Source: Candidatus Oscillochloris fontis
Lineage (GTDB): Bacteria > Chloroflexota > Chloroflexia > Chloroflexales > Chloroflexaceae
DNA: 51,083 bases
Assembly (NCBI RefSeq): GCF_004138135.1
Contig: NZ_RYFD01000031.1
Location: 1-51,083 of the forward strand
Direction: 5' to 3'
Below are positions 1-51,083 of this stretch, piece after piece. The first letter of the stretch is position 1, and each line of letters starts with the position of its first letter. Below the pieces are notes generated by a model, which ran no database searches, was not told the origin of the DNA, and worked only from the letters and a program-made list of their open reading frames with translations. The position numbers were made by a program, and so were the translations under genes.

Positions 1-206
1 CCAGCCATACCACACCGGAGGTCTTTGGTCAACCTCCCAGACCTGCTATGAACCAATTTTCAACTAGCACAACCCCCCAGTAAGAACGATCAATGCGAAA
101 TCAATATGATACGCTACTGACGTAGATACAGTGCTCATCTATCTAGTCTCCATAGTATTGCTTACCCGTCACGCTAGATCATGGAACAACGATTTACCCC
201 GTAAAA

Positions 207-273
207 GTGATGAATATTTGGAACAACACAGATCAGACATAAGACCAAACCGCTCGTACCAAATATTCATCAC
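207..273 (-). terminator. Long-loop hairpin after the polysaccharide operon
   Basis: A perfect 15-bp inverted repeat (207-221 GTGATGAATATTTGG, 259-273 its complement) has a 37-nt loop. Read on the minus strand, the second arm is followed by TTTTA, so it resembles an intrinsic terminator 15 nt past the aminotransferase stop. The loop is longer than usual. The rest of 1-288 shows no coding sequence. Confidence 0.5.
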
Positions 274-288
274 CATTATCGCAGTAAC

Positions 289-1392
289 TTACGCAGGATG
301 ATACCAAGATCGTAGGGCTGCAATTACATGATCTTGCAATTCTGGGGGTAATTCAGGGTACATCGGCAACGAGAGCACCTCCCGCGCCGCCGCCTCGGAG
401 TGCGGGAAGTCGCCCTCCTTGTGGCCAAGTTCGGCAAACGCCTTCTGGAGATGCACCGGGATGGGGTAATGAATACCCGTACTCACCCCGTGGTCATGCA
501 GGAAGGTTTGGAGTTGGTCGCGGCGGGCCTCGCGGATGGCGTAGATGTGGTAAACGTGGCGACGTTCGGGGAGTGCGGTAGGGGTTGCGATCCCCAAGGC
601 GGGCAACTGCGCATCATAGCGTGCCGCCACCGCCCGGCGCGCCTCAGTCCATGCCTCAATGTACTGCATCTTCACCTTGAGTACCGCGCCCTGCACACCC
701 TCTAGGCGGTAGTTATAGCCCTTGAGATCGTGGTAGTACTTGCGCTCCGCGCCCCAATCGCGCAGCATGCGGATGGTACGCGCAAACTCCGGGTTATTGG
801 TCGTCACCGCGCCACCCTCGCCATACGCGCCCAGGTTCTTGCCGGGGTAGAAGCTGAAGCAGCCCAGATCCCCAATACTCCCCACGCGCTGGCCACGGTA
901 CTCAGCCCCATGCGCCTGGGCAGCATCCTCGATCACCACCAGATTATGGCGGCGGGCGATCTCCATAATCGGGGCCATCTCCGCCGGCTGGCCGTAGAGG
1001 TGGACGGGGAGGATCGCCTTGGTACGCGGCGTAATCGCAGCCTCAATCTTGGCCGGATCTATCGTGAACGAGACCGGGTCAATATCCACAAAGACCGGCG
1101 TTGCGCCGGTGTAGTCAATTGCCGAGACGGTGGCAATGAAGGTGAAGGGGGTAGTAATGACCTCATCCCCACGCCCGATTCCCGCCGCGAGCAGCGCCAG
1201 GTGCAGCGCACTCGTGCCGGTATTCACCCCCATCACATAACTAGTCTGGGTATAGGCGGCAAAAAGCTCCTCAAAGGCAGCAACCTCTTTCCCCAACACA
1301 AACTGGGTACTCTCCAACAGACTCAGCACCGCCGCATCAACCTCGGCCTTGATCGAGAGATACTGCGCCTTCAGGTCAACAAAAGGAACCAT
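289..1392 (-). CDS. DegT/DnrJ/EryC1/StrS-family sugar aminotransferase (WbpE/WlbC-like)
   Basis: PLP-dependent enzyme expected to transfer an amino group onto a nucleotide-linked keto sugar in the cytoplasm. The fold-type I pattern is clear: [10 protein letters not shown] near the N-terminus, EDAAQAHGA with the cofactor-ring Asp at about residue 156, and [15 protein letters not shown] with the Schiff-base Lys at about 185. The frame is open upstream, but I start at MVPFVDLK (1392) because AGGAGG lies 6 nt before that ATG and family members begin this way. The result is 367 residues, typical length. It lies 28 nt downstream of the oxidoreductase and follows an acetyltransferase, the WbpD-WbpB-WbpE set that makes 2,3-diacetamido sugars. 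The exact sugar is inferred and not shown. Confidence 0.9.
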
Positions 1393-1420
1393 CGAAGCCT
1401 CCTGAGTCGTCCGGCTGATT

Positions 1421-2428
1421 TCAGATTGCGACCGGCTGACCATGATTGGCCATCGAACGGGAAGCCGCCTCTAAGATGCGCACCACCCGCAGCCCCGCCG
1501 CACCACTTGAGAGGGGTGTTGCCCCACTGTGGATACACTCGACGAAGTGTTCGGCCTCAATCTTCAGCGCCTCAATGTTATCGAGCCGGGGTGCCCACAT
1601 ATCACCGGTGCGGTAGCCGACATGGCGCTGGTAGATCTCATCTTCCTCGTGGCTAACGATGATGCCCTTATCGTAGATTTTGACCTTCTCACTCATCTCC
1701 ATGTCGTCATAGACGATCATCTTCTCCGAGCCACCAATCAGGGTCTGACGGATCTTGACCGGAGCCAGCCAATTGACGTGGAAATGGGCGATCAGGCTCT
1801 GCTCGAAGAAACAGGTCAGATAGGCCATATTCTCCGGGCGACCGGGCACATGCGCCATGCCCGTGGCGGCAACCATTTGGGGGCTACGCCCGATCAAAAA
1901 ATCCATGATCGAGAGATCATGGACGGCGAGATCCCACAACACACTCACGTCGCTCTGGAAGAGACCGAGATTCACCCGCACCGAATCGTAGTAGTAGAGA
2001 TCGCCCAAAGAGCCATTCTCGATCAACTCCTTAATCTTACGCACCGAACTGGTGTAGATAAAGGTATGATCAACCATCAGGGTCAAGTTGCGTCGCGCAG
2101 CCTCGGCGACCAACTGCTCACCCTCGGCCACGGTGGCCGCAAAGGGCTTCTCGACAAAGACATGCTTCCCGGCCTCCAGAGCACGCATAGCCAAGGGGAA
2201 GTGCGAAGAGACTGGGGTTGCAACAGCGACCGCATGCACCTGGGGGCTGCTCAACATCGCATCCACATCGGCATAGGTCGTCACCGCCGGGTAGAGCTTC
2301 TCAACCAGAGCGCGGCGTTCTTCACGCTGATCACACACGGCAACCACCTGCGCCCCACGTGCCTGCGAGAAGTTGCGAACAAGGTTCGGTCCCCAATAGC
2401 CATAGCCGATCACACCAATACCTAGCAT
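1421..2428 (-). CDS. Gfo/Idh/MocA-family oxidoreductase (WbpB-like)
   Basis: NAD(P)-dependent sugar dehydrogenase, 335 residues. The Rossmann glycine motif is [11 protein letters not shown] at the N-terminus. The family EKP signature appears as [15 protein letters not shown] around residues 89-103, and a [10 protein letters not shown] segment supplies the usual catalytic-site His/Asp region. In the WbpB pathway this enzyme oxidises UDP-N-acetylglucosaminuronate at C3 so that the neighbouring aminotransferase can act. That assignment rests on gene order (acetyltransferase, oxidoreductase, aminotransferase) and is an inference. AAAGGA precedes the ATG. It is part of the long minus-strand operon. 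Confidence 0.88.
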
Positions 2429-2508
2429 GGAGATGTTCCTTTGGCTCTACGGGTGTCGGGTCAACCCCATCGGTGACCCTGACAGTCAACACCATCCTCT
2501 CTGTCAAG

Positions 2509-3063
2509 CTACATTGCCCCTTCTTGCACACTGAGTTGCGCAGCCTCTTCGGCTGAAGCGCAGCGCACCCCGGTTGCACTCACATACCCAATCAGGCGGG
2601 CCGGGTTGCCAACCACCAAGCCAAAATCGGGCACATCCTTGGTTACGACCGACCCCGATCCCACCATCGCCCAGCGCCCAACCGTCACCCCGGTCACAAT
2701 CACTGCCCCGGCACCGATGGCGGCTCCATACCGAATATGAGTCTTGCCCACATGCCAATCGGTGGCGCTCTTCAAGCTGCCATCCGGGTTGATCGCCCGT
2801 GGCAACTTGTCATTGGTGAAGATGACATGTGGGCCGATAAAGACCCCATCCTCAACCGTCAGGCCGACATAGAGCGAGGCATTATTCTGAATTTTGACGT
2901 TGTCACCAATAGTTACGTCAAATTCGATGTACGAGTTACGGCCAATGATACAGTTGCAGCCAATCGTGGCCCGCTCACGGATCTGGACATTCGCCCACAC
3001 TCGCGTGCCCGCACCAATCACCGCTTGTGCAGAGACATCCGCCGTTGGATGGATCGTCGCCAT
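2509..3063 (-). CDS. Left-handed beta-helix acetyltransferase (WbpD-like)
   Basis: A 184-residue hexapeptide-repeat protein starting MATIHPTADVSAQAVIGAG and continuing with isoleucine/valine-spaced hexads (TIGDNVKIQNN, DGVFIGPHVIFTND, AAIGAGAVIVTGV). The segment GPHVIFTNDKLPRA is characteristic of the WbpD/WlbB and sugar N-acetyltransferase group, where the His is the general base. Expected role: acetyl-CoA-dependent N-acetylation of the 3-amino group made by the oxidoreductase/aminotransferase pair downstream. The start is supported by GAAAGG upstream. The 116-bp gap to the flippase gene shows no other feature. Confidence 0.88.
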   Translation of the reverse strand: MATIHPTADVSAQAVIGAGTRVWANVQIRERATIGCNCIIGRNSYIEFDVTIGDNVKIQNNASLYVGLTVEDGVFIGPHVIFTNDKLPRAINPDGSLKSATDWHVGKTHIRYGAAIGAGAVIVTGVTVGRWAMVGSGSVVTKDVPDFGLVVGNPARLIGYVSATGVRCASAEEAAQLSVQEGAM

Positions 3064-3179
3064 GCGCTACCTTTCGCCAGCATTGCCGAAGATCAGATTC
3101 GACAATAACGCATTATGCTCCATTGGTATCTTAACAAAGATAGCGCGAAAAATTAAGCCCCAATAGGTAAAAATACGCT

Positions 3180-4643
3180 CTAATTCCGTCGCAATCGGCC
3201 TACAACGCTCATCAGCCCCTGACGAATGACCTCCATATCCTGCTGTGGGATAATCCGCAGCCCCAATACAGCAGCGACATAGGTTATCGCAGCGACGATG
3301 ATCGAGAGGAACATCCAGTCGGTACGCAGCCACCAACTCGTGGCCATCATCAACAGGCCCGCGCAGAGGGTAAGGATGCTTGAGCGTACATTCGACCAAC
3401 CCAATGTGTTGCGGGGAAGGAGGAAAATCGCCGTCACCACCATGCCGCACTCGGTAATCAAGAAGCCTAGTACCCCCCCTAACGCCCCGTTCTGATAGGT
3501 CGCGTGGGTCCACGGCACCAGCCACAGGTCCAGCGGCAGCGTAACCACAATCGCCACGAACATGACAATATTCCACGATCCCGTTCGATCCACCGAAATG
3601 AGCAACTGGCCCAGAATCGTATTCAGGTAGGTGAAGATCAGCACCACCCCCAGCAGCATCAGAATCGGGCCACTCTGATAAAACTCCGGGCCATAAAGCA
3701 GATCAACAAAGGGCTGACCGATCACCACTAAGCCTAAACCAACCGGCACACTCAGCATGAACATGAGATCAAAGCTGCGCTGGGCGATCAGATTGAGTTT
3801 AGAATCACCCGTCGCATAGCTGCGCGCCATCGAAGGGAAGATCACCGTCCCAAAGACAACCGGGAGGAACATCAACGTCCCAAACAGGTTCATGGCGGTG
3901 CTATACCAACCCACCGTGCGCATATCTACCAGGGCGGCAATAAAGAGCTTGTCAATCTGTTGGTAGACGGTCATCGCAAGGGCAGAGATGAGGTAGACCC
4001 ATGACTGCATGAGCATGGTGGTGATACCAGCAAAGCGAAATTGGAGACGGAGGGGGTAGAGACGTTGGATAGCCACAAACATAATCGCACAGAGGACAAT
4101 CGTGGCGAGGATGTTAATTGAGATGACAATGTAGAGTCCTGCATCCAAAACAATCAGGAGCAGACTGCCTCCAGTCAGCACTACTTTAGCGGCAATATTG
4201 GCAATCGAGATAAACTCCATCCGTTCTAACCCAATCAGCACCGCTGTAAACACCCCCGAATAGGCCATAAAGAGAAACGAGGCTCCCTCAATCGCCAAGA
4301 CCCAATTGGCAGTTGCATCGTAGCCCATGATCCAGGAATAGAGCGCCACGACTCCCGATGTGATCACAAAGAGGATGCTCCGAATAAGCAAGCTGGTCAG
4401 CATCAGATCCACCGTCATGGTGGGATCACGAGCAACACTCTTGGTGAGGTGGGTATCCATCCCAAACGAGATGAAGACCTGCCCGATTAACCAGATCGAG
4501 GTCGCAATCGCCACCACCCCGATAAGATCAGCCCCAAGATAGCGGGGAAGAAAGATTGCCAAGATGAACGATAGCGCCCAGGTGGTAATCTGCGAGGCCA
4601 TCATCACACTGACATTTTTGGCAATCGTTCTTCCACTGATCAT
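3180..4643 (-). CDS. Wzx-type polysaccharide flippase
   Basis: A multi-pass membrane protein of 487 residues with roughly 12-14 hydrophobic segments and the N-terminus of the polysaccharide-transport/MATE superfamily (ITTWALSFILAIFLPRYLGA). Such proteins flip undecaprenyl-linked repeat units across the cytoplasmic membrane. An upstream ATG at 4667 is in frame, but AAAGGA sits 7 nt before the ATG at 4643, and the upstream one lies inside a hairpin, so I choose 4643. Neighbours are a Wzy-like polymerase and Wzz-like regulator upstream and repeat-unit sugar enzymes downstream, which fits a Wzx/Wzy pathway. Confidence 0.88.
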   Translation of the reverse strand: MISGRTIAKNVSVMMASQITTWALSFILAIFLPRYLGADLIGVVAIATSIWLIGQVFISFGMDTHLTKSVARDPTMTVDLMLTSLLIRSILFVITSGVVALYSWIMGYDATANWVLAIEGASFLFMAYSGVFTAVLIGLERMEFISIANIAAKVVLTGGSLLLIVLDAGLYIVISINILATIVLCAIMFVAIQRLYPLRLQFRFAGITTMLMQSWVYLISALAMTVYQQIDKLFIAALVDMRTVGWYSTAMNLFGTLMFLPVVFGTVIFPSMARSYATGDSKLNLIAQRSFDLMFMLSVPVGLGLVVIGQPFVDLLYGPEFYQSGPILMLLGVVLIFTYLNTILGQLLISVDRTGSWNIVMFVAIVVTLPLDLWLVPWTHATYQNGALGGVLGFLITECGMVVTAIFLLPRNTLGWSNVRSSILTLCAGLLMMATSWWLRTDWMFLSIIVAAITYVAAVLGLRIIPQQDMEVIRQGLMSVVGRLRRN

Positions 4644-4655
4644 GAATTGTTCCTT

Positions 4656-4700
4656 TTTTTCGCTCATGTTGGCGACGAAGCCGCCAACATGAGCGAAAAA
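4656..4700. repeat. 19-bp inverted repeat in the flippase leader
   Basis: Arms 4656-4674 and 4682-4700 are perfect complements (TTTTTCGCTCATGTTGGCG) around a 7-nt loop. It lies between the lipoprotein stop and the flippase ribosome-binding site, so it would form a strong hairpin in the operon mRNA. On the minus strand the second arm ends in A residues, not U, so it does not look like a normal terminator. It could protect or process mRNA ends. Confidence 0.75.
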
Positions 4701-4744
4701 GAATTCTTTGGAGGAGGCGTAACGTAGGTCACCAACATGCTAAT

Positions 4745-5560
4745 CTAGCGTTCTGGGAGCAGCAGCAGACTCACCTGATCGACATAGAAGGTTGGTACCG
4801 ACGCACGATCCGTCTTGAGATAGAACCCCGTCACATACTTGTAGGTCGGGTCATAGAGCAGACTATCCAACCAAACCGTCACCTCAACCGATTTTTTGGC
4901 CGGAATGGCGGTGTTGATACCAAGAAAGGACAGCCGGGTTTCAGAAAAGATCGGCTCATTATCCGTCACCCGGCCATCAAACTGTACTGAGGTATCATTG
5001 TCCACCCAATAGGGCTTCGCATTACTCCCCACTACTGCAACCGTCAACGCATCATTATTGATCGCCAGCGGCCCACCGCTGAGATAGAAGCGAACACCCT
5101 GCACCCGTGAGCGCAGAAACATCTGTTTGGCGGTTGGCTTGAGCGTGAAATAGAGCGTCCCGGTGGTATAGAGCGATTTGGCCTTGATCGAATAGCGGCC
5201 ATTTTGTACATAGGCACGGTTAAGCAGATCAATCTCGGTCTGAAAACTCTGCTCAAGCGACCAATCCGCACTGAGGCTATCACCATAGACCGGCACCACC
5301 ACTAGTTTATCCTCACCCAGCGCCGTATTGGTCGCTTGGGCAATCGCGGTCGCATTCGGGCGGGTGATCGGGATCGGTGACGATTCGGTCACCAACACAG
5401 GGGTAGGCAAGGCGTCAGGAGTGACAAAGAGCGATGAGAGGGTTGGAGCAGGTAGAGGTGTAACTGTTTGAGTTGGGGGCTCTCCACAAGCTACTAAACT
5501 AAGTAAGAGGAATAACCCGATAAACTGGAATGTACGCCAAGGATGAGGTATGGGATGCAT
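4745..5560 (-). CDS. Lipoprotein of unknown function in the polysaccharide operon
   Basis: 271 residues. A type II signal peptide is evident: hydrophobic FIGLFLLLSLVAC with the lipobox cysteine at about residue 25, then a Pro/Thr-rich linker to about residue 75. The mature part is beta-rich (for example YFTLKPTAKQMFLRSRVQGV and a C-terminal VDQVSLLLLPER), resembling a carbohydrate-binding-type jelly roll, though I cannot assign a family. It lies 9 nt downstream of the Wzy-like gene with AAGG before the ATG. A cell-surface, extracytoplasmic role in handling the exported polymer is an inference from position. Confidence 0.8.
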   Translation of the reverse strand: MHPIPHPWRTFQFIGLFLLLSLVACGEPPTQTVTPLPAPTLSSLFVTPDALPTPVLVTESSPIPITRPNATAIAQATNTALGEDKLVVVPVYGDSLSADWSLEQSFQTEIDLLNRAYVQNGRYSIKAKSLYTTGTLYFTLKPTAKQMFLRSRVQGVRFYLSGGPLAINNDALTVAVVGSNAKPYWVDNDTSVQFDGRVTDNEPIFSETRLSFLGINTAIPAKKSVEVTVWLDSLLYDPTYKYVTGFYLKTDRASVPTFYVDQVSLLLLPER

Positions 5561-5569
5561 GGGAAAACC

Positions 5570-7246
5570 TTATTGATCAGTAGCGTGTGCGGCACGTTCC
5601 TTCGCCCGATCCATCTGCGCCGCACGGTAGGCAGGTACGGGCCAGGGCCAAACCTTAGGGGAAGGATAAGGTGGAATAACCCCCGTATCAGGTACCCAAG
5701 GCCAGCGTTTGGATGGGGGGAGATCATGGGCGGGAACCCAAGGCCAGCGGGACACCGGGACGGGAAGTGTGCGCTGCGAGATGGGATCAAGCGCATTGAT
5801 CAGCCCCATCATCGTGCCCACAAAGGTCATACTAATCACTTCCCATGACATGTCGGCATAGGCATAGGTAAAGTGCATCAAGACATAGAGCGTCGCGGTC
5901 AGCGCTACCGCTCGTAAGGGGCCAGCAGGCATATTCCAGACCGCTCGCCCACCGACAATCATGGTCATACCCGTGAGTAAGAGCATGGAGAAGAAGGCTC
6001 CCACCCCAGCCTGCATCCAGATCCACATGATTGAGTTGTGGGTAATGTACTCCCACCAGATAAAGAAACTGATGTCAGGCATCGGGACGACCATATAAAA
6101 CTTATTCCCAAACCCAATCCCAAAGAGAGGCGATGCCTTGATATTGAACATCGTATTGACATTCTCAATATCACGATAGATATTCGAGGCCGCATCGCGG
6201 GCAGTTGGTTGGCCAATAACTGAACGCACAGCACGAGCCAGAATCCCGATTGCGCCAGTATTATTCCAAAACGCCGCGAGATAGACCAAAAAGACCCCTG
6301 CCCCACTGGGTACAAGGGTAAAAAAGAGTTTCCGATTCTCACGATAGAGCATACTGAGTACCACCATCACCCCTAACCCTAAGGTCAAGAAACTCGCTCG
6401 GCGCTGGTTGGCAAAGAAACTGTAGAGAACAAACGGAGCCAGCATGGGCAAAATCAAGCGTTTGAGTGCTGAGTCATGGTAAAACCAGACCGTAATCAAG
6501 AGCATGAAGAAGGCATTGAATTGGATTGACATGGAGTGTTCGGCAATCCGCTCCACTCCACTCAAGTCCCAATTCAACTGAGTTGCCACATGAACAATGC
6601 CCATAATCCCCTTGTAACCCAGCGCAATCACCATCAACCACATCATGCGATTGACGTGTACTGAGGTCAGGATCAGGTTGCCAGTCAGAATCAACATGAC
6701 GGGGAGGTAGTAGATCGAACGCACCTCCCACAGTGCAATCGAGAGCACCCCACCACGAGAGATTCCATACACCAATCCGAGGGTAATAAAACCCGCAAAG
6801 AGCATGGCAGGGATCAGAATCGGGCCAACATAGAAACTAAACTTACGTTCCATGGCCATCCGGCCAAACCAGACAAACAGAGTCAGAGCAATATAGCTCT
6901 CCAACGGGCTAAGGTTGACCGACCCATGCAGATACATGAGTGATTCGCCACTGGAGAAATTTTTGGTAAAGGGGTACCAGTAGAGCATAGCCTGATCCCC
7001 CATCAAGGTGAGAAAGAGGATCAGATAGACTCCATAACGCGGATTGTAGAAAATTGCCACCATACCCATGAGGTAGATGATCCATGCGATCATAGACCAC
7101 GAGGGTCCTTGGGTATGCATAAACAGCAGCAGCATCCCAGTGGTCGCGATCAAGCCCACATACATGAGCCACCAGATCAACTGTGAGCGACGCTGAACAT
7201 CATCAACCGAAGGTATGTGTTTGGCGAGAAAGGCATCAACAGCCAT
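5570..7246 (-). CDS. O-antigen polymerase/ligase-type membrane protein (Wzy-like)
   Basis: About 558 residues with around a dozen transmembrane segments, a large extracytoplasmic loop near the middle (FWNNTGAIGILARAVRSVIG onward) and the late HNSIMWIWMQAG segment typical of Wzy_C/O-antigen ligase proteins. Expected to polymerise or ligate undecaprenyl-linked units at the outer face of the membrane. The frame extends to 7366, but I start at MAVDAFLAKH (7246): its ATG lies 1 nt after the stop of the small upstream gene, which suggests translational coupling. The C-terminus carries a repetitive Trp/Pro tail (RWPWVP, KRWPWVP, KVWPWPVP), unusual for the family. Confidence 0.82.
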   Translation of the reverse strand: MAVDAFLAKHIPSVDDVQRRSQLIWWLMYVGLIATTGMLLLFMHTQGPSWSMIAWIIYLMGMVAIFYNPRYGVYLILFLTLMGDQAMLYWYPFTKNFSSGESLMYLHGSVNLSPLESYIALTLFVWFGRMAMERKFSFYVGPILIPAMLFAGFITLGLVYGISRGGVLSIALWEVRSIYYLPVMLILTGNLILTSVHVNRMMWLMVIALGYKGIMGIVHVATQLNWDLSGVERIAEHSMSIQFNAFFMLLITVWFYHDSALKRLILPMLAPFVLYSFFANQRRASFLTLGLGVMVVLSMLYRENRKLFFTLVPSGAGVFLVYLAAFWNNTGAIGILARAVRSVIGQPTARDAASNIYRDIENVNTMFNIKASPLFGIGFGNKFYMVVPMPDISFFIWWEYITHNSIMWIWMQAGVGAFFSMLLLTGMTMIVGGRAVWNMPAGPLRAVALTATLYVLMHFTYAYADMSWEVISMTFVGTMMGLINALDPISQRTLPVPVSRWPWVPAHDLPPSKRWPWVPDTGVIPPYPSPKVWPWPVPAYRAAQMDRAKERAAHATDQ

Positions 7247-7247
7247 G

Positions 7248-7391
7248 CTAAATCCAGTTGAGGAAGAAATAACCGAAACAGATAAAGAGGCTAAACCCAA
7301 CCAAAAGAATAGACATTGTCCGCATACTAAACCGATTGAGGAGCCAACCCGCATAGAAACAGACAAATAAAAATCCGAGAAAGATCTTCAT
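7248..7391 (-). CDS. Small membrane protein, 47 residues
   Basis: This short gene begins at 7391, preceded by an excellent ribosome-binding site (GGAGGAGG, 5 nt before ATG). It encodes MKIFLGFLFVCFYAGW followed by a short basic loop (LLNRFSMRT) and a second hydrophobic stretch (MSILLVGFSLFICFGYFF), so two membrane segments are predicted. It ends TAG, and one base later the ATG of the Wzy-like gene begins, implying coupled translation. No family is recognised. It may be a small subunit or stabiliser of the polymerase or of the Wzz/kinase pair. Being in the operon with a strong start makes it a likely real gene. Confidence 0.72.
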   Translation of the reverse strand: MKIFLGFLFVCFYAGWLLNRFSMRTMSILLVGFSLFICFGYFFLNWI

Positions 7392-7409
7392 GCCACCTCC
7401 TCCATCCAA

Positions 7410-8198
7410 TCAATCCTGGGGTACTAGGCTCTGAATCCAATTCGGCATATGGATCCTGACCTTATTTAAAACGATCCCCAGCATGGTAAGGCTCTTCACA
7501 TCATCCAACGCCTGCTGGACGGGAGTAATGGAGGTTGTTCCCTGCTGTGTCACCACAATGCATGCAGAACTGAGCGCCGCTAAGACTATCGCATCACTAG
7601 TTGTGCGCAGGGCTGGCACATCCAACAACAGGTGATCATACTGTTCGGTTAGCCGAGCTATCAGATCGCGCAAACTGGCAGACCGCGCCGTTGCCGGGCG
7701 TCGGCTAATAGGAATATCCCCCGCCGGTAACAGATCCAGGGTGGGAATATTGGTATGGATGATTGCAGCATCCAAGTCGGCTTCGCCCGCCAAAACATGT
7801 TCAATACGCGGATGATCAGGAAGCAGTGGTTCGATAGCTTCAACCGCAGCCTTCTTCTTCTTCTTAGCCAGGGTAAGATCTACCCGCCGTGGATCGAGCA
7901 GATTGATCATACCCGGTGCCCACCAATTGAGTTCAACCACACAGATACGCCGTCCTGTATCACTCGCAATCGTGGCCCCTAAGGCAACTGCCGTATGCGT
8001 TACCCCCTCCCCACGCAAAGCTGCAATCAAAGCAATTCGTGCGGGAAGTTCATTATTCAGAGTCAGATGCGTCGCCATATAACGAAAGCTCTGGATGACA
8101 TCGGGAGCAAAGGTATGCTGGAGCCGCCCATCCAGTGCCGACACTGTTAATACCTGAGACATATCAATCTCAGGTTCTTTCTTACGTTGCTTGGCCAT
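7410..8198 (-). CDS. CpsD/CapB-like ATPase with degenerate nucleotide site
   Basis: 262 residues, aligned by eye with the cytoplasmic BY-kinase/ParA-MinD fold that partners Wzz proteins. The N-terminus has the EAFR-like FAPDVIQSFRYMATHL segment. The expected P-loop is present only as LRGEGVTHT (61-69), with Val where the Walker A lysine should be. The Walker A' stretch reads CVVELNWWAPGM (86-97), lacking the usual Asp residues. Walker B HLLLDVPAL (189-197) is intact. There is no C-terminal tyrosine cluster (ends SLVPQD). It is thus probably a catalytically impaired or purely regulatory partner of the adjacent Wzz protein. Confidence 0.78.
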   Translation of the reverse strand: MAKQRKKEPEIDMSQVLTVSALDGRLQHTFAPDVIQSFRYMATHLTLNNELPARIALIAALRGEGVTHTAVALGATIASDTGRRICVVELNWWAPGMINLLDPRRVDLTLAKKKKKAAVEAIEPLLPDHPRIEHVLAGEADLDAAIIHTNIPTLDLLPAGDIPISRRPATARSASLRDLIARLTEQYDHLLLDVPALRTTSDAIVLAALSSACIVVTQQGTTSITPVQQALDDVKSLTMLGIVLNKVRIHMPNWIQSLVPQD

Positions 8199-8262
8199 AC
8201 TGGCTTTCTATCTCAGGTATACGCATCCCGACCGAGACGAGTAACCGACCGTAGCGTGCGGC

Positions 8263-9324
8263 TCATGTCTGTGGTTGGAGCGTGGCTTCCTCAGTTGCAA
8301 CCAGAGTAGCAATGCTGTTTACCCCAACTTCTGCGGGTACCGCAACCAAAATCGGTTTCGCCATAGGCACCATTGCCAATACGGGCAAACTCAACCCATG
8401 ACGAACATCAATCGGGAAGCGCAGACTACGATCAAGCAATGCACCACCGGCAATCCCGACCACCGAGAGAAAGATTCCTACCACGACAAAGATCGCAAAG
8501 TTCATGATCATCGTCTTGGTGGAAATCTCTGCCACTTGGGGTATTTCGGGCTGATCGATCACCATATAGGTCTGTTTGGTGACACTCTCGGATTGCACTT
8601 GCGAGAGACTCGCGTTTTCAAGGTTATCACGTGCTGCACTAAGTCGTTCCTCTGCCCGCTGCACCGATGCTTGAAGCCGCTCTAGTTCCATGGTTTCTTC
8701 TGGTGGACGATCACCACGCACTGGATTGGGGTTGGCATCCAAGAAATCAATCAGATCATTGCGTGCGTTATCTACGTCTTCCTGGTATGGCACCATCAAT
8801 GCCTCAAAGAACGAGCGCGCCGCCACGCTCTCCTGGTAGCCATTATTGATCTTCCACTGCACATAGGCATCCATGGTCGAAGCGACCAACTGGTAGACAA
8901 TCGTCGGATCATCTCCAGTCGCACTAATATCTAGCAAATTGCTCCCCACCGCCTGAATGGAGATGACCTTACGTGCATAGGTCATCGTCTCATAGACCGA
9001 ATCTGGCCCCAGCGCCATGGAGGCTTCGAGATCGGTCTTCTGGATGACGGTGCGGATGAATGCCTGAGTGCTGATCAACTCATACATCTCGGACACAGTC
9101 GTCTCCGCCGCCGTGGTCCAAAATGAACCGCTCTGACCACTTGAGGTGAGGTCGGCGAGCAGATTCTCCTGTGAGACATACAAGCGTCCCGTTGCAACAT
9201 ACTCAGGAGCCATGTTCAACACAAAGATCACGCCGACAATTGCCGCGATGAGTATCGGGATGATGTTGAGCCAACGATGGCGGAAGAAACTCTCCAGCAA
9301 CCGTAATATGACGATACGTACCAT
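8263..9324 (-). CDS. Wzz-type chain-length determinant / polysaccharide co-polymerase
   Basis: 353 residues with a membrane segment near each end (about 18-38, IIPILIAAIVGVIFVL, and about 285-310, MIMNFAIFVVVGIFLSVVGI) and a periplasmic middle containing an alpha-helical coiled region (ELERLQASVQRAEERLSAAR). This is the Wzz/Wzc N-terminal architecture that sets polymer length with Wzy. It is the first gene of the minus-strand operon, followed by the kinase-like protein, as in split WzcN/WzcC or CpsC/CpsD systems. AAGGTG precedes the ATG. The 221-bp region to the divergent gene at 9546 must hold its promoter, and AT-rich -10-like hexamers occur at 9340-9350. Confidence 0.86.
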   Translation of the reverse strand: MVRIVILRLLESFFRHRWLNIIPILIAAIVGVIFVLNMAPEYVATGRLYVSQENLLADLTSSGQSGSFWTTAAETTVSEMYELISTQAFIRTVIQKTDLEASMALGPDSVYETMTYARKVISIQAVGSNLLDISATGDDPTIVYQLVASTMDAYVQWKINNGYQESVAARSFFEALMVPYQEDVDNARNDLIDFLDANPNPVRGDRPPEETMELERLQASVQRAEERLSAARDNLENASLSQVQSESVTKQTYMVIDQPEIPQVAEISTKTMIMNFAIFVVVGIFLSVVGIAGGALLDRSLRFPIDVRHGLSLPVLAMVPMAKPILVAVPAEVGVNSIATLVATEEATLQPQT

Positions 9325-9545
9325 ACCTGTTTCACCTTCAAGCTATAATAGAATCGTTTCCTCAAAGGACGGAAACATTCGTAGTGCCAGCATACCATAC
9401 TCGCTTCGTAGAGACCGCCAGCGGAGTCGTAGGGTCATCATACCTATAGTAGGTGAATAACGCCTGAATCCATGCGTTGTTGATATAAATGGACATTCAA
9501 CAAGGGTAAGAAAAAGCCCGTGCTCATTATGCTAGTGAGAGGCTT

Positions 9546-10130
9546 ATGACCCGCATCGCTATGCTTGACTATCATCAACTCCGGGCGAAGCTCGGCCACA
9601 TCGTCTATGAAGAGACCTACGCCTTTCAACCTCGGTTTCTTCTGCTTGCCCTGATCCTGCGCTTCATTCCGCGCTACAGTGGGATGCGTTTGCGTACCCG
9701 TCTCCTCCGCGCTTTTGGGATTCAGATTGGCCATGGGACAATCATCCTCGGAACACCCCATATGCATGGGACGGGCAAGATTCACCAACGCTTACGCATC
9801 GGTGGACATGTCACACTCAATACAGATTGTTTTTTCGACCTCAATGCACCAATCACAATTGGGAACCATGTCGCCATCGGTCATGAGGTCATGTTTCTCA
9901 CGAGCTCCCACCAGATCGAATTCCCACATCATCGCGCCGGAAACGTCACGACTGCGGGCGTCACGATTGAAGATGGAGCTTGGATCGGCTCTCGCTGTAT
10001 CATCCTCCCCGGTATCACGATTGGAACGGGAAGTGTGGTTGCAGCCGGGGCGGTGGTGACAAAGGATGTCCCCCCCAACACCCTGATGGGTGGAGTACCA
10101 GCCAAACGCATCCGCGAACTTGATGTCTGA
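9546..10130 (+). CDS. Hexapeptide-repeat O-acyltransferase
   Basis: 194 residues. The last two-thirds is a left-handed beta-helix (GHGTIILGTPHMHG, ITIGNHVAIGHEVMFLT, GAWIGSRCIILPGITIGTG) ending VVAAGAVVTKDVPPNTLMGG, the hallmark of maltose/colanic-acid-type O-acetyltransferases. It likely O-acylates polysaccharide sugars using acetyl-CoA. The N-terminus (about 50 residues) is basic and helical. AGAGG lies 5 nt upstream of the ATG. It is divergent from the Wzz operon and monocistronic, since a structured repeat and a convergent gene follow. Confidence 0.87.
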   Translation: MTRIAMLDYHQLRAKLGHIVYEETYAFQPRFLLLALILRFIPRYSGMRLRTRLLRAFGIQIGHGTIILGTPHMHGTGKIHQRLRIGGHVTLNTDCFFDLNAPITIGNHVAIGHEVMFLTSSHQIEFPHHRAGNVTTAGVTIEDGAWIGSRCIILPGITIGTGSVVAAGAVVTKDVPPNTLMGGVPAKRIRELDV

Positions 10131-10138
10131 GCAGCTTC

Positions 10139-10291
10139 CAGGGCATGCACAGAGTCACCTCCGGTGGGGGTTCGGGGGCGGCTTTGCCGCCCCCGAAGAT
10201 CTTTTTTGTTATTTTTTGGCGGCTTCGCCGCCAAAAAATAACAAAAACTGGGACGTGGGGCTTCAGCCCCAAAGACTTTGCCCATGCCCTG
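10139..10291. repeat. Structured dispersed repeat, copy A
   Basis: A 153-bp element with a second copy at 20314-20465. Outer arms (CAGGGCATG near 10139 and CATGCCCTG near 10283) enclose three hairpins: 10171-10197 (12-bp stem TTCGGGGGCGGC), 10203-10247 (perfect 21-bp stem, loop TTC) and GGGGCTTCAGCCCC near 10257-10270. It lies between convergent genes. Two base pairs in the 21-bp stem differ from copy B with compensating changes on both arms, evidence that the fold is maintained. Confidence 0.85.
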
Positions 10292-10295
10292 CTTG

Positions 10296-10328
10296 AGCTT
10301 CAGGGAAGCTTCAAACTTCCCTGAAGCT
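10296..10328 (-). terminator. Hairpin overlapping the end of the glycosidase gene
   Basis: Perfect 13-bp inverted repeat, arms 10296-10308 (AGCTTCAGGGAAG) and 10316-10328, loop 7 nt. The right arm overlaps the stop codon of the minus-strand gene at 10327. There is no long U-tract, so it is a weak or Rho-independent-like terminator at best. Confidence 0.5.
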
Positions 10329-12039
10329 AGGACTCCAGCCGGATCAGGCTGATCGAGAAGGGCGGAGCGGTGTAATCCAACGAACCCTCAACTTGGCCCA
10401 GATCCTCGGCTGGTGCATCGGCAAGATCAAATGCCGGATTGGGGTTCTGATTAAACGTTCCTGCGGTCGCTTCCAGCGTATCCGCCATGAAGAGATCAAC
10501 GCTGGCCTGCCACGTGCCACTCGCTCCCAGCCACTCAAACCGCACCTCCTGCGGGGTCGCGGTCTTGTTGATCGCAAGCAGACTCAGGCTCCCATCTTCG
10601 GCCCGCCCCGCATAGAAACTCAGGGTTGTGTCAGCCGCAAACGGCGACTCAACCGGAAGCAGTTGGGTTCCAAAGCGCGTCCAGAGCAGCAAGGCATAAT
10701 ACTGGGGGGCGCGGATTCCAGTATCCATGTCAATCATGCCATAATCGGTACCGTTATTGGCCCGCCCATTAGCCAGATCCCACTGGTTGGCCATGGCCAC
10801 CCCATGTGTCGCTAACTGGCCAAGCGTATCGGCCATGAAGAGCGCATTCACCGCCCGCGTCATCAACTGGTCATTATCCAGATCTTGGAAGGCGACCAGG
10901 TTATACTCGGTAACGGCAATCGGGATCCGTCGCCCCAAAGTGGTATCGAACGCCGCATTGGTCTGCGCAATCATCTCGGCCCACGTCTCTTGCGGGCGCG
11001 TCAGAGCAGCCTCGGCACTAGGGGGTTGCTCCGAGTAGGCGTAGTGGTGGATGACATAGAAATCAAGGTTCTCGCCCCCCTCACGCATGATCTCGTTGCC
11101 CCAATCCGACCACGAGTCGGGTTCTTCGACCCCCACCGCACCAACGAGGATGCTTGGATCAACCTCGCGCATGGCGTCACGGAAATCGAGATAACCTTCG
11201 TGAATTTCTGATCCGGCGATCTTGCCGAGCATATACTCGGTTCCATCACAGGTCCAGACATCCTCCCAGCCCCACTCGGAACAATCGCTCCCGCCCGTAT
11301 CGGGCTTACCACCATAGACCTCATTGCCCACTTCCCAGAGCTTGATGCCGAGAGGTTCGGGATTGCCATTGTCAGCGCGGAGCTGCGCCCAATGGCCCAC
11401 GGTCTTCCAATCATAGCCGCGCACATCCACCCCAATCGGGGTCGTATCACCAACTGAACCATTGAAGAAGGCGACCAGCGCTGCGGCCTCTTTGGATGTC
11501 CCGTTGATCGAAACCGTCCACATGGCCTCTTGCCCCGTCGCCCGCACAAAGTTGAGGAAATCGGTGGGGCGGGCAGCCCAAGGCCAGTAACAGCCATCTT
11601 CGGTATTACTCTGTGCATCGCCCGTCTCGCAGGCCAACCACGAGTAGGCGTTGCTCCAACTCCCCCCAGGAATGCGCAGGATGTTCGTTCCCAATGCCTG
11701 AGTCATCGCGATCACATCATCGCGCCCCAGATTGCTCGGACCAATCCATGCCGGAGCGTTCGTACCAAAAAGGCGCGGATCAATCGGCTGACCAGGGGCA
11801 GTGGTGTCAATCCGAATAAGTGGCCGCCCATCCAGTGCGGCCGTGGTTGGGGTAAGCGGAAGTTCGGTTGAATCAAGCACTTCGGTTGGAGAAACCAAGG
11901 TTGTGGCGGCCGTAGTGGGTGACGCGGTGGTGCCAGGTGAAGATGCCTGTGTCGGTGGTATTGCTGGTGGTGTAGGGGTACAGGCAGCCAAAACCACCAA
12001 GCCCCAAATAAGGAGGATGGCGCGCAGAGATCGCATCAT
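10327..12039 (-). CDS. Secreted lipoprotein glycoside hydrolase (clan GH-A, arabinofuranosidase-like)
   Basis: 570 residues. The signal peptide ends in the lipobox VVLAAC (Cys about 20), followed by a Pro/Thr/Ser-rich linker to about residue 70. The catalytic (beta/alpha)8 barrel shows LRIPGGSWSNAY at 121-132, WEVGNEVYGG with the acid/base Glu at about 240, and IAVTEYN with the nucleophile Glu at about 378, matching the GH-A retaining pattern seen in GH51-type enzymes. A beta-sandwich follows to the C-terminus. Likely trims or remodels the cell's own or environmental polysaccharide outside the membrane. Two ATGs are adjacent. The second (12036) is better spaced from GGAG. Substrate specificity is not determinable. 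Confidence 0.85.
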   Translation of the reverse strand: MMRSLRAILLIWGLVVLAACTPTPPAIPPTQASSPGTTASPTTAATTLVSPTEVLDSTELPLTPTTAALDGRPLIRIDTTAPGQPIDPRLFGTNAPAWIGPSNLGRDDVIAMTQALGTNILRIPGGSWSNAYSWLACETGDAQSNTEDGCYWPWAARPTDFLNFVRATGQEAMWTVSINGTSKEAAALVAFFNGSVGDTTPIGVDVRGYDWKTVGHWAQLRADNGNPEPLGIKLWEVGNEVYGGKPDTGGSDCSEWGWEDVWTCDGTEYMLGKIAGSEIHEGYLDFRDAMREVDPSILVGAVGVEEPDSWSDWGNEIMREGGENLDFYVIHHYAYSEQPPSAEAALTRPQETWAEMIAQTNAAFDTTLGRRIPIAVTEYNLVAFQDLDNDQLMTRAVNALFMADTLGQLATHGVAMANQWDLANGRANNGTDYGMIDMDTGIRAPQYYALLLWTRFGTQLLPVESPFAADTTLSFYAGRAEDGSLSLLAINKTATPQEVRFEWLGASGTWQASVDLFMADTLEATAGTFNQNPNPAFDLADAPAEDLGQVEGSLDYTAPPFSISLIRLES

Positions 12040-12079
12040 GATGCTCCAATCTTGGGGCTAGGCTGCCTGTAGGTGCAGC

Positions 12080-13090
12080 CTAGCGCCCGCCGTATTGCTT
12101 CTGATAGTACTCCAAGTACTCACCGGACTTAATCGGACGCCACCAAGCTTCGTTCTCGACATACCAGCGCACCGTGCGCTCCAACGCTTGATCAAAGGTA
12201 TGACTTGAACGCCAACCCAAAGCACGCAGCTTGGAGCAATCGAGCGCATAACGACGATCATGCCCGGCGCGATCCGTCACATGCTGGATCAGGCTGTGGG
12301 GCTTGCCCAGAATATCCAGAATCTTGTGGGCCATCTCGATATTGGGCGTCTCAACCTCGGTGCCAACGTTATAGATCTCGCCCAATTCGCCCTTGTGCAA
12401 CACCAGATCGATCCCTTCACAGTGATCCAGCACAAACTGGTAATCACGCACCTGACGGCCATCACCATAGATCGGCAAGGGCAGATTATCGAGCGCGTTG
12501 GTCGTGAAGAGCGGTACCACCTTTTCCGGGTAGTGGAAGGGGCCGATATTGTTCGATCCACGGGTGGTGGTGACGCGCAAACCATAGGTGATAAAGTAAG
12601 CATAGACCAGATGCTCGGCCCCCGCCTTGCTGGCCGAGTAGGGGCTGCGCGCCTCTAGCGGATCACCCTCACGGGAACGGTTCGGCTCTGGGATGGTGCC
12701 ATAGACCTCATCGGTACTGATCTGATGGAAGCGCTCCAGTTTGCGCTCACGGGCCACCTCAAGCAACGCCCAGGTTCCATTCACATTCGTGCGTACCACC
12801 GCATCAGGAGCCAGAATCGAACGATCAACATGGGTCTCAGCCGCAAAGTTAATGATCGTATCAATCTGATAGGTATCAACGGCGGCCCGTACCGCCTCAA
12901 GATCACAAATATCCCCGCGCACAAACGCAAATTGAGAATTCCCCTGGGCCTGCGCCAGATTCTCCATGCGGCCCGCATAGGTCAAGGCATCATAAACCAC
13001 AATCCGGTACGATGGGTACTTCTCCAACATATACTGGACGAAGTTGGAGCCAATAAATCCCGCCCCTCCGGTGACAAGCAGATTCTGCAT
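12080..13090 (-). CDS. rmlB: dTDP-glucose 4,6-dehydratase
   Basis: Extended short-chain dehydrogenase of 336 residues that converts dTDP-glucose to dTDP-4-keto-6-deoxyglucose in the rhamnose and other deoxysugar pathways. NAD-binding VTGGAGFIGSNF is at 6-17, catalytic STDEVYG (Thr126-Asp127-Glu128) and YSASK (Tyr151, Lys155) are present, and the protein is full length. The C-terminal DRAGHDRRYALD and GWRSSHTFDQALERTVRWY segments are typical RmlB. It is divergent from the UXS-like gene. The matching 3,5-epimerase is at 15447, while rmlA and rmlD are not in the window. Confidence 0.95.
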   Translation of the reverse strand: MQNLLVTGGAGFIGSNFVQYMLEKYPSYRIVVYDALTYAGRMENLAQAQGNSQFAFVRGDICDLEAVRAAVDTYQIDTIINFAAETHVDRSILAPDAVVRTNVNGTWALLEVARERKLERFHQISTDEVYGTIPEPNRSREGDPLEARSPYSASKAGAEHLVYAYFITYGLRVTTTRGSNNIGPFHYPEKVVPLFTTNALDNLPLPIYGDGRQVRDYQFVLDHCEGIDLVLHKGELGEIYNVGTEVETPNIEMAHKILDILGKPHSLIQHVTDRAGHDRRYALDCSKLRALGWRSSHTFDQALERTVRWYVENEAWWRPIKSGEYLEYYQKQYGGR

Positions 13091-13259
13091 TCCTCAATCC
13101 TCACCCAAACAGGTATATCATTCAGCAGAGGGATTGTACCATGCACATCTTGGAGTCTCGTGAGTACAGCATGCCGCAATAAACATACAAGGTGTACAAT
13201 ACGTGCGATAACGAAGCCTCCCGATTCCGCATCCGGCATCGGGAAGAGGAGAACCTCAT

Positions 13260-14213
13260 ATGCGCGTTCTGATTACAGGCGGAGCTGGTTTTTTAGGTTC
13301 CCATTTGTGCGACCGGTTCCTCACCGAGGGCCATACGGTGATCGCCATGGATAATCTAATCACCGGTACCACCGATAACATTGCCCATCTGGCCGGCCAT
13401 GAGCGCTTTACCTTCATCAAGCACGATGTAACCAATTACATCTATGTTGAGGGTGCCCTTGATGCGATCCTCCATTTTGCCTCGCCCGCCTCACCAATTG
13501 ACTACCTGGAACTGCCGATCCAGACCCTAAAAGTCGGAGCACTAGGTACCCACAAAGCACTAGGCTTAGCCAAGGAGAAGGGGGCGCGTTTCCTGCTCGC
13601 CTCGACCTCGGAGGTGTATGGCGACCCCCAAGTTCATCCCCAACCTGAGAGCTACTATGGCCACGTCAATCCCGTTGGACCACGCGGGGTGTATGATGAA
13701 GCCAAGCGCTTTGCGGAAGCGATCACCATGGCCTACCACACCTATCATCATGTCGAAACCCGCATTGTGCGCATCTTCAACACCTATGGCCCACGCATGC
13801 GGCTCCGCGATGGGCGGGTCGTCCCCAACTTCATCGCCCAAGCCCTGCGCGGGGAACCGCTGACCCTCTATGGTGATGGGATGCAGACTCGTTCGTTCCA
13901 GTATGTGAGCGATCTGGTCGAGGGAATCTACCGCCTACTACAATCGGATGAGGTTGAGCCAGTGAATATCGGCAATCCGGGTGAGTTCACGATTAAGGAA
14001 TTTGCCGAATTGGTGAATGAGTTGGTGGACAACCCGGCGGGAACGGTGACCCGTGATCTGCGCACCAAAGACGATCCCCAGGTGCGCCAGCCCGACATCA
14101 CCAAGGCGCGTACCATTCTGGGTTGGCAGCCAACCATCAGTCTACGCGAAGGCTTGGAGCGCACCATCCCTTGGTTCCGCAGCGAATTGCAACGCCTGGG
14201 TGAAATCGCCTAG
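13260..14213 (+). CDS. UDP-glucuronate decarboxylase-like NAD-dependent epimerase/dehydratase
   Basis: 317 residues, extended SDR. The nucleotide motif [14 protein letters not shown] and the downstream [22 protein letters not shown] region match the UXS group, which converts UDP-glucuronate to UDP-xylose. The catalytic STSEVYG is at 116-121 and YDEAK (Tyr145, Lys149) follows. [11 protein letters not shown]-like [20 protein letters not shown] is also typical. It starts at [10 protein letters not shown] with GAGGAG a few bases upstream, and heads an operon with lhgO (19 nt gap) and rmlC. Related NDP-sugar epimerases cannot be excluded, but the SPASP motif favours UXS. Confidence 0.88.
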
Positions 14214-14232
14214 CAAGCAAGGGTAGCAGACG

Positions 14233-15426
14233 ATGATCTACGACTACCTGATCGTTGGGGGGGGCATTGTTGGCCTCTCCACCGCCATGGCCCTTGGCCA
14301 GCACCATCCACGCGCTCGGATCGCGATCTGTGAGAAGGAGGCGCACTGGGCCGCGCATCAGACGGGGAATAATAGTGGCGTGATCCATGCCGGGGTCTAC
14401 TACAAACCAGGCAGCCTCAAGGCCCAGTTTGCCCATGCAGGGCAACAATCCATGGTCGCCTTCTGCCAAAAACATGACATTCCCTATGAGGTATGTGGCA
14501 AACTGATCGTTGCCACGACCAAGCAAGAGTTGGATCGCCTAGAGAACCTCTACCAACGCGCCCAAGCCAATGGACTAGACGCGCAAAAGGTTGGCCCAGA
14601 GGAGATCAAAGCCCGCGAACCACATGTCCGTGCCATCGCGGGGATCTACATCCCCAGTACCGGGATCGTCAACTACACCCAGGTGAGCGAAGTCTTTGCG
14701 CAGATCATCCAACGTCAAGGCGGCGATTTACATCTGAAGACCACGGTGCGCGGGATCAAGGAACGCGGCAACATCATCAGCGTGAAGACCAGCCAAGGCA
14801 CCCTCCATACGCGCTACCTGATCAACTGCGCCGGGTTGCAGAGCGACCGCGTCGCTGCCATGGCCGGTGTACGCACGAATATGAAGATCGTGCCCTTCCG
14901 GGGCGAGTACTACGAGTTGGTGCCAGAAAAGCGCCACCTGGTCAAGGGGCTAATCTACCCCGTCCCCAACCCCAACTTCCCATTCCTGGGCGTCCACTTC
15001 ACCCGCATGATTGATGGCACCGTACATGCCGGTCCGAACGCAGTCTTAGCACTCAAACGCGAGGGCTACCACAAGCAAGACATCAACCTGGGGGATATGG
15101 CCGAAGTGTTCACCTACCCCGCCTTCTGGAAACTAGCCAGCCGCTACCTCGGTGAGGGCAGTAAAGAGATGCTGCGCTCAGCCAGCAAGGCACTCTTTGT
15201 CCAGAGCATGCGACGCATGATCCCAGAGATCCGCGCCAAGGATGTCGTCCCGACCCATGCTGGAGTGCGCGCCCAGGCACTCATGCGCGACGGTACGCTC
15301 ATGGATGACTTTGTGATCATTCCCCATGGCCGAGCGATCCATGTCTGCAACGCCCCCTCGCCAGCAGCAACCGCCTCAATTGAGATCGGAAACGCGATTG
15401 TCGCCCGCATTCCGAGTCCATCCTGA
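14233..15426 (+). CDS. lhgO: L-2-hydroxyglutarate oxidase-family FAD enzyme
   Basis: 397 residues of the D-amino-acid-oxidase-like (DAO) fold. The FAD dinucleotide motif DYLIVGGGIVGLSTA is at 4-18, the NNSGVIHAGVYY motif that marks LhgO/L2HGDH is near residue 53, and the C-terminus has GVRAQAL followed by VCNAPSPAATASIEIG. The family oxidises L-2-hydroxyglutarate to 2-oxoglutarate, passing electrons to the membrane quinone pool. It sits oddly between nucleotide-sugar genes and appears co-transcribed with them (19-20 nt gaps on both sides), so a role on a sugar acid is possible but unproven. Confidence 0.9.
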   Translation: MIYDYLIVGGGIVGLSTAMALGQHHPRARIAICEKEAHWAAHQTGNNSGVIHAGVYYKPGSLKAQFAHAGQQSMVAFCQKHDIPYEVCGKLIVATTKQELDRLENLYQRAQANGLDAQKVGPEEIKAREPHVRAIAGIYIPSTGIVNYTQVSEVFAQIIQRQGGDLHLKTTVRGIKERGNIISVKTSQGTLHTRYLINCAGLQSDRVAAMAGVRTNMKIVPFRGEYYELVPEKRHLVKGLIYPVPNPNFPFLGVHFTRMIDGTVHAGPNAVLALKREGYHKQDINLGDMAEVFTYPAFWKLASRYLGEGSKEMLRSASKALFVQSMRRMIPEIRAKDVVPTHAGVRAQALMRDGTLMDDFVIIPHGRAIHVCNAPSPAATASIEIGNAIVARIPSPS

Positions 15427-15446
15427 TCTAGACCTAGAGGATCGTT

Positions 15447-15977
15447 ATGTACTTCACGCCCACCGAATTGAACGGTGCCTATATCATTGACCTCCAGCGC
15501 TTTGAGGATAACCGGGGCTTCTTCGCCTGCACCTGGGAGGCGAATGAATTTGCCACCCAAGGACTGAGTAGCACGGTGGTGCAAGCCAACCTCTCCTACA
15601 ACCGCACCAAAGGCACGCTGCGCGGCATGCACTTCCAACACCCACCCTATGCCGAAGTCAAGATCATTCGCTGTGTACGCGGATCGATTGTAGATGTTAT
15701 CATTGACCTGCGTCCCGATTCAGAATCGTATAAACGCTGGATCAGTGTCGAGTTGAGTGCCGAAAATCGGCGTGCGCTCTATATCCCCGAAGGCTTCGGC
15801 CATGGCTTCCAGACACTTGAGGATGATACCGAGGTCATGTATCAAGTCTCACAGTTCTACACCCCCAGTGCGGCAGATGGGGTACGCTATGATGACCCGG
15901 CCTTTGGAATCACGTGGCCACTTCCGGTAAGTGAGATCAGCCCCAAAGATGCGGCTTGGCCTGCCTTTCAGGAGTAG
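15447..15977 (+). CDS. rmlC: dTDP-4-dehydrorhamnose 3,5-epimerase family protein
   Basis: 176 residues, cupin fold. RGMHFQHPPYAEVKIIRC with the catalytic His, IIDLRPDS, IPEGFGHGFQTLED and the later VMYQVSQFYTPSA Tyr region follow the RmlC pattern. It acts on dTDP-4-keto-6-deoxyglucose made by the RmlB at 12080. Family members include related epimerases for other deoxysugars, so exact specificity is inferred. AGAGG precedes the ATG by 6 nt. Last gene of the UXS-lhgO-rmlC operon. A hairpin follows at 16024. Confidence 0.85.
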   Translation: MYFTPTELNGAYIIDLQRFEDNRGFFACTWEANEFATQGLSSTVVQANLSYNRTKGTLRGMHFQHPPYAEVKIIRCVRGSIVDVIIDLRPDSESYKRWISVELSAENRRALYIPEGFGHGFQTLEDDTEVMYQVSQFYTPSAADGVRYDDPAFGITWPLPVSEISPKDAAWPAFQE

Positions 15978-16023
15978 CATGTGCAAGGGAAGATTCATCC
16001 CGCGTTGATGTACAACACCCATG

Positions 16024-16071
16024 GTGCTGCTCATCAAATTATCATCCTGACCATATAGGATAGAGCAGCAC
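16024..16071 (+). terminator. Interrupted hairpin after rmlC
   Basis: Outer 9-bp arms GTGCTGCTC (16024-16032) and GAGCAGCAC (16063-16071) enclose an inner ATCCT/AGGAT stem. It lies between rmlC and the next gene and is followed by an A-rich stretch, not T, so termination is uncertain. A second 8-bp hairpin GTGGGGGA/TCCCCCAC at 16105-16123 lies just before the next ribosome-binding site. Confidence 0.45.
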
Positions 16072-16145
16072 AAACGCAATAGGGCACGCGGGTGCCAAAT
16101 CCATGTGGGGGATCTTCCCCCACAACGGAGGAAAGGACGTACACC

Positions 16146-17732
16146 ATGCAGCATCGTATGATCTTGAGTGTGTGCCTTGCAGGAGTACTCCTCACCGGTT
16201 GTTCCAATTCAACACCGGTACCTGCTGCAACCCCGGCGCAAGCCACTGCCGCTCCTACAGTTGGGATAGTCGAACCAACCACAGAACCGAGCCCAACCCC
16301 CATTCCTCGCCCCTCCTATACAGTGCAGCGCGGAACGATTGAGGATGTCCTACGCTTTAATGGCCTGGTCTCTGCGGTGCAATACCCCATGTCATTCACC
16401 CAAGATGGGATTATCGAGAAGATCTTTGTCCGACCAGGCCAGATGATCAACCAAGGCGATCTTGTGGCACAGTTGAATATTGAAGATCTCCAGACTCAAT
16501 TGACGGAGGCCAAACTCAACTTGGCCCAGGCACAACGCACCATTACCCAGGCCGCGCAGGCGGGGCAGTTGGAGGTCAGACAGGCTGAATTACTGGTCGA
16601 AGCGGCCCAACAAGACCTAGCCCAAGCCAAACAACCACCTTCAGCCTTGGTTGTCGCCCAGGCCCAGACCGCCGTGCGCGAAGCGCAATCCAACCTCGAT
16701 ACAACCAAGAATAACTACTCGCAACTCAAGAATCAGGCCCAAGCCGATCTGGCTCGCACTGTGGCAGCACTACAAGCTATTCAGGAGCAATATGGAACGG
16801 CGGTAACCCAATTGCAGAATGCAAAGGGCGAGCAAGCCAAAGAACTACAGACCAAGGTTGATGACCTGAAACGCCAAATGGCTGAGGCCGAGGCAGCGGT
16901 AGCAAGCGCCGTCATTAACTATGACACCGCCCGCAATAATGAGGTCGCAGCAGTTAGTGACGCCGAGGCCAAACTGGATCTGGCGCGGGCGCAACTGAAT
17001 GACATCCTCAAAGGTCCCGATCAGTTTGTGATCGCCGAGAAGGAGCGTGCGGTACGCAGTGCTGAAATTGCACTAGCCCAAGCACGCCAGCGCGTGCAGG
17101 TTGATCCTACGCTGACGACTACGGTGGAGAGTTTGCGTAACCAGATGCGCAACATTGAGGAGCAGATCCAGGCGCGTCAGCTCGTCGCACCGATTAGTGG
17201 TGAGATTGTCGAGATTAATGTCAGTATTGGCGAACCGGTGCAAGTTGGTATGCCAATCATCACCATCTTCGATGAGAGTCGCCTAGAGATCATGGCCGAA
17301 ACGAGCGACATGCTCACCGATGGGCGCACGAGTCTGCCCCAGTTCAACCCGCGCCAAACGATCACCATCACGTTTGACCGCTACCCCGGCAAGAGCTTTG
17401 AGGGAGCGATCAGTTTGGCTCCGGTGGCCTCGATTGAACTTGAAGGCGAGGTGACTGAAGGAACCTACCACTTTGTCTTCGATACCCAGGGACTGAGTTT
17501 TGCCTCCGGCGATATGGCAGAGATCAGTATTCTGCTCAGCCGCCGCACCAACGCGCTCTACCTGCCCCCAGAAGCAATCCGTATCTCGCGCAGTCGTAGT
17601 ACCGTGGTGGTGGATCGTGGAGGAACAGACGAGACGCTTGAGATCAAGACTGGCCTCGTCACCCTCGATAAGGTGGAGATTCTGAGCGGATTACGCGAGG
17701 GGGAGGTGGTGTTCGGGGAGGCCGAGGAGTAA
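16146..17732 (+). CDS. Membrane-fusion (HlyD/MacA-type) lipoprotein
   Basis: 528 residues. I start at MQHRMILSVC (16146) because GGAGGAAAGGA lies upstream and this gives a signal peptide with lipobox VLLTGC (Cys about 18). After a Pro/Thr linker comes the first half of a biotinyl-lipoyl-like domain (FVRPGQMINQGDLVAQLN), a long Ala/Gln-rich coiled coil (about residues 110-330), the second half (LVAPISGEIVEINVSIGEPV) and beta-barrel/membrane-proximal domains. Such adaptors pair with MacB-type ABC or RND exporters. No exporter gene follows. A recombinase is next, so the protein appears orphaned here. Confidence 0.86.
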   Translation: MQHRMILSVCLAGVLLTGCSNSTPVPAATPAQATAAPTVGIVEPTTEPSPTPIPRPSYTVQRGTIEDVLRFNGLVSAVQYPMSFTQDGIIEKIFVRPGQMINQGDLVAQLNIEDLQTQLTEAKLNLAQAQRTITQAAQAGQLEVRQAELLVEAAQQDLAQAKQPPSALVVAQAQTAVREAQSNLDTTKNNYSQLKNQAQADLARTVAALQAIQEQYGTAVTQLQNAKGEQAKELQTKVDDLKRQMAEAEAAVASAVINYDTARNNEVAAVSDAEAKLDLARAQLNDILKGPDQFVIAEKERAVRSAEIALAQARQRVQVDPTLTTTVESLRNQMRNIEEQIQARQLVAPISGEIVEINVSIGEPVQVGMPIITIFDESRLEIMAETSDMLTDGRTSLPQFNPRQTITITFDRYPGKSFEGAISLAPVASIELEGEVTEGTYHFVFDTQGLSFASGDMAEISILLSRRTNALYLPPEAIRISRSRSTVVVDRGGTDETLEIKTGLVTLDKVEILSGLREGEVVFGEAEE

Positions 17733-17788
17733 ACGCTCGTGACGTAACACAAAGTTATAATACCCAGTTATGAAGGAATAATGCGCTT

Positions 17789-18832
17789 ATGGGTGATCTT
17801 GTTCCATCCAATTCGTCGCTCCAACTGGCTCATGCGGCTGAGGTTGCAAATCAGATCGCGGCTCAAGGAACCTTCAATCAGTACCGTGCCAGACTCTCTA
17901 CACATACCCTGCGCGCCCAGGATGCCGACTTCGTGCGCTGGAGTCGCTACCTAGAGGCGATGGGGATGGAGAACAGCCATGTGGCCTGGAACGAAGATCC
18001 GCGCCACTGGAAGCATGTCTCATGGGGTCTGATCGAAGGCTTCCTGCAATGGCAGTCCAATGCTGGCTACAGTTTGGCAACCATCGCCCGCTCACTTGCC
18101 ACCATCCGCGCCTACTGTACCCATGCCACCCGTGCGGGGGTGATCGCACCTGAGGCAATGGCACTGATCCAAACCATCCATAGCCCGCATCCCGACTCGC
18201 GGGCGGGGCGCAATAAAGATGCCCAACGCCCAACGACCCGCCGTGGGGCGAAGAAGGCTAACCCCACCCGCATCAGCCGCGAGCAGGCACGACGCCTGCG
18301 CGACAATCACCCCGATACACCCGTCGGGCGGCGGGATGCGCTGCTCATGTGCCTCCTCCTCGATCATGGATTGCGCTCCTCCGAGGTCGCGGATCTCCAA
18401 GTCACCGATCTGGATCTGGCACAGGGAGTGTTACGCTTCTATCGGCGTAAAGTGCATATGACCCAAACCCACCGCCTCAGCCGTGCCACCTTGCGTGCGG
18501 CCCAACGCTATGTCGAAGCCGGAGATGCGCCCGCCAACGGGATCTTGTTGCGTACCATTGCCAAGCCATATAGCCAGAAGCTGGGTGGCCCAATCAACGC
18601 CGTTGCTATCGGCGGCCTAGTGCGCCGCCTAGGAGTCCGAATCGGGTTGTACCGCCTGAGTCCCCACGACTGCCGCCACTTCTGGGCGACACGAGCAGCA
18701 GCAGCGGGCACCGATCCGATTGCGCTCCAAGAAGCAGGCGGGTGGAATGACCTCACGATGCCCCGCATCTATATCGAGAGAGCAGCCATTGCGAATGCCC
18801 GTGTGCAGCTCGGTGCTGACTTGGATGAGTGA
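17789..18832 (+). CDS. Tyrosine recombinase / integrase
   Basis: 347 residues. An N-terminal core-binding SAM-like domain (about 25-125) is followed by a basic linker (RRGAKKANPTR) and the catalytic domain. Catalytic residues visible: Arg196 in DHGLRSSEVADL, Lys221, His293-x-x-Arg296 in SPHDCRHFWATRA, Trp319 in the second His/Trp position (EAGGWND), and the nucleophile Tyr328 in MPRIYIERA. It therefore appears intact. Such enzymes do site-specific integration or excision. It is solitary, with an AAGGA about 12 nt upstream and TATAAT at 17756-17761. It marks the left side of a region rich in accessory genes. Confidence 0.9.
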   Translation: MGDLVPSNSSLQLAHAAEVANQIAAQGTFNQYRARLSTHTLRAQDADFVRWSRYLEAMGMENSHVAWNEDPRHWKHVSWGLIEGFLQWQSNAGYSLATIARSLATIRAYCTHATRAGVIAPEAMALIQTIHSPHPDSRAGRNKDAQRPTTRRGAKKANPTRISREQARRLRDNHPDTPVGRRDALLMCLLLDHGLRSSEVADLQVTDLDLAQGVLRFYRRKVHMTQTHRLSRATLRAAQRYVEAGDAPANGILLRTIAKPYSQKLGGPINAVAIGGLVRRLGVRIGLYRLSPHDCRHFWATRAAAAGTDPIALQEAGGWNDLTMPRIYIERAAIANARVQLGADLDE

Positions 18833-18844
18833 TACGCATTCAGC

Positions 18845-19606
18845 CTAGCGCGTACAGAGCATGCCGCCATCTACAACCAACGTCGTGCCATGAATATAGC
18901 TGGCATCATCACTACACAGGAAGAGGATCGCCGGAGCAACATCATCAGGTGCTCCGATCCGCCGCTTAGGGATGCGCTCTAAAAAGAACTTCTCAGTCTG
19001 TTCCTGCGCCAGCATGCGCTCGGTCAAATTGGTAACCACCATCCCCGGTGCGACAGCGTTCACGTTAATGTTCTTGCCCGTCACGTCCACCGCAATCCCC
19101 TGAGTGAGGAGCTTGGCCGCGCCCTTACTGGCGTTGTAGATACTCTGCCCAACCGCTCCAATATCGCCCATGATTGAGGTGACATTGACGATTTTACCAT
19201 AATCGTTCTTGATCATTGTGGGAATCACCGCTCGGCAAAAGAAGAAGGTGCCGCGTAGGTTGATGTCCATCACCCGATCATACTCCTCATTCTGCATCAT
19301 GGGGAAGGGAACAAACTGGGCGGTGCCGGCATTATTCACCAGAATATCAACCGTCCCAAAGCGATCTAGGGTCTGTTGCACACACGCCTCAACGGCAGCT
19401 TGGCTGCGTACATCTACCTGAATGGCGAGACATTCGGCATTCAACTCGCTAATCGCCTGACGAGTCTCCTCCAAGCCTTGCACATTCCGGTCCGCGCAGA
19501 TAGTCAGTCGCGCACCTTCACGCGCCAAACTGATCGCAGTGGCGCGGCCAATCCCTGATGAGGCGCCGGTGACAATCGCGACCTTTTGATGAAAGCGGGG
19601 AAGCAT
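18845..19606 (-). CDS. Short-chain dehydrogenase/reductase (FabG-like)
   Basis: 253 residues, classical SDR. TGASSGIGRA at 13-22 binds the nucleotide, NNAG at 91-94, and the catalytic set Asn116, Ser144, Tyr157, Lys161 (YNASK) is complete. The acidic position ADRN at 38-41 leaves cofactor preference open. The C-terminus (DDASYIHGTTLVVDGG) is standard. Substrate unknown; 3-oxoacyl-ACP reductase-like or sugar/alcohol dehydrogenases look alike. GGAG precedes the ATG. It is convergent with the recombinase, 12 bp apart. Confidence 0.88.
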   Translation of the reverse strand: MLPRFHQKVAIVTGASSGIGRATAISLAREGARLTICADRNVQGLEETRQAISELNAECLAIQVDVRSQAAVEACVQQTLDRFGTVDILVNNAGTAQFVPFPMMQNEEYDRVMDINLRGTFFFCRAVIPTMIKNDYGKIVNVTSIMGDIGAVGQSIYNASKGAAKLLTQGIAVDVTGKNINVNAVAPGMVVTNLTERMLAQEQTEKFFLERIPKRRIGAPDDVAPAILFLCSDDASYIHGTTLVVDGGMLCTR

Positions 19607-19674
19607 GAGTATTCTCCAGATAACCGTCCCAAACTGAGGGAGCGATTCGTGAACAGGATTCGCTATGGAGTATA

Positions 19675-19719
19675 AACGATCAGACGGCGCGAGGGGTACC
19701 CTCGCGCCGTCTGATCGTT
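19675..19719. terminator. Near-perfect 45-nt palindrome
   Basis: Arms 19675-19695 and 19699-19719 are perfect 21-bp complements (start AACGATCAGACGGCG) around a 3-nt loop. It lies just past the stop of the minus-strand secreted-protein gene, and the minus-strand read-out ends TTTATA, so it probably ends that transcript. The very long perfect stem is unusual for a simple terminator. Confidence 0.65.
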
Positions 19720-19743
19720 GTGGAATTGAAGAGCGGTTCGTGC

Positions 19744-20127
19744 TTATTGGTTGCCGTGGCGCGACTGATTGCCTGTCCCGGTTCCACTGCCCATGTTGTC
19801 ACAGACCCCATCCCCGTCCGCGTCAGTATAGTTCGTTCCCGTTCCGGTTCCACTGCCCGTGTTGTCACAGACCCCATCCCCGTCCGCGTCAACAAAGTTA
19901 TCGCCACTACAAGTGCCATCACTCTGCGGGCCACGCTGGCCCTGATCCTGGCCTTGGCCATGCCCATGGCCCTGATCCTGGCCGCGACCCTGGCCTTGGC
20001 CCTGAAGCACGAGTGCCGATTCGTCGGTGGGCGTAGCCTGCTGGGCCGAGGTGATCGGGGCAACCGCAAGGGTTGCGGCGAGAACTGCGGCACCGACCGC
20101 GCTGGTGAGCCAAATACCGATATTCAT
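19744..20127 (-). CDS. Secreted small protein with DxDGDG calcium-type repeats
   Basis: 127 residues. I start at MNIGIWLTSAVG (20127), preceded by AAGGAG at 8-nt spacing. The longer open frame upstream lacks support. A Sec signal peptide ends near ITSAQQA. Then comes a low-complexity Gln/Gly/Asp stretch (QGQGQGRGQDQGHGHG) and two 22-residue repeats, each with DADGDGVCDN, the thrombospondin type-3/EF-hand-like calcium loop with one Cys, joined by Gly/Thr/Ser linkers. The mature protein is thus probably an extracytoplasmic calcium-binding repeat protein. Function unknown. A terminator-like palindrome follows. Confidence 0.8.
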   Translation of the reverse strand: MNIGIWLTSAVGAAVLAATLAVAPITSAQQATPTDESALVLQGQGQGRGQDQGHGHGQGQDQGQRGPQSDGTCSGDNFVDADGDGVCDNTGSGTGTGTNYTDADGDGVCDNMGSGTGTGNQSRHGNQ

Positions 20128-20263
20128 AGAGGTACTCCTTGTCATTGTTGGGGCGGATGGCTGATTGCCATTCCGCAGCAGTTTGCTTACACCTACAGCA
20201 TACCAACCAACTATGGAGGAGCGATGGAGATGTAGCATACGTGGGATGGAGATTCTCTGAATC

Positions 20264-20297
20264 AAAAAAGCGACCTAGGGTAGCCCCAGGCCGCTTC
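20264..20297 (-). terminator. Intrinsic terminator on the minus strand
   Basis: On the minus strand, AGCGGCCTGGG and CCCTAGGTCGCT form an 11-bp stem with two G-U pairs, followed directly by TTTTTT (complement of 20264-20269). It would end transcription of the phasin-like gene at 20480-20827 after reading through repeat copy B. Confidence 0.75.
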
Positions 20298-20313
20298 TCG
20301 ATCCCCATCAACC

Positions 20314-20465
20314 CAGGACATGTGCAAAGTCACCTCCGGTGGGGGTTCGGGGGCGGCTTCGCCGCCCCCGAAGAACTTTTTTGTTGTGTTTTGGCGGCTT
20401 CGCCGCCAAAACACAACAAAAATTGAGGTTTGGGGCACAGCCCCAAGAACCTTGCACATACCCTG
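20314..20465. repeat. Structured dispersed repeat, copy B
   Basis: 152 bp, homologous to 10139-10291 and in the same orientation. Hairpins: 20346-20372 (12-bp stem), 20378-20422 (perfect 21-bp stem, loop TTC) and GGGGCACAGCCCC near 20432. Outer arms CAGGACATGTGCAAAG and CTTGCACATACCCTG pair with G-U. It lies in the 3' untranslated region of the phasin-like gene, upstream of its terminator. Confidence 0.85.
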
Positions 20466-20479
20466 ACCATCAACCAGTG

Positions 20480-20827
20480 CTACTTGCCCGGAGTCTTGAG
20501 GTTCTCGGCAACCGCAGTATCAATCGCCTTGGTGGCCGACTGAAGTGTCTTAACGGCGGCATCAAGCAGGCTCGTATAGAGGCTCGTACCGGCCTGCACC
20601 AACTCATTCGTGGCCTTCACAATATCATTGTTGCTCTGTACCGGATTGCCATCCAGCGCAGAAGTGAAGCCCGTCACCAGCCGATTAAAGGTCGCGCCCA
20701 GTGCGTTGGCCGCCGTGAGCGGCAACGAAATGGCCGCCACCCACAGGCGGATCAGCCCTTCACCCGACTTGGCAATCGACTCAGCCGAAATTCCCTGGGT
20801 GGGAGTGGTGTCCTTTGGAGTGGTCAT
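20480..20827 (-). CDS. Phasin-like amphipathic protein
   Basis: 115 residues starting at MTTPKDTTPTQG (20827), with AAGGA upstream. An in-frame extension to 20884 is not supported. The composition is Ala/Thr/Val/Leu rich with no aromatic core and long amphipathic helices (LIRLWVAAISLPLTAANALG, SLLDAAVKTLQSATKAID). It is a clear paralogue of the protein at 37859: both share RL(W/G)..(I/V)(S/T)LPL, NDIVKA and a central LY. Phasins coat polyhydroxyalkanoate granules with such helices, but granule binding here is an inference and no PHA gene is present. A TATAAT on the minus strand lies near 20875. Confidence 0.72.
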   Translation of the reverse strand: MTTPKDTTPTQGISAESIAKSGEGLIRLWVAAISLPLTAANALGATFNRLVTGFTSALDGNPVQSNNDIVKATNELVQAGTSLYTSLLDAAVKTLQSATKAIDTAVAENLKTPGK

Positions 20828-21019
20828 CGCAATCTTCCTTTGTTTCTCCGAACCATGGCGGTAGAGATAGTCCCTATTATACAAGGAGGAGTTGGTACGT
20901 GGTTACGCACCGCAGCATGAAATACCCAAGGCTCAAGCTCTTGGACTTTACGGGATATTTCTGTAACTGTATCGGATAACGCGATTATAGCAGATACCGA
21001 TACGATTACTTCATGTCCA

Positions 21020-21064
21020 CAATAAGCCACATCTAATGTATACTACACCAGACGTGGTTTATTG
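21020..21064. repeat. Palindrome at the 5' side of the ATPase gene
   Basis: Arms CAATAAGCCACATCT (21020-21034) and AGACGTGGTTTATTG (21050-21064) are inverted with two mismatches, separated by 15 nt. The right arm touches the ribosome-binding site of the gene at 21077. The same palindrome recurs just after the gene at 22504-22547. It may be an operator or the end of a mobile unit. Confidence 0.7.
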
Positions 21065-21076
21065 GAGGAACACACA

Positions 21077-22504
21077 ATGTTCGTTGATCGTCTTCAGGAA
21101 CTCGACTTTCTCAACCGGGTGCTGACGCGGCGGCGACCTGGCCCAGCCCAGTTGGTGTTGCTCTATGGGCGACGCCGGGTAGGCAAGACCGATCTGTTGC
21201 GCCACTGGGCCAATCAGAGTGGCCTCGCAACAACCTTTTGGACGGCAGAGAAGGAACCGGCTGCGCTCCAACGCCGCAAATGCTATGCAGCCCTGATGAA
21301 GATGCCACTGAACCGCGCCCCAATCTTCGAGAGTTGGGCAGAGGTGTGGGAGGCCGCCGCTGATGTGCTTGGCGATCAGCGCCATATTCTCATCCTTGAT
21401 GAGATTCCCTACGCTATCGAGTCCGATCCTGGCGCCCTCTCGGCGCTGCAACATGCTTGGGATCACCGCTTCCAATACATGCAAACGGTGATTGCGCTTT
21501 GCGGGTCACAGATCCGCGTGATGGAGGGTATCCAGGGCGGACAATCACCTCTCTTCGGTCGGCTCACCGGACGCTGGTATCTTCAACCACTGCCCTTTTC
21601 GGCGCTAAACGAATTCTTCCCTACGTGGTCGGTTGAAGAGCGCATCGCGGTGTATGCAGTGGTTGGTGGCATCCCAGCCTATCTGGATTGGCTCGATCCA
21701 GAGTTGAGTCTGGTTGAGAACATCCGCCAGATCATCCTCGATCCAGGCAGTATGTTCGGGGCGGAACCAGCCTTCTTGCTCTATGATGAGGTACGCGAGC
21801 CACAATCACATTTGGCAATCCTCAAGGCGATTGGTGAGGGAGCGCATACGCTCGATGCGATCAAACAGACCACCTTGATAAACAAGGCGCACCTCTCGTC
21901 CTACCTGATGCGTCTACAAGATTTGAAGATGGTGGAGCGACGTCTGCCCGCAACCATCCCCCAAGCCGAGCAGCGCACGTCACGCAAAGGACGCTACCAC
22001 CTAAGCGATGCCTACTTCCGCTTCTATTTTCGTTTCTTGGCTCCATACCACGACCGACTTGCTTTTGCTCCTCAAGAGGCGCTTCAGCGTATTCAGGCCA
22101 ACATGCGGGCGTTTGTTGGGCAGACGGGGTTTGAGGAGTTGTGCCGCCAGTGGGTGGCCGAGCAGTCCGAGACGGGGGTGTTGCGCTTCACTCCAACGGT
22201 GGTAGGCAGCCACTGGAACCGGAACGTGCAGGTGGATGTGGTCGCTATCAACTGGCAGACCCACACCATCTTGTTGGGTGAGTGCAAGTGGGGTGCTGAT
22301 GAGGTTGATCGCCAGGTGGTGCGCGAATTGATCGAACAGAAGACAGCTAAGGTGTTGGCAGATCTCCCCAATGCTGGCCAGGGATGGACGGTACAATACG
22401 CATTCTTCGCTCGGCGCGGATTCACCGCCGAGGCTCAGCACGAGGCGCTACGCTACAGTGCCATGCTAGTTAACGCAACGCAATTAGGCGCAGAGTTGCG
22501 CTAA
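21077..22504 (+). CDS. Archaeal-type ATPase with DUF234/nuclease-like C-terminus
   Basis: 475 residues. I start at MFVDRLQELDFL (21077) because GGAGGAA lies 6 nt before. Walker A is LLYGRRRVGKTDLL (about 29-42) and Walker B is HILILDEIPYAIE. A winged-helix region (LDAIKQTTLINKAHLSSYL) links to a C-terminal segment with LGECKWGADEVDRQVV, the Glu-x-Lys core of a PD-(D/E)XK nuclease-like domain seen in DUF234 proteins. These ATPases are abundant in archaea and scattered in bacteria, often on mobile DNA. Their role is not established. The gene is alone and flanked by two copies of one palindrome. Confidence 0.88.
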   Translation: MFVDRLQELDFLNRVLTRRRPGPAQLVLLYGRRRVGKTDLLRHWANQSGLATTFWTAEKEPAALQRRKCYAALMKMPLNRAPIFESWAEVWEAAADVLGDQRHILILDEIPYAIESDPGALSALQHAWDHRFQYMQTVIALCGSQIRVMEGIQGGQSPLFGRLTGRWYLQPLPFSALNEFFPTWSVEERIAVYAVVGGIPAYLDWLDPELSLVENIRQIILDPGSMFGAEPAFLLYDEVREPQSHLAILKAIGEGAHTLDAIKQTTLINKAHLSSYLMRLQDLKMVERRLPATIPQAEQRTSRKGRYHLSDAYFRFYFRFLAPYHDRLAFAPQEALQRIQANMRAFVGQTGFEELCRQWVAEQSETGVLRFTPTVVGSHWNRNVQVDVVAINWQTHTILLGECKWGADEVDRQVVRELIEQKTAKVLADLPNAGQGWTVQYAFFARRGFTAEAQHEALRYSAMLVNATQLGAELR

Positions 22505-22547
22505 ATAAGCCACGCCGTAAATAGTCTAGTCTAGACGTGGCTTATTG
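22504..22547. repeat. Palindrome at the 3' side of the ATPase gene
   Basis: Arms AATAAGCCACG (22504-22514) and the matching CGTGGCTTATT (within 22533-22547, AGACGTGGCTTATTG) form an inverted repeat with a 22-nt spacer. The right arm differs by one base from 21050-21064, giving 15-bp direct repeats 1483 bp apart around the gene. As RNA it could also act as a terminator. Confidence 0.7.
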
Positions 22548-22566
22548 AAATTGAAGGTAGCCTGTG

Positions 22567-22619
22567 ATGGCTTCGACAAGTTCAGCCAGCGGCGTGGTGG
22601 CTGAACTTGTCGAAGCCAT
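22567..22619. repeat. Perfect 22-bp inverted repeat
   Basis: Arms 22567-22588 (ATGGCTTCGACAAGTTCAGC plus CA) and 22598-22619 are perfect complements with a 9-nt GC-rich loop. The TTCGACAAGTTCAGCC core resembles widespread REP-type intergenic palindromes. It is located between convergent genes. Confidence 0.75.
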
Positions 22620-22684
22620 GCGGCGCTTCCCAAAATAGTTTTGCACCAACAAAACGTTTGCTACAGGTATCTGTATGTGACACT

Positions 22685-22762
22685 CCGCAGCCACTAAAGT
22701 GGCGCGGCTTCTTGGCCCAACCCGCCACCGCTCGGCTAAAGCGTGGCGGCTTGCGGCGGGTT
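22685..22762. repeat. Hairpin cluster between convergent genes
   Basis: Two adjacent imperfect hairpins: CCGC-CCACT/AGTGG-GCGG at about 22685-22707, and AACCCGCC (22719-22726) with GGCGGGTT (22755-22762) enclosing a CGCCACCGCT/AGCGTGGCGG stem. With the palindrome before them they fill the 289-bp gap between the ATPase and primase gene ends. No gene is seen in that gap. Confidence 0.5.
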
Positions 22763-22793
22763 CAATCGGTCAGACACCTGTAGCACCCCTGCC

Positions 22794-25700
22794 TTATGGA
22801 GGGCGTGGCTCGTTGCCAAACATACGGAGAATCTCGCGCGCTCCAGACGATTCCACCGCGTCTCGCCCACGTCGGTGAGCAGATTCCAGCCTATCTGGTG
22901 GCGGCTGGCTGCGCTGGGGATGGAGGAGTTGGGTGATGCTGGCTCCACGATCCCGCTGGATGTGGGGTATCGCTGAGTAGCTCGGCTGCGGCGTGGGCAC
23001 GCATGCTTCATACTGCTCAGGCGTAGCTATCAGTTCAGGCTCGCGATCAGGTAGCGGCAATGGATCAGGTTCAGCACTGATCACATCTGCCTGATCCGTA
23101 CCATGAGCAGAGATCAAGCAGATAATAGGACTCTTATTATCTGCTTGATCTCTGCTCATTGGGCTTTCTGATGCGCTATCTTCTGCGTGCGGCATGACCA
23201 AAATTGCCCGCTTGTAGCTACGTTTCCCTGGTGGGCGGATGGTTTCGGTGCTGGTCTCCATCGTGAGTGCATGGGCTAACTCCTTCCAGTGGGTGCGTAC
23301 AGTGACGACGCTTACTTCCGCTGCTTGAGCTAGGTCATCAACGCTGAGTCGCGTCTGCCCCGCTGCGCACAGATGTTGGCCGGCACGGATCAGTTTGTGG
23401 AGGCTGGCGGCTTTGCGCCCGCTACTGCTGGTTGGCCCCACCTCTGGGGGGATGATCGTGGTAGGTGTGAGTCCCGGCAGCGGTAGGCTGAACATCAGCG
23501 TGATCTGGCTCTCTGGGTGGTCGAACGGGCGACCGCGCAGCGCACACTGTACCATCTCGGCTTCGCGGTGGCGTTCGAGCAGCGCGGCCAGACGTGCATC
23601 GGCGAAGGTGGGAACCTGGACTTCCCAGTATGATCCGTCGTTGTCCTGAAGGGTGCGCTCTGCAATGATGATACGCTCATCAAGCGCGGTGGGGTCATCG
23701 GCGAAGAGGGCCCGCCCCTCGTAGATGATTGCGTCCAGGTTGGGGTGGTAGACCTGGGCCAGGATGACATCGTACCCCTTGTAGCTGTTGGAACCTCGTA
23801 GCGCCCCGTAGTGGGCGACAACGATGTTCTGGTGCCCGCGTGCATGCAGGGTGGTGCGTAGCTCCTCTTCGTGCTCCATGGTGCAGACGATCAGGGTGGG
23901 CTGTTCGGGGCGGATGTAGCTGGCGACGGCATCGTGCCATTCCGTTTTGCGCTCGCCATGTAGGGTACTCTTGGCCCAATTGCTGCGGAGTACTTGGCGT
24001 ACCACCCCAGGGATGCGGATGTGGGGTTGAATGGTCTGGATCGGTGTGTTCGGGAAGATCGCTTCTAGCAGATGCGGGATGGAGCTGGCATCAAGCAGGA
24101 TCTTGGGTTGCTCCGGGCGGGCGAGTTGGGCGATCAGGTGCTCATAGCGCAAGAAGAGGGTGATTTTGCCATTGCGCAGTTCGAGGCGGCTGGTGAAGAT
24201 TTGCCCGCCGAGCATGCGCTCCGCCTCGTGGTTTAGTTGGCGCACGAGGGTTGGCAAGTGGCCGGGAGGCAGGGCGTGGTAGTCGGCCAGCGTGGCCCCG
24301 TTGGGCAGCCCGACTAGGAGCGCGTGTTCTTTGTTGCTGGGTAGGGCTTGTTTGGCGGCGTAGAGCGTGCGATCCAGGTGCTGGCCCTCGCGGGTGGCGA
24401 TGTTGGCCAGGGCGGTAAGCAGGGTGCTGCCGCGTAGGCTGCATCCGCCGCTCTCGATCATCAGGCTGCTCAGCCAGCGCAGAAGGTCGCGGGCGTGCGG
24501 CTCGTGGGTGGCCTGATACATCGCGGTGAGGTCGGACATGGTCAGCGTGACACGATGGGTGAGTTGGGCTGGGTCAAACTCATCCAACACCATTACACGG
24601 TTCTTTTTCCACCAGTTGGTTGCGAGGAGTAGTTGTTGGGATGCAAAGTGGTCGTTGTCATCCCTGAACTGGCGTAGGTAGGTACAGCGGCTAACGAAGG
24701 GGCAGCGGCGCTGGCAGAGCGCTTCGCGCACGGGGTAGCCTTTGGATGCGAGGGCGTGGGCTTCGTGTAGGCGTTGGCAGTTGTCCTCGTTGCGCCCATG
24801 CAGCGGGGTGAGGTTGAGGCCATGTTGATCCTCGTGCTGGTTTTTGCGCAACCCCGTCCAGCCGATACGGCCCGCATTGGGGCTATTGGTGAGCCATGCC
24901 TGTAGCCCTGCGGTGGTGCCGTGGCCTTTGCCCACGCCGGGCGGGTGGGCGAGTATCTGGAAGCCTTCGCCGCTGGTGGCGTGTTGCTGCACAAGCTGGG
25001 GGATGGATTCGCGGGCCTCGGCAAAGCTGGTGGTGGTCTCAAGTTTTCCGGTAGCAGAATCCCCGGACGCTTCAACGCGGTTCGGGCGGGCGCGGTGGCG
25101 CGGGTAGCGCTGCGCTTCGGGGAGGTTGGCGGTCTTCAGGAGCGTGTGCGGGAGGCTGGCGTGGTAGTCGGCCAGTGAGGGTGCGCCGCTGATCAGCCGC
25201 TCAAGCGCATTGGGGCCATGGGCGAGCAGGAAGGCATCGAGGTCGGCTTTGTCGGCGTCTGCCGTGAGCGGTAGGCGCAGTACGCGCACGGTGAGACCCG
25301 CAGCTTCGAGGTTGAGACCATGGCGGATGCTCCAGATCTCTTCGGGGGCAAGATGAATGTGTTCATCCTTCTGCGGGCGCGGCTGGCTATCATAGGCAAG
25401 AATGACGGTGCGTACCTCGCGCTGGGTGAGTAAGCGCGGCCACTCGGAGTGCATGTAGCTTAGGCCGGGGTGGGCGATGGCCGGGGCGCTCAGCCGCCCG
25501 TCGTGGTAGGCTTGGGTCACTGCGAGGGCTTTGAATTCGCCCTCGGTGATGAGGATGGTGTTGTTCTTCGCGGTTTCGTTCCAGCCGAAGGGGCGGTCGG
25601 CTCCGCGAGCCATGTAGCCGCCGGGGAGCGAGCGGTAGCCCTTGCCGGGGAAGCTGCGGGTGCGCAGATCCACGATCTGCGCACCATCCATGTAGGGCAG

Positions 25701-26261
25701 CACCAGGGTTCCAAGCAGGTTGGGGTGGGTCTGGAGTTTGCCGTTGCGCTGGATGAGGACGCCTGCCGCTTCTCCGTAGGTGATGAGTTCCGGGCACTCC
25801 TTACGCAGATAGTCGGGCAGGGAATTCGGGTCGCGCAGGGCATAGCCGAGCAGTGCGGCTCCGATGGTCGCATCGCTCAGACCGCGTTTGTGTAGGTAGG
25901 CGCATGGTTCTGGGTTGCACTCTTCCAACAGGTTGGCGTGCGCCCATAGCGCGATCTCTGCATACAACTCGCGGTAGTGTTGAATATGTGTCGGGTTGGG
26001 CGTTGGGGCCGCGTGTCGCTGCGCGTTGGCGGGTTTAAACTGTGGGAGGGGCTGTTGCCCGCGCTCCCCCATGATTGAATCCAACCAGCCGCTTTGGTTG
26101 CACTGGCGGCACCAGTAGCGGTTCTGCTCTGGCCAGACGCGGAAACGGTCACTGCGATGGTTGCCGCCACAGAAGGGGCAGGCACCGGCATATTCTTGGC
26201 GCGCTTGGCTGGTTAGCCGGAGCGGTGGGATGCCTTTGAATGTATGAAGCTGCGCGGTCAT
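22794..26261 (-). CDS. Plasmid/phage-type primase-helicase fusion
   Basis: 1155 residues. Domain order: a zinc ribbon (Cys28, Cys31, Cys51, Cys54; CPFCGG and WCRQC), a primase/Toprim-like region (ITEGEFKALA at about 238-247, VILAYDSQP at 286-294, DADKADLDAFL at 335-345), then a helicase-like ATPase with Walker A HPPGVGKGHGTT (439-450), a Cys cluster CQRRCPFVSRC (516-526) that could bind metal or an Fe-S cluster, and Walker B MVLDEFDP (557-564). Near the C-terminus is a helix-turn-helix-like LSVDDLAQAAEVSVVTVRTH, then a low-complexity tail. It would start replication of a plasmid or integrative element. The tail contains a 25-bp palindrome. Confidence 0.82.
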   Translation of the reverse strand: MTAQLHTFKGIPPLRLTSQARQEYAGACPFCGGNHRSDRFRVWPEQNRYWCRQCNQSGWLDSIMGERGQQPLPQFKPANAQRHAAPTPNPTHIQHYRELYAEIALWAHANLLEECNPEPCAYLHKRGLSDATIGAALLGYALRDPNSLPDYLRKECPELITYGEAAGVLIQRNGKLQTHPNLLGTLVLPYMDGAQIVDLRTRSFPGKGYRSLPGGYMARGADRPFGWNETAKNNTILITEGEFKALAVTQAYHDGRLSAPAIAHPGLSYMHSEWPRLLTQREVRTVILAYDSQPRPQKDEHIHLAPEEIWSIRHGLNLEAAGLTVRVLRLPLTADADKADLDAFLLAHGPNALERLISGAPSLADYHASLPHTLLKTANLPEAQRYPRHRARPNRVEASGDSATGKLETTTSFAEARESIPQLVQQHATSGEGFQILAHPPGVGKGHGTTAGLQAWLTNSPNAGRIGWTGLRKNQHEDQHGLNLTPLHGRNEDNCQRLHEAHALASKGYPVREALCQRRCPFVSRCTYLRQFRDDNDHFASQQLLLATNWWKKNRVMVLDEFDPAQLTHRVTLTMSDLTAMYQATHEPHARDLLRWLSSLMIESGGCSLRGSTLLTALANIATREGQHLDRTLYAAKQALPSNKEHALLVGLPNGATLADYHALPPGHLPTLVRQLNHEAERMLGGQIFTSRLELRNGKITLFLRYEHLIAQLARPEQPKILLDASSIPHLLEAIFPNTPIQTIQPHIRIPGVVRQVLRSNWAKSTLHGERKTEWHDAVASYIRPEQPTLIVCTMEHEEELRTTLHARGHQNIVVAHYGALRGSNSYKGYDVILAQVYHPNLDAIIYEGRALFADDPTALDERIIIAERTLQDNDGSYWEVQVPTFADARLAALLERHREAEMVQCALRGRPFDHPESQITLMFSLPLPGLTPTTIIPPEVGPTSSSGRKAASLHKLIRAGQHLCAAGQTRLSVDDLAQAAEVSVVTVRTHWKELAHALTMETSTETIRPPGKRSYKRAILVMPHAEDSASESPMSRDQADNKSPIICLISAHGTDQADVISAEPDPLPLPDREPELIATPEQYEACVPTPQPSYSAIPHIQRDRGASITQLLHPQRSQPPPDRLESAHRRGRDAVESSGAREILRMFGNEPRPP
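23103..23159. repeat. Perfect 25-bp inverted repeat inside the primase gene
   Basis: Arms 23103-23127 (begins ATGAGCAGAGATCAAGCAGA) and 23135-23159 are exact complements with a 7-nt loop. It is in frame and encodes part of the weakly conserved C-terminal tail (SRDQADNKSPIICLISAHG). It looks like an inserted palindromic element tolerated in the coding sequence. Confidence 0.75.
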
Positions 26262-26314
26262 ACATGTCCTACTTCAGCAGCCTGAAGAGCAAACAACTCC
26301 CAGAGCCCAAACTC

Positions 26315-26343
26315 TTGACAGAGTTGAGCAAAGCTGCTAGGAT
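26315..26343 (+). promoter_or_regulatory. Sigma-70-type promoter P1
   Basis: TTGACA at 26315-26320, a 17-nt spacer and TAGGAT at 26338-26343. It shares CTTGACAG and GCTGCTA-GAT with P2 at 26739. It points away from the primase gene into non-coding DNA. Confidence 0.6.
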
Positions 26344-26349
26344 AACAGC

Positions 26350-26597
26350 GGATTGGGATTGAGATTGGGATTGGCCTAGCCTGGCATTGGCTCTTACATT
26401 GCGATTGTACATTTGCCCTCTTGACCACTTGCTGGCCGGCTAGTGGGGTCAGGGGGCTTTGTCATGTACGCCACAATGGGTCAACCCGCTGTGTGCGATA
26501 TTCAATTCGGCAAGCGCCGCTAGGCGCGGGAAGATCAGACGATAGTCAAGCCTCTGGTGATGGTCGGTGGAGTTTCTCCGCCGATCATTTGTTTTTT
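26350..26597 (+). ncRNA. Candidate small RNA 1 (about 250 nt)
   Basis: Bounded by promoter P1 and a strong intrinsic terminator at 26560-26597: a 13-bp stem (ATGGTCGGTGGAG / CTCCGCCGATCAT with G-U pairs), loop TTT, then TTTGTTTTTT. An internal hairpin occurs at about 26416-26456. No credible protein is encoded. The start is estimated from the -10 box. No known RNA family is recognised. Confidence 0.42.
26560..26597 (+). terminator. Intrinsic terminator T1
   Basis: GC-rich stem 26560-26572 / 26576-26588, loop TTT, followed by a six-T run at 26592-26597. It ends the P1 transcript. Confidence 0.75.
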
Positions 26598-26738
26598 CTA
26601 CGTCAATATAGTAATGGCGAATCTTTTGCTTGTCAACAATGTACACGGTTTCCTTTGAATGACTGGAGGTAGATCTATATATATATCGGAGCATGGGTTC
26701 GATCCAAGTCCACGACAAAAAATCCCCCAGCAGAGGTC

Positions 26739-26767
26739 TTGACAGTTCAGTTTTTGGCTGCTACGAT
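26739..26767 (+). promoter_or_regulatory. Sigma-70-type promoter P2
   Basis: TTGACA at 26739-26744, a 17-nt spacer and TACGAT at 26762-26767. The flanks match P1 (TCTTGACAG and GCTGCTA-GAT), suggesting duplication or common regulation. Confidence 0.65.
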
Positions 26768-26773
26768 GAAATA

Positions 26774-26891
26774 GCTGTAGCTCGGTTTGTTAGTTGTGGA
26801 TGGTGGTAGCGACAGTAGTCACAATCGCGAACCGTCTGAAGAAGAGCTTTGACACCTTACGAGATTCCACTCAGGTGTCAGGGCTCTTTTT
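26774..26891 (+). ncRNA. Candidate small RNA 2 (about 118 nt)
   Basis: Bounded by promoter P2 and terminator T2. The body can pair internally (CTCGGTT near 26781 with AACCG near 26830; GCGA near 26807 with TCGC near 26825), giving a compact fold. No open frame is present. Its place beside a primase gene and an iteron-like array suggests a replication-control or regulatory RNA, which is an inference. No known family is recognised. Confidence 0.5.
26843..26891 (+). terminator. Intrinsic terminator T2
   Basis: A 15-bp stem, AGAGCTTTGACACCT (26843-26857) with AGGTGTCAGGGCTCT (26873-26887), two G-U pairs, 15-nt loop, followed by TTTTT to 26891. Among the best terminators in the window. Confidence 0.85.
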
Positions 26892-26927
26892 CATGCCGAA
26901 CAGGTATCTACCACTATCATAGCGATG

Positions 26928-27075
26928 AACCGCGCCACATGGAAGAGGGCAACCGCGCCATTTTGGGCATGAACCGCGCCATTTTTTGGCATGGTTTGGC
27001 GCGGTTCTCATCAATCACTCATAAAGGCCGCATGATCCACCAACCGCGCCATTTTTTGGCGCGGTTGGCGCGGTT
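26928..27075. repeat. Iteron-like array of AACCGCGCC motifs
   Basis: Seven exact copies of a 9-mer in 148 bp: direct at 26928, 26951, 26972 and 27042, and inverted (GGCGCGGTT) at 26998, 27058 and 27067. The first three are 23 and 21 bp apart, about two helical turns, and several are followed by ATTTTTTGGC. The last abuts the stop codon of the minus-strand gene. It resembles a replication-initiator or regulator binding array. It completes the 814-bp gene-free stretch 26262-27075. Confidence 0.75.
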
Positions 27076-28116
27076 CTAGCCTTCAAACTCATCGGGGGTT
27101 TGGTTGATGAGGTCATAGCGCAAGGCGCGGCCTTCACCAATAGCCGTGATTAGTTGCGCATCTACCAACCCACTCAGATCGCGTTGCACCGAGCGGCGCG
27201 AGCGTCCGGGGAATTCGAGCGCAATATCGCGTGGCGAGAGACCGGGGCGAGCGCGCAGCAGCGAGAGGATCTTGTGCTGGCGCTCGTTCAGGTTGAGGTA
27301 GATCTTACCGCCATAGAAGATGTCGAGCGGACGCCCATAGATAGTGACGATAAACGACGCCCCGGTATCGGTAAAGACCGGGCGTGCCATACCCTCGCGC
27401 TCAAGCAGATAGACAACCGTATTCAACCCCTGGCCAATCGCCTCCACAAAACCGGCCTCAAACAGAATATTGAGCATAACCGGATTGCGCGCCACCTGCT
27501 CATGGAGCAAGTTATTGACCGTGACCCCCGGCGGCAGACCACCGGGCGAGATCCACTCGATGCGATTGCGGAAGAGATGCACGCGGGCCGCAGCGCGGAA
27601 GTTGGTATAGTCGCGGTGGGCGATCATATTCACACACAGCTCACGTAGCACCGCACGCGGGTACTCGTGAACCTCACTGCGTTGGAAGCTGCGGTTATTG
27701 AGCCGCATGCCGTGGTGAATGTTCGTCCAGAGATAATTTTCCACCCGTGTCAACTGTTCAAACAGCGTCCCGCCAATATTCTTCTCAAGGTGTACCACCT
27801 CAAACGAGAGCGGGTCGGCACCGCGCCAATGGCCAATATCAATCACCGCCTGGCGGAAGAGATCCTGCGGGTTATAGCCAAAACACATCAACCCGGCCAG
27901 GGTCGCCACCTCCTCACCCTCTAGATCCACGAGGCAATGGTTGTAACGGAGGTACTCAACAGGCGTCGTGGGGCCATTCAGGCGACCATTCTCGGTGGCA
28001 TGGCGAATATGTGCCTCGACCCGCCGCATGTCTAGCATGGCGCGGCTCGTGCCGATAACGGGTTGGCTATCAATACCGCGTAATGCGTCTGGGTTAATCG
28101 GGCCGCGCTCGTGCAT
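27076..28116 (-). CDS. RecG-like/HATPase_c_4 ATP-binding transcriptional regulator
   Basis: 346 residues related to the COG2865 family. The region VATLAGLMCFGYNPQDLFRQ followed by YPRAVLRELCVNMIAHRDYTN and IEWISPGGLPPGVTVNNLL is the GHKL-type ATP-binding part. The C-terminus is a winged helix (LNERQHKILSLLRARPGLSP, SRRSVQRDLSGLVDAQLI). The usual N-terminal AlbA_2/Schlafen domain of these proteins is missing or reduced to about 50 residues, so it is a short form. Likely a DNA-binding regulator. It lies beside the iteron-like array, which touches its stop codon. Confidence 0.8.
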   Translation of the reverse strand: MHERGPINPDALRGIDSQPVIGTSRAMLDMRRVEAHIRHATENGRLNGPTTPVEYLRYNHCLVDLEGEEVATLAGLMCFGYNPQDLFRQAVIDIGHWRGADPLSFEVVHLEKNIGGTLFEQLTRVENYLWTNIHHGMRLNNRSFQRSEVHEYPRAVLRELCVNMIAHRDYTNFRAAARVHLFRNRIEWISPGGLPPGVTVNNLLHEQVARNPVMLNILFEAGFVEAIGQGLNTVVYLLEREGMARPVFTDTGASFIVTIYGRPLDIFYGGKIYLNLNERQHKILSLLRARPGLSPRDIALEFPGRSRRSVQRDLSGLVDAQLITAIGEGRALRYDLINQTPDEFEG

Positions 28117-28270
28117 AGCGTCCTATGTCTCGCTGGTCTGTATTCCTCTGAATCGTAGCACAGATCGGCTACCTTGCCGCAATAGCTTCTTCGTTGCTAG
28201 ATGTTACGTCTTGGCTTCCAATTGTCGCCAAAGATTAACTTGGTTGTGGGCGGGGGCAGTGCTACATTTA

Positions 28271-28288
28271 TGATTGACTGGTCAATCA
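28271..28288. promoter_or_regulatory. TetR-type operator before the ABC permease
   Basis: The 18-bp palindrome TGATTGAC-TG-GTCAATCA overlaps a -10-like TATGAT (28269-28274), 35 bp before the permease ATG. Nearly the same sequence, including the upstream TACATTTA, precedes the ATPase at 33318. No TetR gene is in the window. Confidence 0.65.
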
Positions 28289-28322
28289 ATCAAATTACTG
28301 ACTATCAATAAGCGAGATCTGG

Positions 28323-29453
28323 ATGGCTACCCATCTTTGGCCGATTATCCGCAAAGAATTCATCCACATCATCCGTGACCCGCGCACCCTAGCGGTAATG
28401 TTCGTGATGCCACTGCTCCAGCTCATTCTGCTGGGCTACGCAGCGACATCGGATGTCCGCAATGTGCCGCTGGCCGTGTATGACCAGAGCCGCACGCCCC
28501 AGAGTCGGCGCTTAGTTGAAGCCTTTGTGGCATCGGGGCAGTTTGCGGTGACACAAGTGGCCACGAGTGAGGAAGATCTGGCGCGGCTGGTCGATTCGGG
28601 GCAGGCCCAAGCCGGGTTGATCATCCCACCTGCGTATGCGACCGATCTGCTGAGTGGGCGCACCGCCCAAGCCGCATTCGTCTTGGATGGCTCTGACCCC
28701 TCGGTCGCCTCCTCCTCGCTCTCCGCAGCCCGTCTGATTGGCCAGGTCGAGGCGACCACGATCCAGCAACAGAACTTGGCGCGGCGGGCGGGTGGGGTAG
28801 CGCTGGCAAGCCCGATAGAGGTACGCACGCGGGTTTGGTACAACCCAGACATGGCGAGTGCCTACTTTATGGTACCGGCACTGATTGGCATAATCTTGCA
28901 GATTCAGGCCACCCTGCTCACCGCCTCGGCGATTGTGCGGGAACGTGAGCGTGGGACGATTGAGCAATTGATTGTCACCCCGATTCGGTCATGGGAACTC
29001 ATTGTGGGCAAAATCCTCCCCTTTGCCTTCGTTGCGCTCCTGATCACAGTTGAGGTGCTGGTGATCGGAACCTTCTGGTTTCAGGTGCCGATTCGGGGGA
29101 GCCTACTCTTGCTGCTTGGGATCTCGTGCCTCTTCCTGCTCTCCTCGTTAGGGATTGGGTTATTCATCTCCACCATTGCGCAGACCCAGCAGGAAGCCTT
29201 TCTGCTCACCTTCCTCACCCTTCTACCTTCGATCTTTCTCTCCGGCTTCATCTACCCCATTGCCGCCATGCCGCTCGCCCTCCAATATGTGAGTGGCTTT
29301 ATTCCTCTCACCTACTTCCTGGTCGTGGTGCGCGGAATTGTACTCAAGGGGATCGGCATCCCCGAACTGGGCAACCAGATCGTGGCGCTGACCATTTTTG
29401 GCATCGTGTTGATCATCCTGGCCTCAGCGCGCTTCCGCAAGCGGCTAGACTAG
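28323..29453 (+). CDS. ABC-2 type efflux permease (YbhR/YhhJ-like)
   Basis: 376 residues. An N-terminal membrane segment (LAVMFVMPLLQLILLGYAA), an extracytoplasmic domain of about 140 residues, then five membrane segments with the ABC-2 signature RERERGTIEQLIVTPIRSWELIVGK. Such permeases pair with NBD proteins and an HlyD-type adaptor to export drugs or lipophilic compounds. The adaptor follows at 29624. The ATPases are 4 kb downstream at 33318 and 34379 under a copy of the same operator. A second permease, present in many YbhFSR-type systems, is not seen. Confidence 0.9.
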   Translation: MATHLWPIIRKEFIHIIRDPRTLAVMFVMPLLQLILLGYAATSDVRNVPLAVYDQSRTPQSRRLVEAFVASGQFAVTQVATSEEDLARLVDSGQAQAGLIIPPAYATDLLSGRTAQAAFVLDGSDPSVASSSLSAARLIGQVEATTIQQQNLARRAGGVALASPIEVRTRVWYNPDMASAYFMVPALIGIILQIQATLLTASAIVRERERGTIEQLIVTPIRSWELIVGKILPFAFVALLITVEVLVIGTFWFQVPIRGSLLLLLGISCLFLLSSLGIGLFISTIAQTQQEAFLLTFLTLLPSIFLSGFIYPIAAMPLALQYVSGFIPLTYFLVVVRGIVLKGIGIPELGNQIVALTIFGIVLIILASARFRKRLD

Positions 29454-29491
29454 GCGAGGTATCTGTTCATTGTTCTCCTAACATCCCGATT

Positions 29492-29577
29492 TTGACGCCA
29501 AGACGCCAAGACGCAAAGCGTTCAAGATAGATTCTAATCAAAACCTTTGCGTCTTTGCGCCTTGGCGTCAATACGAG
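29492..29577. repeat. GCGTCTTTGCGCC inverted repeat, copy 1
   Basis: Arms 29492-29518 (starts TTGACGCCAAGACGCC) and 29545-29571 (ends GCGCCTTGGCGTCAA) pair with two mismatches over 27 bp. A related copy lies at 34264-34350 with an almost identical right arm. It is in the permease-HlyD intergenic space. Confidence 0.8.
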
Positions 29578-29623
29578 GATTCTGGTTACTCCAAGTGTGA
29601 GCAGCTACAATAAGAGGTCTTCT

Positions 29624-31174
29624 ATGCAGCATCGCGCACGAATCATCATCCCCATCTTGGTGCTTGCCGCCCTCATTGGTGGTGGCTATTGGTGGCTAAA
29701 CCAACAAACCGTCAGTGCCGATTCCGCGCTGCTGAGCGGTTCGGGCACCATCGAGGCCGAAGAGGTGTTGGTGAGTAGTGAGGTGGCGGGCCGGGTGCAG
29801 ACCCTTCTGGTTGATGAAGGTGATGAAGTTGAGCCGGGTGCGATTCTGGCTACGCTTGACCCCGCCTTATTGGAGGCCCAGCGCGATCAGGCCGCAGCGG
29901 GCGTCGCGGTTGCCGAAGCCAATCTGGCGCTACTCCAAGCGGGTAGCCGGGCGGAGGATGTTGTGGCGGCGGAAGCTGCGGTAGCCCAGGCTCAGGCGCT
30001 GCGCGATGGGGCAGCGGCGGCGCATGCCAACTCACTCGAAGCGCTGCGTAACCCGCAACAACTTACCACCCAGGTGGTGCAGGCGCGTGCCACCCGCGAT
30101 TCGGCCCAGCGTGCCTTGGAGCAGGTGCAGGCGGGGAGTCGGCCTGAGGATCTTGCTGCCACCGAAGCCCAACTGGCCCAGGCCCAGACCAATCTTCAGG
30201 CCACGCGGGATCGGCTCTCTATGGCCAAAACCCAGGCCGAGAGTATCGTGACCCAGGCGGCGAACAACCTACGCAACGCCCAGGATGGCTATAGCCGCAT
30301 CTACTGGGAGAACCGTGCGTTGGCAGATCGTGGCGTAGATATACCCCAAGCGAAACTCGATGCCGAGACAGCAGCCCAGCGGGCGGTAGAGAACGCCCAG
30401 GAGGCGCTCAACCAAGCCCAGATGGCCTTGGAGAGTGCGGTACAGAACGAGCAGACCGGGGTGGCAGCAGCCGAGAGCCAGGTGGCGGCCCTCACCGCCA
30501 ACCTTGAGAAGCTGCGCAACGGTGCGCGCAAGGAAGATGTAGCGGCGGCGCAGACTGCCCTCACCAACGCGCAGCGGGTGTTAGACCAAATGCTGGCCAT
30601 GCGATCCAACCCGCAGCAACTGCAAGCGACGGTAGACGCGGCAGCGGCCCAACTGGCCGCCGCAGATGCCCAACTGAGCCAGGCCCAAGCACGGCTGGCG
30701 TTAGCGCAAGCTGGAGCGCGCCCGGAGCAGGTACAGGCGGCACAGGCCCAACTCAGCCAAGCCCAAGCCAACCTGCGCCAGATCGAAGTCCAGTTAGCCA
30801 AAGCGACCCTCAGCGCTCCACGTGCGGGACTCGTCCTCACCCGGCCCATCCACGAGGGGGAACAGGTCTTGCCGGGTAGCGTGCTCATGACCATCGGCTC
30901 ACTCGAAACAGTCCGGCTCACCCTCTACATTGCCGAGCCAGATATTGGCCGCGTCTTCCCAGGGCAGCAGGTGCAGGTAACGGTAGACAGCTACCCAGAT
31001 CGGATCTTTACCGGGGTTGTCACCTTTATTGCGCAGGAGGCTGAATTCACCCCACGTAACGTGCAGACCCAAGATGAGCGGGCGACGACCGTCTTTGCGG
31101 TGCGGGTTGAGATTGCGAACCCCGACCACGCACTCAAGCCGGGGATGCCCGCAGATGGGGTGATGGTGGAGTAG
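29624..31174 (+). CDS. HlyD/YbhG-type membrane fusion protein
   Basis: 516 residues. Start chosen at MQHRARIIIPIL (29624), with AGAGG 6 nt upstream. The open frame reaches back to 29555, but that part is a repeat element. One N-terminal membrane anchor (IIIPILVLAALIGGGYWWL), then the lipoyl-like half-domain (VQTLLVDEGDEVEPGAILATLD), an exceptionally long Ala/Gln coiled coil (about residues 75-390), the second half-domain (APRAGLVLTRPIHEGEQVLPG) and a beta-barrel. The length of the coil suggests it reaches far across the periplasm. It works with the permease just upstream. Confidence 0.9.
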   Translation: MQHRARIIIPILVLAALIGGGYWWLNQQTVSADSALLSGSGTIEAEEVLVSSEVAGRVQTLLVDEGDEVEPGAILATLDPALLEAQRDQAAAGVAVAEANLALLQAGSRAEDVVAAEAAVAQAQALRDGAAAAHANSLEALRNPQQLTTQVVQARATRDSAQRALEQVQAGSRPEDLAATEAQLAQAQTNLQATRDRLSMAKTQAESIVTQAANNLRNAQDGYSRIYWENRALADRGVDIPQAKLDAETAAQRAVENAQEALNQAQMALESAVQNEQTGVAAAESQVAALTANLEKLRNGARKEDVAAAQTALTNAQRVLDQMLAMRSNPQQLQATVDAAAAQLAAADAQLSQAQARLALAQAGARPEQVQAAQAQLSQAQANLRQIEVQLAKATLSAPRAGLVLTRPIHEGEQVLPGSVLMTIGSLETVRLTLYIAEPDIGRVFPGQQVQVTVDSYPDRIFTGVVTFIAQEAEFTPRNVQTQDERATTVFAVRVEIANPDHALKPGMPADGVMVE

Positions 31175-31266
31175 GGGCGAAGTATTCGCCCCTCCTGCAT
31201 GCGTGGTAGGTGCTATCATAGCCAGCAGATAGCCGAAAGAGATTCCCAAGAAGGAACCAACCAGGC

Positions 31267-32025
31267 ATGACCATCTTAGCGATTGCGATGCAAAAAGGGG
31301 GCGTGGGCAAGACCACCACCACACTCTCGTTAGGGGTTGAGCTAGGCCGCTTGGGGCGACGGGTGTTGCTGGTGGATATGGATGCCCAGAGTAATCTGAC
31401 CCAGGCGGTAGGGATTGATCCGCTCACTCTGACCCAAACGGTCTATGATCTGCTGCTCGAACCAAGCCGTGAGATTGGCCAGGTGGTGCTGACTACGGCA
31501 TATGGGGTGGATCTGATCCCGGCGACGTTGGGGTTAGCCCGCGCAGAGATGGTGTTAGCTGGGCATGTCGGGCGCGAGTTGCTGTTGCGGCGGGCGCTGA
31601 GCGGGTTGGTGGAGGCGTATGACTATATCCTGATCGATTCGCCGCCCTCGCTCGGCCTGCTCACCCTGAATGCGCTGGCCGCCGCTGACGCGGTGCTTGT
31701 CCCGCTGCAATCGCACGTCTTTGCACTCAACGCCATGGCACATCTGGAGGAGACGATCCGCCTGATCCAGCAATTCCACCCCCGCCTGCATATCGGGGGG
31801 ATTGTGATGACCATGGTAGATCGCCGCACCTCGGTCAATATGGCGGTTGACCAAGCAGCGCGTCAGGAGTATGGCGAGTTGGTGTATCAGACGGTGATAC
31901 CCTTTCATGTGAAACTGGTTGAAGCCCCCGCAGTCGGTCAGCCCATCCAACGCTATGCGCCGGGGAGTAGTAGCGCCGTCGCTTACGCGCAACTCACACA
32001 GGAGGTCATCGCACGCCATGGCTAA
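31267..32025 (+). CDS. parA: ParA/Soj-family partition ATPase
   Basis: 252 residues. Deviant Walker A KGGVGKTTTT at 10-19 with the signature Lys10, Walker A' VLLVDMDAQSNLTQ, Walker B YILIDSPPSLG and the QSHVFALNAM region follow chromosomal/plasmid ParA. It moves partition complexes on the nucleoid in an ATP-dependent way. Its stop overlaps the ATG of the next gene by 8 nt, an operon arrangement like parA-parB. It interrupts an efflux operon. The usual ParB is replaced by an unusual protein. Confidence 0.92.
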   Translation: MTILAIAMQKGGVGKTTTTLSLGVELGRLGRRVLLVDMDAQSNLTQAVGIDPLTLTQTVYDLLLEPSREIGQVVLTTAYGVDLIPATLGLARAEMVLAGHVGRELLLRRALSGLVEAYDYILIDSPPSLGLLTLNALAAADAVLVPLQSHVFALNAMAHLEETIRLIQQFHPRLHIGGIVMTMVDRRTSVNMAVDQAARQEYGELVYQTVIPFHVKLVEAPAVGQPIQRYAPGSSSAVAYAQLTQEVIARHG

Positions 32026-32842
32026 GAAGAGCTTTTCGATTGACAACCTCAAACGCTCGCGTGAGCAGGTGGTGAATCCGCGCCAACCGATCTACGAACT
32101 CTCCACCACCCAGCCGATCCATCTCGACGATGTGTTACCCCTCCCGCCCGAAGCGGCGGCGCTCTCCGCCCCGCTGCGCGAGTTGGCGCTGCGCTATATC
32201 CGTTCGCGCCGCCGGGTGGGTGAGGCGTTGCTGGAGGCGTGTCGCGCCATGACCGAGGCGCGTAACTTGGCCGAGGAGGGCGAGTGGCTGCTCTTCTTGT
32301 CCGTGATGGGTGTTAGCCCCGATCAGGCTGAGGTGCAGATCAATATCTATCTGCGTTCCCAGCAATACCCCGCCTTCGCCGAGAAACTTCGCTCTGGGTG
32401 GCTCAACCAGAGTGTGGCGGGTGAGTTGGCGCGTGCCTCAACCCCCCCAGAGGTGCTGAACCAGTTGCTGGAAGCGCCGAGTCCCCCCAAGGTGGCCGAT
32501 GTGCGCCGGGCACGGCGTAACTTTAAACGCGAAGAAGCTGCTGAGCCTGTGGATAAGCCTGTTCTCGTGGCTTATCCACATATGGGTGAAGTACATCACA
32601 ATCCTGTGGATAAGCCTGTTCTCGTGGCTTATCCACATATGGGTGAAGAAGAACAGCCTGGTGTGATTCTGGGCAGCCAGGGCGAGGCTGAAGCCACACT
32701 CGGTACCATGCTGAACGAGGTCGCGGAGCATCTGGAGTGGATACTGACCCAGGAGTCGGTGCCTCATGATCCCGCGACCCAAGCACTACTCCAACGGATA
32801 GAGCAGGCCACCCAGGCGCTTTGGCTCCGCATGCGCGGGTAA
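32018..32842 (+). CDS. ParB-position protein of unknown family with duplicated segment
   Basis: 274 residues from MAKKSFSIDNLKRSREQ (32018). Its ATG overlaps the end of parA, and AGGAGG lies 12 nt upstream. No ParB/Spo0J box-1/box-2 signature is recognisable. The middle (about residues 55-140: SRRRVGEALLEACRAMTEAR, WLLFLSVMGVSPDQAEVQIN) resembles DUF3102/KfrB-like DNA-binding helices. Residues near 177-213 hold a 19-residue duplication starting PVDKPVLVAYPHMGE that is encoded by the DnaA-box repeats. Position implies it is the centromere-binding partner of ParA, an inference. Confidence 0.75.
   Translation: MAKKSFSIDNLKRSREQVVNPRQPIYELSTTQPIHLDDVLPLPPEAAALSAPLRELALRYIRSRRRVGEALLEACRAMTEARNLAEEGEWLLFLSVMGVSPDQAEVQINIYLRSQQYPAFAEKLRSGWLNQSVAGELARASTPPEVLNQLLEAPSPPKVADVRRARRNFKREEAAEPVDKPVLVAYPHMGEVHHNPVDKPVLVAYPHMGEEEQPGVILGSQGEAEATLGTMLNEVAEHLEWILTQESVPHDPATQALLQRIEQATQALWLRMRG
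32546..32648. repeat. Tandem 46-bp repeat carrying four DnaA boxes
   Basis: Copies 32546-32591 and 32603-32648 are identical over 46 bp at a 57-bp (19-codon) period. Each contains TGTGGATAA and TTATCCACA, the consensus DnaA box in inverted arrangement (32548-32556, 32572-32580, 32605-32613, 32629-32637), so each copy is also a hairpin with GTGGATAAGCC arms. It is within the coding frame. Confidence 0.85.
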
Positions 32843-32848
32843 TACAAA

Positions 32849-32875
32849 GGCGGGCGGGGAACATCCCCGCCCGCC
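32849..32875. terminator. Bidirectional terminator between convergent genes
   Basis: Perfect 12-bp stem GGCGGGCGGGGA (32849-32860) / TCCCCGCCCGCC (32864-32875), loop ACA, followed by CTTCTTCG. It lies between the parA operon and the convergent PspC gene. Confidence 0.7.
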
Positions 32876-32890
32876 CTTCTTCGCTTCAAC

Positions 32891-33127
32891 CTAGCCTAAC
32901 GGCTGCCCCGTATACGGGTCGTAGCGCGGCACATCAAGGGCTGGCTCCTCTGGCATCACAATCCAGAGGATGACATAGATTGGCAACCCGATCCCGTGCG
33001 GGAGCAGGAAGAGGATGACCAAGATCAAGCGGACGATGGTCACATCTATGTTGAAGTAGCGGGCAAGGCCATTGGCAACCCCGGCGATCATCTTATCGTT
33101 GCGCGTGCGCTGAAGTTTGCTGGTCAT
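32891..33127 (-). CDS. PspC-domain small membrane protein
   Basis: 78 residues matching PspC: KLQRTRNDKMIAGVANGLAR, then YFNIDVTIVRLILVILFLLP and a second membrane segment IGLPIYVILWIVMPEE. PspC proteins sense envelope stress in the phage-shock system. Other psp genes are absent here. The gene is monocistronic and convergent with the parA operon. GAGAG precedes the ATG. Confidence 0.9.
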   Translation of the reverse strand: MTSKLQRTRNDKMIAGVANGLARYFNIDVTIVRLILVILFLLPHGIGLPIYVILWIVMPEEPALDVPRYDPYTGQPLG

Positions 33128-33284
33128 GGTCGTCTCTCTCTATGTTGGTGGAACTTCGTTCCGTGCTGTATTCCTTCTGCCAACTGTGACGTAGGCAGGG
33201 GAAGAAATGTTGCTGGGAGAGCCGATCTTTTGCGTATTGGGCACAAGAAGCCCTTTGCAATTTGGCGCTGAGGTGGTACATTTA

Positions 33285-33302
33285 TGATTGATTAGTCAAT
33301 CA
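33285..33302. promoter_or_regulatory. TetR-type operator before the first ABC ATPase
   Basis: TGATTGAT-TA-GTCAATCA, a palindrome with one mismatch, preceded by TACATTTA exactly as at 28264-28271. It lies 15 bp before the ATG at 33318 and overlaps a -10-like TATGAT. Confidence 0.65.
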
Positions 33303-33317
33303 ATAACGAGAACACCC

Positions 33318-34241
33318 ATGAGTCTTGCGATCACCACAACTGACCTGCGGCGTTCCTTTGGGTCAATCCAGGCCGTGGCAGGTCTGAACCTGGAGGTCAC
33401 GCAGGGCCAAATCTATGGCCTGGTTGGCCCGGATGGAGCGGGGAAGACAACGGCGCTGCGCATCCTGTGTGGGGTTCTGCGCCCCGATGCGGGTGTGGCG
33501 CATGTGATGGGGGTGGATGTGGTGCGCGACCCGGAGGGGGTGCGGCGGCGGATTGGCTATATGCCCCAGCGCTTCAGCCTGTACGGGGATCTCACCGTGC
33601 GCGAGAATATGCAGTTCTTCGCCGAAGTGTATGGGGTGCCGCGTGCCTCGCACGCAGAACTGATAACCCGCCTGCTCGCCTTTAGCCGCCTCGCCCCGTT
33701 CCAAGCCCGCCGCGCCGATGCCCTCTCTGGCGGAATGAAGCAGAAGCTGGCCCTCGCCTGCGCCCTCATTCATCGCCCCGATGTCTTGATGCTCGATGAA
33801 CCCACGACCGGCGTTGATCCAGTCTCGCGGCGCGAGTTCTGGGACATCCTGCGCGACGCGGTGGCTCAGGATGGTATGACCGTGCTGGTCTCGACCCCCT
33901 ACATGGACGAGGCGGATCGCTGTCATGCGGTGGGGTTCATGCGGGCCGGGGCGCTGATGGCCACCGGGACGCCGAGGGAGTTGCAGCGCCTAGTGCCAGG
34001 GGTGGTGTTGGAGGTGCAGGCGCAGCCCTACCAGGGTGCTCAAGCGCATCTGCATGATCTGCCAGGGGTACACGGGGTGCAGATCTTTGGAGATCGTCTG
34101 CATGTGATTGCGGAAGAGGAACTGGCTGAAGAGGTGGTGCGTGCCGCCCTGGCTCCGCATGCAATCACCCTCACCAGCCTGCGCCGCATCCAACCGACGA
34201 TGGAAGAGGTCTTTATGTATTTGCAACGGGCTGCAAACTGA
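33318..34241 (+). CDS. ABC transporter ATP-binding protein (YbhF N-half-like)
   Basis: 307 residues from MSLAITTTDLRRSFG. The upstream TTG at 33288 lies in the operator and is rejected as start. Walker A GPDGAGKTTA, signature LSGGMKQKLALACAL, Walker B VLMLDEPTTGVDP and the H-loop region replaced by STPYMDEADRC are visible. It is of the CcmA/DrrA drug-efflux class. A C-terminal domain of about 80 residues follows. Together with the ATPase at 34379 it probably serves the permease at 28323. Confidence 0.92.
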   Translation: MSLAITTTDLRRSFGSIQAVAGLNLEVTQGQIYGLVGPDGAGKTTALRILCGVLRPDAGVAHVMGVDVVRDPEGVRRRIGYMPQRFSLYGDLTVRENMQFFAEVYGVPRASHAELITRLLAFSRLAPFQARRADALSGGMKQKLALACALIHRPDVLMLDEPTTGVDPVSRREFWDILRDAVAQDGMTVLVSTPYMDEADRCHAVGFMRAGALMATGTPRELQRLVPGVVLEVQAQPYQGAQAHLHDLPGVHGVQIFGDRLHVIAEEELAEEVVRAALAPHAITLTSLRRIQPTMEEVFMYLQRAAN

Positions 34242-34263
34242 GTGACTGTGCAAACTTCTCGTC

Positions 34264-34350
34264 TTGACGCAAAGACGCCAAGGCGCAAAGACTTGAATAG
34301 AGATCCCACTCGCAACCTTTGCGTCTTTGCGCCTTGGCGTCAACACGAGG
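34264..34350. repeat. GCGTCTTTGCGCC inverted repeat, copy 2
   Basis: Left arm 34264-34290 and right arm 34317-34343 (ends GCGCCTTGGCGTCAA). The right side, from AACCTTTGCG to ACGAGG, matches the copy near 29545-29577 with one difference. It sits between the two ATPase genes, 23 nt past the first stop. Confidence 0.8.
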
Positions 34351-34378
34351 TTTTTTGTGTACCCCAAAGAGGAATCGT

Positions 34379-35317
34379 ATGTCAACCTCCTATGCCGTTG
34401 AAATGGAAGACCTGACCCGGCGCTTTGGCGATTTTGTGGCCGTGGATCATGTCAGCTTGAAGGTTGAGCCAGGTGAGGTGTTTGGCTTCCTTGGCCCGAA
34501 TGGGTCGGGTAAGACGACCACGATCCGCATGCTGTGTGGCCTGATCGCCCCCACCGCCGGCCATGGGCGGGTGTTGGGGTTTGATATTGGGCGGGAGAGT
34601 GAGGCGATCAAGGCGCGCATTGGCTATATGTCGCAGAAGTTTAGCCTCTACCCAGATTTGCGGGTGCGTGAGAATCTTCAGTTTTATGCCGATGTGTATG
34701 AAGTGCCGCGCCGCGAACGCACCGCCCGTATGGCCGAACTGATCGCCATGGCCGGGTTGACCGGGCGCGAGCGTGAGTTGACTGCGAACCTCTCTGGTGG
34801 CTGGAAGCAGCGTCTGGCGCTGGCCTGTGCGATTGTGCATCGCCCGCGCATGCTCTTTTTGGATGAGCCGACGGGTGGGGTTGATCCAGAGGCGCGGCGC
34901 GCTTTTTGGGAACTGATCTATACGCTCGCCCAAGACGGGGTGACGGTCTTTGTCACCACCCACTACATGGACGAGGCGGAACATTGCCACCGGATTGGTT
35001 TGATGTATGGCGGCAAGTTGGTGGCGCTCGACACCCCCATGGGACTCAAGCATGGTACGATCAAGGGTGAGGTCTTAGAGATCGAGGGTTCGCCGCAGAA
35101 CGAAGCGCGGGATCTGGTTGGCGCACACCCAGGGGTGCGCGAAATCGCGCCCCACGGAGCACGGCTACACGCGATTGTGGATGATGCAGCCCTGCGTGGC
35201 CCGCAGATTGCCGAGGCGCTGCGAGCAGCCGGGATCGAGGACGTGCATACCGAACATATAGACCCCTCCTTAGAAGATGTCTTTGTGACGCTCGTAGCGC
35301 AGCAGGCGGGCGGCTAG
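34379..35317 (+). CDS. ABC transporter ATP-binding protein (YbhF C-half-like)
   Basis: 312 residues from MSTSYAVEMEDL (34379), with AGAGG upstream. The frame open to 34319 is repeat sequence. Walker A GPNGSGKTTT, signature LSGGWKQRLALACAIVH, Walker B LFLDEPTGGVDPEARR and an H-loop THYMDEAEHC are intact. Homologous to the preceding ATPase. In E. coli-type YbhF the two nucleotide-binding domains are fused, here they are separate genes, so the pair can form a heterodimer. Confidence 0.92.
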   Translation: MSTSYAVEMEDLTRRFGDFVAVDHVSLKVEPGEVFGFLGPNGSGKTTTIRMLCGLIAPTAGHGRVLGFDIGRESEAIKARIGYMSQKFSLYPDLRVRENLQFYADVYEVPRRERTARMAELIAMAGLTGRERELTANLSGGWKQRLALACAIVHRPRMLFLDEPTGGVDPEARRAFWELIYTLAQDGVTVFVTTHYMDEAEHCHRIGLMYGGKLVALDTPMGLKHGTIKGEVLEIEGSPQNEARDLVGAHPGVREIAPHGARLHAIVDDAALRGPQIAEALRAAGIEDVHTEHIDPSLEDVFVTLVAQQAGG

Positions 35318-35398
35318 AAACAAGAACGCCGAAGTGCGCGTCTAACCTAGTGTCCTACACAGACATTGATAGTGCGCTCAGGCTAGGAGGGGAGCGCT

Positions 35399-36649
35399 AT
35401 GCAACACTATGACATCATCATCGCTGGGGGCGGGGCGGCAGGACTGAGCCTCGCCTACCAGATGATCTCCAGTCCCTTGCGGGATTGCTCGATCTTACTG
35501 ATAGACTCAGGTACCAAAAACCAGAATGATCGCACCTGGGCCTTCTGGACTGATGCCCCGACCCCTTTTGAACCCATCGTCTACCACTCGTGGGACTACC
35601 TGCACCTCGCGGATGATGCGCGTGAGCAGCATCTGGATCTCAAGGACTATCGCTACCAGGTCATCCGGGGGATTGATTTCTACCGCTTCGTTCATGCCGC
35701 CCTCGATGCCTGCCCGAATGTCACCCGCATACAGGGCTGCGTGGCCCAGATTGAAGATGGCTCGGAGGTTGCGCGGGTGATCTGTGGTGAGCAGATCTAT
35801 CAGGCAACCTGGGTCTTTGATAGCATCTTTCGCCCTACCCAGGTGCCAGAGAGTGAACGCTACCAGTACTTGCAGCTACACTTTAAGGGCTGGGAGATCG
35901 AGACCAACCAGGATGTCTTTCGCCCTGATGCGGCCACGCTCATGGACTTCCGCACCCCCCAGGAGGGCGAGACGCGCTTCTTCTACGTGTTGCCCTTCTC
36001 CACCCGGCGCGCCTTGGTGGAATTCACGGTCTTTTCGGATGCCCGTTTCAGCCACGAAGAATACGCCCAGGCGTTGCAGGAGTATGTGACTGAGGTGTTG
36101 CAGGTTGCCGAGTACCAAATCCTCGACGAGGAGCAAGGCGTCATCCCCGCCACCGATCACCCCTTCCCGCGCCAGATTGGGCAGCGGGTGATGGCGATAG
36201 GCACGAAGGGTGGGCGGGTTAAACCGACCACCGGCTATGCCTTTGTGCGCATCCAGCGCGATAGTGCGGCAATCCTCTCCTCACTGCTTACCCACGGGCA
36301 CCCCTTTGCCGTGCCGAGCGATTCGCAGCGCTACCGCCTGCTCGATGCCGTCATGCTGGAGTTGATGGATCATTATGGCCAGGAACTCAAGCCGATCTTT
36401 GCCAAGATGTTTGCGCGCAACCCCATCGAGCGCATCCTACGCTTTTTGGATGAGGAAGGTAGCCCCGTCGAAAACCTCCAACTGATTGCGACACTGCCGC
36501 CCTGGAACTTCATTCAAGCGGCGGTACAGTGGCAACTGAGCCACAACACGCCTATTCGTCCCTTCATCCAAGCACCTCCCGATCCACATCCGGAACAATA
36601 TGACACCGAGGGTGATTCGTGGCTGGGTGTGGCAGCGCGGATGTTTTAG
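35399..36649 (+). CDS. crtY: Lycopene beta-cyclase (CrtY type)
   Basis: 416 residues. N-terminal FAD/NAD-binding motif DIIIAGGGAAGLSLAYQ, then RTWAFWTDAP, a mid-protein TRFFYVLPFSTRRALVEFT and GGRVKPTTGYAFVRIQ, all characteristic of bacterial CrtY-type cyclases that turn lycopene psi-ends into beta-ionone rings. AGGAGGGG precedes the ATG. No other carotenoid genes flank it. The product fits a phototroph or pigmented bacterium making gamma- or beta-carotene. Confidence 0.88.
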   Translation: MQHYDIIIAGGGAAGLSLAYQMISSPLRDCSILLIDSGTKNQNDRTWAFWTDAPTPFEPIVYHSWDYLHLADDAREQHLDLKDYRYQVIRGIDFYRFVHAALDACPNVTRIQGCVAQIEDGSEVARVICGEQIYQATWVFDSIFRPTQVPESERYQYLQLHFKGWEIETNQDVFRPDAATLMDFRTPQEGETRFFYVLPFSTRRALVEFTVFSDARFSHEEYAQALQEYVTEVLQVAEYQILDEEQGVIPATDHPFPRQIGQRVMAIGTKGGRVKPTTGYAFVRIQRDSAAILSSLLTHGHPFAVPSDSQRYRLLDAVMLELMDHYGQELKPIFAKMFARNPIERILRFLDEEGSPVENLQLIATLPPWNFIQAAVQWQLSHNTPIRPFIQAPPDPHPEQYDTEGDSWLGVAARMF

Positions 36650-36792
36650 GTTCCAAGGGCAGCAACCCAGGATCTTCAGTGGCTGTTGTGGGCTGGTTGG
36701 GTGTGGCGGTACGCTGCTATCATGCGCCGTGTGCCGATTAATCATCCACGCCAGCGCTGCAGACTGAACAGCGCAGAATCTGGAGATCCCGT

Positions 36793-37722
36793 ATGTCATC
36801 CCAACCCCGATTTTGCCCCCATTGCGGTGCGCCCCAAGAACCAGGGGCGCGGCGTTGTCGCGCCTGTGATCGCCCACTGGCACAACCCGCGCTGACCCCT
36901 ATGACCACAGATGAGCCGCCTACCGTACCCTCCTTCCGTCCTGTCGGTGCCGAAGTATGGCCAGTGCTGTGGAGCTTGGTGGGGCTATGCGTCTTCGGCA
37001 TCATCATCGCGGTTGTCACCGGAGTTGAGGAACTCGGCTATGCGTTGGGGATGGTGGGGCTGACCTTCTTCTTCACCCAGATCATCTTCTGGGTTGCGGG
37101 GCGATCCAATGCGCGCCACGGAGCCGAATTTCTGGGCAGCAATCGCCCTTTGGTGCGCTGGGTCTATACCCCAGAGGAGTGGCAACAGGTACGTAGTCTC
37201 TTCTACGAGCAGATGCAGAGTAACCAGCCACCCTTAGGCTGTCTACCCGCCATGTTTGGCGGGGTCGGACTCCTCACCGGATTCTTTATTGGCTTGGAGG
37301 AGGGCTTTCCAGAGGGATTCGTGGCGATGCTCATCGCCCTCGCCATCGGTGTCGCATTTGGTGGGTTGATGATCCTTCCTGTGAAGATCATCAACCATCA
37401 AGCTGCGCAAAACATCATGCGTGCCACGTCCCCTGCCACCGTCGCGCTTGGCAGCCATGAACTCTTCTATGAGCGGGTCTATTTTGATGCACGAGTCCAT
37501 CGGCTCAATGCAATCCGCCTCCGTGAACGCAAGCGCACCATGGACTACCTCGACATTGATCGCTTTGCCCCCCGGTATAGCCTTGTAATCTACTTCCCCT
37601 CGATCATCTACGTTCCACCACGCATGCTCCCGGCGGTTCAGGAGGTCTTGCCAAAGATCGCGGCGCGGGGGAAAGCATGGGATGCAAATGATTCGGATGC
37701 CGATATGGATCAGGATCTGTAA
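36793..37722 (+). CDS. Zinc-ribbon membrane protein of unknown function
   Basis: 309 residues. A zinc ribbon opens the protein (FCPHCGAPQEPGARRCRACDRP, Cys pairs at about 8/11 and 22/25), then two membrane segments (VLWSLVGLCVFGIIIAVVTG, LGMVGLTFFFTQIIFWVAG), a cytoplasmic stretch, two more segments around 150-200, and a soluble C-terminal domain with LGSHELFYERVYF. The layout resembles zinc_ribbon_2-type membrane proteins of unclear role. GGAG precedes the ATG. Confidence 0.78.
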   Translation: MSSQPRFCPHCGAPQEPGARRCRACDRPLAQPALTPMTTDEPPTVPSFRPVGAEVWPVLWSLVGLCVFGIIIAVVTGVEELGYALGMVGLTFFFTQIIFWVAGRSNARHGAEFLGSNRPLVRWVYTPEEWQQVRSLFYEQMQSNQPPLGCLPAMFGGVGLLTGFFIGLEEGFPEGFVAMLIALAIGVAFGGLMILPVKIINHQAAQNIMRATSPATVALGSHELFYERVYFDARVHRLNAIRLRERKRTMDYLDIDRFAPRYSLVIYFPSIIYVPPRMLPAVQEVLPKIAARGKAWDANDSDADMDQDL

Positions 37723-37858
37723 CCCATGTACGTATTGCGCGGATTTTCACAGATAGCTCTAAATCCGCCTATTTTAGCGCACGGGACACCCGAATCTAGA
37801 TGTATAATCGGAATTGTGATCATCGATTTGCGATGAACGAAACCAAGGAGCTACAGCT

Positions 37859-38194
37859 ATGACTAATGCACAGACCACGTCCGGGCCGTTGAGCACGATC
37901 ACCAATGTCGGTACGAGCCTCATCCGTTTGGGTGCCACGGTCGTGACCCTGCCGCTCAACACGGTCAGCACCGTCACCGCCAACCTGTCGCGCATGGTCA
38001 ACGACGTTGCCACCTCGGCGGGCAACGCGGTTTCCAACCCCGAGAGCAATGACATTGTCAAGGCTGCGGGCGACCTGATTAACGCCACCACCGGCCTCTA
38101 CATGGGCCTGGTTAAGACGGTAGTCGGTGGGGTTGAGCAGGCGTCGCAGGCGGTTACCAAGGCCGTCAACGATGTTGTTGAGCCAAGCAAGTAA
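37859..38194 (+). CDS. Phasin-like amphipathic protein, second copy
   Basis: 111 residues, Thr/Val/Ala rich with no Cys and only one aromatic-bearing motif (GLYMGLVK). It shares the arrangement of the protein at 20480-20827 (RLGATVVTLPL, SNDIVKAAGDL, TGLYMGLVKTV), so the two are paralogues. AAGGAG lies 8 nt before the ATG and a terminator follows, indicating a single-gene unit. Granule coating is a possible role by analogy with phasins, not shown. Other options include membrane-bound amphipathic proteins. Confidence 0.75.
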   Translation: MTNAQTTSGPLSTITNVGTSLIRLGATVVTLPLNTVSTVTANLSRMVNDVATSAGNAVSNPESNDIVKAAGDLINATTGLYMGLVKTVVGGVEQASQAVTKAVNDVVEPSK

Positions 38195-38234
38195 GTCCCA
38201 GATGTAGGGACGCTTCATGCGCGTCTCATCCCAT

Positions 38235-38275
38235 GGCTGCGTGCGGTTCATCAATGCCGCACGCGGCTGTTTATT
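38235..38275 (+). terminator. Intrinsic terminator after the phasin-like gene
   Basis: Stem GCTGCGTGCGG / CCGCACGCGGC (about 38236-38246 and 38257-38267), 10-nt loop, followed by TGTTTATT. One mismatch. Confidence 0.6.
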
Positions 38276-38338
38276 CTCCCTCCTACTACCCCACTCCCAC
38301 AAGATTGCTACGGATTCTCAGTCTGAAGGCCATCATCT

Positions 38339-39583
38339 ATGAGTACTATCCAGCTATCTAGTGAAGAGCTTTGGCAAGAAAATCAGAATCTACGTGAACG
38401 TCTTGCGGAAGTAGAATCTCAATTGGCTGCTTATCAACAAGCAGCGAGCCTAATTGATAGTAGCTCACGCACTCGGGTTGAAGCTGAACTCAACGTAGCC
38501 TTAACCAAGTACCGAACGCTCTTTGAAGCCCTACCCTTGGGTATTACCGTCTCTGATCACACCGGCCAGATTGTTGAGAGTAATGCGATGGCCGAGCGCT
38601 TATTGGGGATTGGGAAAGAAGAGCAGCAGTATCGTCATATTGATGGAGCCGAGTGGCATATTGTGCGCCCTGATGGTACCCCGATGCCACCAGAAGAATT
38701 TGCCAGCGTGCGTGCGCTGAAAGAGCAGCGCTTAATTGAGAATGTTGAGATGGGTATTATGAGTCCAGACGGAGTGACAACCTGGATCAATGTGACCGCC
38801 GCACCGGTGCCACTTGAGAACTATGGGGTTGTGATTGCCTATAACGACATCAGCTCTCGGATGGCAGCGGAACATGCACTGCATCAGACGATGCGCGAGT
38901 TAACCCGCTCGAATGCTGATCTCGAACAGTTTGCGTATGTGGCTTCGCATGATCTCCAAGAGCCATTGCGGGGTGCAATTGGGATGCTGCAACTATTACA
39001 ACAGCGCTACCATGGGCGGCTTGATTCACGTGCTGATCAGTACATCTCACTCGCAGTCGATTCGGCGAATCGCATGCAGGCATTGATCAATGATCTGCTC
39101 CTTTTTTCACGTGTGGAGCGGCGTAATCAGATTTTTACCCAGATAGATGCCGTAGACGCACTTGAGCATGCGATTGGAAATCTCCAAGTTGCGATTCAAG
39201 AGAGCAGCGCAGAAATAACCTATGATCCCTTGCCCCAAGTCTATGCTGACTCAATCCAAATAACGCAACTCTTCCAAAACTTGCTGAGTAATGCGATAAA
39301 GTTTTGCAATGAAGCGCCCCCCCGTATTCATGTATCAGCGCAACGGCGGAGTAACGCATGGGTGTTTGCGGTTCGTGATAATGGTATTGGCATCGCCCCT
39401 GATCACGTCGAGCGGATCTTTATCATCTTTCAGCGCCTCCATCCGCGCCAAGCCTACCCCGGTACGGGTATTGGTCTTGCCATCTGTAAAAAAATTATTG
39501 AGCGCCATGGTGGTCAGATCTGGGTTGATTCACACCTCGGTCATGGAGCGACCTTCTTCTTCTCCATCCCCGATCAAGCCTAA
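38339..39583 (+). CDS. PAS-domain sensor histidine kinase
   Basis: 414 residues, no membrane segment. N-terminal coiled coil (about 8-40), PAS domain (about 55-175, LFEALPLGITVSDHTGQIVE), HisKA with phospho-acceptor His204 in FAYVASHDLQEPLRG, and HATPase with NLLSNAIKF (N box), RDNGIGIAPDHVERIF and GTGIGLAICKKIIERHGG (G boxes). It is cytoplasmic and probably senses an internal signal. The nearest response regulator is the stand-alone receiver at 46433, 7 kb away in the same strand block, a plausible partner. Confidence 0.9.
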   Translation: MSTIQLSSEELWQENQNLRERLAEVESQLAAYQQAASLIDSSSRTRVEAELNVALTKYRTLFEALPLGITVSDHTGQIVESNAMAERLLGIGKEEQQYRHIDGAEWHIVRPDGTPMPPEEFASVRALKEQRLIENVEMGIMSPDGVTTWINVTAAPVPLENYGVVIAYNDISSRMAAEHALHQTMRELTRSNADLEQFAYVASHDLQEPLRGAIGMLQLLQQRYHGRLDSRADQYISLAVDSANRMQALINDLLLFSRVERRNQIFTQIDAVDALEHAIGNLQVAIQESSAEITYDPLPQVYADSIQITQLFQNLLSNAIKFCNEAPPRIHVSAQRRSNAWVFAVRDNGIGIAPDHVERIFIIFQRLHPRQAYPGTGIGLAICKKIIERHGGQIWVDSHLGHGATFFFSIPDQA

Positions 39584-39839
39584 TCGTATCTACTTGTCTA
39601 TCCAACATGATATGATATAGGATACTACCTTGTTGAAAAATAGATAAATTTTCAACTTGATGAGCATGATGAGTTGCATTCAGATGCAGAAAAAAGCCTG
39701 AAGGGCGTTGATGAGGTGGAGTGAATAAATTGTCAGATTGGTTCTTCGTTGCTGTAAGGCAATTGTTCATCCCGGCTGATACAGTCGAGAATGGATCTAG
39801 AGAGTGGATTTCTTGGCATCATGAATACTGAGGTGCCGC
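39584..39839. other. 256-bp intergenic region before the second polysaccharide operon
   Basis: AT-rich non-coding DNA. A small hairpin GTTGAAAA (39632-39639) / TTTTCAAC (39649-39656) is the only clear structure. It presumably holds the promoter for the sugar-transferase operon, but no convincing -35/-10 pair is visible. Confidence 0.5.
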
Positions 39840-40580
39840 ATGCGCCCCACGAATCAAACTGCACAACTTGACCCGAAGACACTCCGGATGTTGGAGAAGT
39901 TTGCGGATCGTCGCTTTCAGAGTACCCAAGACAATCAGCGTCTGCGCTTAGTGATGTCTTGGTGGGTAGTGCGCAACAAGATAGTTGGCAATCTCAAGCG
40001 AGTGCTTGATATCACCGTTTCAGTTGTGGCGATCATTCTAGGTAGCCCCATTATGTTGGCGACCGCACTGGCGATCAAGCTCGATTCGCCTGGCCCGATC
40101 CTCTTCTGCCAAACACGGGTGGGGAAGTATGGTGAACACTTCGCCTGCTACAAATTTCGCTCAATGTATATTGATGCCGAAACTCGCAAAGCCGAGTTGA
40201 TGGCCAGGAATGAAGCGGATGGGCCTGTCTTCAAGATCAAACATGATCCGCGTGTGACACGAGTCGGACGGATCATTCGTAAATTGAGTATTGATGAGTT
40301 GCCGCAACTCTTCAACGTATTGCGTGGCGAGATGAGCCTCGTTGGCCCGCGACCAGCGCTGCCCAGTGAAGTTGCCAAGTATAACTATGAGCAGATTGGC
40401 CGTTTACATGCCATTCCTGGCATCACTGGGTTGCAACAAGTCTCTGGTCGTAGCGATGTTGATTTCAAGCGTTGGGTCGAATTGGATTTGCAGTATATCT
40501 CTGAACAGAGCATCTGGAAGGATCTTGAGATTTTGGTGCGAACGATTCCAGCCGTACTGTTCAGTAAGGGTGCATACTGA
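39840..40580 (+). CDS. Undecaprenyl-phosphate sugar-1-phosphate transferase (priming enzyme)
   Basis: 246 residues of the bacterial sugar-transferase (WbaP C-half/PglC) type. A re-entrant membrane helix ([20 protein letters not shown]) is followed by the cytoplasmic catalytic part: [35 protein letters not shown] and [16 protein letters not shown], all family signatures. It moves a sugar-1-phosphate from an NDP-sugar to undecaprenyl phosphate, the first step of repeat-unit synthesis. A basic N-terminus of about 50 residues precedes. Next gene 47 nt downstream. Confidence 0.92.
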
Positions 40581-40627
40581 TACATGTTGCGTGGTGCGCT
40601 AACGCGCCATTGGATAGTGGGGCTCTG

Positions 40628-42238
40628 ATGCGTAAGCTTCTCGTTGTGCTGGGCGTACCCGTCGATAATTTGACGATGGAAGAGGCCCTGGATCGTTGTG
40701 ATGAGTTCATCGCCATTGGTCGAGCGACAGGGCGAACCCATCAGATCGCGACGGTGAATGCTGATTTTGTGGTCAATTCGCTGCATGATCCCGAACTCCA
40801 ACGCATTCTGCAAGAGGCGGATATGGCTACCGCTGATGGTATGCCCCTCGTTTGGGGATCGCGGCTTCTGGGTGGCCCCTTGTCTGGTCGGGTGACTGGT
40901 GCGGATATGGTTCCGGCTTTAGCGCGGCGTGCTGCCCAGAAGGGCTATTCGATCTTCTTCCTGGGGGCACGTGAAGGGATTGCGGCGAAGGCGGCGGATA
41001 TGTTGCAGCAGCGCAATCCCGGTATGCGGATTGCGGGGGTGCTCTCACCACCACCACGCTCAATCTTGGAGATGGATCAGTCGGTGGTGGATGCCGTAAA
41101 GGCGGCGCAACCCGATATTCTCCTGGTTGCATTTGGTAATCCGAAGCAGGAGAAGTGGATCCGCATGTATGCCCACGAACTGCATGTGCCGATCTGTATT
41201 GGGGTGGGGGGGACCTTTGACATGATTGTCGGGGTCACCAAACGCGCCCCGACTTGGATGCAGAAGGTGGGTTTGGAGTGGGCGTATCGCTTGTCGCAAG
41301 AGCCACAACGGCTGGCCAAGCGCTATCTGCATGATTTTGGCTATTTTGGCTATTTCTTTGTGCGCCAGTGGTGGGGTATGCGGCGTGGAACCGCAATCTC
41401 GATGGTGCCGCCTAAGCCCGTGCCAGAGGTGGTTCCTCCGGCACTTCCTGTTCCCCCTCTCATCCCGGTTGAAGCTCCGCTCGCTCCTATCGCTCCATCC
41501 CTCCTACCTCCCACACCCCCCGATCCCCTAAGCCATACGCCTACCCCAATGATGACCTTGCAAGGGCGGTTGGATATTGATAATCAGGATGCATTTGCCG
41601 ATGAAGCCAATCGGTTGCTTGATGTGTCGCCCTATCTGATCCTCAATTTGGCCGAGGCGACCTTTCTGGATAGCTCGGCCCTTGGGGTGCTGGTTGCCCT
41701 TGCCAATCGTGCCCATCGTGCGGGTGGAGCGCTCTGGTTGGTGGCGATCCCGCCCCAGATCCAGAGCCTGTTTCGGCTGGTGCGCCTCGATACCTTCTTT
41801 GAGGTCTACCCTGATGCCGATACGGTTGAGTTCAAGCGGCGACAAGAACCGCAGCCGGTTGCGCCCCAGCCAACCGATAATGGTTGGAGTATTGTGCGTA
41901 TGCCCCGTATGTATGATGGCAATAACATTGCGACCATCACAGATCGGTGCTTAGAAGGGATCGAGACCAATCCCTATCTGGTTTTGGATTTTAGTGACAC
42001 AGTCTTCATGTCTAGTGCCGGTATGGCCTCGTTACTGCGGTTGGATCGGGCGGCTCGATCTAAGTCAGGGGCCTTGCGGGTTGTTAGTTGTTCGAATGAT
42101 CTGGTACGGACACTCAAGTTGATTAATATTGATACCATTCTTACGCTGATGGCTGATGTTGCTACGGCTACCCGTGAGCCAGTGCAGTCCGCTCCGAATC
42201 TCACCGACCTGCGGGTGATCCCGTCAGGCACGCAATAG
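40628..42238 (+). CDS. WecG/TagA-family glycosyltransferase fused to two STAS domains
   Basis: 536 residues from MRKLLVVLGVPVDNLTMEEA (40628). An earlier in-frame start at 40610 is possible. Residues 1 to about 245 form a complete WecG/TagA/CpsF glycosyltransferase (NADFVVN, TADGMPLVWGSRLLG, FGNPKQEKW, GVGGTFDMI). After a Pro-rich linker (about 255-307) come two STAS domains: about 308-402 with FLDSSALGVL, whose second Ser (Ser350) is at the usual phosphorylation site, and about 418-510 with FMSSAGMASL, where that site is Ala. Glycosyltransferases of this family normally end near residue 250. STAS domains bind RsbW-type kinases, one of which is encoded at 45901. Confidence 0.9.
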   Translation: MRKLLVVLGVPVDNLTMEEALDRCDEFIAIGRATGRTHQIATVNADFVVNSLHDPELQRILQEADMATADGMPLVWGSRLLGGPLSGRVTGADMVPALARRAAQKGYSIFFLGAREGIAAKAADMLQQRNPGMRIAGVLSPPPRSILEMDQSVVDAVKAAQPDILLVAFGNPKQEKWIRMYAHELHVPICIGVGGTFDMIVGVTKRAPTWMQKVGLEWAYRLSQEPQRLAKRYLHDFGYFGYFFVRQWWGMRRGTAISMVPPKPVPEVVPPALPVPPLIPVEAPLAPIAPSLLPPTPPDPLSHTPTPMMTLQGRLDIDNQDAFADEANRLLDVSPYLILNLAEATFLDSSALGVLVALANRAHRAGGALWLVAIPPQIQSLFRLVRLDTFFEVYPDADTVEFKRRQEPQPVAPQPTDNGWSIVRMPRMYDGNNIATITDRCLEGIETNPYLVLDFSDTVFMSSAGMASLLRLDRAARSKSGALRVVSCSNDLVRTLKLINIDTILTLMADVATATREPVQSAPNLTDLRVIPSGTQ

Positions 42239-42270
42239 GCTACTAGTATCTACTGGTAGTACCAAGGATT

Positions 42271-43962
42271 ATGCAAGCGATCATTCTTGCAACTCATGAG
42301 GTGCGGACACTTCTCCCACTAACTGATACCATGCCGGGTGCGCTCCTCCCCATTGTGGATCGCCCGGTGATGGCGATGACGGTGGAGATCTTGGCGCGTA
42401 TTGGGCAGAAACGTATCTTAGTCAGTCTCTATAACCAAGGTGGCTCGATAGCTTCCTATTTTGGCAGTGGGAAGCGTTGGGGCGTGGATCTGGAGTATGT
42501 GGCTCAGCGTGAGAGTTGGGGTTCAGCGGGGTCATTGCGCTGGGTCGCCGGTCTGCTGGATGAGACCTTCTTGGTGCTGCCGGGGGATCAGGTGGTGGAT
42601 GTGGATGTGGAGGCGGCCTTGGCCTTCCATCGTGCCCATGGTGGGTTGGCGACAGTGATTATGCATCCCGCACTACCCGGAGCACATGTGCCACACCTCG
42701 CACTTACTCCTGATAACCAGGTGGGGGCGCATGGAACGCCCTATGCAGTCACCGGGGCGTTTATTTTTGAACCGCAGGTGCTTCAGCAGATTGCTCCACG
42801 TACCCAAGCTGACATCTTGGCGGATCTACTTCCAGCTCTGGCTACTTGCAATCATCCGGTGTATGGTTTTGTAATGCAGGGCTACTGGAACCCGTTAGAC
42901 AGCCTCGCCGCCTTCCACGCTGCGCAACAGGTAGTGCTCTATAGTGCAGTACAGGAGAAAGCCCCCGATCTGGCTCTGGGTGGTCCCTCTGAACGGGTAC
43001 GTTATCCCGCCTTGAGCAGTCGTCATATTGTGCCGGGGGTGTGGGTTGGCCCGAATCACTCCATCCACCCAAGTGTCAAGATTGCTGCCCCGGTCTATAT
43101 TGGTGATAACTGCTATATTGGGCGTGAAGTGGAGATCGGGGCCGGTACGGTGATCGGCTCGAATGTGGTGATTGATGATGAGGCAACGGTTAGTGGCAGT
43201 ACGATTCTCCGTGAAACCTATGTTGGTCAGTTGGTGAAGGTTGAGGGGCGAATTGTTACTCCAGCGACAATTAGTGATCCAGAGTCGGGTGAGACGACTC
43301 AGGTGGTTGATCCCTTCCTCCTGAGTCGGGTTGGTACACGCCATGAAGGTCCGAATCGTTTGGCTTTGAATCTTACCCGTGGTGTTGCAGGAGCCTTGTT
43401 GGTGGTGCTAGGGCCACTCTTCTTGATCCTCTTCTTCCTCACAACTATTGTTACCCTGGGGCGTCCAATCGTGCGCCACATGCGGGTTGGTCAGCGGATC
43501 ACCAATCCGGATGGTAGCCCCGGTCTGTATGAGTTCTCCCTCCTCAATTTCCGAACCCGCCGCCGTAATGGCCGCTATACACTCCTAGGAGGCTGGATGG
43601 AGCGTTGGGAGCTTCAACGTCTACCGGAGCTCATCAATGTCTTACGCGGCGATTTAGCCTTGGTAGGGGTCAAACCACTCACTCCCGATCAAGCCAAACT
43701 TCTCACTGAAGAGTGGCACCAGAAGCGTCATGATACCCAAGCAGGCATCACCGGACTCTGGTATCAACAAACTGATCCAAGCAGTGATTTAGATACGATC
43801 ATTATTGCCGATGTATACTATACGGCGACGCGCACATGGCATAGTGATGTGTTGCTCTTCTTGCGAACGCCTGCTATTTGGGTGCGGCGGAATATTCACC
43901 GCCACACATCGAAAGCCATGATCCATGCTGATCATGGGAGAAGCATGGAACCTTTGAGTTGA
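42271..43962 (+). CDS. Nucleotidyltransferase-like / beta-helix / sugar-transferase fusion
   Basis: 563 residues in three parts. Residues 1 to about 235 resemble a sugar-1-phosphate nucleotidyltransferase (IVDRPVMAMTVEILA, VLPGDQVVDVD), but the usual GGxGTRL loop reads LATHEVRTLLPLTD, so the active site is degenerate. Residues about 250-340 are left-handed beta-helix hexads (YIGDNCYIGREVEIGAGTVI). After a membrane helix (GALLVVLGPLFLILFFLTTI) comes a sugar-transferase domain (LQRLPELINVLRGDLALVGV, KPLT in place of PRP). The last part may initiate or help initiate repeat-unit assembly. Co-oriented with the STAS-glycosyltransferase. Confidence 0.85.
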   Translation: MQAIILATHEVRTLLPLTDTMPGALLPIVDRPVMAMTVEILARIGQKRILVSLYNQGGSIASYFGSGKRWGVDLEYVAQRESWGSAGSLRWVAGLLDETFLVLPGDQVVDVDVEAALAFHRAHGGLATVIMHPALPGAHVPHLALTPDNQVGAHGTPYAVTGAFIFEPQVLQQIAPRTQADILADLLPALATCNHPVYGFVMQGYWNPLDSLAAFHAAQQVVLYSAVQEKAPDLALGGPSERVRYPALSSRHIVPGVWVGPNHSIHPSVKIAAPVYIGDNCYIGREVEIGAGTVIGSNVVIDDEATVSGSTILRETYVGQLVKVEGRIVTPATISDPESGETTQVVDPFLLSRVGTRHEGPNRLALNLTRGVAGALLVVLGPLFLILFFLTTIVTLGRPIVRHMRVGQRITNPDGSPGLYEFSLLNFRTRRRNGRYTLLGGWMERWELQRLPELINVLRGDLALVGVKPLTPDQAKLLTEEWHQKRHDTQAGITGLWYQQTDPSSDLDTIIIADVYYTATRTWHSDVLLFLRTPAIWVRRNIHRHTSKAMIHADHGRSMEPLS

Positions 43963-43978
43963 GAAGGAGGATCTCCTC

Positions 43979-44317
43979 ATGGAGATGAAAACTCGCGTTG
44001 CCGGCGATGTACATATTTTGGAGATTGCTGGGCGGTTCGATACGAACACCGTCCCGCCGGTTGCTGCATGGTTGGAGCAGGTTACAGCCGCCCCTAAGGC
44101 GCGGGTATTGGTTAATCTGGCCGAGACAACATTTGTTGATTCGACCGCATTAGCTACGTTGGTTCAGGCGCTCAAACGCTGTCAGCAAGTCCAGGGCGAT
44201 CTGTGTGTGTGTAGTTTGCGCCGTCCAGTCTATATGATCTTTGAGTTGACCCGTCTGGATAAGGCGTTCAATATCTTTGTGGATGAGGAGCATGCGCTCC
44301 AGGCATTGATTAGTTGA
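43979..44317 (+). CDS. STAS-domain anti-anti-sigma-type protein
   Basis: 112 residues, single STAS domain: VHILEIAGRFDTNT, then ARVLVNLAETTFVDSTALATL, where Thr56 occupies the phospho-acceptor position (usually Ser). Such proteins bind RsbW-type kinases until phosphorylated. The kinase (45901) and a PP2C phosphatase (44381) follow, forming a partner-switching set. AAGGAGG precedes the ATG but can pair with CTCCT (43973-43977) in a 5-bp hairpin, which might tune translation. Confidence 0.9.
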   Translation: MEMKTRVAGDVHILEIAGRFDTNTVPPVAAWLEQVTAAPKARVLVNLAETTFVDSTALATLVQALKRCQQVQGDLCVCSLRRPVYMIFELTRLDKAFNIFVDEEHALQALIS

Positions 44318-44380
44318 CCGGATCAGGGGAGGGCTGTGTATGGCTGCGGATGATCTCCGCATACCTACGCAGTAGATGGC

Positions 44381-45904
44381 ATGCTCGTCGCACTACTCAG
44401 TTCTCAATATCAACGTTTTGCCGCCATCGCTGAGGCATGGCTGGCTCAAGGAGCCAGCGCCTTTGGGGTCTTTCAGGATGGCCGCCCACTTATCTATTGG
44501 CCGAGTAGCCATCGTTTGGTGCGGCCCAGCCTCACTGCGCCGATCATCCAGGATGATCAGCCGGTTGCTGATCTGCGTGTAGCTGGGATCACGGGGATGG
44601 CGGCGGAGGCGCGCTTGCGTGCTGATGCTGTCATTATTAGCTCCTTGTTGCAATTGGAGCATGATCTTCAGTGTATGACCGCCGATCTGGTGACAAGCCA
44701 GGATCAGCAATTGGCGCTCTATCGCCTCAGTCAGTCCATGCGTGATCATGTGACCGTGCTCGAAACTCTGCGCTCATTGGTGGCGGAGGGTATGCGGATG
44801 ACCAAGAGCCATGCCGGTTTTGCAGCCTTTATTCCTAAACATGGCCAAGAACCGCTTTTGGTCAAATCTGCTGAAGACTTTTTGAGTGATGAGATGGCAT
44901 GGCGTATTTATTGGCATACCCGTTCATTAGAACATGCAGTAAACTTGCCCGATCCGGATGCGGATTTTCCTACGCTACCGGACATAGAGGATTTGCTGGC
45001 AGTGCCGATACGGGTGCGTGGAAGTATTATGGCAGGCATGGCCATGGCTAATCGTCCTGGTGGATTTGGTACCCCAGATATGAAGCTCATTCAGGCGATT
45101 GCCGATCAGGCGAGTGCCCAAATTGAACGTATGTTGCTCTATCAAGAGATGTTCGATCAGGCCAAGTTGCGTACCGAGATGGATCTGGCCCGCCGGGTTC
45201 AACTCGATCTGCTCCTCCGTCAGTTGCCTCAGGTTACGGGTCTTGATATCTATGCCACGTCACGCCCAGCCTACCAAGTTGGCGGCGATTTCTTCGATTT
45301 TATTGTTAATCCGGGGCGTCCGTTTGTCTTCTCACTCGGTGATGTGACTGGAAAGGGTCTCTCGGCTGCACTCTTAATGACGATGACCCGCTCAGCTATC
45401 CATAGTAAAGCCCAGTTCATGCCCTTTCCTACTCCTGAAGCTGTCATGCGACAGTCGAATGAGGATCTCTATAACGATTTTACCCGTGTCGGTGTCTTTG
45501 CCACGGTCTTTGTTGGCCAATACGAACCCGGTACGCAACGTTTGCTCTACGCCAATGCGGGCCATGCCCCTGTTATCTACCGTCCCATTGACGGCCCTGC
45601 CCAACTCTTACGGGCAGATAGTACCGCTATCGGTATTCTCCCGGTGAGCCACTGCCGAAACCAGACCCTCAACATGCGCCCTGGCGATCTCTTGGTTGTG
45701 GCAACGGATGGTTTTAGTGACGCCCGTAATGCGCATGATGAGACCTTCGATATTGAACGCCTGATCGATCTGATCGATCAGTTGGCCCCACGCACCGCCC
45801 GCGACATTGCCGATGCGATGTTCGAGACTGTTGATCGCTTCGGAGGGGGGCGTAACCAAGATGATGATCAGACCCTCGTGGTGATCAAAGGAGCAGCATC
45901 GTGA
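44381..45904 (+). CDS. PP2C/SpoIIE-type phosphatase with N-terminal sensor region
   Basis: 507 residues. The N-terminal 80 residues are of unknown type, followed by a coiled coil and a GAF-like domain (about 130-260, VLETLRSLVAEGMRMTKSHA, LLAVPIRVRGSIMAGMAMAN). The phosphatase domain (about 270-507) has metal-binding GGDFFDF, LGDVTGKGLSAALLM, YANAGHAPVIYR, VVATDGFSDARN and DDDQTLVV. It should dephosphorylate the STAS protein upstream and possibly the STAS domain of the glycosyltransferase. The signal sensed by GAF is unknown. Its stop overlaps the kinase start. Confidence 0.92.
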   Translation: MLVALLSSQYQRFAAIAEAWLAQGASAFGVFQDGRPLIYWPSSHRLVRPSLTAPIIQDDQPVADLRVAGITGMAAEARLRADAVIISSLLQLEHDLQCMTADLVTSQDQQLALYRLSQSMRDHVTVLETLRSLVAEGMRMTKSHAGFAAFIPKHGQEPLLVKSAEDFLSDEMAWRIYWHTRSLEHAVNLPDPDADFPTLPDIEDLLAVPIRVRGSIMAGMAMANRPGGFGTPDMKLIQAIADQASAQIERMLLYQEMFDQAKLRTEMDLARRVQLDLLLRQLPQVTGLDIYATSRPAYQVGGDFFDFIVNPGRPFVFSLGDVTGKGLSAALLMTMTRSAIHSKAQFMPFPTPEAVMRQSNEDLYNDFTRVGVFATVFVGQYEPGTQRLLYANAGHAPVIYRPIDGPAQLLRADSTAIGILPVSHCRNQTLNMRPGDLLVVATDGFSDARNAHDETFDIERLIDLIDQLAPRTARDIADAMFETVDRFGGGRNQDDDQTLVVIKGAAS

Positions 45905-46335
45905 GCCTGCAGCATCCAGAGGTTGTCCGGCTTGATCTGCCGGCCCGCTACACCTATCTGCATATTCTCAGTGATTGCATTGCGGATATGCTTCGCCAGA
46001 TTGATGGCATCGAAGATCATGAGATGCTGACTTACAATATGCAACTCGCTGCCCATGAAGCGTGTACCAATATTGTCGGTCATGCCTATGCTGGTTCTCA
46101 GAGTGGGAATGAGCGGATTGTCATCTCGTTGGCGCTCTTTCCGCATCCACGACGCTTACAGATCGAGTTACGTGATACTGGTAGGTCGTTTGATCCCGAA
46201 GAGGTGCCCACCCCAACGCTGGATCAGGCCCAGGTTCATGGCTATGGTCTCTTTTTGATGCGTAATTTGATGGATAGTGTGACCTATACCCCTCAGCCGG
46301 GAGATAATCATTGGTGTTTGGTAAAACATTTGTAA
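45901..46335 (+). CDS. RsbW/SpoIIAB-type anti-sigma kinase
   Basis: 144 residues, GTG start within the preceding gene's stop (GTGA overlap, coupled). GHKL ATPase features: N box NMQLAAHEACTNIVGHAY, ELRDTGRSFDPEEV and GYGLFLMRNLMDSV. It phosphorylates STAS partners and can bind a sigma factor. No sigma factor gene is present in the window, so its output may be the STAS proteins themselves, including the fused glycosyltransferase. Confidence 0.9.
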   Translation: MSLQHPEVVRLDLPARYTYLHILSDCIADMLRQIDGIEDHEMLTYNMQLAAHEACTNIVGHAYAGSQSGNERIVISLALFPHPRRLQIELRDTGRSFDPEEVPTPTLDQAQVHGYGLFLMRNLMDSVTYTPQPGDNHWCLVKHL

Positions 46336-46432
46336 GTTAGGTCTTGGTCGGGTGCGGAGGGGCACTCGCACCGAGGGCCATTGTTTCTGCATTATTTCTA
46401 CTGGTGCCGTATGTTCCGAAGGGGGGACTCCT

Positions 46433-46792
46433 ATGGCGACGATTCTGATTGTGGATGACTATGCACCCAATCATCGCCTAATGAGTTTTGTCCTTGAACA
46501 GCATGGCTATGCGGTTCAAGCGGTGGTGGATGGTCGCCAGGCGTTGGAGAGTCTGGAGTATACCAACGTGGATCTGGTGCTGACGGATCTTACGATGCCA
46601 AAGATGGATGGCTTAGAGCTCACCCGCATCTTACGCGCTGATCCACGGTTTGCGCTGATCCCAATTATTATTGTGACGGCGAGTACTCGCGAGCAGGATC
46701 ATGTACGGGCAAGTGGGATTGGCGTGAATGCTTTTTTGACCAAGCCGGTCGATTCGGAAGATTTGGTAGCTGAAGTGGCTCGGTTGCTCTAA
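46433..46792 (+). CDS. Single-domain response regulator
   Basis: 120 residues, receiver only, starting MATILIVDDYAPN (46433) after a G-rich ribosome-binding site. Asp8/Asp9, phospho-acceptor Asp52 (VLTDLTMPKMDG), Thr and Lys (IVTAST, FLTKPVD) of the canonical site are present. Having no output domain it must act by protein contact. It lies between the kinase and glycosyltransferases. The histidine kinase at 38339 may phosphorylate it. Confidence 0.9.
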   Translation: MATILIVDDYAPNHRLMSFVLEQHGYAVQAVVDGRQALESLEYTNVDLVLTDLTMPKMDGLELTRILRADPRFALIPIIIVTASTREQDHVRASGIGVNAFLTKPVDSEDLVAEVARLL

Positions 46793-46847
46793 TCACCTCA
46801 GCGTACTGTTCTTGGTTTCTTCTCAGCGATACGTGGAGTGTCTGTCT

Positions 46848-47963
46848 ATGCCTGCCTATACGCTTGGGTTTGTTCTGGAGCAGGCTCTTGGTCATGTGAC
46901 CCACGCCAAGAATCTTCAACTCAACGTTCCCTCTGATCCAGAGGTGCGGGCGCTTTGGGGGTTGATTCCTTTTGAGGTTGCTGGTCTTTCGGCTCGAATT
47001 CCTGTCTATAAGAGTAACTGGACGGTGCGGGCGGGCCTGCGGGCACGCCGGGTGGTGGCTGGATTGATGCGTCAGGCACCACTTGAAGCGCTCTTCTTCC
47101 ATACCCAAGTGCCTGCTATCCTTGCGCAGAACTGGCTCAAACGCATTCCCAGTATCGTTTCGCTGGATGCAACTCCGTTGCAGTATGACCGCCTGGGTGC
47201 GTTTTACCAGCACGCGCAGGGGCCGGGGTGGCTCGAAGCCCTCAAGTGGCGCCTCAATCGTGATTGTTACCGCCACGCCCGCCACCTTGTCGCTTGGGCT
47301 GAGTGGACGAAGCGCGGCCTAGTTGATGAGTATGAGGTGCCCGCCACGAAGATCACGGTCATTCCACCTGGGGTGAATGTGGCCGATTGGCGCCGCCCTA
47401 CCCCGCGTACCCGCCACGATGATCCGGTGAAGATTCTCTTTGTCGGCGCGAATCTGGAGCGCAAGGGCGGCATGTTGCTCCTCGATGCCTTCCGCTCACT
47501 CCGCCCATTAGGCGTGGAGCTACATCTGGTCACAAAAGATCCGGTTGTGCCCGAACCGGGACTCTTTGTCTATGCCCAGATGCAGCCCAATAGCCAACCG
47601 CTGAAAGATCTCTACCATCGCTGTGATATCTTCGCTCTGCCTACCTTTGGCGACTGCCTGCCCATGGTGCTCTCTGAGGCTGGCGCAGCGGGAATGGCGA
47701 TGGTCTCAACCAAGGTTGCGGCCATCCCGGAGATTGTGCGTGATGGTGAAACTGGGTTGACCGTTCCGGTTGGGGATGTGAGTGGCTTAACCGAAGCACT
47801 GCGGCGGCTCATCCTCGATCCTGCATTGCGGCTCCAGGTCGGTGAGCGTGCAATTGCTCATGTGACTCAATCCTATGATGCGCAGAAGAATGCGACCCGT
47901 CTGCTCGATCTGCTCAAACACGAAGTAGATCTAGCGCGGGTGAAGGCGAGGCGAACGGCATGA
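46848..47963 (+). CDS. GT4-family glycosyltransferase
   Basis: 371 residues from MPAYTLGFVLEQALGHVTHA (46848), preceded by GGAG. GT-B fold: N-terminal acceptor domain, then KILFVGANLERKGGMLLLDA, RCDIFALPTFGDCLPMVLSE and AGMAMVSTKVAAIPEIVRDG, the GT4 donor-binding pattern with the E-x7-E-like region. It transfers a sugar from an NDP donor onto a lipid-linked intermediate. The stop overlaps the next start (ATGA). Confidence 0.9.
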   Translation: MPAYTLGFVLEQALGHVTHAKNLQLNVPSDPEVRALWGLIPFEVAGLSARIPVYKSNWTVRAGLRARRVVAGLMRQAPLEALFFHTQVPAILAQNWLKRIPSIVSLDATPLQYDRLGAFYQHAQGPGWLEALKWRLNRDCYRHARHLVAWAEWTKRGLVDEYEVPATKITVIPPGVNVADWRRPTPRTRHDDPVKILFVGANLERKGGMLLLDAFRSLRPLGVELHLVTKDPVVPEPGLFVYAQMQPNSQPLKDLYHRCDIFALPTFGDCLPMVLSEAGAAGMAMVSTKVAAIPEIVRDGETGLTVPVGDVSGLTEALRRLILDPALRLQVGERAIAHVTQSYDAQKNATRLLDLLKHEVDLARVKARRTA

Positions 47964-49033
47964 GTCACCAGGTTTTGCTTACGGTATCGGGCACTATTCC
48001 TGCCGATCTCGACGCCCACGTCAAGGCCGGACAGCGTCCCCAGGCTGATTATCGGGTGATGGCGGCGCAGTTTGGCGCGGATCTGCTGGATTACCCGGCG
48101 GCGCGTAAGGCCAGCGGGTTGATTGGCAAACTCATGGAGCGCGTGGGTGGCCCCGATCTGATGCTGGCCTGGGCCTGTTTCACGCTGCGCAAGCGCTACC
48201 GCGTCATCGTCACCGATGGCGAGCAGATCGGTTTGCCCCTGGCGGCCATGTTCAAGTTCCTCGGCTTTGGGCGACGGCCGCGCCACCTGATGATTGTCCA
48301 CATCATCTCCGTACCCAAGAAGATGATCTTCCTGGATCGACTGCGGGTGCAGAGCCAGATTGATCGCTTCCTCGTCTATGCCACGGCGCAGAAGCAGTTT
48401 ATCGAGCGGCGCTGGAAGATCCCGCCCCAGCGGGTGGTCTTGACGCCCTTTATGGTGGATAGTGACTTTTTTGCTCCCAGCAAGGTGCAGGCCCAGCAGA
48501 GCGAGCCGATGATCTGTGCGGTGGGGTTGGAGCGCCGCGACTACCCCACGCTCCTCAAGGCGGTGGCCGGCTTACCCGCAAAGGTGGTGATCGCCGCTGC
48601 CAGCCCCTGGTCGAAGCGCAGTGACAGCACCCAGGGTCAGATGATTCCGGCGAATGTTGAGGTGCGCCGTTTTAGCCAACACGAGCTGCGCCAACTCTAT
48701 GCGGATAGCCGCTTTTTGGTCATGCCGCTGGAGAATGTCGAATTCCAAGCCGGCATCACTGCGATACTGGAGGCTATGGCGATGGAGCGGGCGGTGATTT
48801 GCTCGCGCACTCCCGGCCAGACCGATGCGGTGGTTGATGAGGTAACGGGGATCTATGTCTCACCGAGTGATCCGGTGGCATTGCGGGCAGCCCTAGAGCG
48901 CCTGCTCAACCAGCCGGAGGTGGCTACACGCATGGGCAAGGCGGGGCGGCAACGCATCGAGCAGCAGATGAGTCTGCACCACTATGCCGCCGGATTAACC
49001 CGCCATGTGCGCGAGGCAGAAATGCAGGGCTAG
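47960..49033 (+). CDS. GT4-like glycosyltransferase
   Basis: 357 residues, GT-B type. C-terminal donor domain with MICAVGLERRDYPTLLKAVA, FLVMPLENVEFQAGITAILE (E-x7-E region) and AVICSRTPGQTDAVVDEVTG. The N-terminal half is basic with VVDEV-type helices. ATG overlaps the preceding stop by 4 nt, so the two are translationally coupled. Next is a GT2 gene 8 nt downstream. Confidence 0.85.
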   Translation: MSHQVLLTVSGTIPADLDAHVKAGQRPQADYRVMAAQFGADLLDYPAARKASGLIGKLMERVGGPDLMLAWACFTLRKRYRVIVTDGEQIGLPLAAMFKFLGFGRRPRHLMIVHIISVPKKMIFLDRLRVQSQIDRFLVYATAQKQFIERRWKIPPQRVVLTPFMVDSDFFAPSKVQAQQSEPMICAVGLERRDYPTLLKAVAGLPAKVVIAAASPWSKRSDSTQGQMIPANVEVRRFSQHELRQLYADSRFLVMPLENVEFQAGITAILEAMAMERAVICSRTPGQTDAVVDEVTGIYVSPSDPVALRAALERLLNQPEVATRMGKAGRQRIEQQMSLHHYAAGLTRHVREAEMQG

Positions 49034-49041
49034 GAGGGTCT

Positions 49042-50241
49042 GTGGCACCATTCTTTACATTCCTCACCCGGCTTCTCATCCTGGGTGAGATCGGGCTGAA
49101 GCTGATCGTGGACTATCTGCTTCTGCTTACCGCAGCTGCGCTCTTTGCCCCACGCACCACCCCGCTACGGGCTGGCCCACCCACCACTCGCTTTGTGATC
49201 ATGATCCCGGCGCATAACGAGGAGCGCCTGCTCCCCCAACTGCTCGACAACCTGGCGCAACTCGATTACCCGGATGATCTCTACCAGGTACATGTGGTGG
49301 CCGATAACTGCACTGACCAGACCGCAGCGTATGGACGAGCCGCAGGGGCAAGCGTGCATGAGCGCTTCAACCAAGAACTGCGCGGCAAGGGCTATGCGCT
49401 GGAGTGGCTGCTCGAACAGATCTGGGAGCGCGGCGATCCGCATGATGCCATCGTCATCCTCGATGCCGACTCGGTCGTCTCTTCCAACTTCCTGCGCGTG
49501 ATGGACTCGCGGATTGCCCGTGGCGAGCGGGTGATCCAAGCCTACTATGCGGTACGCGCCCCAGAAAGCTCGGCCAGCGCCGGCATCCGTGCGGTGGCCC
49601 TCACCGTTCTGCACTACCTCCGCCCCCAGGGGCGCATGGTGCTCGGTGGTTCGACTGGCCTCAAGGGGAATGGGATGGTCTTTGTGGCCGAGATCCTACG
49701 CCAACACCGCTGGACCGCCTCGCTAACCGAGGACATCGAGTACCACATGGAACTGATCCGAGCGGGTGAACGCGCCATGTTCGCCCCCGATGCGGTGGTG
49801 TGGGCCGAAATGCCGGATAGCCTCAAAGCCTCGCAGACCCAGAATGAGCGTTGGGAGCGCGGGCGTATGGAGATGATTCGCACCTACGTCCCGGCGCTAC
49901 TCCGCGAGGGGGTACACAAACGCAACTTCTTGCTGCTTGATGCGGCGATTGAACAACTCATCCCACCCTTCTCGATTGTGGTCGGGCTGAGTGGAGTAGC
50001 CATGATCACCGCGCTGATCAGCCGTAGCCGCCAAGCGATCCTACTGGCTATTGCGATCATCACCGGCCAGATCGCCTACATCTTCACCGGCCTCGCGCTG
50101 GCACGCGCACCATGGGCACTCTACCGCGCCCTACTCTTTGCCCCGGTCTTCCTCTTCTGGAAGATCGTGCTCTATGTGCGCCTCTTGCTCGGCATCAAGC
50201 CCGATGACTGGGTGCGCACGGCGCGGAATATTGAGCAGTAG
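49042..50241 (+). CDS. GT2-family membrane glycosyltransferase
   Basis: 399 residues, GTG start with AGGAGGG 3 nt before. One membrane segment near the N-terminus (LIVDYLLLLTAAALF), a GT-A domain with IPAHNEERLLPQLL, ILDADSVVSSNF (DxD), LTEDIEYHMELI and the Q-x-x-RW-like ERWERGR motif, then 2-3 C-terminal membrane segments. This is the cellulose/hyaluronan-synthase-like layout of processive transferases, though processivity is not proven. Ends 1 base before the convergent acetyltransferase stop. Confidence 0.9.
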   Translation: MAPFFTFLTRLLILGEIGLKLIVDYLLLLTAAALFAPRTTPLRAGPPTTRFVIMIPAHNEERLLPQLLDNLAQLDYPDDLYQVHVVADNCTDQTAAYGRAAGASVHERFNQELRGKGYALEWLLEQIWERGDPHDAIVILDADSVVSSNFLRVMDSRIARGERVIQAYYAVRAPESSASAGIRAVALTVLHYLRPQGRMVLGGSTGLKGNGMVFVAEILRQHRWTASLTEDIEYHMELIRAGERAMFAPDAVVWAEMPDSLKASQTQNERWERGRMEMIRTYVPALLREGVHKRNFLLLDAAIEQLIPPFSIVVGLSGVAMITALISRSRQAILLAIAIITGQIAYIFTGLALARAPWALYRALLFAPVFLFWKIVLYVRLLLGIKPDDWVRTARNIEQ

Positions 50242-50766
50242 TTACCCGTTAATCCGGGTGACTCGGGCCGGAATCCCCACCGCCGTCGCCCCAGCGGGAA
50301 CATCCGACACCACCACCGCATTCGCCCCGATCTGGGCGCGGTCGCCAATCGTGATCCCGCCCAGGATGCGTGCCCCGGTGCCAACAAAGACCTCATCGCC
50401 AATCACGGGGAATTCCCAGGTATTGCGCATCCCAATCGTGATCCCACCGATCAGGCTACAGTTCTTGCCGATCCGGGCAGGTGAGACGACCATCCCAATC
50501 GGGTGGGGGATGTACAAACCGCCCTCAATATCGGCACCAATCACAATATCCAGCCCATAGCGGCTAAAAATTTGGCGTTGGGCAAAACCAGGCAGATAGG
50601 GAATTCTCTTCCGTTGGCACCAGTTGCCAAAGCGAAACCAGGCAATCGCACGGAAGGGCATGTAGCGAAAGAGGAGTTTGAGGATGATGCCCCACGTCAC
50701 CGGGGCATCGGTATTGATCTTGCCCAACTCGATCCAGCGCCGCGCATCCTGCTTAAATCGCTCCAT
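50242..50766 (-). CDS. Serine acetyltransferase-like hexapeptide transferase
   Basis: 174 residues. Helical N-terminus, then GLDIVIGADIEGGLYIPHPI and IGKNCSLIGGITIGMR left-handed beta-helix repeats, ending AVGIPARVTRING. The IPHPIGMVVS motif is shared by CysE and by sugar O-acetyltransferases of polysaccharide loci. The location here favours the latter. Convergent with the GT2 gene with no gap. Confidence 0.85.
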   Translation of the reverse strand: MERFKQDARRWIELGKINTDAPVTWGIILKLLFRYMPFRAIAWFRFGNWCQRKRIPYLPGFAQRQIFSRYGLDIVIGADIEGGLYIPHPIGMVVSPARIGKNCSLIGGITIGMRNTWEFPVIGDEVFVGTGARILGGITIGDRAQIGANAVVVSDVPAGATAVGIPARVTRING

Positions 50767-50969
50767 GGTTGATTGCCTCGATCATTGCGTAGGGTCAAAA
50801 GCATCGTCCTCCATGTCGTCGGGAAATACGATCTACGTTGATGGGCGATGCTTCACAGAAAAAGACCCGCGTGGAAGCCGCAGGGCTTTAGCCCTCGCGG
50901 AGGAAACGCGGGCGCGGCACAAGGGCGACTCGTACTTCGGATATGCGCGCCGCGAGTCCGGCTGCTGGC

Positions 50970-50998
50970 TTGTATAAACAGGACGGATGTGCTATAAT
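50970..50998 (+). promoter_or_regulatory. Promoter of tnpB
   Basis: TTGTAT at 50970-50975, 17-nt spacer, TATAAT at 50993-50998. The ATG comes 7 nt after the -10 box, so the mRNA would be nearly leaderless. Confidence 0.6.
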
Positions 50999-51005
50999 TC
51001 GCTTT

Positions 51006-51083
51006 ATGAAACTCATCGCCCAACTGAAACTCCTTCCGACACCCGAACAGGCGGATGCGCTGCTGCGCACGCTGGAAACGACC
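51006..51083 (+). CDS. tnpB: TnpB (RNA-guided nuclease, IS605 OrfB), partial N-terminus
   Basis: Only the first 26 codons are in the window: MKLIAQLKLLPTPEQADAL then LRTLETT, the conserved N-terminal OrfB_IS605 helix-turn-helix segment. TnpB is the Cas12-like nuclease of IS200/IS605 elements. The catalytic RuvC part lies beyond the window. No Shine-Dalgarno sequence is seen. Confidence 0.75.
   Translation, partial: MKLIAQLKLLPTPEQADALLRTLETT

Follow-up and report, generated by a model that had tools for sequence, protein, structure and literature searches.

A WecG/TagA-type glycosyltransferase fused to two STAS domains in Candidatus Oscillochloris fontis, a candidate direct output of a partner switch

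The familiar targets of partner switches are sigma factors. In the accessible parts of the sources, the target of SypA of Vibrio fischeri is given as unknown (PMC8256260, PMC4517449) and partner switches with an enzyme as output are described for SiaC-SiaD, HsbA-HsbD and BgrV-BgrR (PMC8457831). A review describes all4160 of Anabaena, in the section accessible, as a glycosyltransferase that bears a STAS domain at its N terminus (PMC8256260), and according to the accessible text of a further paper the gene belongs to a set required for the heterocyst envelope polysaccharide (PMC4390870). A glycosyltransferase-STAS fusion therefore has a precedent in print, and the preliminary description of the present locus was too narrow in holding that STAS domains normally sit on anti-sigma antagonists or transporters. 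The activity of the glycosyltransferase TagA depends on a C-terminal appendage that is needed for membrane docking and catalysis, and the enzyme is thought to be activated when this appendage folds at the membrane, its dimers being inactive (PMC6493773, accessible part). In the full-text literature, with partial coverage and most subscription journals outside it, no paper joining WecG, TagA or CpsF with STAS was found. Here we describe such a fusion in the window, by which we mean the whole stretch of 51,083 nucleotides that was analysed from contig NZ_RYFD01000031.1 (Table 1).

Table 1. Positions of the fusion gene, its parts and the neighbouring genes in the window.
Feature	Position	Strand	Basis and remarks
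Bacterial sugar transferase (Bac_transf)	39840..40580	+	Pfam, NCBIfam; Asp-Glu dyad present
WecG/TagA glycosyltransferase - linker - STAS1 - STAS2 fusion	40628..42238	+	536 aa, single frame; Pfam and genome search
WecG/TagA catalytic part and C-terminal appendage	40628..41395	+	Residues 1-256; alignment with TagA
Pro-rich linker, low model confidence	41396..41545	+	Residues 257-306
STAS1	41546..41821	+	Genome search; predicted phospho-acceptor Ser349, codon 41672-41674
STAS2	41876..42169	+	Genome search; codon 42014-42016 for Ser463 at acceptor position; Ser in place of the preceding Asp
Nucleotidyltransferase - hexapeptide - Bac_transf-like protein	42271..43962	+	Asp-Glu dyad absent
Stand-alone STAS protein	43979..44317	+	Motif VDSTAL
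GAF - SpoIIE (PP2C-type) phosphatase	44381..45904	+	SpoIIE domain E 1.1e-40 (Pfam)
RsbW/SpoIIAB-type kinase	45901..46335	+	HATPase_c_2 E 1.8e-22 (Pfam)
Single-domain response regulator receiver	46352..46792	+	Pfam

The fusion frame opens with an ATG at 40628, codes to 42235 and closes with a stop codon that ends at 42238. Pfam assigned Glyco_tran_WecG (PF03808) to residues 64-233 (E 9.6e-62; 208.1 bits against a curated cut-off of 27.4), and both STAS (PF01740; E 4.4e-28) and STAS_2 (E 1.6e-20) to two stretches each; two NCBIfam models also scored above their cut-offs, TIGR00696 (154.3 bits against 69) and TIGR00377, that of the anti-sigma antagonist superfamily (80.9 bits against 53.45). An AlphaFold2 model built from 26 sequences had a mean pLDDT of 74.4 and a pTM of 0.46, with low confidence at residues of about 254-302, and Foldseek matched it to TagA (7mpk_B; E 1.6e-15), TM1442 (1vc1_A; E 5.0e-6) and SpoIIAA (1th8_B; E 2.4e-5). 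At this pTM the arrangement of the domains is unreliable and the contacts between them were left unused. The linker is 15-79 residues long among relatives in the alignment. The initial reading of a complete WecG/TagA enzyme with two C-terminal STAS domains is thus borne out by the single frame, Pfam and Foldseek, the domain search returning two STAS stretches and the predicted model matching STAS structures.

Residues T37, N39, D65, R214 and R221 of TagA align with T42, N44, D70, R221 and R228 of the fusion, all five of which are invariant in an alignment of 26 sequences, and the third appendage arginine of TagA, Arg224, falls on Lys231, next to an invariant Arg232. In the accessible part of the TagA study, D65, T37 and R221 are active-site parts and R214 projects into the active site (PMC6493773). 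With these key residues aligned and invariant in the 26, the glycosyltransferase of the fusion is probably active. The protein is probably membrane-associated.

The predicted phospho-acceptor of STAS1 was placed by alignment with PDB chains. At Ser349, 1th8_B reads DSSG and 1tid_B reads DASG, the sole difference lying exactly there; we take the SpoIIAA acceptor to be Ser58, the Ser directly after Asp, and 1tid presumably carries the acceptor-site mutant. Ser349 is identical in 29 of the 29 rows with a letter at that point in a 30-row alignment (one row is cut off there), position 350 varies (S in 18, T in 8, A in 3), and Asp348-Ser349 is invariant in the alignment of 26. Within STAS2, Ser463 aligns with the acceptor and is kept in 27 of 28 rows, with Gln once (L059; L and G numbers are our locus and genome labels). 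The Asp before it is lost, 20 of the 28 rows having Ala there and the other 8 Ser; a ninth Ser, in a count of 29, belongs to L056, in which the frame stops short of STAS2. SSAG, the motif of STAS2, also occurs in the STAS protein 4hyl. Acceptor-residue counts use all 30 rows, the alignment of 26 and the domain profiles built in this work leave out L054, L056, L063 and L064, and a joint alignment leaves out L054, L063, L064 and seven duplicate loci. The preliminary description had named Ser350 as the intact phospho-Ser and seen an Ala at the equivalent site of STAS2; the alignment with SpoIIAA chains and 29 relatives rejects both, the first being off by one and the second a one-residue misalignment, in which Ala464 is the residue after Ser463. 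Its suggestion that STAS2 is locked in the unphosphorylated state rested on this misalignment and is not supported, because STAS2 keeps Ser463 at the acceptor position. STAS2 may be a poorer or different substrate.

Some match to the fusion protein occurred in 137 of the 158 genomes searched of its class. Of the 41 genomes in the family to which the window belongs, 26 have the fusion, as do two from a second family of the same order, 29 genes altogether; among them are a genome with two copies (G004), one with the gene split over two contigs (G003) and one with the first part in another frame (G021), and in G062 STAS1 alone is seen before the contig end. A species-wide scan with one genome each of 84,980 species gave at least 590 matching stretches, at least 566 of them encoding a relative, of which the best 80 were kept. 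Because the ranking used the whole fusion as query, counts among them are biased to fusions and are not population frequencies. By the profiles built in this work, 71 of the best 80 of at least 566 relatives are fusions, 45 with two STAS domains and 26 with one (of the 80, Pfam assigns STAS to 69 and STAS_2 to 70); this treats L169 as a non-fusion, a two-STAS frame lying just behind its WecG frame. By phylum, fusions among the best 80 of at least 566 comprise 14/14 Chloroflexota, 29/32 Verrucomicrobiota, 15/15 Acidobacteriota, 5/5 Armatimonadota, 5/6 unassigned, 1/1 each for Pseudomonadota (Luteimonas), Kiritimatiellota and Lentisphaerota, 0/2 Planctomycetota and 0/1 each for Actinomycetota, Omnitrophota and Auribacterota. 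An assembly artefact or a genus-confined gene was rejected on this recurrence in the family and in several phyla. A tree was built from 120 WecG domains, left after 7 duplicates were dropped from 127 and including 20 STAS-less paralogues; on it, the distribution of fusions requires 7 or more changes of state. Contig ends truncate some of the rows scored as lacking STAS (L054, L181), and the sequences had been selected by similarity to the full-length fusion, so the tree neither shows nor rules out a single origin. Among plasmid records, 281 match, none with one place covering 80% of the fusion query, and the 20 listed cover 41-46%.

The gene order of the window recurs as sugar transferase, fusion, nucleotidyltransferase/pseudo-transferase, STAS, GAF-SpoIIE, RsbW and response regulator. 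For 21 of the 29 fusion genes, the fetched locus also contains a gene for an RsbW-type kinase, usually with the STAS protein, the GAF-SpoIIE phosphatase and the response regulator. Five of the eight loci without it are cut by the contig end (L041, L045, L050, L051, L056), and the remaining three all belong to genus g5 (L038-L040), in which the fusion stands apart from the module; the rest of the cassette lies together in two of its genomes (L229, L230), and STAS, phosphatase, RsbW and response regulator lie near a contig end in the third (L231). In genus g18, RsbW stays next to the fusion (L042, L053) and STAS, phosphatase and response regulator are on other contigs (L232, L233). The identification of an RsbW-type kinase at 45901 and a phosphatase at 44381 in the window was confirmed by Pfam, and residues conserved at 95% or more in 20 RsbW and 19 phosphatase sequences, the window included, include those taken to bind ATP and metal. 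The Asp-Glu dyad is catalytic in Bac_transf sugar transferases; the sugar transferase at 39840 keeps it in 23/23 sequences, and in the C-terminal Bac_transf domain encoded at 42271-43962 its Glu is absent in 23/23 sequences, with Arg in 21, making this domain an apparent conserved pseudo-enzyme.

In the species-wide set, an RsbW gene was near the fusion in 11/14 Chloroflexota and 4/29 Verrucomicrobiota (L133, L135, L140, L143) among the best 80 of at least 566, flanks varying in length. In flanks of the same set, again of varying length, none was seen for the other 25 of 29 Verrucomicrobiota fusions or for the 15 Acidobacteriota, 5 Armatimonadota and Luteimonas fusions. The STAS1 Asp-Ser pair is present, among the same best 80 of at least 566, in 14/14 Chloroflexota, 28/29 Verrucomicrobiota, 2/5 Armatimonadota and 0/15 Acidobacteriota, and the Luteimonas fusion has it in both STAS domains. 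The pair and RsbW thus go together by phylum, a pattern that is suggestive but drawn from few independent lineages, with Armatimonadota and Luteimonas keeping the pair and no RsbW seen. In Verrucomicrobiota L140, a STAS gene (6115), a gene joining RsbW and SpoIIE (6472) and a response regulator gene (8274) lie directly upstream of the fusion (8869), and in L133, L135 and L143 the RsbW group is some 5 to 8 kb from it; both RsbW and SpoIIE domains were recognised by Pfam in L135, L140 and L143, and an RsbW domain in L133. The groups at L140:6115-8663 and L143:16026-18648, in which RsbW and SpoIIE are joined in one protein between STAS and response regulator, recall SypA/SypE. The Acidobacteriota fusions with one STAS domain and no Asp-Ser (L144-L147, L149, L152, L154, L156, L160, L162, L164-L167, L170) are apparently, judging by this motif, a natural set of 15 switch-less forms.

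The direct control by a kinase/phosphatase pair that the preliminary description proposed is the best-supported reading of these data, and we give an even chance to the idea that the neighbouring genes encode a partner switch with the fusion enzyme as its direct output. It is favoured by the invariance of Asp348-Ser349, the 21 of 29 loci with RsbW, the g18 split, the L140 group and the conserved kinase and phosphatase residues, and further by the phylum pattern, the TagA-type appendage, the precedents for enzyme outputs and the sigma factor complement of the genome. This has 11 Sigma70_r2 matches, of which ten were tested (the eleventh is weak, at 25.2 bits, on a short contig): five look RpoD-like and five ECF-like, and none of the ten reaches the SigB/F/G-family TIGR02980 cut-off of 234.35 bits, the best shown scoring 143.3. 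Against direct control stand modules that lack the fusion, the g5 split, STAS-less paralogue loci that also lie near RsbW, and the absence of any RsbW seen nearby for most fusions outside Chloroflexota.

A rather unlikely alternative is that the STAS pair forms a constitutive scaffold, either with the nucleotidyltransferase/pseudo-transferase protein or in an oligomer, free of phosphorylation control. The fusion and the nucleotidyltransferase/pseudo-transferase gene do co-occur, both being present in 25 of 41 family genomes, each alone in one (G005, G026) and neither in 14, and the acidobacterial STAS domain lacks the acceptor Ser in 15/15 of the best 80 of at least 566, so it serves there without it. 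Against a scaffold stand the invariant Asp-Ser of Chloroflexota STAS1 and the recurrence of the kinase-phosphatase cassette.

We regard it as distinctly less probable that the kinase-phosphatase-STAS module controls something else, its closeness to the fusion reflecting a shared polysaccharide gene cluster in which the fused STAS domains are not partners. A close module with RsbW 55-59% identical exists in five family genomes that lack the fusion (G005, at a contig edge; G013, with the phosphatase in two frames; G025, G027, G028), and modules uncut by a contig end hold a stand-alone STAS protein with the DS motif, an ordinary substrate. However, g18 keeps the kinase beside the fusion and no stand-alone STAS there, an equivalent gene group adjoins the L140 fusion, and no SigB/F-type sigma factor was seen among the ten. 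Related STAS-phosphatase-RsbW-STAS-response regulator modules with two separate STAS proteins occur in L228 and L235-L238, those of L228 and L236 adjoining genes that resemble glycosyltransferases by eye.

WecG paralogues that lack STAS, taken from the same genomes, failed as a clean control, 12 of their 20 loci also lying near RsbW-like and STAS genes; closeness to RsbW is therefore not specific to the fusion, and adjacency alone proves little. Ten of these 12 loci (L189, L190, L191, L194-L197, L200, L201, L204, L206, L207) have two RsbW-like genes, and no match to the phosphatase was found in the stretches of the 12. In L189, the STAS protein reads YINSAG and a gene resembling an acyl-CoA carboxylase subunit by eye lies between the WecG and RsbW/STAS genes. 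The genome of the window has six RsbW-like matches above 75 bits, one in this cassette and five elsewhere, and 24 STAS matches, three of them in the cassette, so that a partner may lie elsewhere and cross-talk is possible.

In SLC26/SulP transporters, the STAS domain acts in cis on its own protein, and with this parallel and the acceptor-less acidobacterial forms one could picture the STAS domains sensing a nucleotide, lipid or ion and acting on the attached enzyme with no protein partner, but the best STAS structure matches by Foldseek are anti-sigma antagonists and we consider this very improbable.

For direct control by the neighbouring kinase and phosphatase, we infer the following course. 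The RsbW-type kinase, for which STAS1 and the stand-alone STAS protein would compete, would bind STAS1 and phosphorylate Ser349, and the GAF-SpoIIE phosphatase would reverse this on a signal, the response regulator possibly gating the pair. Kinase binding or release beside the C-terminal appendage would change the activity or assembly of the enzyme, in either direction: since the linker and STAS domains follow the TagA-type appendage, a kinase on STAS1 could block or favour membrane docking. STAS2 might act as a second, altered docking site. A wider proposal, which we hold to be doubtful, is a widespread STAS-regulated WecG family in which kinase binding and phosphorylation of Ser349 would toggle the TagA-type equilibrium between an inactive dimer and a membrane-bound active monomer, and in which lineages such as Acidobacteriota would have dropped the phospho-switch. 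If true, this wider proposal would provide fast control of exopolysaccharide synthesis independent of gene expression, the target of the switch being built into the polymer-making enzyme. A glycosyltransferase with STAS domains in its own chain points to a class of target, and direct control of the enzyme is testable with four proteins.

Compared with TagA/TarA of the WecB/TagA/CpsF family (PF03808, TIGR00696), the fusion shares the whole catalytic part and appendage with key residues aligned; the TagA PDB chain, in contrast, is 244 aa with no STAS, and in the fusion two STAS domains follow the appendage. With RsbU/RsbV/RsbW and SpoIIE/SpoIIAA/SpoIIAB the locus has in common an Asp-Ser STAS domain, an RsbW-type kinase and a SpoIIE-type phosphatase in one cassette, but here STAS is fused to an enzyme, and no SigB/F-type sigma factor is among the ten tested. 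Relative to all4160, known from the accessible review description as a glycosyltransferase with one STAS domain said to be N-terminal, the present protein has two and both are C-terminal. SiaABCD, HsbA-HsbD and BgrV-BgrR likewise have an enzyme, not a sigma factor, under the control of the switch, as far as the accessible text goes (PMC8457831), although their target is a diguanylate cyclase and the STAS or STAS-like partner works in trans. SypA/SypE of Vibrio fischeri, from the accessible parts of two papers, similarly set a STAS protein and a kinase/phosphatase in a polysaccharide locus (PMC8256260, PMC4517449); SypA is STAS-only and SypE joins kinase and phosphatase, whereas here STAS is carried on the enzyme itself.
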